33,326 nt of DNA from Synechococcus sp. UW140 (lineage in GTDB: Bacteria; Cyanobacteriota; Cyanobacteriia; PCC-6307; Cyanobiaceae): assembly GCA_945877115.1 (NCBI GenBank), contig CAMCQR010000024.1:1-33326 (forward strand), read 5' to 3'. Each line of letters starts with the position of its first letter. The first letter of the stretch is position 1. Position numbers and translations under genes: made by a program. The notes beneath the pieces are model-generated. The model was given only the letters and a program-made list of their open reading frames with translations. It searched no databases and was not told the DNA's origin. Positions 1 to 33,326 of this stretch are shown here, one piece after another.

Positions 1-54
1 GGCTGGTTCGCAACCGGGTTTGACAAGCTTCTAAGAACCTACAGTGAACTTCTA

Positions 55-85
55 ACCTGTGGGGACAAGCCTTGTTCCCACAGGT
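55..85. terminator. Perfect hairpin downstream of nrdJ
   Basis: A near-perfect inverted repeat: ACCTGTGGGGACA pairs with TGTTCCCACAGGT (13 pairs, one of them G-T) around a 5-nt loop. It lies about 60 nt past the stop of the minus-strand reductase gene. Neither side carries a run of T, so it is not a classic intrinsic terminator. It could be a bidirectional 3'-end stabilising hairpin or a terminator of the convergent gene outside the window. The structure is read directly from the sequence; the role is inferred. Confidence 0.45.
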
Positions 86-142
86 CATTAGGTCAGTGGC
101 CTGGGCCACCTCCTTTGGGGTGGGTCAGGCTAACTCGATCCA

Positions 143-2584
143 TCAACCCTGCGGCTTCGCCAGCGGCAGCAGGCACTTGTCAGAATCACAGCCTGCGGGA
201 CCGGCTTCGGCCAGGGCGGCACCGCTGTCGTAGCGACGCAGGGCCGCGAAGAAGTCAGCTTCCTGGCGTCGGTTGACCACCTCGGCGGAGAGGCGTTGAT
301 AGGTGGCCGCATCGATGGGTTCGAAGGGCAGGCGGGGGAAGGTGGCATTGGCATCGAAACGGGCCAGTAGGGCCGCTGAGATATAGCCTTCGCCCTGTAC
401 GATGGCCTGATGGATGGCATCGGCCAGGGGTTCGATTTCGTTCTCGCGAAACTCCACCGTGGCGGAGGTGTTATGGGCTGTGTAGTGCTTCTGCACCTGC
501 ATATAGAAATCAAACTGGGCCATGGCTGAAAAATTGTTGATCTCTACCGCGTCCGCCCCCGGCAGGTTGGCCCAGCTCACCTCCGTGGGGATCTCCACCA
601 GCCACTCGCCACAGCGGGGATCGAAAGGATCATCGAGCAGGCGGCCTTGGTCATCTTTGTCGCTCTGGCTGGGCACGATCGTGTAGCCATAATCCAGGCA
701 GGCCAGGGCCACCGGATCGTTCTTGCGAAAGGTGATGCGGCGGATGAAACGCTGGGCCTTGGGGGGATGCCAGCCCGGGCTGGCGCCCGTCAGCAGGCTC
801 TTGGTGCCCGCCGGTTGCACCGTGGTGCAGCGGTTGGGGCGGCGGATGCCATGGCGATCGCAGTACTCCCAGACGGCTTCATTGACCGTTTGCTTCCAGC
901 GGGCTAGGTAAGCGGCCTCGCGTTGCCGGAACTGGCGCCCCGCCTCGCTGTCGGGTCGGCCCGCCTCCCACCATTTCAGCCAAGGGGTGCCGAAGGCATG
1001 CACAAAGAAGTCGAACAGGCCCGTGAAACTGACCCCGACGATGGGATCCCAGAGCCGGCTTTGGCGATAACGCTCGACTTCGAAGTCGTGGTTGAGCAGG
1101 CAGGCCACCGCCAATCCCGCCGCCCGGAAGGCATCCGCCTGGTCCTGCTCGTCGTGGGGATCGATGCGGTTGAGGTGGATTTCGGCCAGGTTGCAGTGGA
1201 AATCGGCCCCCAGGATTTCGCCGCAGGGATTAAGTCCATAGCGCCCTAGGCGATGTTCCATTTCAGCGTCGCTGATGCCGTTGTGGTGCAGCCGCAACCA
1301 GCGGGCGGCCTCGTCCCGGCCCTGGTCGGCGTAGATGCCCACAAACTCCTGGCGCAGTTCCGGGGTCGGCAGCAGGTCGGCATTGGCGCGGGCGATGGCC
1401 TCAGGCGCAAATTGAATCGCCCCCTCGCCACTCTGGAATTGTTTGGTGACGGCCTCCAGGACCAGCTGGCGGCTGGGTCGGTGGTGGAAGACCCGGGTGT
1501 GGTTAGCCATGCGCAGGGAATCGCGCTCGGGGTCGATACGCCAATTTCCCTCGCTGTCCTGTTGCCAGAGGTTGTCCTTGGCCGTGGCCGCCGCCGTGTC
1601 TGCGGCGGCGAACTGCCGCATGCCGGCGCTGCGGCGGATGTTGCCCGCCACGATGGTGACGGCGGCCTCATCAATGAGTAGGCAGCATTCCACCGAGGTG
1701 AGTTGACGGCCCCTGGCCCTATTGAGCAGCTGGGCGACCCGGTTGTAAAGATCGCCGAGTTTGACCGGGTTGGCCATGCCGCCAAAGCCCTTGAGGCTTT
1801 CGCCCACCGGCCGCACGTCAGAGAGGTCCACCGTGATGTGGACCGGCCCTTCAAACCGTTCATCGCTGCTGAGTTTGAGCAGCAGACGATAGCTTTCGAC
1901 CCAGCCCTGGCGGGTATCACCCACCTTGATCGTCACCTGATCACCGGCCACGCTGTGGGTGGTGAGTTGCTGGCGCTGGCCGGCGGGGGTGACGCCGATG
2001 GCACTGACGCTGTCAATGATCAACGTATTGCGAATGGCGGGCAACCGTTCAATCAGCCTGGGTTCAATGATGGCGCCCGTGCCACAGCCCATCATCGCCA
2101 GATCCATCATCAAGGCGAAGGCTTCCCAATCCACCAAATTGGTGGAGGTGCAGTTGTAGGCCCCGGAAAAGTTATGGCGTTGTTCAATCCATTCGGTGCC
2201 CCCAATCCACAGCCAGCGGCCTGATGGCAGGGCCTTTTGCTGCAACTGCATGCGGCGCAGCAGGGTCACCTCCTCCGCATTGAGGTGGCCCAGGCGTCGC
2301 AAGCCCTCCAGATTCCGCTCGGCCACCTGGCCCCAGCTCTCGCGACCCTGGGGGGTTTGGCGGGAGTAGGTGCGGTAGAAGACCGGGTTGGCCGCCGGGG
2401 CTGTGGCGGGGAAGTCCCCAGCGCCAAGGGCCGGATCGGCGCCCGGTTGGGCGGGACCTGGATTGGGCTGGTGGGTAATGGGGGTCATCGCGACCGGTGA
2501 ATCCACCGGGCTCACCGGGGCCGCGGTGGGGGCCAGGGCCTCGGGGTTCCGTCGGGCTTCTGGGCGCGAAGGGGAAAGGGTCAC
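143..2584 (-). CDS. nrdJ: Adenosylcobalamin-dependent ribonucleotide reductase (class II)
   Basis: Reduces ribonucleotides (in the monomeric RTPR type, triphosphates) to deoxyribonucleotides using vitamin B12 to make a thiyl radical. The sequence has the marks of the Lactobacillus leichmannii-type monomeric enzyme. These are the redox cysteine in YNCTSTN (C145), the radical cysteine in NPCGEI (C454), the QPAGTKSLL segment, and the C-terminal regenerating pair C799/C804 in a CxxxxC arrangement. Length is 813 residues from a GTG start at 2584. The first ~65 residues are Pro/Ala-rich and not part of the fold. An ATG at 2488 (residue 33) would also give a complete enzyme and may be the true start, because little leader is available at the GTG. 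The gene is divergent from the methyltransferase at 2732. I see no B12 riboswitch in the 147-nt gap. Use of a class II enzyme is common in marine and freshwater picocyanobacteria. Confidence 0.95.
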   Translation of the reverse strand: MTLSPSRPEARRNPEALAPTAAPVSPVDSPVAMTPITHQPNPGPAQPGADPALGAGDFPATAPAANPVFYRTYSRQTPQGRESWGQVAERNLEGLRRLGHLNAEEVTLLRRMQLQQKALPSGRWLWIGGTEWIEQRHNFSGAYNCTSTNLVDWEAFALMMDLAMMGCGTGAIIEPRLIERLPAIRNTLIIDSVSAIGVTPAGQRQQLTTHSVAGDQVTIKVGDTRQGWVESYRLLLKLSSDERFEGPVHITVDLSDVRPVGESLKGFGGMANPVKLGDLYNRVAQLLNRARGRQLTSVECCLLIDEAAVTIVAGNIRRSAGMRQFAAADTAAATAKDNLWQQDSEGNWRIDPERDSLRMANHTRVFHHRPSRQLVLEAVTKQFQSGEGAIQFAPEAIARANADLLPTPELRQEFVGIYADQGRDEAARWLRLHHNGISDAEMEHRLGRYGLNPCGEILGADFHCNLAEIHLNRIDPHDEQDQADAFRAAGLAVACLLNHDFEVERYRQSRLWDPIVGVSFTGLFDFFVHAFGTPWLKWWEAGRPDSEAGRQFRQREAAYLARWKQTVNEAVWEYCDRHGIRRPNRCTTVQPAGTKSLLTGASPGWHPPKAQRFIRRITFRKNDPVALACLDYGYTIVPSQSDKDDQGRLLDDPFDPRCGEWLVEIPTEVSWANLPGADAVEINNFSAMAQFDFYMQVQKHYTAHNTSATVEFRENEIEPLADAIHQAIVQGEGYISAALLARFDANATFPRLPFEPIDAATYQRLSAEVVNRRQEADFFAALRRYDSGAALAEAGPAGCDSDKCLLPLAKPQG

Positions 2585-2643
2585 AGCGCTATAGACCTAC
2601 ACGTGGATTGCACTTTAACGCCATCGGTGGGGTGGTCATGGAA

Positions 2644-2690
2644 ACCGTGGCACTAGCCACGGTGGCTGGTTGGGTGTCCCAGGTTGGGAC
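2644..2690. promoter_or_regulatory. Two tandem hairpins in the nrdJ / methyltransferase divergent gap
   Basis: Two short perfect inverted repeats lie back to back. ACCGTGGC-acta-GCCACGGT (8-bp stem, 4-nt loop) is at 2644-2663, and GTCCCA-ggt-TGGGAC (6-bp stem, 3-nt loop) is at 2676-2690. They lie in the only non-coding DNA between two divergent genes, so they could be operator sites or leader hairpins for either one. No function can be assigned from sequence alone. Confidence 0.35.
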
Positions 2691-2731
2691 CGTTGTTCCA
2701 ATATTGGGGCCTGCAGCGCCGGGAAGGGGGG

Positions 2732-3526
2732 ATGGAGAGGATCGTCGAACCGGAACTCATGGACGATCCCCTGCAGGCGCGGGCCTACGCCGAGGCCGAT
2801 TTCGATCGCTCTGACCAGGCGTTCGCGGAGCGTTTCCTGGCGTTAATGGGGCAGCCTTTCCCCAGGCCCCAGCCGCCGGGCGCCGGTGGTGGTGGCGCCT
2901 GGGGCCCCAGCAGTGCTCCAGGCGATGGGATTGTGGATTTGGGTTGCGGGCCCGGCAACATCAGCTTTCGCCTCGCCAGTGCCCTGCCCCAGGCCCGGGT
3001 GGTGGGCCTTGATGGGGCAGCCACCATGGTGGCCCTCGCCGAAACACAGCGGCAACTCCATCCTGGTTTGTGGCCCCAGCTGCGTTTTCAGCAGCTGCGC
3101 CTGCCCCTGGCTGGGGCGGCATCGCCTGGGATCGATCCGGTGGCGGCCCTGGGCGGACCCTTTGCGGCCGTGGTTAGCAACAGCCTGCTGCACCACCTCC
3201 ATGACCCCCTGGTGCTATGGCACACCGTGGGCCAGCTGGCTGCCCCAGGGGCGACGATCTACATCAAGGATCTGCGGCGGCCCGCCAGCGCTGTGGAGGC
3301 TGATGCCCTCACCGAGCGTTATGCCGCCGGCGCGCCAGCAGTGCTGCGCCGCGATTTCCGGGCCTCCCTGGCGGCGGCTTTCACGGCGGCCGAGGTGGAA
3401 GCCCAGCTCGCCCAGGCTTTCCACCGCTGGAGCGCTAACGGGACTTTGCCGACGGCCTGGTCAGGATTGACCGTGGCCGAAGTGGAGGACCGTTACCTCG
3501 AAATCCACGGCCGCTGGCCGGGCTGA
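2732..3526 (+). CDS. Class I SAM-dependent methyltransferase
   Basis: A 264-residue protein with a Rossmann-type methyltransferase core. The glycine-rich SAM-binding loop is VDLGCGPGN, followed by the acidic strand end VVGLDGA and the later segment AAVVSNSLLHHLHD (motif IV-like). The substrate is unknown; the closest general type is the Methyltransf_11/25 group. I chose the ATG at 2732 because it follows a purine-rich GGGAAGGGGG. An upstream TTG at 2684 would add 16 residues of unlikely coding sequence. A Gly/Pro-rich insert lies just before the SAM loop. The gene is convergent with dnaE, with only 16 nt between the stops and no visible terminator. Confidence 0.85.
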   Translation: MERIVEPELMDDPLQARAYAEADFDRSDQAFAERFLALMGQPFPRPQPPGAGGGGAWGPSSAPGDGIVDLGCGPGNISFRLASALPQARVVGLDGAATMVALAETQRQLHPGLWPQLRFQQLRLPLAGAASPGIDPVAALGGPFAAVVSNSLLHHLHDPLVLWHTVGQLAAPGATIYIKDLRRPASAVEADALTERYAAGAPAVLRRDFRASLAAAFTAAEVEAQLAQAFHRWSANGTLPTAWSGLTVAEVEDRYLEIHGRWPG

Positions 3527-3542
3527 AGCCAAGCGGTGCGTC

Positions 3543-6500
3543 TTAGGGCGACTGCAGGGGATGGAGCAGGGAGGCCTGGAAATCGGCGGAACTCAGGGTG
3601 GCCAGGGCGGCATCGGCGTCGGCCACACAGAACTGCTGGCCCAGGCGCACCATGGAGCTGCGCTGGTGGTCCTTGATACGGGCCAGCACTGGCACCCGCA
3701 GGCCTACCTCATCGTCGTTGGGCCGATGGCGCTGCAGGCATTCGCGCAGGCGGTGCTGGATGCCGATGTCACCGGCTTGGTCCGCCGGCAGATCCACCAG
3801 CACCAGCTTCAGGTCGTCGATGCCGCGGCAGTCATCGACGATCAGCTGCACCCGTTCGTCGCGCCGATCGACCGAGGCCCACACCAGGAGGCGGGCATCC
3901 ACCATCAGGTGGTCGGCCAGGCGGGCGTAGCTCTTGGGAAACACCACCGCCTCGCTGCTGCCGCTGAGGTCTTCGAGCACCAGAACCGCCATGCGATCCC
4001 CCTTGCGGGTGTTCACCTGCCGCAGTTCGGCCACCATGGCCACCAGGCTCACCTTGGCCTTATCGGCCTGCTCTTCGAGGCTGCCCAGGCTGATCGGGGA
4101 AAGCAACCGCACGGCGCCACTGAGCTGTTTGAGGGGATGGTCGGATAGATAGAAACCGAGCAGTTCTTTTTCGAGCTTGAGTTTGTCGTTGGGGGGGTAG
4201 TCCTTCACCGGGGCGGCCTTGGGGGCTAGGGCGGCACCACTGGCTCCAGGGGTCTGGGAACCACCGCCCCCCAGGAGATCCAAAAGGCTGCCCTGGCCGC
4301 TGGCCCGGTCGCGGGCGCGGCTACCGGCCCACTCCAGCACTAGGTCTAGGTCGGCCATCAGTTGGGCCCGGTTGGCTTTGGCCTGCAGGGCATCCAGGGC
4401 TCCGCAGTGGATGAGGGATTCGAGGGCGCGCCGGTTGAGCTGCTGGGAGGGCAGCCGGTCGCAGAGATCGGCCAGGCTGGCGAAGGGGCCCTCCAGGCGC
4501 CGGGTTTCAATCAACTGGCGGATGGCCCCTTCGCCCAGGTTGCGGATGGCGGACAGCCCAAACAGGATGCGTTCGCCTTTGGGTGTGAAGTCGATGCCGG
4601 AGGCGTTGATATCGGGGGGCATCACTTCGATGCCCATGGCCTGGCAGTTGGCGATATAGCGCTGCACCTTGTCGCTGGCACCCGCATTCACCGTCAGCAG
4701 GGCCGCCATGTAGGCGACGGGATAGTGGGCTTTGAGGTAGGCCGTTTGATAGGTCACAGCGCCATAGGCGGTGGAGTGGCTCTTGTTGAAGCAGTACTCG
4801 GCGAACAACACCATCTGCTCGAACAGGGCTTCGGCCACGGCCGTCTCTACGCCCCGTTCTGTGGCCCCTTGGACGAAGAGGCCCTGGTGTTTTTCCATCT
4901 CGCTTTTCTTCTTTTTGCCCATGGCCCGCCGCAGCAGGTCGGCTTCACCCAGCGAATAGCCCGCCAGATCCTGGGCAATGCGCATGATCTGCTCCTGGTA
5001 GACCATGATTCCGTAGGTTTCCGCCAGGATCGGTTTGAGCTTGACGTGGGCCACGTCGATGGCTTCACGGCCGTGCTTGCGGTTGATGAATTTGGGAATC
5101 AGGCCCGCATCTAAGGGACCGGGTCGATAAAGGGCAAGAATGGAAGAAATATCTTCAAGAGAGGAGGGTTTGAGGTCACGCACGATCTGGCGCATGCCGC
5201 TGGATTCCAGTTGGAAAATGCCCTCCAGATCACCGCGGGCCAATAGGGCGAAGGTGGCCCCATCCTGGGGCGGTAACCTGTCGGGGTCGAGGCGTACACC
5301 ACTGGCCTGACTGACCAGTTCGATTGTTTTTTCGATCATGGTCAGGTTCTTGAGGCCCAGGAAATCCATCTTCAGCAGCCCCATCGCCTCCACATCTTCC
5401 ATGTAGTACTGGGTGATGACCTGGCCGTCATTGTTGCGCTGCAGCGGCACCAGTTCATCGAGGGGTTCGGCGGCGATCACTACCCCGGCGGCGTGGACAC
5501 CGAAGGTTTTGTTGGTGCCTTCGATGCGCATGGCCAGGTCGATCCAGTGGCGCACCTTCTCGTCGTTTTCGTACTTCTGGCGAAAGTCGGGGTTGGGGGA
5601 ATTGGGGCCGATCATTTCGGCCAGCTTGGCTGGTTTACCTCGGGCCACGGGGATCAATTTCGCCAGTCGATCGGCTTCGCCGTAGGGAATGTCGAGGACC
5701 CGGGCGACATCTTTGAGTACCGCCTTGGAGGTCATGCGGTTGAAGGTGATGATCTGGGCGACTTTGTCTTCGCCGTAGCGTTGGGTCACGTAGTCGATCA
5801 CCTCACCACGGCGGGCGATACAGAAGTCCGTGTCGATATCAGGCATCGACTTGCGTTCTGGGTTGAGGAATCGCTCGAACAGCAGTCCGTGCTGCACCGG
5901 ATCAATGGCCGTGATGCCGAGGGCCCAGGCCACCACCGACCCCGCCGCCGAGCCCCTGCCTGGACCCACCGGGATCCCCTGCTGCCGGGCAAAGCGGATG
6001 TAATCCCACACCACTAGAAAGTAGGTGGGAAAGCCCATCTGCTCCATCACCTGCAGCTCAAACTGCAGACGGTCGCCGTATTGCGGTTCGATGGGCTCAG
6101 TGGCGTCCAGCCCCAGGCGCTCCCGCAGCCCTTCCTCGGCCACCTGGCTGAGATAGCTGACCGCCGTATGGCCCTCGGGGATGGGGAAGTTGGGCATTTG
6201 ATAGCGGCCCAGGATGTCGTACTCCTCCACCTTGTCGGCGACCCGGACCGTGTTAGCGATGGCGGTGCTGATCAGCTCGGCTGCGAGGTGGTCGGCGAAG
6301 AGCCTGGCCATTTCCGCTTCGCTCTTGATGTATTCGGTGCCCGTGTAGCGCAGCCGTTTTTCATCACTGATCAGCTTGCCGGTGAGGACGCACAACAGGG
6401 CGTCATGGGCCTCGACATCTCCGGCGCTGAGGTAGTGGGCGTCGTTGGTGGCGATCAGCTCGATGCCGAGTTCGGCGCCGATGCGTGCCATCTCGACATT

Positions 6501-7064
6501 GACGAGCCGATCTTCGAGTCCGCCGTGATCCTGAATTTCCAGGTAAAAGTCTTCGCCAAAAACGCTCTGATACCAGCGGGCCACCTCCCTGGCCACCTCG
6601 GGCCGACCCTGCAGGATCGCCTGGGGGATTTCGCCCCCCAGGCAGGCGGTGGCGACGATCAGCCCCTCGCTGTATTGCTTCAGCAGGTTCTTGTCGATGC
6701 AGGCCCGAGAGAAGATGCCCCGGCCCCGCATCCCCTGTAGGTGGCTGATGCTGGTGAGTTTGACCAGATTCCGGTATCCCGTGGCGTTCTTGGCCAGCAC
6801 CACCAGGTGATAACGCCGTTCTTTCTTGGGTTGGGGATCCGCGATTGAGCCGTTGATCACATACATCTCATTGCCGATGATCGGCTTGATGCCGGCCTTG
6901 GTGCACAGTTTCAGCAATTCGATGGCGCCGTACATGACGCCGTGGTCCGTGAGCGCAAGTGCCGGCATGCCCAGCTCTACCGCCCTCTCCACCATCGCCG
7001 GCAACTGGGAAGCGCCGTCCAGCAGGCTGTAGTCGCTGTGGTTATGGAGGGGGACGAAGGCCAA
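3543..7064 (-). CDS. dnaE: DNA polymerase III alpha subunit (undivided, no intein)
   Basis: The catalytic subunit of the replicative polymerase, 1173 residues and full length. The order is a PHP domain (HNHSDYS at residues 7-13, TDHG at 39-42, NDAHY further on), then the palm with PGRGSAAGS near 365-375, catalytic PDIDTDF (D409, D411) and the third acidic residue in KMDFLGL (D567). A fingers segment, helix-hairpin-helix region and C-terminal OB fold (around [13 protein letters not shown]) follow. Many cyanobacteria split this gene with a trans-splicing intein at the AEY/CFN site. Here AEYCFNKSH is continuous (C758) and the site is empty. The start is a TTG at 7064; an in-frame stop at 7089-7091 leaves no ATG or GTG upstream, and [10 protein letters not shown] is the usual N-terminus. 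It is last in a long minus-strand gene run. Confidence 0.97.
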
Positions 7065-7195
7065 GGCGCGGGGGGTTGGCGGTGGGCTTCAGGCTAAGGC
7101 CCTACCCAACATTCAGCGTCCACCCTGGCCCTCGTTGTTCATCGCACACCAGATCTGGTGTCTTCAGAGATTGGTCATGGGCATGGTTGGAGCGT

Positions 7196-8683
7196 TCAAC
7201 CGATCGCATCCCCCACCAGGGCCGCTCCGGGTTGGTGGCTTCGCACCTGGGCCGCTGCTTCGTAGTGATGGGCGAGGCGCAACAGCGTAGGTTCCTGCAA
7301 CACGCCCCCGATCAATTGCAAGCCAATGGGCAGGCCCTGGTTGTCGAAGCCGCAGGGCACACTGATGGCCGGTAGCCCGGCCATGTTGGCGGGGATGGTG
7401 AGCAGGTCGGCCAGATACATGGCCAGGGGATCGTCATGGTGGGCGCCGAAGCCAAAGGCGGTTGTTGGTGCCGTTGGGCTGAGCAGCAGGTCCACCTGGG
7501 TGAAGGCCCGCTCGAAGTCTTGGCGGATCAGGGTGCGGACCTGCTGGGCCTTGCGGTAGTAGGCATCCACATAGCCCGCCGAGAGGGCGTAGGTGCCAAT
7601 CAGGATCCGGCGTTGCACTTCATCGCCGAAACCCTCGGCTCGGCTGCGGGCCGTCATCATCGCCAGGCTTTCGGCTGCCGCTTCGTCGCGGCTCCGGTGG
7701 CCGTATTTGACCCCGTCGTAACGGGCCAGGTTGGCGGAGGCCTCCGAAGGGGCGATGACGTAGTAGGTGGCGATGCCGTCATTGAAGCGGGGACAGCGGA
7801 TGTCCACGAGTTCGCAGCCAAGTGTCTCTAACTTCTTGGCGGCCTCCAGCACGCTGGCCTTCACCTGGGGGTCGAGTCCTTCAGCCTCCAGGCATTCGCG
7901 GATGATGCCTACCCTCAGGCCCTTGATGGGTTGCTCAAGGGAGGCCAGATAGTCCGGAACGGGGCTGGTCAGGCAGGTGGAATCCCTGGGGTCCGCACCG
8001 GCAATCACTTGCAGAATTTCGCTGCTGTCGGCGACGCTGTGGCTAAAGGGTCCAACCTGGTCGAGGGAACTGGCGAACGCCACCAATCCCCAGCGGCTGA
8101 CCCGGCCGTAGGTGGGCTTGAGGCCAACGACGCCGCAAAAGGCGGCAGGTTGGCGAATCGATCCGCCCGTGTCGGATCCAAGGGCCGCCACGCATTCGCC
8201 GGCGGCGACCGCAGCGGCGCTGCCGCCCGAACTGCCCCCCGGCACCCGTTGGGGATTCCAGGGGTTTCGGCTGGGGCCGAAGGCGGAGGTCTCGGTGGAG
8301 CTGCCCATGGCGAACTCATCGAGGTTCGTCTTGCCGATCAGCACCCCACCAGCCCGCCAGAGGCGCTCGGTGACGGTGGATTCGTAGGGGGGCACAAAAT
8401 CCTCAAGCATCCGGCTTGAGCAGGTGGTGCGAATCCCACGGGTGCAAAGGTTGTCTTTGATGGCGATGGGGATGCCGGCCAGGGGCGGCAGCTCCTCCCC
8501 TGCGGCCCGGGCGATATCGATGCGATCAGCATCGGCGAGGGCCCGTTCGCGGGTCACCTCCAGAAAGGCATGCACCTGATCATCGACCGATGCAATGCGG
8601 GTCAAACAGCTTTCGGTCAGCTCACGGGCCGAGACCTCCCCCTTTCGCAACCGCTGGCGCCATTCAGCGATGCCCATCGACAT
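7196..8683 (-). CDS. gatA: Aspartyl/glutamyl-tRNA amidotransferase subunit A
   Basis: The glutaminase subunit of the GatCAB complex, which converts Glu-tRNA(Gln) to Gln-tRNA(Gln) in organisms lacking glutaminyl-tRNA synthetase. It belongs to the amidase signature family. The Ser-cisSer-Lys triad is visible: K76 in IKDNLCT, the cis-serine in GGSSGGSAA and nucleophile S175 in [11 protein letters not shown]. Length is 495 residues, normal for the family, with an ATG start at 8683. gatB and gatC are not in the window, so the complex is encoded at scattered loci, as is common in cyanobacteria. It sits 131 nt upstream of dnaE and 39 nt downstream of the DUF1816 gene. Confidence 0.97.
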
Positions 8684-8722
8684 TTTGCGTCACGAGGCTG
8701 GACGCTATCAGCCGGCCCTACC

Positions 8723-8992
8723 TCAGCCCAGGCCCAGATCCGGCGGGGCCCCCTCGCTGTAGATGGTGAGGGGTTCGCGGCGGCAGGTGCGCAGGACCCG
8801 GTGCTGGAGCGAGGCGGGTCCCTCGGCCTGCAGATCGCGCAGGAAGGCCGGTAGGGCGAGATCCAGGCTGCGGCGTCGCCCAAAGGGTCCGAACCAGTAC
8901 TCCGCATCCGGGGAGCGACTTTCCACCCGCGCCCACCAGGCCAGACCGAAGCCATTGGCAAGACGGCGCACGGTCCAGTGGAGGGGGTTCAT
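8723..8992 (-). CDS. DUF1816 family protein
   Basis: An 89-residue protein matching the cyanobacterial DUF1816 family: an N-terminal WWARVES segment, the aromatic YWFGPFG motif, a leucine-rich helix ending in FLRDLQAEG, and CRREPLTIY near the end. The family is small, cyanobacteria-specific and without an established function; it resembles proteins found near phycobilisome or stress genes. ATG start at 8992. It begins 12 nt after the stop of the rRNA methyltransferase gene and is followed by gatA, so co-transcription is likely. Confidence 0.75.
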   Translation of the reverse strand: MNPLHWTVRRLANGFGLAWWARVESRSPDAEYWFGPFGRRRSLDLALPAFLRDLQAEGPASLQHRVLRTCRREPLTIYSEGAPPDLGLG

Positions 8993-9004
8993 GGGTAGAA
9001 GGGC

Positions 9005-10966
9005 TTAGAGACGGATGTCGTTGTCGAAGGGCGATGGCGTGCTTACAGCAACCCAGTTTCCTGCGGCCCCGCTATCACCCTCCCGGCCAAGATCAAGGGC
9101 CTGAGCAGGCAAGGCCTGCCCTTGGGCGCTCGTGGCTTGCCAGGGTTCTGCCACCGAGTCGGGTTCGGGTGTTGCTGCCACCTCCGGGTCTGGTTCCGCT
9201 GTGCTGAAGGCTGGGACGACCTGGGGAGGCGTCGGCAACTGGGCCGGGATCTCCAGGGGTTCGCTGGGCAGGGTTTCGAGGCCTTCAGGACCGTTGTCGG
9301 CCAGGGGGAGATCCTCGCTGGCCTCCAGGGAGTCGACCGGCTCGGCGTCGGAGTCGTGGGCCTCCGGTTCTTCGTCCAGACCAAGCAGGGGTGTGCTGGC
9401 CATGGCGGGACGCACCAGCCTTGGGGCAGGGGCGTTGCCTTGGAGTCCTCCCATCCAGCCCCGTCTGGCGATCTCATAGAGCAGCAAGGCGGTGGCCACG
9501 GAGGCATTCAGGCTGGGGGTGGCGCCACGCAATGGGATGCGCACCAGTTGGTCGCAGTTACGGCGGGTCAACAGGGATAGGCCATCGCTCTCCGATCCGG
9601 TGACCACGACCAGGGGCCCCTCCAGGTTGGCTTCCTCAAGGGTGACGCTGCCCTCTTCGGCCAGGCCGATGATCCGGTATCCCTCCTGTTTGAGGGCCTC
9701 CAGGGAGCGATTCAGGTTGACCACCCTGGCCACGGGCAGGTGCTCGAGGGCCCCGGCTGCCACCTTGGCGACCGAGCCGGTGAGACCGGCATTGCGCCGT
9801 TGGGGCAGGACCATGCCGTGGGCCCCGAGGGCCTCAGCACTGCGCAGGATGGCTCCGAGGTTGTGGGGGTCGGTAAGACCATCCACCGCCATCAGCAGGG
9901 GCGCTTCGCCGAGGGCGCTGCAACCCTCGATCAGGCTGGTCAGGTCGAGGGTTTCGGCGGCGGCGGGTTGGAGCACGATGCCCTGGTGGACGGCACCGCC
10001 ACTGATCTGGCCCAGCCGCGCCCAGGTGACCTCTTCGACCAACACGCCGGAAGCCTTCGCTTCGCGCAGCAGCTGCAGGAAGCGGGGGCTGAACCGCATT
10101 TCCGGTGTACACCAGACGCGATGCACGGGCCGGCCGCTCTCCAGGACCGCCAGGCTTGAATGGCGACCCCAGATAAGGTCTGAGGGGGCATCGGCGGAGA
10201 AGCTTTCCTGTTCTTCCAGCCCTTCGTTCGCCAGGGGCGGAGCGCCGTTAGGGGGAAGGAATCGGGCCGGAGGGCGCCCGAAGGGTGCCTTGGCCCCAGG
10301 GCGGGGCCGTCGATCCCCATCACGGAAGCGTTGGGGCCCATCTCCGCTGGACCGGGGTCGATCGAAGGACGGACGGTTGTCGCGCGAGCCTTCACCGCCT
10401 TCTCGGTTAAAGGGGCGACCATCGCGGCTGGGCCGTGCTTCCGGGCGGCCGCCGTTGTCGCGCCGAAGGCCGGGGCGCCGGTCCGCCGAGGGCCTGCTGA
10501 AGCGTTCAGGACCGGGGCGATCGAAGCGGGGACGATCGCCGCCGGACCGCTCGCCCCAGGTTCTCTCGCTGCGGGGGCGGTCAAAATTAGATCGATCTCC
10601 CCCACTTCGCTCGGGACCGGAACGCGGCGAACCGGAGCGGGGCGGGCCGGAGCGGTCAAAGCCAGGGCGTTTGCCCTGGAAGGAGCGGCCTTCGCCGGAT
10701 TGGCCCTGATAGGGCTTGCGCTCGTATGGCTTTCCTTCGAAACTCTTGCCTTCATAGGGTTTGCCCTCGTAGGGCCTGCCTTCGGAAGAGCGTCGTTCAA
10801 AGGAGGGGCGATCCCCGGAGCCTTCGGGGCGGCGGCCCGCCCCCCAGCGGGGTGGGGGCCCCGAGGAGGACGAGGGAAAGCGACGGCCTCCTCCCCCGCC
10901 CTCGGGGCGGCCGCCGGGGCGCCGTTGGAAACGGTTGTCGGAGCGGCGATCTGGAGGCTGGCTCAT
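9005..10966 (-). CDS. rlmB: TrmH/SpoU-family rRNA 2'-O-methyltransferase with long disordered tails
   Basis: A SPOUT-class RNA ribose methyltransferase, most like group 3 TrmH (23S rRNA Gm2251, RlmB). The fold occupies only the centre of the 653 residues. A substrate-binding domain spans ~262-335 (from LIWGRHSSLAVLE). The SpoU domain spans ~355-503 with motif 1 DPHNLGAILRSAEALGA, motif 2 VVVTGSESDGLSLL and motif 3 LNASVATALLLYE. Residues 1-240 are Arg/Gly/Ser/Pro-rich with degenerate repeats (EGKPYEGKSFEGKPY at ~67-81, recurrent FDRP and RSGG units). Residues ~528-653 are acidic and Pro/Glu-rich. The basic head and acidic tail are unlike the compact bacterial enzyme of about 250 residues. The ATG at 10966 overlaps the mrnC stop in ATGA. 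The catalytic assignment is firm; the exact target nucleotide is inferred. Confidence 0.9.
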   Translation of the reverse strand: MSQPPDRRSDNRFQRRPGGRPEGGGGGRRFPSSSSGPPPRWGAGRRPEGSGDRPSFERRSSEGRPYEGKPYEGKSFEGKPYERKPYQGQSGEGRSFQGKRPGFDRSGPPRSGSPRSGPERSGGDRSNFDRPRSERTWGERSGGDRPRFDRPGPERFSRPSADRRPGLRRDNGGRPEARPSRDGRPFNREGGEGSRDNRPSFDRPRSSGDGPQRFRDGDRRPRPGAKAPFGRPPARFLPPNGAPPLANEGLEEQESFSADAPSDLIWGRHSSLAVLESGRPVHRVWCTPEMRFSPRFLQLLREAKASGVLVEEVTWARLGQISGGAVHQGIVLQPAAAETLDLTSLIEGCSALGEAPLLMAVDGLTDPHNLGAILRSAEALGAHGMVLPQRRNAGLTGSVAKVAAGALEHLPVARVVNLNRSLEALKQEGYRIIGLAEEGSVTLEEANLEGPLVVVTGSESDGLSLLTRRNCDQLVRIPLRGATPSLNASVATALLLYEIARRGWMGGLQGNAPAPRLVRPAMASTPLLGLDEEPEAHDSDAEPVDSLEASEDLPLADNGPEGLETLPSEPLEIPAQLPTPPQVVPAFSTAEPDPEVAATPEPDSVAEPWQATSAQGQALPAQALDLGREGDSGAAGNWVAVSTPSPFDNDIRL

Positions 10967-11421
10967 GGTTTAGGAAGCGGGGGGGAAGGGTCGGTCTTAT
11001 CGAGGTGCTCCAGCAACTCGGCCAGCCGCTGGGGATTCCGAAGAAAGAGCCATCCCAACATCGTCTCAAATCCCGTGGCCTGCCCGTAGGTCCCGGCCGA
11101 ACCGCCGCGACAGGATCCCCGGGCCCGATTGCGTCCCCGTCGGGCCAGATCGCGTTCGTTGTCGTTGAGGAGCGGATCGAGTTGTTGCAGGGCCTGGGCC
11201 TGGGCTTCGGCCTTTACCTTGGCCACCACGGCACGGTGCAGATCGTCGCTGCGGCCGGCCCTCTGACAGTGGCGCAGCCGCTGGTGCAGTTCCCACACCG
11301 CATCGCCCAACCAAGCCAGTTGGAGCGGACCGAGATTGGTATCTGGCGTAGAGGCGGGCAGATGGCTCAGCCAGGAGGGATCGGGCTGTCCGCCCGATTC
11401 AGGCGGCGCCGAATTGGGCAA
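10963..11421 (-). CDS. mrnC: Mini-ribonuclease III
   Basis: A 152-residue RNase III catalytic domain without the dsRNA-binding domain. In Bacillus the homologue matures 23S rRNA ends. The signature LAWLGDAVWELHQR carries the acidic metal ligand. The second conserved block, with ARRGRNR and YGQATGFETMLGWLFL, matches the Mini-III pattern. The start is a TTG at 11421; codons between it and the conserved block offer no ATG or GTG. The 5' end overlaps the STAS gene by 23 nt and the 3' end overlaps the rRNA methyltransferase start by 4 nt. It therefore sits next to another 23S rRNA-processing enzyme, a sensible functional pair. Confidence 0.88.
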   Translation of the reverse strand: MPNSAPPESGGQPDPSWLSHLPASTPDTNLGPLQLAWLGDAVWELHQRLRHCQRAGRSDDLHRAVVAKVKAEAQAQALQQLDPLLNDNERDLARRGRNRARGSCRGGSAGTYGQATGFETMLGWLFLRNPQRLAELLEHLDKTDPSPPLPKP

Positions 11422-11863
11422 GGGCGGCTTCGAGGGAGGGCTGAAGATTCAGGAAGGTTTCGAGTCGGACCAGCTTCACGGTTTGGACGACCCTTGCATT
11501 GCCGACCAAAGAGAATGGATTGCCGCTTTCCTTGCAGTTCTTGACGAGTTGGACCAGGGCCCCCAGGCCTGAGGAATCGATGAAATCGATGCGGCTCAGA
11601 TCAATGATGAGCGGTAGGGATACTCCTTGCATGTGTTCGGCGATGAAGTCGCTGAACTGCTTGTCCGAATAGGCATCCAGCTGACCCGTAAAGCCAAAGA
11701 CAAGGGTTTTGTCAGTTTTTTCGCAGCCCCCCCTCAGGGACACGGTCAAACGCTGCAGTTCAGTGATTGGTCCAGCTCCCCAAGCAGTAACGGCGGAAGT
11801 GTAGGCATCCCCCGCCGGTCCGGCAGCAAGATTTTGGATTGGATCCAGAATGGTCACTACCAC
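11399..11863 (-). CDS. STAS-domain protein, anti-sigma-factor-antagonist type
   Basis: A 154-residue protein whose last ~105 residues form a STAS domain of the SpoIIAA/RsbV kind. The phosphorylation loop is DFIDSSGLGAL (S97/S98), and the flanking strands LVFGFTGQLDAYS and LPLIIDLSRI are typical. Members bind anti-sigma factors or switch kinases when unphosphorylated. No kinase or phosphatase partner is in the window. The ~45-residue N-terminal extension is not part of the domain. The start is a GTG at 11863, 15 nt after the carA stop, so it is probably in the same operon. Confidence 0.85.
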   Translation of the reverse strand: MVVTILDPIQNLAAGPAGDAYTSAVTAWGAGPITELQRLTVSLRGGCEKTDKTLVFGFTGQLDAYSDKQFSDFIAEHMQGVSLPLIIDLSRIDFIDSSGLGALVQLVKNCKESGNPFSLVGNARVVQTVKLVRLETFLNLQPSLEAALAQFGAA

Positions 11864-11878
11864 GGGTCTTGGGTTACC

Positions 11879-13108
11879 TCAACGGCGCTCGGCCATCATG
11901 GAAACGAAACGTCCAAAATGGTGGTCCGAGTCGTGGGGGCCTGGACTGGCTTCAGGGTGATACTGGACACCGAAGGCCGGCTGCTTCAAAAGACTCAGGG
12001 CCGCCACCGTCCGATCGTTGAGATTGTGGTGGGTGATCCGTACCTGCTCCGCCGGTAAGGAGTCGGCCGCTAGGGCAAATCCGTGGTTCTGGCTGGTGAT
12101 CTCCACTTGGCCCGGGCTGCCACAGGGGTGGTTGAGACCCCTGTGGCCGTACTCCAGCTTGAAGGTGCGGCCGCCCAGGGCCAGGCCCAGAATCTGGTGG
12201 CCGAGGCAGATGCCAAACAGGGGCAGATGGGGCTGGTCGAGCAGTTGGCGGGCCAGGGCGATGCCTTCCGTCACCGCCGCCGGGTCGCCCGGTCCGTTGG
12301 AGAGAAACACCCCCTCGGGCTGGTGCTGGAGCACCTCTTCGAGGCTGGCGTCGGCCGGGACCACCGTGACCTCGCAGCCGTGGGCCACCAGCCGTTCGAG
12401 AATGGCGCGCTTGATGCCGAAATCGACTGCCACGACGCGGTAGGGCTGGCCAGGCTGGGCCTGGAGTCGCTGGTCGAATTCCGCTTCACAGAGCCGGGAC
12501 CAGCCATAGGACTCCCTGGTGCTGACCGTGGCCGCCAGATTCAGGCCATCCATCGAGGGGGCCGACCGCACCCGCTCCAGCAACACGGAGGGGTTGAGTC
12601 CCTCGCTGCTGATGGCGCCGTTGATGGAGCCCCCCTCGCGCAGGTGTCGGACCAGGGCGCGGGTGTCGACGTCGCGGATGCCCACCACTCCATGGCGCTG
12701 CAACCAGCGTTCGAGGTCTTCTGAAGCCCGCCAGTTGCTGGCCACCGGTGAAAGGCGGCGAGTGATCAGGCCCTTGACATGGGGGCGGTTGGCTTCCTGG
12801 TCCTGGGGATTGACCCCGGTGTTTCCCAGTTCGGGATAGGTGAAGGTGACCAGTTGGCCTTCGTAACTGGGGTCGGTCATGACCTCCTGGTAGCCCGTCA
12901 TGCCGGTGTTGAAGACCACCTCACCGATGGCGGTGCCGCGGGCGCCGCAGGCCAGACCGCGCAGCACGGTTCCATCGGCAAGCACCAGCAGGGCACCAGG
13001 GGCGACTTCGCTGGCGGTACCGATGCTGGGACTGGGCCCAGGGGAAGGGGAGGGCGCTGGGGTGGCGGCGGCGTCGGACACCTGGGGCGACTCAGTTGGG
13101 GCGATCAT
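11879..13108 (-). CDS. carA: Carbamoyl-phosphate synthase small (glutaminase) subunit
   Basis: Hydrolyses glutamine to feed ammonia to CarB for carbamoyl phosphate, used in pyrimidine and arginine synthesis. 409 residues. The N-terminal CPSase domain includes [21 protein letters not shown]. The C-terminal class I glutamine amidotransferase has the nucleophile elbow FGICLGHQ (C301) and the catalytic pair in YHPEAS (H384, E386). I chose the ATG at 13108 because it overlaps the trpD stop in ATGA. The frame stays open upstream for 59 codons, but that part lies inside trpD. The first ~40 residues are Pro/Ser/Ala-rich and precede the domain. carB is elsewhere. Confidence 0.96.
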
Positions 13109-14211
13109 CCCGCATCTGTCTGCCCATCCTGTTGGGAGGCGTTCGGGTGGCTGGGGTCGGTGGCCGTCGGCGCCTGCAGGACCGAGCGGAGCTGCTGGAG
13201 CTTGGCCCAGGGATGGCCCTGGGCCAGGGCCCCAAGGGCCAGGGGAACCCCGGCGGCGGGGGAGGCGACCAGTCCCGCTGCCCAAAGCACTAGGGCGGTG
13301 TTGAGGGCAACGACGTCGCGATGGGCCGCCTGACCCTGCCCCCGCAACACGGCCTCAAGGAGAGCCGCGTTGGTGGCCAGATCACCGCCGGCGAGGGCCC
13401 CAAGGGGAGCGGGGGCCAGCCCTAAGGAGGCCGGCTCTAACCATTCGCTGTGAACCTCCCCCGCCTCCAGCAGCCGCATTTCATTGGCACCGGCCAGGGA
13501 CGCTTCATCCAGCCCCCCAGCCCCGTGCACGACCACCGCCCGGGCCAGCCCCAGCCCCCGCAGAGCACTTGCCATGGGATCGAGCAGGTCAGCGCGGGCC
13601 ACCCCCAGGACCTGGGTCTGGGGGGTGAGGGGATTGACCAGGGGGCCTAGCAGATTGAAGACCGTGCGGATGCCCAGTTGACGGCGCACCGGAGCCAGCG
13701 CCACCAGGGCCGGGTGCCAGCCAGGGGCGAACAGAAAGGTGATGCCATGGACTTGCAGTGCCGCCATGACCCGATCAGCAGGCGCCGCCAGGTCGAGGCC
13801 CAGGGCTTCGAGAACATCGGCGGACCCAACACGGCCGCTGGCGCTGCGGTTGCCGTGTTTGGCCACCCGGGCCCCGCAGGCGGCGGCGGTGAAGGCGACC
13901 GCAGTGGAGATGTTGAAGGTGTCGGCCCCGTCGCCGCCGGTGCCGCAGGTATCCACCAGTTCCAGGCCAGCGGCCAAAGCTGGCAACGGGCTAGCCCCGC
14001 GGCAAACCCGCCGCAACACGGTGGCCATGGCCGCCAGTTCGTCCCCTGTGGTGCCCTTGGCTCGGAGGGCGGCTAGCAAGGCGCCGGTGAGGGCCGGATC
14101 GATGGCCCCATCCAGCCAGCCCTCCATGAGGGTGCCGGCCTGGACGTCGCTCAGGTTCTGGCCCGCCAGCAGTTGGTCAAGGAGCTGGGGCCAGGCCTGG
14201 GGGGCAGTCAT
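13105..14211 (-). CDS. trpD: Anthranilate phosphoribosyltransferase
   Basis: Transfers phosphoribose from PRPP to anthranilate, the second step of tryptophan synthesis. The family motifs are clear: an N-terminal helical domain, [15 protein letters not shown] for PRPP binding (about residues 90-104) and KHGNRSASG (119-127). Two adjacent starts are possible, GTG at 14214 and ATG at 14211; I use the ATG (368 residues). The C-terminal ~25 residues are an Asp/Gln/Asn-rich extension past the fold. It is the first gene of the minus-strand run and overlaps carA by 4 nt. Other trp genes are not nearby. Confidence 0.95.
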
Positions 14212-14248
14212 CACGGCAAGGAATTCAGAATGTCAAGAAATCGTCAAG

Positions 14249-14277
14249 AAAAAGCCCGGGTGCAGGGCACGCCGGGC
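14249..14277 (-). terminator. Intrinsic terminator between the DUF3288 gene and trpD
   Basis: On the minus strand GCCCGG pairs with CCGGGC around an inner GTGC/GCAC stem and a 3-nt loop (10 bp with a single-base bulge), followed directly by TTTTTCTT. It lies about 120 nt past the DUF3288 stop and about 40 nt before trpD. It most likely ends the DUF3288 transcript. Because it is so close to trpD it could also act as an attenuator for that operon. Confidence 0.75.
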
Positions 14278-14309
14278 CGGGTGATGGGGACCCACCCACT
14301 ATCACCCGG
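14277..14309. repeat. 9-bp inverted repeat abutting the terminator
   Basis: CCGGGTGAT at 14277-14285 is the exact reverse complement of ATCACCCGG at 14301-14309, with a 15-nt loop. The hairpin forms immediately upstream (minus-strand sense) of the terminator stem and shares its last base with it. It may be an accessory stem of the terminator or part of a leader structure. Confidence 0.5.
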
Positions 14310-14397
14310 AGGAGCTGCTTCTGGCGAGCGATGGGCCGATGGCGATGGCAAGGCGGCGGTTGTCCTCTGGGGAGCCAGCCAACCGGGGCAAGGCGTC

Positions 14398-14709
14398 TCA
14401 GCCGGTTTGTTCGCTGGCCGTGTCAAAGCCGGAACCGACCACCTCGCTCACCCGGGCGAGCCCGGCGGGTCGGAAACCGGCGCTCCAGAGGGCTCGGGTG
14501 CGCCCCTGAAGCTGGTTCCGATCCAGGCCCCAGAGCCGCAGAACCTTGGCCAGGTCGTCCCGTAGATCCGGGGCACCGGGAAAATCCTCATAGCGGGTCA
14601 GCAACCGGGCGGCATCGACCAGATCGGCGTCCCCAGGTGTTTCGACGGCTAGCAATCGGTCGACATGGGCCCGGTCGGTGCCATGGAGAGGGTGATTTTG
14701 CTGGTCCAT
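14398..14709 (-). CDS. DUF3288 family protein
   Basis: A 103-residue protein of the cyanobacterial/plastid DUF3288 family. It opens with the typical DQQNHPLHGTDR and continues with a leucine-rich VDRLL segment, ARLLTRYEDFPGAPD and LAKVLRLWGLDRNQL. No function is established. I chose the ATG at 14709 because it gives the family-typical MDQ-xHP start; the frame is open upstream to 14754, which would run almost to the divergent ABC gene. It is probably cytosolic and helical, with no signal peptide. It is followed by the intrinsic terminator near 14249. Confidence 0.8.
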   Translation of the reverse strand: MDQQNHPLHGTDRAHVDRLLAVETPGDADLVDAARLLTRYEDFPGAPDLRDDLAKVLRLWGLDRNQLQGRTRALWSAGFRPAGLARVSEVVGSGFDTASEQTG

Positions 14710-14739
14710 CGCGGCGCGCCGGAAGGCCATGGAAGCTGC

Positions 14740-14758
14740 GTAGGTTAGGCGCACCTAA
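14740..14758. promoter_or_regulatory. DtxR-like palindrome at the ABC exporter start
   Basis: GTAGGTTAGGCGCACCTAA contains the perfect arms TTAGG/CCTAA around CGCA. It agrees at 15 of 19 positions with the DtxR/IdeR box as I remember it (TTAGGTTAGCCTAACCTAA). It lies in the 48-nt divergent gap and reaches into the first base of the ABC gene. A metal-dependent repressor binding here is a hypothesis only. Confidence 0.3.
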
Positions 14759-16521
14759 TGGCCGGCCAGACGCCGATGAGCGCCCTGCGGCTCGATCTGA
14801 TTGCCCGTTACCTGGGCCCCCACCGCCGCACCGTCGCCCTCGGTGTGGTGGCGTTGGTGGTAGTGAACCTGCTGAGCACGGCGTTTCCCTTGTTGGTGCG
14901 CCGGGTCATTGAGAGTCTCAAGGACGGTTTCAGCCAGCGGGAGCTGTTGGTCGAAGCGGGGCTGATCCTGGCGCTGGCAACGGTGATGGGGCTCGTGCGG
15001 TTGGTCTCCCGCATCTTGGTGTTTGGGATCGGCCGCCAGGTGGAGGCCGACCTGAAGCAACGCATCTTTGACCATGTCTTGCGCCAGGAACCCAGTTTTG
15101 TGCAGGGGATGGGCAGTGGCGAGGTGATCAGCCGCGCCACCAGCGACGTCGAAAACGTGCGGCGTTTGCTGGGCTTTGCCTTGCTCAGCCTGGCCAACAC
15201 CGCCCTGGCCTATGCCCTGACGCTGCCGGCGATGTTGATGATCAACCCGGGCCTGAGCCTGGCGGCGGTGGGCCTCTATCCGCTGATGTTGATGACGGTG
15301 CGGCTGTTCGGCGGTCGCATGATGGGCCAGCAACGGCGCCTGCAGGAATCGCTGGCCAGCCTCAGTGACCTGATCCAGGAGGACATCTCCGGGATCGGGG
15401 CCATCAAGATCTATGGCCAGGAGGCCACGGAACAAAAGGCCTTCGCCGTCCGCAACCGCGCTTACCGCGATGCGGCCCTGGGTTTAGCCCGTTCCCGCAG
15501 CACCCTTTTCCCGCTTTTGGAGGGTATTTCCTCCATCAGTCTGCTGTTGCTGTTGGCCCTTGGCAGTGGCCAGCTGGAGCGCGGCACCCTCACCATCGGT
15601 GATTTGGTGGCCCTGGTGCTCTTCGTCGAGCGGTTGGTCTTTCCCACCGCCCTGCTGGGTTTCACCCTCAACACCTTTCAGACTGGCCAGGTAAGCCTGG
15701 AGCGGGTCGAGGCCCTGCTCAACCGTCGCTCCTCGATCACTTCCCCGGCCCGCCCCCAGCGGCCCCCGGAACCTGCCCAAGGGGCCGTGCAGGCGGTGGG
15801 CCTCACCGTTCGCTATCCCGACGCCCAACGCCCCGCCCTCGACAATCTGCACTTCACCCTGGCGCCGGGCGAACTGGTGGCTGTGGTGGGACCGGTGGGC
15901 TGCGGCAAAACCACCCTGGCCCGTGCGCTGGGACGGCTGGTGAATGTGCCGGAGGGTCAGCTGTTCTTTGATGGGGTCGACATCACGGCCCTGGATTTGG
16001 GCAGCCTGCGCTCCCGGGTGGCCCTGGTGCCCCAGGAGGGTTATCTGTTCACCTGCAGCCTGGCGGACAACCTGCGTTATGGCGACCCCGAAGCTTCCCA
16101 GGGACGGGTCGAGCGGGCGGCCCGGGAGGCCCGGCTCGAGGCCGACATCCGCGGCTTCCCCGACGGCTACAACACCCTGGTGGGGGAACGGGGCATCACC
16201 CTCAGCGGCGGTCAGCGCCAGCGCACGGCCCTGGGCAGGGCCCTGCTGGTCGATGCGCCCTTGTTGGTGCTTGACGATGCCCTGGCCAGTGTGGATAACA
16301 ACACCGCTGCGGCCATCCTGCGGTCGGTACGCGAGCAGGAACGGCGCACGGTGTTGATGATTAGTCACCAGCTTTCCGCTGCTGCCGCCTGCGACCGCAT
16401 CCTGGTGATGGAAGAGGGGCGTTTGGTGCAGCAGGGGCACCACCGGGACCTCGTGGCGGTGGTGGGCCCCTACCGGCGGCTGTGGGAAAGGGAGCAGGCC
16501 GAACGGCTAGAGCCGGTCTGA
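14758..16521 (+). CDS. ABC exporter half-transporter (fused membrane and ATPase domains)
   Basis: A 587-residue type IV ABC exporter of the MdlA/SmdA sort. Six membrane helices span about residues 20-310. The ATPase domain has Walker A GPVGCGKTT (K384), signature LSGGQRQR (482-489), Walker B LLVLDDALASVD (D506) and H-loop ISHQ (H537). The catalytic glutamate after Walker B is replaced by aspartate (D507), as in the degenerate-site half of heterodimeric exporters. That suggests a partner subunit, which is not in the window. The start is ATG 14758; an internal ATG at 14776 is also possible. The substrate is unknown; relatives export lipids, peptides or drugs. Confidence 0.93.
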   Translation: MAGQTPMSALRLDLIARYLGPHRRTVALGVVALVVVNLLSTAFPLLVRRVIESLKDGFSQRELLVEAGLILALATVMGLVRLVSRILVFGIGRQVEADLKQRIFDHVLRQEPSFVQGMGSGEVISRATSDVENVRRLLGFALLSLANTALAYALTLPAMLMINPGLSLAAVGLYPLMLMTVRLFGGRMMGQQRRLQESLASLSDLIQEDISGIGAIKIYGQEATEQKAFAVRNRAYRDAALGLARSRSTLFPLLEGISSISLLLLLALGSGQLERGTLTIGDLVALVLFVERLVFPTALLGFTLNTFQTGQVSLERVEALLNRRSSITSPARPQRPPEPAQGAVQAVGLTVRYPDAQRPALDNLHFTLAPGELVAVVGPVGCGKTTLARALGRLVNVPEGQLFFDGVDITALDLGSLRSRVALVPQEGYLFTCSLADNLRYGDPEASQGRVERAAREARLEADIRGFPDGYNTLVGERGITLSGGQRQRTALGRALLVDAPLLVLDDALASVDNNTAAAILRSVREQERRTVLMISHQLSAAAACDRILVMEEGRLVQQGHHRDLVAVVGPYRRLWEREQAERLEPV

Positions 16522-16566
16522 GGCTGGCCCTGTCTGCCTAGGGTTAGATCAAGTCATTGTTTCGCC

Positions 16567-17289
16567 GTGCTCGGACTTTTCTCGGGATCAGGCCAAGGTG
16601 CCCTGGATCGCCAGGCCTCCCAGGAGCGCATGCATGCGGTGCTGGGAACCCCCATTGATGCACCAGCCGGATCCGGCCAGGGGGAGGTGCTGTTTGGTTG
16701 TGGCTGTTTCTGGGGTGCGGAAAAGGGTTTCTGGCGCCTCCCCGGGGTGGTGACCACGGCGGTGGGATACGCCGGTGGCGCCCTCGCCCAACCCACCTAC
16801 CAACAGGTTTGTAGTGGCCGCAGTGGCCATGCCGAGGTGGTGCGGGTGGTCTGGGACCAGGACAAGGTGCACTTCAGCGATCTCCTCAAGCTTTTCTGGG
16901 AGTGCCACGACCCCACCCAGGGGGATCGCCAGGGCAACGACCGTGGCAGCCAGTACCGCTCGGCGATCTTCGTTAATGATCCCCAGGGGTTGGCCCTGGC
17001 CCAAGCCAGCGGCGCCCAATACGGCCGTCAGTTGGCGGCCGCTGGCTTTGGACCGATCACCACGGAGATTCGGGCCGATGTCGCTTTCCATCCGGCGGAG
17101 ACTTATCACCAGGAATATCTCGCCAAGCCCGGCAGTCGGCCTTACTGTTCGGCCCAACCCACCGGCGTTTTGTTGGCTGAGTTTCCTGGCTCCAACTATA
17201 GACTATCGCCTGCAGTTTGGAGCCATTTCGATTGGAGCGTGGCCCATTGTGTGTTGCGCGGCGACAACGCCCCAATCGTTCTCAGCTGA
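16567..17289 (+). CDS. msrA: Peptide methionine-S-sulfoxide reductase A
   Basis: Repairs oxidised methionine (S-sulfoxide) in proteins. The active-site motif GCGCFWGAE is present, with C47 the nucleophile of GCFWG. Further conserved blocks are VGYAGG, YRSAIF and FHPAETYHQEYL. C-terminal cysteines near PYCSAQP and AHCVLRGD could be recycling residues. 240 residues from a GTG at 16567. An ATG at 16630 would remove 21 residues outside the domain. The next gene starts 2 nt after its stop, so MsrA heads a small tight cluster. Confidence 0.95.
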   Translation: MLGLFSGSGQGALDRQASQERMHAVLGTPIDAPAGSGQGEVLFGCGCFWGAEKGFWRLPGVVTTAVGYAGGALAQPTYQQVCSGRSGHAEVVRVVWDQDKVHFSDLLKLFWECHDPTQGDRQGNDRGSQYRSAIFVNDPQGLALAQASGAQYGRQLAAAGFGPITTEIRADVAFHPAETYHQEYLAKPGSRPYCSAQPTGVLLAEFPGSNYRLSPAVWSHFDWSVAHCVLRGDNAPIVLS

Positions 17290-17290
17290 G

Positions 17291-17653
17291 ATGCCTTTTT
17301 TGGCTTCGGCTTTGGCCCTGCGCTCGCTCGCACTTCCATGGCTGAGTCTGGTCCTGGCGGTGCCAGCTCCCTTGGGGCTGGCGATCGATTCGCCGTGGTG
17401 GGAAAATTACGATCGGAAGGATCAATTTCGTTGTGATCAGCAGCAGGTACTGGTGCTTGAGCGCAATGATTCTCAGGCGTCTATTCTGATGGGCGGCCAA
17501 CGCACCACCCTGTTTCGCGATCGGCTGGTAGAGAATGGCCTCCGTTACAGAGGCGAGGGATTGATGGTGCGTCTTCAGGGGGATGAACTCCAACTCGAGC
17601 TGACCCAGCCCATGCCCACTCTGATTCATTGCCAACGAACCGAGAACGTATGA
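17291..17653 (+). CDS. Secreted MliC-like (C-type lysozyme inhibitor-like) protein
   Basis: 120 residues starting at the ATG one base after the msrA TGA. The N-terminus (1-31) is a signal peptide ending in APLGLA. The mature part resembles the MliC/PliC fold: FRCDQQQVLVL with C48, a central GLRYRGEGLMVRLQGDEL and a closing LIHCQR with C114, a likely disulfide pair. Known members inhibit lysozyme in the periplasm of Gram-negative bacteria. The family assignment rests on the cysteine spacing and the YxGxGxxVxxxGDE pattern and is moderate. Whether it inhibits a lysozyme here is unknown. Confidence 0.65.
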   Translation: MPFLASALALRSLALPWLSLVLAVPAPLGLAIDSPWWENYDRKDQFRCDQQQVLVLERNDSQASILMGGQRTTLFRDRLVENGLRYRGEGLMVRLQGDELQLELTQPMPTLIHCQRTENV

Positions 17654-17808
17654 CTCCCCTACCGGATCGAGTGGTGATTGTGGGACTGTTGATCACGATC
17701 GGGCTTTGTTTTGCCATGGCCTTCTGGTATGCCCGACTCCATCCGCCCCTGGCGCCCCCCCTGCTTTGGCGCGATAGCCCGACCCTACGCGGCGGCTCCC
17801 TGCTCTGA
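17650..17808 (+). CDS. 52-residue single-pass membrane miniprotein
   Basis: A short open frame that overlaps the previous stop in ATGA and ends one base before the next ATG, so it fits exactly between two genes. The product begins MTPLPDRVVIVGLLITIGL, has one hydrophobic helix at about residues 7-28, then a Pro/Leu-rich tail with LHPPLAPPLLW. It matches no family I recognise. Support comes from perfect coupling on both sides and a clear membrane helix. Confidence 0.6.
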   Translation: MTPLPDRVVIVGLLITIGLCFAMAFWYARLHPPLAPPLLWRDSPTLRGGSLL

Positions 17809-18168
17809 ATGTCCTCCCAAGATCCACCGACGGACCCTGAGCCCCGGCAGCTGCATCCGCTGCCCCGTGGGTTGGTAGAGCTTTACGGCTTGATGGCGGT
17901 GCTGTTTGTGCTTGTGCCGGAATGGATGGCGGGCGGGGCGCTGTTCGGGTTTCGCGATGGTCGCCAGGGGTCCGAATTGCCGGTGCCCTCCGGGGCTTGG
18001 CGCCGTTTGCCGGAACTGAGGCTGGCGACGATGGGCTTGGCGGACCTGCGCCGTCTGGCCCGCCATCACGGGATCTCCGGCTATGCCTCCCTCAACCGCG
18101 AACGGCTCACGGCCCAGTTGTTGCTGCGGTTGAAACAGCGTTCCCCTGAGGTGAGTGACCTGCTGTGA
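17809..18168 (+). CDS. Conserved hypothetical protein with Rho-N/SAP-like C-terminus
   Basis: 119 residues, with ATG directly after the preceding TGA. A hydrophobic segment lies at about 22-40 (LVELYGLMAVLFVLVPEWM), then the C-terminal ~35 residues form a helix-extended-helix pattern like the Rho N-terminal/SAP domain (MGLADLRRLARHHGI, followed by YASLNRERLTAQLLLRL). Such domains bind nucleic acids or act as protein contacts. No function is known. The stop is 15 nt before tRNA-Pro. Confidence 0.7.
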   Translation: MSSQDPPTDPEPRQLHPLPRGLVELYGLMAVLFVLVPEWMAGGALFGFRDGRQGSELPVPSGAWRRLPELRLATMGLADLRRLARHHGISGYASLNRERLTAQLLLRLKQRSPEVSDLL

Positions 18169-18183
18169 TAAGTTCGATTCTGC

Positions 18184-18257
18184 CGGGGCGTAGCGCAGCT
18201 TGGTAGCGCACCACTTTGGGGTAGTGGGGGTCGTGGGTTCGAATCCCGCCGCTCCGA
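18184..18257 (+). tRNA. trnP-GGG: tRNA-Pro (anticodon GGG)
   Basis: A 74-nt cloverleaf. The acceptor CGGGGCG pairs with CGCTCCG (one G-T), the D stem is GCGC/GCGC, and the anticodon stem CCACT/AGTGG encloses loop TTGGGGT, giving anticodon GGG. The T loop GTTCGAATC is canonical. The 3' CCA is not encoded (TTA follows). GGG reads CCC and CCU proline codons, and CCC is heavily used in this G+C-rich window. No integrase or repeated tRNA fragment is visible, so there is no sign of an integration site. Confidence 0.97.
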
Positions 18258-18283
18258 TTAACCGGTTTTGATCGTTTTTTTGG

Positions 18284-18313
18284 AACCGCTCTTTTCCTCA
18301 GAGCGGTTTTTTT
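18284..18313 (+). terminator. Intrinsic terminator of tRNA-Pro
   Basis: AACCGCTC pairs perfectly with GAGCGGTT around a 9-nt loop and is followed by a run of T (18307-18313). It ends the tRNA transcript and possibly the whole msrA cluster transcript. Confidence 0.92.
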
Positions 18314-18367
18314 ATGGCCTTTTGGCTCCGTCCATTGAGATAGGGCGAAGCGTCTTGATTGCCGATC

Positions 18368-18622
18368 TCACTGCAGTCTTGTCACAACATGAAAACGTTC
18401 CAGCCAAAGGTTCACCCGGCGCCGCAGTTTCGGGGGGACCTCTTGCACCACCTGCAGCAGTTCAGCCGCTCCAAGCCGTTGCAGAAACCGGGCATCTTCT
18501 GACCAGAGCGCTTCGGCCTCCCGAATTAACCACGCCCAAGTGCGTACCGATTGCCAGCGTTTGATGCGCTTGCTGACCGGATCCCAGCCGGGAGCACTTG
18601 GGGAAGTCGCGCTTGTTTTCAT
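18368..18622 (-). CDS. Hypothetical 84-residue basic helical protein
   Basis: An open frame in the ~400-nt gap between the tRNA terminator and the exonuclease gene; no other credible gene covers this stretch. The product is Trp- and Arg-rich and predicted helical (VSKRIKRWQSVRTWAWLIRE, LLQVVQEVPPKLRRRVNLWLERF), with no family I recognise. The ATG is at 18622 with a weak upstream GGA. Codon choice (mostly G or C at third positions) resembles neighbouring genes. It could be a real orphan gene or a fragment. Confidence 0.4.
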   Translation of the reverse strand: MKTSATSPSAPGWDPVSKRIKRWQSVRTWAWLIREAEALWSEDARFLQRLGAAELLQVVQEVPPKLRRRVNLWLERFHVVTRLQ

Positions 18623-18715
18623 TCCAAAGGATCAACTGTTTCCAGCATGTCCATGGCAACCCGTCAGGGCCCGAACATCCTGAAGGACTTCCTAGATAGG
18701 GAGAAAAGTGTGCTA

Positions 18716-19741
18716 TCAGGCCGACTGGGGCCAATTCGGGTCCTGTTCCGCCTCCGCAAGCAGCACTTCGAAGGGCAGCTGGTCCCGTTCGTCCTCCGTT
18801 AGTCGTTTGGACCAGGCCCCTTGGACGGCCTCATTCCAGCGGAAACCGGTCTCCTTGGCTAAGTGCCTCTGGTCGTAGGGAAGGCGGGCTCGGTACAGTT
18901 TTCGCGGCAACAGGGCCTGTTGCAGCAAGGTTTCCAGTTGCTCCTCCCGCTCAAACACCTGGGCGATGTAGATGCAATCGGTCAGAGCCCGGTGCGCTGC
19001 CCAGACTGGCACCCCATAGGCCAGGGCCAGATCCCGCACCGATGGGGTGGCCCGCAGATGGCGTTCCGCTGGCCAGCGAATGTCCTCCATCGAGCAGAGC
19101 CAGGGCCTCTCAAGGTCGGGCAGCTCCTCACGGCCAAACCACTGGCGATCGAAGGCGGCGTTGTGGGCCACCAACACCTCGGCGGCGGTAGCCATCGCTT
19201 CCAGGCAGGCCAAGGACTGCTCACGGGGTTGCTCCAGCCGGGTGACTTCGGCGGCGATCCCGTTGACCCGTTGGGCAGGATTGCTGCTGCAGGGAAGCAA
19301 AAAGGACACCTGGCTGAGCACCGCCCGGCTGGGCACATGAAACAGCACAGCCCCCACTTCGATGCAGCGGCCCCTGGCCGGCGAAAGTCCCGTCGTCTCC
19401 GTATCCACAATCAAGAGCCGCTCGGGGCAGGCAGGCAGGCCACGGGGGGCAGGACTGGCGAAGCTCGGCAGGCTGATGGTCTGGGGCTGGGGGAGACCAG
19501 GGGACTCGGGCAAGGGAACGACGGTGCTGGCGGCGGCCCCGTTGATTGGGGCCTGTGGGGCGGTGGCCTCCCTTGTGGCGGCGGCCGCCCCAGCAGCAGG
19601 GTTGTGGCGATGGCGTTTGGGGGTTGTCGCTTTCGGAGTACCCGACTGGGCCGGGGCTGCACTCGGCGCCACGCCCAGGAGATCACCCTGTTCCCAGAGG
19701 CTGGCAGGCTCGGGCATCGCCGCATCTAGATCTGTTCCCAT
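18716..19741 (-). CDS. DEDDh-family 3'-5' exonuclease (DnaQ/epsilon-like)
   Basis: 341 residues. The exonuclease domain starts near residue 107. It has ExoI LLIVDTETTGL (D113, E115), ExoII VAHNAAFDRQWF (D198) and ExoIII AAHRALTD (H250, D255), the full DEDDh set. The first ~100 residues are Ala/Pro-rich linker-like sequence. The last ~75 residues (from LPRKLYRARLPYDQ) form an extra C-terminal domain; its segment KLYRA followed by DQRHLAKETGFRW is also found in a group of cyanobacterial exonucleases. It may serve in proofreading or repair. ATG start at 19741, divergent from bcp across 77 nt. Confidence 0.88.
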   Translation of the reverse strand: MGTDLDAAMPEPASLWEQGDLLGVAPSAAPAQSGTPKATTPKRHRHNPAAGAAAATREATAPQAPINGAAASTVVPLPESPGLPQPQTISLPSFASPAPRGLPACPERLLIVDTETTGLSPARGRCIEVGAVLFHVPSRAVLSQVSFLLPCSSNPAQRVNGIAAEVTRLEQPREQSLACLEAMATAAEVLVAHNAAFDRQWFGREELPDLERPWLCSMEDIRWPAERHLRATPSVRDLALAYGVPVWAAHRALTDCIYIAQVFEREEQLETLLQQALLPRKLYRARLPYDQRHLAKETGFRWNEAVQGAWSKRLTEDERDQLPFEVLLAEAEQDPNWPQSA

Positions 19742-19818
19742 GTTCTCAGGTCGTGCCAGGCACCCGGTGCTGGCTGGCTGGCTTGCCTAGGCTGGCTTGA
19801 GCGAACCTTGCAGTCCCC

Positions 19819-20298
19819 ATGGCCCCCGCCCTCTCCGCCGGTGATCGCGCCCCCCTTGTGGCCCTGCGGGATGCCGGTGGGGTCGAACGCCGCAGCGACC
19901 AGTTGGCGGGCCAGGCCCTGGTTCTGTTCTTTTATCCCAAGGACGACACCCCGGGTTGCACGATGGAAGCCTGCGCCTTCCGCGACAGCTACGCCGATCT
20001 GCAGGCCCTCGGCGCCGAGGTTTGGGGGGTCAGCGGCGACGACGCTTCCAGTCACCAGCGCTTTGCTGCCAAGCATCAACTGCCTTATCCGTTATTGGTG
20101 GATTCGGGCAACCAGCTGCGGCGGGCCTTTGGCGTGCCGGCGGTGCTGGGGTTGCTGCCCGGGCGGGTCACCTATGTGATTGATGGCCAGGGCGTCATCC
20201 GCCATGTCTTCAACAACCTTTTGGATGGACCGGCGCACCGCCGTGAAGCCATTGAGGCCCTGAAAGCTCTGGAGACCCCTGGAACCAGCGGTGGCTGA
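19819..20298 (+). CDS. bcp: Thiol peroxidase, Bcp/PrxQ type
   Basis: A 159-residue peroxiredoxin that reduces H2O2 and organic peroxides with thioredoxin. The motif YPKDDTPGCTMEAC places the peroxidatic cysteine at C47 and a resolving cysteine at C52 in the same helix, the classic atypical two-Cys Bcp/PrxQ spacing. RxxFGVP and VTYVIDGQG are further family blocks. ATG start at 19819. The 3' end overlaps the next gene by 8 nt. Confidence 0.95.
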   Translation: MAPALSAGDRAPLVALRDAGGVERRSDQLAGQALVLFFYPKDDTPGCTMEACAFRDSYADLQALGAEVWGVSGDDASSHQRFAAKHQLPYPLLVDSGNQLRRAFGVPAVLGLLPGRVTYVIDGQGVIRHVFNNLLDGPAHRREAIEALKALETPGTSGG

Positions 20299-21082
20299 GC
20301 AGCCCCCCACCTGGCGCCAGCGGGGTCCCCTGTGGTGCCTGGATCCGTCCCCCAGGCCTGGTTCGGCCGGTTCACCCCCTTCAAGGCGCTTGGAGTTCAT
20401 CGGGGGCACCTACCTGGCTGCCACACCCCACATCAGCTATCGGCGACTGCTGGAATCCTGCGTCCAGCGCGGTTGGGCGGTCCGCGCCTGGAGCTTTGTG
20501 CCCGGCTTCGATCACCAAAGCCAGGCCAATGACGCCTGGCGGTTGTTTCGCGCCGATCGGCTGGCCGAGGCCCGGGCCGCCGGGGAGCCGGAAATGCGAA
20601 CGCGGGTGCTGCGGCTGGGCCACAGCCTGGGCTGCAAGCTGCACCTACTGGCGCCCGACGCCGGTCGGGGGGCGCGGGGGCTGGTGGCCCTGAGCTTCAA
20701 CAATTTTTCGGCGTCCCGCTCGATCCCCCTGTTGAGCGAGATGGGAGAGCAGTTTGGCTTCCGCAGCGAATTCAGCCCTTCACCGGCGGAAACCCTGCGC
20801 CAGATTGCCAGCGGCTATCGCCAACCCCGCAACCTGCTGGTGCGGTTTCGCCGCGACGAGCTCGACCAGAGCCCCCGCCTGTTCGACACCCTGCGCGACC
20901 GCAAGGACGATGCCAGCGAATTGCTGGAACTACCCGGTGACCACCTCACGCCGGCCAGTGCCGGCCTGCGCAAGCAGTTTTTGGGCGACTGGGCTGATGA
21001 TCCGGCCCGCCAACGTCAGATCGATCGGTTGGCCGAGACCATCGTGCGTTGGGGTGATCACAATGCCGTCAAAAGTGATTGA
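20291..21082 (+). CDS. DUF1350 family protein (alpha/beta-hydrolase-like)
   Basis: 263 residues from a GTG inside the end of bcp. It matches the DUF1350 family of cyanobacteria and plastids: LEFIGGTYLAATPHISYRRLL near the start, and GHSLGCKLH with a serine in a hydrolase-type nucleophile elbow, followed by LVALSFNNF. LLELPGDHLTP near the end places a histidine where hydrolases have theirs. The substrate is unknown; catalytic competence is inferred from the motifs only. Translational coupling to a peroxiredoxin may link it to stress responses. Confidence 0.85.
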   Translation: MAEQPPTWRQRGPLWCLDPSPRPGSAGSPPSRRLEFIGGTYLAATPHISYRRLLESCVQRGWAVRAWSFVPGFDHQSQANDAWRLFRADRLAEARAAGEPEMRTRVLRLGHSLGCKLHLLAPDAGRGARGLVALSFNNFSASRSIPLLSEMGEQFGFRSEFSPSPAETLRQIASGYRQPRNLLVRFRRDELDQSPRLFDTLRDRKDDASELLELPGDHLTPASAGLRKQFLGDWADDPARQRQIDRLAETIVRWGDHNAVKSD

Positions 21083-21130
21083 CGCCGCCCCCTTGGTGCC
21101 ACACCCTGGGAACGTTGCCATGACGATTTC

Positions 21131-21475
21131 ATGTCTGAACTGATTGATTCTTTTAGGAGCGCCTGGCAGAGGAGTTTTGATTTCGAGGGACGCTCGCGCC
21201 GGCCAGCATTCTGGTGGTTCACCCTGGCAAATTTCATTATTAGTCTTGGCCTGATATTATTGAGTGGAATCTCTAATATCTTCGGTTGGATTTACTCTAT
21301 TTATGCCCTCGTTGTCCTGTTGCCCACCCTGTCGTTAAGTGTCCGTCGCTTGCGTGATGGTGGTAAGCACTGGGCCTGGATGTTCATCACCTTGATTCCA
21401 GTGGCCGGCACGATCTGGTTCATCTATCTCATGTGCCAGCCCACGGCCGGTGTCTTGCCCCCAGGCCTCAGCTGA
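21131..21475 (+). CDS. DUF805 family membrane protein
   Basis: 114 residues with the DUF805 (YhaH) layout: an N-terminal FDFEGRSRRPAFWWF segment, four hydrophobic helices, and the family motif LSVRRLRDGGKHWAW between helices two and three. Function unknown; integral inner-membrane protein. The gene is visibly richer in A+T than its neighbours (for example around 21220-21310). The stop lies inside a 14-bp palindrome at 21465-21478, and the gene converges on acs with a 17-nt gap. Confidence 0.9.
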   Translation: MSELIDSFRSAWQRSFDFEGRSRRPAFWWFTLANFIISLGLILLSGISNIFGWIYSIYALVVLLPTLSLSVRRLRDGGKHWAWMFITLIPVAGTIWFIYLMCQPTAGVLPPGLS

Positions 21476-21492
21476 GGCGCCGCTTGCCCGAC

Positions 21493-23505
21493 TCAGACCC
21501 GCAATGCATCCAGCACCGATCGATCTTCGAGGGTGCTGATGTCGCCACTCACCTCCTGGCCGGCGGCCAGGGAACGTAAGAGCCGGCGCATGATTTTGCC
21601 GCTGCGGGTTTTGGGCAGGGCATCGGTGAAACGAATTAGATCGGGCCGGGCAATCGGGCCGATTTCCTGACCCACGTGGCGGCGCAATTCGGCTTCAAGG
21701 GCGTCATCGCCGCTGCGGCCCCCCTCCAGGCTGACAAAGGCCACAATGCCTTCGCCTTTGAGGTCGTCGGGCCGGCCAACCACCGCCGCTTCCGCCACTG
21801 CGGGATGGCTGACCAGGGCTGATTCGATCTCCATGGTGCCCAGGCGATGGCCGGAGACGTTGATGACATCATCCACCCGGCCCATGACCCAGAAGTAGCC
21901 GTCCGCATCCCTGCGGGCCCCGTCGCCGGCGAAATAAATGTATTCCCCGTTAATCGGTGGGATGTGCTCCCAGTAGCTCTTGCGGAAGCGTTCGTGGTCG
22001 CCATGGACGGTGCGCATCATGCCCGGCCAGGGCCGGCGCACGGCCAGGTAGCCCCCCTGGTCGACCCCGACGCTGCGCCCTTCCAGGTCGACCACATCGG
22101 CGGCGATGCCGGGCATCGGCAGGGTGCAGGAGCCTGGTTTGGTGGGCGTGGCCCCTGGCAGGGGGCTGATCATTACGCCGCCGGTCTCCGTTTGCCACCA
22201 GGTGTCGACGACGGGGCAGCGGTTGCCTCCGATGACATCGCGATACCACATCCAGGCCTCGGGATTGATCGGCTCGCCCACCGTGCCCAGCAGCCGCAGG
22301 CTGGTCATGTCGGACTGGTCTGGCACGGTGCGGCCACTCTTCATGAAGGCCCGGATCGCCGTGGGCGCGGTATAGAAGATGGTGCAGCGATGCTTTTCGA
22401 TCACTTCCCAGAAGGCCCCTGGCCTGGAGGGCCTCGGCGCCCCCTCGTACATCACCGTTGTGGCGCCGTTGGAGAGGGGGCCGTAAACGATGTAGCTATG
22501 CCCCGTGATCCAGCCCACATCGGCCGTGCACCAGTGGATGTCGTCCTCACGGATGTCAAAGATCCACTGGAAAGTTAGGTGGGCCCAGAGGTTGTAGCCC
22601 GCCGTGGTGTGGACCACTCCCTTGGGTTTGCCGGTGGAGCCGGAGGTATAAAGCACGAACAGCCGGTCTTCGCTGGCCATCGGTTCGGCTGGGCAATCCG
22701 GGCTCTGGCCATCGACCAGGTCATGCCACCAGAGATCGCGGCCCGGTTCCATGGCGGTGGGTTCGCCGGTGCGGCGCACCACCAGCACGTGCTCCACTGT
22801 GGGGCAGGATCCGCCGGCCAGGGCCGCATCCACCGCCGGTTTAAGGGCCACCGCCTTGTCCTTGCGGAAGCCGCCATCGGCGGTGATCACCGCCTTGGCG
22901 GCTCCGTCGATCAGGCGATCCCGCAGGGCTTCGGCCGAAAAGCCACCGAACACAACCGAGTGGGGGGCCCCAATGCGGGCGCAGGCCAGCATGGCGATGG
23001 CTGCCTCGGGCACCATTGGCATGTAAAGGGCGACCAGATCTCCCTTGCCAATGCCCAGGCTGCGCAGGGCATTGGCGGCCTTGCTGACCTCGGCGTGCAA
23101 CTGGCGATAGGTGAAGCGGCGCACGTCCCCCGGCTCCCCCTCCCAGATCAGGGCCAACTTGTCGGCCCGGGGGCCCTCCAGGTGGCGATCAAGACAGTTG
23201 TAAGAAAGATTGGTGGTACCCCCCTCAAACCAGCGGGCGGAAGGAGGGTCGCTCCAATCGAGCACCTTCTCAAAGGGGGTGAACCAGTGCAGCTCCTGGC
23301 GAGCCCGGGCCCCCCAGAAGGCGTCGGGATCCGCCTCCGCTTCCGCCACCAGGGCCCTGTAGGCCTCGATCGAGCCGATGCGGGCCTGTGCTGCAAAGGC
23401 GGCCGCTGGATCGAAGCGACGCTCTTCGTGCAGCACCGATTCAATGGTGGCGGACGCGGCGGCCGCGGCCGCGGGGGCGTCTGGGTAGGGGAGGGCCTCA
23501 GCCAT
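21493..23505 (-). CDS. acs: Acetyl-CoA synthetase
   Basis: Activates acetate to acetyl-CoA through acetyl-AMP. 670 residues of the ANL superfamily. Visible are the N-terminal region with [18 protein letters not shown], the P-loop-like [14 protein letters not shown], the A5-like WWQTETGG and A8-type hinge [21 protein letters not shown]. The C-terminal catalytic lysine is in [14 protein letters not shown], a site known to be acetylated in homologues. ATG start at 23505, preceded by an Ala-rich N-terminus. It permits use of acetate for lipid synthesis. Confidence 0.97.
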
Positions 23506-23536
23506 GAATCACATTGCGCTGTGAAGCAGTCAAGCG

Positions 23537-23584
23537 CAGGGGCTGTCCCGGTGAAACGATAGGGGGTGGCCCCTGCTCTTTTTT
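23537..23584 (+). promoter_or_regulatory. Terminator-like leader hairpin (possible attenuator) before the TspO-like gene
   Basis: CAGGGGC (23537-23543) pairs exactly with GCCCCTG (23569-23575), and inner CCC/GGG can extend the stem. A run of six T follows at 23579-23584. No plus-strand gene ends here, and the next start codon is only 3 nt after the T run. An intrinsic terminator placed directly ahead of a gene is the usual sign of transcription attenuation. The structure is seen in the sequence; the role is inferred. Confidence 0.45.
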
Positions 23585-23586
23585 CC

Positions 23587-24033
23587 ATGCCCGCCTGGCT
23601 GGTCATCGCTGCCTGGATGGTGCTGGTGATCCTTGTTGTTACCCCCAGTCGCCGGGAATTTCGCTGGTTTCTGCAGTTGCGCCGGCCCCGCTGGCTTACC
23701 TTCGAGCGCTGGATTCCGGCCATCTGGGTGGTGATCTACTTCTGTTGTTATGGCTCGGCCCTCAAGGCCTGGTCGGCTAGCAGCAGCGGCACGCTCTTGG
23801 CCGCCTACCTCGTGCTGTTGGTGTTGGTGCAGAGTTACACCTGGGTGATCTGTCGCACCCGTCGCCTGCGCAACGGCACGTTGGTTGGGCTGGCGGGATG
23901 GCTCTGGGGGATGCTGCTGGCCGGGGCCCTGCTGCCCGTCAGCAGGCCGGCGGCCCTGTTGTTGGTGCCCTTTCTGCTCTGGAGCCCGGTGGGCACCTTC
24001 GTGACCTTCCGCATGGAGCGGCTCAACGATTAA
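23587..24033 (+). CDS. TspO/MBR-family membrane protein
   Basis: 148 residues with five hydrophobic helices (about 3-19, 43-62, 70-90, 97-118, 121-140). The helix 1-2 region, with WFLQLRRPRW then IPAIWVVIYFCCYGSALKAW, fits the TspO pattern of a Trp/Pro loop followed by a WxxxYxxxGxA helix. The ending LLWSPVGTFVTFRMERLN fits its last helix. TspO proteins bind tetrapyrroles and related ligands and act in stress regulation in photosynthetic bacteria. The start is ATG 23587; a GTG at 23566 is in frame but inside the hairpin. The sequence is divergent from classic TspO, so the ligand is uncertain. Confidence 0.7.
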   Translation: MPAWLVIAAWMVLVILVVTPSRREFRWFLQLRRPRWLTFERWIPAIWVVIYFCCYGSALKAWSASSSGTLLAAYLVLLVLVQSYTWVICRTRRLRNGTLVGLAGWLWGMLLAGALLPVSRPAALLLVPFLLWSPVGTFVTFRMERLND

Positions 24034-24152
24034 ATCCCGTGCCTGACCCGGCCCAAACGCCGCCGCGACGGCTGGGGGCCATCAGGGGTGCTGATCCACC
24101 CTTGGCAATTGCTGGTGGCGAGGCTAGTCATAAAGAAGAAGCGCGATGGGCC

Positions 24153-24461
24153 ATGCAGGAGGAATCACCCGTAACCCCACTGGCAGCCCCCAGCCTGGAT
24201 GAACGGGGAATGCTTTCGTATGCGGGCACGGACGGTCGGCGCTACGTCTTGGGTCTCCCCCCCGAGATTGACGAGGCCCGCATGGAGCAGGTGATGACGA
24301 CTCTGCGGGGCGGTGGCGACCTGTTCCTTCAGATTGAGTCCTTGTGCCACCGCTGGATTCAACAGGTGAGTGGTCCGGATCTGAATCAACATGACGCCCT
24401 GGTTCTACTGCTCTCCACCTTGGAAACGGCCCTGGAAGACCGCTACCCAGAGTTGGAATAG
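24153..24461 (+). CDS. Conserved-looking hypothetical protein, 102 residues
   Basis: No family recognised. The protein is acidic, soluble and mostly helical after a short beta-like start: GMLSYAGTDGRRYVLGLPPEIDE, then MEQVMTTLRGGGDLFLQIE and a C-terminal helix LVLLLSTLETALEDRYPELE. I chose the ATG at 24153. The frame is open further upstream, but that part overlaps the TspO-like gene and has poor coding character. It lies 42 nt before the HAD gene, probably in the same transcript. Confidence 0.65.
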   Translation: MQEESPVTPLAAPSLDERGMLSYAGTDGRRYVLGLPPEIDEARMEQVMTTLRGGGDLFLQIESLCHRWIQQVSGPDLNQHDALVLLLSTLETALEDRYPELE

Positions 24462-24503
24462 GGGGTCTACCCAGCCAGGATTCCATCACGACAGGCTGGA
24501 ACC

Positions 24504-25169
24504 ATGAATCGACCCGCCGCCTGCCTGTTTGATCTGGATGGATTGCTCCTGGATACCGAGCCCCACCACGCCAGGGCCTGGAGCCAGGCGGCGACCCGTT
24601 TCGGCCTCTTGCTCTCCCCCGACCAGCTCTTGAGTCTGCGGGGCCGTCGCCGTAGCGATAACGTCGACCAGGTGCGCATCTGGATCGCTGAGGCGGGCCT
24701 GGCTGTGCCCAGCGCTGCCGAATTGCTGGCCGTGCAGCAACCCATCGCCATCCGTCTATTGCGGGGCGCAGCTCCCATGCCTGGCGCGCGCCGTTTACTG
24801 GAGCGCCTCAGGGACCTGCAGGTGGGCATGGCCCTGGTCACCAGCAGCGGCCGCGATGCGGTTGAACGCAAGTGTGCTCCCCATCCCTGGCTGGAGATCA
24901 TCAGCGAGCGGGTCCTGGGGGATGATCCGGAGCTGGTGGCTGGTAAGCCGGCTCCGGATCCATTTTTGTTGGCGGCCCGGCGCCTGGGGATCGCCCCTGG
25001 CAGCTGCTGGGCTTTCGAGGATTCCCTGGCCGGGGCCCAATCGGCCCGGGCCGCCGGTTGTGTGGTCCATGTGGTTCCGGGCACCGCCCTGCCAGCGGCC
25101 GCCCTCCATGAACTGCAGGCCACCGCCGATACCGTGCTGGGGAGTCTGGAGGACCTACGCCTGGACTGA
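24504..25169 (+). CDS. HAD-superfamily hydrolase (phosphatase/phosphoglucomutase-like)
   Basis: 221 residues with all HAD motifs. Motif I is LFDLDGLLLDTE (nucleophile D10, acid D12), motif II VTSSG, motif III the lysine of AGKPAPDPF, and motif IV EDSLAGAQSARAAG. A helical cap between motifs I and II makes it subfamily IA, the group with phosphoglycolate phosphatase and beta-phosphoglucomutase. The GLLLDTEP wording is closest to the beta-phosphoglucomutase-like branch. The true substrate cannot be told from sequence. ATG at 24504. Convergent with the prenyltransferase. Confidence 0.92.
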   Translation: MNRPAACLFDLDGLLLDTEPHHARAWSQAATRFGLLLSPDQLLSLRGRRRSDNVDQVRIWIAEAGLAVPSAAELLAVQQPIAIRLLRGAAPMPGARRLLERLRDLQVGMALVTSSGRDAVERKCAPHPWLEIISERVLGDDPELVAGKPAPDPFLLAARRLGIAPGSCWAFEDSLAGAQSARAAGCVVHVVPGTALPAAALHELQATADTVLGSLEDLRLD

Positions 25170-25184
25170 TTTGCCCGCGAGGTC

Positions 25185-26156
25185 TTAGTAAAGCCGACTC
25201 AGGACGAAATCAGGCAATGCCCTGAGGGCGCCGCGGGCTTCCGAGGGAGGCAACCAGTCGATTGCGGTTTGGGCTTGGCGGGCAAAGCCCTCAGCTAATT
25301 GGCGCGAACGGGGAATGGCCTCGCAATCGCGCACCAGGGAGAGGGCCTGCTCAAGGTCACCTTCATTGCAGAACTCGCGCTCGATCAGGCCGGCCAGGGC
25401 GGGCCGCTCTTCGAGGGCATAGAGCACTGGTGCGGTCAGGTAACCGGTAGCCAGGTCGCTGGCGGCCGGCTTGCCCAGTTCCTGGTCGCTGCCGGTGAAA
25501 TCGAGGATGTCGTCGACCACCTGGAAGGCCAGGCCCAATTGTCGGCCGAACTGGTAGAGGCTGTCGAGCCGCTCGGTCTCAAGACCGGAGAGCACCCCGC
25601 AGGCGCGGGCGCTATTAGCCATCAGGGAGGCGGTTTTGCAATAGCTCTTATCGAGGTAGGTCTCGAGGCTTTGGCCGGTGTCGTAGCGGAACAGCCCCTG
25701 GCGAACTTCGCCTTCGGCCAGGTCCATGATCACCCGCGACAGGAGCTTTACCACCTCGAGGTCGTCAAGGTTGGCCAGGTGCCAACTGGCCTGGGCGAAG
25801 AGAAAATCACCGGCCAAGACGGCCACCCGGTGATTGAACCGGCTATGGACCGTGGCGACGCCGCGACGGGTGGCGGCCTCATCCACCACATCGTCATGAA
25901 CCAGGGAGGCCGTATGGATCATTTCGGTGATCTCGGCCAGGCGCCTGTGCCGTGCACTCAAGCTGCCGTTGGCAGCAATGGCTTTGGAAAGCAACAGCAC
26001 GATGCCGGGCCGCAGCCGTTTGCCCCCAGCGGCAAATAGATGTTCGGCCGCCGCCTGCAGGATGGGATGGCCTGCCCCAATGAGACTGCGTAGTTCGGCC
26101 AGAAGGTTGTCCAGGTCGGACTCAACCGGCTGTAGCAGCTCTGCAACCGTGGTCAC
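25185..26156 (-). CDS. sds: Trans-polyprenyl diphosphate synthase (solanesyl type)
   Basis: Chain-elongating prenyltransferase, probably making the C45 side chain of plastoquinone. 323 residues. First aspartate-rich motif HDDVVDE (D88, D89, D92), second VVDDILDFTGSD (D215, D216, D219), plus GGKRLRPG for the diphosphate. The residues before the first motif are small (TASLV), typical of long-chain synthases rather than farnesyl or geranylgeranyl types. GTG start at 26156. It lies 23 nt downstream of murI, an arrangement I recall from other picocyanobacteria. Chain length is inferred. Confidence 0.92.
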   Translation of the reverse strand: MTTVAELLQPVESDLDNLLAELRSLIGAGHPILQAAAEHLFAAGGKRLRPGIVLLLSKAIAANGSLSARHRRLAEITEMIHTASLVHDDVVDEAATRRGVATVHSRFNHRVAVLAGDFLFAQASWHLANLDDLEVVKLLSRVIMDLAEGEVRQGLFRYDTGQSLETYLDKSYCKTASLMANSARACGVLSGLETERLDSLYQFGRQLGLAFQVVDDILDFTGSDQELGKPAASDLATGYLTAPVLYALEERPALAGLIEREFCNEGDLEQALSLVRDCEAIPRSRQLAEGFARQAQTAIDWLPPSEARGALRALPDFVLSRLY

Positions 26157-26179
26157 GACTCCTCCCAGACGTGAGGATC

Positions 26180-27004
26180 CTAGAAGCCCCGCACTGGTGA
26201 CTGGAGGCTGACGCTGCGAACCAGGGGCTCCGATCCCAGCCAGCCGGTGGCGGCGACGGCAAAATCGTGGGCCGAGCCGGTGACGCAGAAGCGGGTGTGC
26301 TCCATGGGAGGGGGGAGGGGTACCCCCTGGCTTTCCCGTTCTGAGGGATCCCCCAGGCTGGTGAGCAGGGGGCCGAGCCGTCGTGCTACGGCGGCGGCGG
26401 GATCCAGCAGCCGGACCCCCACCGGCACCAATTCCTTGAGCATCGGGCGCAACATCGGGTAGTGGGTGCAGCCCAGCACAATCGCTTCCACCCGGGCCGC
26501 CAGCAGCGGTTCGATATGGGCTTGGGCCGCCGCCCTCAGCTCCGGTCCGTCGAGAATGCCGGCCTCAATCGAGGGCACGAAACTGGGGCAGGCGATCTCA
26601 AGCACTTCGGCCTCGGGCCTCACCGCCTGGATGGCCCGCCGGTAGGCCCCGCTGGCCACGGTTGCGGGGGTCGCCAACACTCCTACCCGGTCGGAGCGGA
26701 TCTCGGCGGCCATGCTGTCGATCAGGCCGAGCACGGGCACGCCCGATTCGGCGACGGCCACGTCGAACGCCACGGCATTGGAGGTGTTGCAGGCCATCAC
26801 CAGTACCCCTACCCCTTGATGCCGCAGCCAATGGGCCACCTCCGCCGCGATTTCCCGTAGATCGGCACAGGAGCGCTGGCCATAGGGCACTCGGGCCGTG
26901 TCGCCCAGATAGAGACAGCGGCTATGGGGATAAAGAGCGTGGATCTGGCGCAACACGGTCAGGCCGCCGAGGCCGCTGTCGAACAGTCCGATGAGAAGGC
27001 TCAA
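26180..27004 (-). CDS. murI: Glutamate racemase
   Basis: Supplies D-glutamate for peptidoglycan. 274 residues. FDSGLGGLTVLR at the N-terminus; the two catalytic cysteines lie in MACNTSNA (C72) and LGCTHYP (C179). The start is a TTG at 27004, overlapping the amidase stop in TTGA. It is coupled to another cell-wall gene directly upstream. Confidence 0.96.
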   Translation of the reverse strand: MSLLIGLFDSGLGGLTVLRQIHALYPHSRCLYLGDTARVPYGQRSCADLREIAAEVAHWLRHQGVGVLVMACNTSNAVAFDVAVAESGVPVLGLIDSMAAEIRSDRVGVLATPATVASGAYRRAIQAVRPEAEVLEIACPSFVPSIEAGILDGPELRAAAQAHIEPLLAARVEAIVLGCTHYPMLRPMLKELVPVGVRLLDPAAAVARRLGPLLTSLGDPSERESQGVPLPPPMEHTRFCVTGSAHDFAVAATGWLGSEPLVRSVSLQSPVRGF

Positions 27005-28134
27005 GAGGATTGCGTCAGGAAGGACAGGATGCCGGCGGCGAGGGCCTGGGCCAGCTGGCGACGGTAAGGCCTGCTGGCCAACCGCGGGGCGTCGACCTCG
27101 CCGGTGACGAAGCCCATTTCGATAAGGACCGAGGGCATCACCGTGCGGCGGATCACGAAAAACCGACCCGGACGGGCTCCCCGGTCGGGGGTGCCGGGGG
27201 AGATCGCCATAAGACGTTGCTGCAACGCATCGGCCAGGCCGTAGGACAGTCCTCCCTCGTAATAGAACGTCTCGATGCCGTTCACATCGGGACGATCCAT
27301 GTTCAGGGCGTTGGCGTGCAGACTGACAAATAGGTCGGCCTGGCTGCTGTTGGCTAGATCCACCCGGAGGGGCAGGTCCACATCCACCTCCGAGGTGCGG
27401 GTCAGCAGTACCTGGACCCCCCGGGATTGCAGCAACCTGGCGGTCTGGAGGGCCACATCCAGCACGACGTCGGTTTCCCGCAGGCCCTGGATGCCGACGG
27501 CCCCGGGGTCAGGGCCGCCATGGCCGGGATCGATCACCACCCGGTAGCGTCCTCGGCGCAGACGGGGCAAGGGGGTTAGGGCCAGGTTGTTCTGGCCCCG
27601 GCTGACGACAGGGCTGGGGCGGGGGGGACGCAAGTTGCGAGCGGCCTGGGCCGGCCAGGCCCAGGCGGGACTGTCCAGCTCACCTTCCCCCAGAATGGGC
27701 AGGCTCCTGGGGGGAAACTGGCGCAGATCCATGCGCCAGCGGTCCCGGCTGGTGCCTATAAGGCGCAATTGGCGCGGATCGAGCCGCAAGCCGACTCGGA
27801 ATTCGAGCACCAGCCGGGTGGTGTTCTCGTCGGGCTGGCCGACCCGCACTTCCTGCAGCAGGCCGGCACCGGTCAGGGAGCGACGCCGCAGCGGGGCTCC
27901 GGGCAGGTCGAACCAGATACGCGGCCCAGCCCCCTGGCGTCCTTCCTCGTAATAGGCCCGCACCGGTGTACCCGGGGCGGTGCGCAATTCGATGCCCCGA
28001 TCCGGGCTGACGCGCCAGGCCGAGAGGGTGCTTCCTGCCAAGACAGGCGCAGGTCCCGCTACGGCAGCGATGATGGCGCTGGCCGCCCAGAGGCTACGGA
28101 GTTGCCCCCGAGAGGATCGACGCGGGGGGTACAT
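27001..28134 (-). CDS. N-acetylmuramoyl-L-alanine amidase (Amidase_3) with AMIN domain
   Basis: A periplasmic zinc enzyme that cleaves the amide bond between MurNAc and the peptide stem. About 377 residues. A basic N-terminus and hydrophobic stretch ending AGPAPVLA form a signal peptide. An AMIN-like beta domain spans about 35-150 (RIWFDLPGA, TTRLVLEFRVGLR). The Amidase_3 domain follows with zinc ligands in IDPGHGGPDPG, the glutamate of LRETDVVLD, SLHANA, and catalytic IEMGFV near the end. I start at the ATG at 28134, just before the signal peptide. An ATG at 28176 is possible, 8 nt past the nitrilase stop; longer starts overlap that gene. Confidence 0.93.
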   Translation of the reverse strand: MYPPRRSSRGQLRSLWAASAIIAAVAGPAPVLAGSTLSAWRVSPDRGIELRTAPGTPVRAYYEEGRQGAGPRIWFDLPGAPLRRRSLTGAGLLQEVRVGQPDENTTRLVLEFRVGLRLDPRQLRLIGTSRDRWRMDLRQFPPRSLPILGEGELDSPAWAWPAQAARNLRPPRPSPVVSRGQNNLALTPLPRLRRGRYRVVIDPGHGGPDPGAVGIQGLRETDVVLDVALQTARLLQSRGVQVLLTRTSEVDVDLPLRVDLANSSQADLFVSLHANALNMDRPDVNGIETFYYEGGLSYGLADALQQRLMAISPGTPDRGARPGRFFVIRRTVMPSVLIEMGFVTGEVDAPRLASRPYRRQLAQALAAGILSFLTQSS

Positions 28135-28183
28135 GGGGCTTCTGGAGCCTGTTTTGATCGCTGCCTCGCCCCCCATCAGGCGC

Positions 28184-29002
28184 TCAGAACAACGTCGGAT
28201 GTCGATGGCGCAGGCTGGGCATCTGTTGCCGGACCCGTTCGCTGTGGCCGGTGTCGATGGGCCCCACGGCGAGCCCCGGTGCCAGCCCGGCATCCGCCAG
28301 CACCGTTCCCCAAGGATCAATCACCAGGGCATGGCCATGGGTCTGGCGACGGCCGTAATGGAGGCCGGTCTGGGCGGGGGCCACCACGTAGGCGGTGTTC
28401 TCAATGGCCCGGGCTTGGAGCAGCACCTGCCAATGGTCCTTGCCGGTGTAGGCGGTGAAGGCGGCGGGCACCATCAGCACTTGGGCGCCGGCGGCAGCCA
28501 GGTGGCGGTAGAGCTCCGGGAAGCGGACGTCGTAGCAGATGGAAAGGCCGACCCGGCAGAGGCCGGGCACATCCACCACGGGCGGCAGCTCTTGGCCCGG
28601 CCGCACGGTCGCCGATTCCCGGTAGGTGGTGCCATCGGGAATGTCGACATCGAAGAGATGGATTTTGTCGTAACGCGCCAGTAACTGGCCTTCGGTGCCC
28701 ACTAGTTCGGAGCGATTAAAGGTGGCACCCTCGCCGGCCGGCACCGGAAAGCCTCCCCCCAGCAGGGTCACCTGATAGCGACGGGCCATCGTCACCAAAA
28801 AGCGACTGCAGCGTTCGGCCAGGGTCGGAGCCAGGTCGAGCCGCGTTTGGTCGGCTCCCATAAAGGCGAAGTTTTCAGGAAGACCGACCAGCTCGGCGCC
28901 CCGGCGGGCGGCGAGTTCGATCTGCTCTTCCGCTGCGGCCAGATTGGCGTCGGGATCCGGTGTGCTGGTGAGCTGGAGGGCCGCCGCCAGAAAACTGCTC
29001 AA
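28184..29002 (-). CDS. Carbon-nitrogen hydrolase (Nit1/Nit2-type, nitrilase superfamily)
   Basis: 272 residues with the Glu-Lys-Cys triad: E43 in LPENFAF, K113 in YDKIHLFDVD and C156 in SICYDVRFPELYR. The motif wording is that of the Nit branch, whose better-studied members remove amide nitrogen from deaminated glutathione or omega-amido acids (metabolite repair). The start is a TTG at 29002, since an in-frame TGA lies 9 nt upstream; MSSFLAAALQLTS is a normal family start. It lies upstream of the amidase gene in the same direction. Confidence 0.92.
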   Translation of the reverse strand: MSSFLAAALQLTSTPDPDANLAAAEEQIELAARRGAELVGLPENFAFMGADQTRLDLAPTLAERCSRFLVTMARRYQVTLLGGGFPVPAGEGATFNRSELVGTEGQLLARYDKIHLFDVDIPDGTTYRESATVRPGQELPPVVDVPGLCRVGLSICYDVRFPELYRHLAAAGAQVLMVPAAFTAYTGKDHWQVLLQARAIENTAYVVAPAQTGLHYGRRQTHGHALVIDPWGTVLADAGLAPGLAVGPIDTGHSERVRQQMPSLRHRHPTLF

Positions 29003-29090
29003 CGTCTCTCATTCGCATGCCTCCGGCAGACTTTAGGGGTCGCCCCAGGCCCTGGCCAGCTCCTTACCGGACTCTCTGCGCCCCGGGGCT

Positions 29091-29846
29091 TCAGCTGGCC
29101 CGCAGGACCCCCGCTTCGGCCTGCATCGGCACGATTTCCAGGCTGTCGACCGCAGCGCAGCAGGCGAAATCGGCGTCATGATCGCCAAGGCCCATCAGCC
29201 GTTGGCCGTGGCTGGCGGTCCTCAGGCAGCCCTCGGGGTCCTGGGACCACTGCTGCCAAAGGGCCAGGGCGGCGACCATCTCGTCGTTGCCGTAGCGAAG
29301 CTCCAGCTTGGGATTCCGGGCCAATTGCTGCAGGGCGGCGGCCACGGCTCCTGCCGCCAGGCTGTCCTCCAGGGAGTAATCCCCCTCCCAGCCACTGCCG
29401 ACGATCCAGACCCGCTGGCTACCCCGCTCGATCAGGCGCTTGGCCACGGCCCGGCGGTTGGGCAGGCAGGCGGTGAGCAGCAGAGGCACGGCGCCGACAG
29501 CCGCCAGGGAACGGGTGCCGTTGGTGGTGCTCATGAAGATGCGCTTGCCCCCCACCAGCTCGGCAGTGACCGCCAGGGGGGAGTTGCCCAGGTCGTAACC
29601 GCTGACGCGCTGGCCCCCGCGCTCTCCCGCCCGCAGGCAGCGTTCTGGGGGCCAGGCGGCGGCCGCCGCCTCCAGCTGCTCCAGGTTGGCGAAGGCCTGG
29701 ATCGCTTCGGCACCGTTGTGGAGGGACCAGGCGATGGTGGTGGTGGCCCGCAGCACGTCGATCACTACGGCGGCATCTGGGCCCCCTTCGGTCGGGCCCA
29801 GCACCGGTGGCACCGTTTCGGAGGTATGGAAATAGTTGATTTGCAT
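29091..29846 (-). CDS. comB: 2-phosphosulfolactate phosphatase family protein
   Basis: 251 residues of the ComB family, named for coenzyme M synthesis in archaea but widespread in cyanobacteria, which lack that cofactor. Motifs: [44 protein letters not shown] with likely metal and phosphate ligands, and [12 protein letters not shown]. The true substrate in cyanobacteria is not settled. I chose the ATG at 29846 ([10 protein letters not shown]), which fits the family better than the start 6 codons upstream. Confidence 0.93.
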
Positions 29847-29908
29847 GCTGAACCGACTCGGCAACCGCGGCTGGTGTTGGCCAGTGTGTCAGCCGTTGTT
29901 GTTGGGGG

Positions 29909-30517
29909 TCAAAGGCAACGAATCTCTCGGAGGTTTACGGTCCGCCATTCGGGAGCCTCGGGAACCAGCTTGGAGCGCAGATGGGCCACCGCCAGTTGCT
30001 GAAGGGTGGGGTTGAGGCGATGCTCCGCCAAGGTTTCGATGTTGTGCTTCAGCTTGGCTTCAAGGGCCAGGGTGGGGTTGAGTCGGCTTGGGGGAAGGTT
30101 CCAGCGCAGGGTGAGATGGTTCTCCTGGCCGGCAACAACCCTGGACCGTTGGTTATGGGCTAACAGGGTCTGGCCTGTGGAGGGATCGACCAGCGTGGCT
30201 ACGACGGAGAGGACTTCGCAGTCTTCACGGGTAAGAACATTCAGCGACAGACAGGTCTGGTCCGCCGTGCAGGAAGGACGATTCCAGAAGACCGGGCTGA
30301 TCTTCGGTTGCCAGGCGCTGGTCCGATTCCATGCCCTGTAGGCGGCTGGGTTCCAGGTGTGCTGTTGCGGGCCAGTGGCGTCTACGAGCGCACGGGCAGC
30401 TGATGTATGGCTGATCAGGGGCAGGGGACAAAACGGGATGATGCCAAGGGCGACCAGACAGGCCAGCTGGACTGCCTGCAAGGGGCTTGGGGAGGAGTGC
30501 TGGCTTTGGATCGGCAT
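29909..30517 (-). CDS. Secreted protein of unknown function
   Basis: 202 residues, no family recognised. The N-terminus has a hydrophobic stretch (LQAVQLACLVALGIIPFCPLPL) followed by small residues, suggesting a signal peptide or anchor. The mature part has three cysteines close together (SCTADQTCLSLNVL followed by EDCEVL) and a beta-rich region with VVATLVDPSTGQTLLAHNQ. This looks like a small extracytoplasmic beta domain. ATG at 30517. The 5' flank is an AT-richer non-coding stretch, and comB follows after 62 nt. Confidence 0.7.
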   Translation of the reverse strand: MPIQSQHSSPSPLQAVQLACLVALGIIPFCPLPLISHTSAARALVDATGPQQHTWNPAAYRAWNRTSAWQPKISPVFWNRPSCTADQTCLSLNVLTREDCEVLSVVATLVDPSTGQTLLAHNQRSRVVAGQENHLTLRWNLPPSRLNPTLALEAKLKHNIETLAEHRLNPTLQQLAVAHLRSKLVPEAPEWRTVNLREIRCL

Positions 30518-30933
30518 TGGGAGTAATGAATTGAGGCGAAAATTAACCCGTAAAGGGTGTTTTACTAAATTTTTCCCATTTTACGTTGCTCTGGTGACTC
30601 TGCCGCACAAAACATCTCCACAGAGCTTGAAGTAGTGGCCTGGACTGGAATGTACCTAAAGTTACAAATCTGCCAGGCTCTGCGCCGGGTCAACGACTGA
30701 GGAAAATCAGGCGGATATAACTGGGTCATGGGCAAGAAAGTTAAAGAACGACATTTATGACCGAAAAAACTTCTCTTAAGGACCCGAACTCGCAAAAACC
30801 CCAAAAATTAGGGGGGTAATCTCGTGATCTTTCCTGACCCGGCTCGTCGGGTTTCCCCCTGGCCCCGCCACCGCCTAGGGCCCCAGCCGCCGGCGCGATG
30901 CGCCAAAGTGGTCGGGCACCGAGGGGCTTCAGC
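30518..30933. other. AT-richer non-coding region ahead of ubiD
   Basis: About 0.4 kb without a convincing gene; open frames here are short, lack start signals and have AT-rich composition. Two weak structures are present. CCCC-(8 nt)-GGGG at 30799-30814 reads on the minus strand as a stem followed by TTTTT. ACCCG-gctcgt-CGGGT at 30837-30852 lies shortly before ubiD. The promoters of the divergent genes on both sides must be here. I found no RNA gene. Confidence 0.5.
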
Positions 30934-32502
30934 ATGTCTGGAGTGATGGCGCAACAGGGCCGCGACCTGAGGGGATTCCTGCAGGTGTTGGAACGGCGCG
31001 GCCAACTACGACGCATTACTGCGCCGGTCGATCCCGACCTTGAACTGGCGGCGATCGCCGACCGGGTGCTGGCCCTGGGGGGCCCGGCCCTGCTGTTTGA
31101 GAATGTCCTTGGCTCGTCCATGCCGGTAGCTGTCAACCTGCTCGGCACCGTGGAGCGGGTGCTGTGGTCGATGGGCATGGAGCGACCGGAGGAACTGGAA
31201 GCCCTCGGCGAGCGCCTGGCCTTGCTCCAGCAACCTCGTCCCCCCAAGGGCCTGGCCGATCTGAAGCGTTATGGAGGCCTGCTCTGGGACCTGGCCCGGG
31301 CCCGGCCGGACCGGGATCTGACCCCCCCTTGCCGCCAGGTTGTGCTGCAGGGCGACCAGGTGAATCTGCACAACCTGCCCCTGCTTAGGCCCTGGCCGGG
31401 TGACGCCGGTGGGGTGATCACCCTGGGCCTGGTGATCACCAAGGATCCCGAAACCGGCACCCCCAATGTGGGTGTCTACCGCCTGCAACGGCAGTCGATC
31501 AACACCATGACGGTGCATTGGCTGAGTGTGCGGGGGGGAGCGCGCCACCTGCGCAAGGCGGCCGCCCTGGGCAAGCCCCTCGAAATCGCCATCGCCCTCG
31601 GGGTCCACCCCCTGTTGCTGATGGCCGCCGCCACGCCGATTCCGGTGCAGTTGAGTGAATGGTTGTTTGCGGGTCTGTATGGGGGCGAGGGGGTACGGCT
31701 GGCTCGCTGCAAAACCCTGGACCTGGAGGTGCCCTCCCACAGCGAATTGGTCCTTGAAGGCACGATCACCCCGGGGGAGGAGTTACCGGATGGTCCTTTC
31801 GGCGACCACATGGGTTTTTATGGCGGTGTTGAGGCCTCCCCCCTGGTGCGGTTCCACTGTGTGACCCACCGCCGCAACCCAGTTCTGCTGACCACCTTCA
31901 GCGGCAGGCCCCCCAAGGAGGAGGCGATGTTGGCCATCGCCCTGAACCGCCTGTATACCCCGATTTTGCGGCAACAGATCCCGGAGATCGTTGATTTCTT
32001 CCTGCCGATGGAGGCCCTCAGCTATAAGTTGGCGATTCTGAGTATTGATAAGGCCTATCCGGGCCAGGCGCGTCGGGCGGCCATGGCGTTCTGGAGTGCT
32101 CTGCCCCAGTTTACGTACACCAAATTTGTGGTGGTGGTGGATCAAACCATCAACATCCGCGATCCCCGCCAGGTGGTCTGGGCCCTCAGTTCCCTGGTCG
32201 ATCCCCAGCGGGACCTGTTCGTGTTGGAGGACACGCCCTTTGACAGCCTGGATTTCGCCAGTGAGCGTCTCGGCCTGGGCGGCCGGCTGGCCATTGATGC
32301 CACCACCAAGGTGGGACCTGAGAAACGGCATGACTGGGGCCAACCCCTGGGCCGTGATGCCGCCATCGAGTCGCGGGTGGATCTGCGCTGGGCGGAACTG
32401 GGTCTGGCCGATCTGGGGGGTAGCGAACCGGATCCGGCCCTGTTCGGATACACCCTGGAGCATGTGCTGGAACGGCTGACCCTGGGGCGCCGGCCGGCCT
32501 GA
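30934..32502 (+). CDS. ubiD: UbiD-family prenylated-FMN-dependent decarboxylase
   Basis: 522 residues. It probably decarboxylates a prenylated 4-hydroxybenzoate in plastoquinone synthesis. Family blocks: NVGVYRLQRQ, PFGDHMGFYGG, RRNPVLLTTFSGRPPKEE and a C-terminal metal-binding region with QTINIRDPRQVVWAL. The ATG at 30934 is preceded by GAGGGG at 7-nt spacing; ATGs at 30898 and 30946 are in frame but less well placed. The prenyl-FMN synthase UbiX is not in the window. It overlaps the Rrf2 gene in TGATG. Confidence 0.93.
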   Translation: MSGVMAQQGRDLRGFLQVLERRGQLRRITAPVDPDLELAAIADRVLALGGPALLFENVLGSSMPVAVNLLGTVERVLWSMGMERPEELEALGERLALLQQPRPPKGLADLKRYGGLLWDLARARPDRDLTPPCRQVVLQGDQVNLHNLPLLRPWPGDAGGVITLGLVITKDPETGTPNVGVYRLQRQSINTMTVHWLSVRGGARHLRKAAALGKPLEIAIALGVHPLLLMAAATPIPVQLSEWLFAGLYGGEGVRLARCKTLDLEVPSHSELVLEGTITPGEELPDGPFGDHMGFYGGVEASPLVRFHCVTHRRNPVLLTTFSGRPPKEEAMLAIALNRLYTPILRQQIPEIVDFFLPMEALSYKLAILSIDKAYPGQARRAAMAFWSALPQFTYTKFVVVVDQTINIRDPRQVVWALSSLVDPQRDLFVLEDTPFDSLDFASERLGLGGRLAIDATTKVGPEKRHDWGQPLGRDAAIESRVDLRWAELGLADLGGSEPDPALFGYTLEHVLERLTLGRRPA

Positions 32503-32984
32503 TGGCCAGCGGCCCCTCCTCCCCCCTACTGGGCCGCCAGGTGGTGCATGCCCTCAAGGCCCTGTTAGAGCTGGCGGAGGATGGCTCCCCCCGTTGGCGA
32601 TCGGTGGCGTCCCTGGCGGGGTCCCAGGCGTTGCCGGCCCCGATGTTGGAGCAATTACTGCTGCGGCTGAGGCGCTCTGGTCTGTTGGAGGCCCGCCGCG
32701 GCAGGGTGGGGGGCTACCGCCTGGCCCGGAGCGCGCCCCTCATTTCCCTGGCCGAAGTGGTGGCGGCGCTGGAGCGGCAGCAAGGGGCCATGAATGGGCG
32801 CGACGAGCCTGCCAGCGCCACCGCCACCTTGACTGCTGCCGATCGGGTGGCCCAGTTGTTGGAGCGACGCCTGAGGGCGGCCCTGGAACGGGAGCTGGGG
32901 CAATGCAGCCTGGCCGATCTTCAGTACGACCTGCGCAGCGCCCAAGCCGTGCTCAGTGACACGGGCGGCATACTGCTGGGTTGA
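32502..32984 (+). CDS. Rrf2-family winged-helix regulator without iron-sulfur cysteines
   Basis: 160 residues. The N-terminal ~90 residues follow the Rrf2 pattern: HALKALLELAE, a recognition segment PAPMLEQLLLRLRRSGLLE, the wing RRGRVGGYRLARSAP and ISLAEVVAALE. The three-cysteine cluster of IscR-type members is missing; the only cysteine is in GQCSLADL near the C-terminus. It therefore probably does not hold an iron-sulfur cluster in the usual way. The ATG overlaps the ubiD stop, so the two are translationally coupled. The regulated genes are unknown. Confidence 0.85.
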   Translation: MASGPSSPLLGRQVVHALKALLELAEDGSPRWRSVASLAGSQALPAPMLEQLLLRLRRSGLLEARRGRVGGYRLARSAPLISLAEVVAALERQQGAMNGRDEPASATATLTAADRVAQLLERRLRAALERELGQCSLADLQYDLRSAQAVLSDTGGILLG

Positions 32985-33037
32985 ACGCAGGGGGGTCGTC
33001 AATGAAATTTGCAAAATTATCAGAAAAGTGAAAATAT

Positions 33038-33066
33038 TTGAATTTTTTCATACTTGCTGCTAATTT
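33038..33066 (+). promoter_or_regulatory. Candidate sigma-70-type promoter for the Nif11-like fragment
   Basis: TTGAAT (33038-33043) and TAATTT (33061-33066) are separated by exactly 17 nt in an AT-rich patch, about 20 nt before the ATG at 33088. Boxes match the consensus at 4 of 6 positions or better and the spacing is ideal. No strong ribosome-binding site follows. Confidence 0.45.
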
Positions 33067-33087
33067 GCTGGGTTGCTATGGGTTTTA

Positions 33088-33243
33088 ATGAAAGACGAAC
33101 TTTTTTCGTTTCTAAACGAGGTTTCGGCAGACGGGGAACTTCAGCAAGCCCTGAGAAGCATGAAATCCGCCCAGGAAATGAGGTGGTCTGGCTTTTCTGG
33201 ACAGTCCCCATCGTTAACCTCTGAGGCGGGGCACCACCCCTGA
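33088..33243 (+). pseudogene. 5' fragment of a Nif11-type leader-peptide gene, cut by an IS
   Basis: A 51-codon open frame whose first ~31 residues begin MKDELFSFLNEVSADGEL and continue QQALRSMKSAQEM. They fit the Nif11 leader family pattern (LxxFLxxVxxDxxLQxxLxxxxSAxE). The usual continuation, an Ala-Lys/Gln-x-x-Gly-[FY] block, is absent. The reading frame instead runs into what looks like insertion-sequence DNA and stops at 33241. Nif11 leaders head precursor peptides such as prochlorosin-type lanthipeptides, or stand alone near nitrogen-fixation genes. The core peptide, if there was one, is not in the window. The family match is by eye over a short length. Confidence 0.55.
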
Positions 33244-33326
33244 AAGGGGGCTCCCACCGATGAGCAAGCGCCGAACCCACAGCCCCGAGTTCAAGGCCAG
33301 AGTCGCCATGGAAGCGATTAGTGGCC
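33184..33326 (+). mobile_element. Left end of an IS3-family insertion sequence (partial)
   Basis: The visible part comprises a ~75-nt leader with G/C runs and the first codons of a transposase OrfA; the rest lies beyond the window. The left boundary is uncertain: loss of Nif11 similarity places it near 33181, and candidate TG-beginning ends are at 33184 (TGGTCTGGC) and 33198 (TGGACAGTCCCC). Confidence 0.65.
33260..33326 (+). CDS. IS3-family transposase OrfA (N-terminus only)
   Basis: The ATG is followed by 21 further codons to the window edge, giving MSKRRTHSPEFKARVAMEAI then SG. This is the characteristic N-terminus of IS3-family OrfA proteins, whose helix-turn-helix would continue past the edge. 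A purine-rich AAAGGGGG lies about 10 nt upstream as ribosome-binding site. Partial by truncation at the window end, not by mutation. Confidence 0.82.
   Translation, partial: MSKRRTHSPEFKARVAMEAISG

Follow-up and report, generated by a model that had tools for sequence, protein, structure and literature searches.

The right end of contig C24 of the freshwater picocyanobacterium Synechococcus sp. UW140 raises two questions: whether a small reading frame there is a Nif11-type gene interrupted by an insertion sequence (IS), and whether such a gene marks a peptide natural-product locus. The window analysed is the entire contig (33,326 nucleotides), one of 185 contigs of a 2.71-Mb genome whose assembly is 95% complete, and it terminates 148 bp into an IS3-family element. 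The interrupted gene begins with an ATG at 33088, and its 5' part (33088..33178, plus strand) spans 30 native codons plus a single base, A, of the next. This codon, number 31 (33178-33180), is completed by TG from the element. The resulting frame (33088..33243, plus strand) encodes 51 residues, 30 native and 21 wholly or partly IS-encoded, and ends at a stop codon within the IS (33241-33243); this hybrid is presumed to be a dead-end product. When residues 1-31 were searched alone, Nif11 (PF07862) was the sole Pfam match, as the original prediction anticipated, but its score of 16.2 bits (E 0.013) did not reach the 23.8-bit cut-off, and NCBIfam, TIGR03798 included, gave no match. With a sub-threshold score and no NCBIfam match, a Nif11 gene is plausible from the letters of the window, short of established.

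Comparison with related genomes identified the gene. A DNA search with rrf2 and the fragment matched the sister genome G001 at 79% identity, from rrf2 through window position 33153 and on into an intact gene. This ortholog (P0001) encodes a 143-aa protein with two Nif11 domains (66.4 bits) and lies between rrf2 and aroA. A second intact ortholog, of 142 aa, was found in identical gene order in another sister genome, G064. The corresponding left neighbours in the window, conserved in position, are an Rrf2-family regulator gene (32502..32984, plus strand; PF02082, 85.5 bits) and, next to it, a ubiD-family decarboxylase gene (30898..32502, plus strand; PF01977, 237 bits).

A search of the genome with the last 177 bases of the window gave matches that start at 33178/33179, on the end of contig C69 (100% identity) and on C26 (95%). 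Because the element sequence recurs on these contigs behind left flanks that differ from one another and from that of C24, position 33179 was assigned as the end of the repeat, which reads TGAGGTGG.... C69 and C24 stop at the identical base of the element. The break of the assembly within the element is attributed to its repetition in the genome. Together with the intact G001 ortholog, the recurrence of this end confirms that a Nif11 gene is interrupted by an IS3-family element.

The left end of the element (33179..33326, plus strand) carries the terminal repeat TGAGGTGGTCTGGCTTTTCTGGACAG and is cut off by the end of the contig. The expected OrfA start (MSKRRTHSPEFKARVAMEAISG...) was located at 33260..33326 on the plus strand, likewise truncated; the full-length OrfA of a relative of the element in G022 matches the N-terminal part of NF033516. 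Matches to the element were present in 26 of 60 related genomes, and the complete G022 copy is 1266 bp long, encodes OrfA and OrfB of IS3 type and is flanked by a 3-bp duplication, CCC. Its OrfB is an IS3-family transposase (NF033516, 259 bits). The terminal inverted repeats are imperfect, with TG...CA ends (TGAGGTGGTCTGGCTTTTCTGGACAG / TGAGGTGGGTGCCTTTTACTGGACAG). IS3-family insertion sequences have two overlapping open reading frames and measure about 1.2-1.5 kb. In its transposase, paired frames, termini, 3-bp target duplication and the length of the G022 relative, the element resembles this family and shows nothing unusual, as far as can be read from the two ends (148 + 321 bp) by which the interrupting copy is known, on either side of a middle part of ~800 bp.

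The other half of the gene was found through G001, whose region downstream of the insertion point matched contig C68 of the UW140 genome. Read from its end, C68 presents the right end of the IS, then AAATAATGGATGCG... with the gene remainder in frame; the full order is IS right end, AAA, gene remainder, a second twin-Nif11 gene and aroA. The IS right end (C68:12515-12835, minus strand) comprises 321 bp and encodes a transposase C-terminus (rve_3, 48 bits; NF033516, 61 bits, as a fragment). Flank comparison revealed a 3-bp target duplication, AAA, with its left copy at 33176..33178, where C24 reads ...CAGGAAA before the IS, and its right copy at C68:12512-12514. By itself, a duplication of three A's carries little weight, at a chance of about 1 in 64 per pairing; when three left and three right IS ends were compared, a 3-bp flank was common to only one of nine pairings, that of C24 with this end of C68. 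At the other end of C68 (C68:1-149; L111), a right end of the same IS family was observed, 93% identical and with a different flank.

When the element was removed and the flanks were joined with a single AAA, an open frame of 142 codons was obtained that aligned without gaps to the G001 gene. This frame is colinear with the G001 and G064 orthologs (142-143 aa), and the join restores the gene order ubiD-rrf2-nif11-aroA, the second copy lying just before aroA. In the joined frame, the first Nif11 repeat has its Gly-Tyr block (SRGYNF), which the original prediction had proposed to look for beyond the IS. The remnant on C68 is a frame of 111 codons with an ATG exactly at the junction; its expression from the element is conceivable. 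Because no contig of the assembly spans the element, we infer the physical join of C24 and C68. The locus offers a clean example of a contig end in a repeat that was resolved by combining gene order with the target duplication and the reading frame.

The claim that the fragment derives from a working gene was borne out by comparison of the orthologs. Nei-Gojobori (NG86) dN/dS ratios were 0.18 between UW140 and G001, 0.12 between UW140 and G064 and 0.10 between G001 and G064, values that are approximate given the high dS. Since the ratios are about 0.1-0.2, purifying selection is indicated for most of the history of the gene. This result is independent of the promoter argument on which the claim had been based, and that argument failed: a consensus scan found no candidate promoter with 17-nt spacing, and the best upstream pair at 16-18 nt scored only 8 of 12 and had no counterpart in the best pair of the orthologs. 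An A/T-rich block upstream of the gene, ATTTGCAAAATTATC (33007..33021, plus strand), is largely conserved in the two orthologs from sister genomes. This block is no sigma-70 pair and was rejected as such a promoter; it is possibly a regulatory site.

The second twin-Nif11 gene is an intact paralogue of 149 aa that directly follows the interrupted gene on C68, before aroA, and shares 53% identity with the G001 protein. In the close relative G036, the second copy (L104:279-728, on G036:C328) has a Gln codon replaced by an in-frame TAA and is therefore also breaking down there; of the first copy, the contig holds the last third only. Since the first copy is broken in UW140 and the second in G036, either copy seems dispensable where the other is retained. 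The description of the locus as decaying is apt to the extent that one copy is broken here and the second is stop-broken in a close relative. A natural-product locus found no support.

Collectively, these data make it very probable that a single IS3-family insertion with an AAA duplication splits a coreless twin-Nif11 gene beside an intact tandem paralogue. An element of ~1.27 kb would have transposed into codon 31 of the small gene between rrf2 and aroA, duplicating three bases, AAA, upon integration. The 142-codon gene would thereby have been cut, so that 30 native residues are followed by 21 IS-derived residues and a stop, and the function of the interrupted copy would have been lost. This loss was probably tolerated, since the intact 149-aa tandem paralogue remains. 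Most likely, the locus reflects an ordinary case of an IS inactivating one of two tandem paralogues.

The nature of the product was examined with the intact proteins. Nif11 (PF07862, cut-off 23.8) scored 60-70 bits in the orthologs, paralogue and joined frame, and 39.4 bits in the C68 remnant. The intact ortholog and paralogue contain two full Nif11 repeats, and they differ from the single-domain family pattern in these twin domains and in a conserved FDxxGWD tail. The tail, ADDxxxVxLFDxxGWD...W.LK, is conserved between the paralogues and with single-Nif11 proteins of congeners; seven of these carry LFDNCGWDHGEIAW, an eighth is more divergent, and the twin-Nif11 protein here carries ILFDALGWDFRSLLW. 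A genus-wide search with alignment A1 also listed the window fragment (E 1.6e-9), a match that was left out as evidence because it is circular, A1 including the joined frame. TIGR03798 (cut-off 32.3) scored 47.9 bits in the ortholog, 57.9 in the paralogue and 55.0 in the joined frame. The best stretch covers positions 4-53 of the 68 of the profile in the ortholog and joined frame, where it ends short of the cleavage motif, and positions 6-64 in the paralogue. No Gly-Gly cleavage site, no Cys residue and no Cys/Ser/Gly-rich or hypervariable core was present in ortholog, paralogue or joined frame.

An AlphaFold model of the twin-Nif11 protein was all-helical, of low confidence (pLDDT 67). A sequence search of the PDB gave a weak match only, to 9zn4, a Nif11 domain protein of solved structure (E 0.006). 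Foldseek likenesses to calmodulin-like helical proteins had E values of 1 or more and were discarded as meaningless. In all likelihood, the product was a small, entirely helical Nif11 protein acting intact and uncleaved. A binding or adaptor role is a guess, given the low confidence of the all-helical model.

In an alternative reading, close to the original prediction, the gene would encode a leader of a ribosomally synthesized and post-translationally modified peptide (RiPP), prochlorosin-like or of another class, and the insertion would signal the decay of a natural-product locus. Like N11P/TIGR03798 RiPP precursors, which include the prochlorosins (Haft 2010, PMC2887384), the twin-Nif11 proteins score above the cut-off of the leader profile, one named for RiPP precursors, and form a small paralogous pair. 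Cores that are conserved instead of variable have been reported for Nif11 precursors of marine Synechococcus (PMC10783134), and an NHLP-type export ABC transporter with a C39 peptidase is encoded on contig C142, unlinked to this locus, so that some peptide export probably takes place in this organism. However, unlike those precursors, the twin-Nif11 proteins lack both the Gly-Gly motif and a Cys/Gly/Ser-rich core, and no modification or export genes were found clustered with them. No modification enzyme was seen among the 17 window frames scanned, the neighbours, ubiD, rrf2 and aroA among them, are housekeeping genes, and a search of the 95% complete assembly gave no LANC_like domain. A RiPP precursor is therefore an unlikely reading, and the features of the twin-Nif11 protein suit a coreless Nif11 protein better than a leader of the RiPP type. 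A match to TIGR03798, a "RiPP precursor" model, should accordingly be treated with caution, as it need not denote a precursor where cleavage site and core are lacking.

The proposed switching of the gene, by an insertion that is polymorphic or reversible in the population, likewise fared poorly. Nothing direct speaks for it, and the assembly alone would be compatible with a mixture; no empty or excised copy of the site was seen in this assembly. IS3 elements transpose mainly by copying themselves, and precise excision is rare, which also counts against switching, and this alternative is considered highly improbable. Lower still is the probability that C24 and C68 represent two separate IS-interrupted places, or the outcome of ectopic recombination between IS copies. 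The number of IS ends in the assembly, no fewer than three of each kind, would allow such an arrangement, as would the lack of a spanning contig, but the 3-bp duplication, restored frame, colinearity with the orthologs and gene order all fit one simple insertion. Plasmid records were searched as well and gave no match.

Twin-Nif11 genes were found in a clade of four genomes, and they occupy the slot between rrf2 and aroA in the three of these in which both flanks are readable; in UW140 the slot corresponds to window positions 32985-33087 and C68. The rrf2-aroA gap could be read from flank to flank in 13 further congeners (L050-L077), where it holds a frame of ~110 aa, similar-looking throughout, that is not twin-Nif11; a profile search of 261 gap frames from other congeners found no twin-Nif11 in the slot. 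One such frame was tested by Pfam and matched DUF2605 (PF10792, 85 bits). DUF2605 adjoins rrf2 in both control congeners searched, and was not found in the four twin-Nif11 genomes, three of which are 73-83% complete. The two families share a genomic slot and small size (DUF2605, ~110 aa), with no profile-detectable similarity between them. It looks as if twin-Nif11 replaced DUF2605 in one clade. We tentatively suggest, as a possibility that is itself rather doubtful, that a coreless, intact-helical Nif11 family with an FDxxGWD tail took over the DUF2605 slot, and perhaps its task, in a small freshwater clade. Coreless Nif11 proteins could help to probe the role of the Nif11 domain before some of its members turned into leaders.

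Several further Nif11-related loci were observed. In G020 and G017 (L091, L096), single-Nif11 genes adjoin a conserved membrane protein and, as judged by eye, a 2OG-Fe(II) oxygenase-like frame. Elsewhere in UW140, the NHLP-type bacteriocin export transporter on C142 (L112) is preceded by an HlyD-like protein. Three Nif11 repeats were seen in one 228-aa frame without an obvious core (L003; C18:18837-19379, minus strand). A single-domain Nif11 peptide ending in the C-terminal sequence IPGEYN (L001; C55:13761-13904, minus strand) resembles a described Nif11 class with a conserved C-terminal GEYH/N (PMC10783134). Finally, a Nif11-cupin fusion protein was identified on contig C37 (L002; C37:22327-22497, minus strand; TIGR03890, 211 bits).
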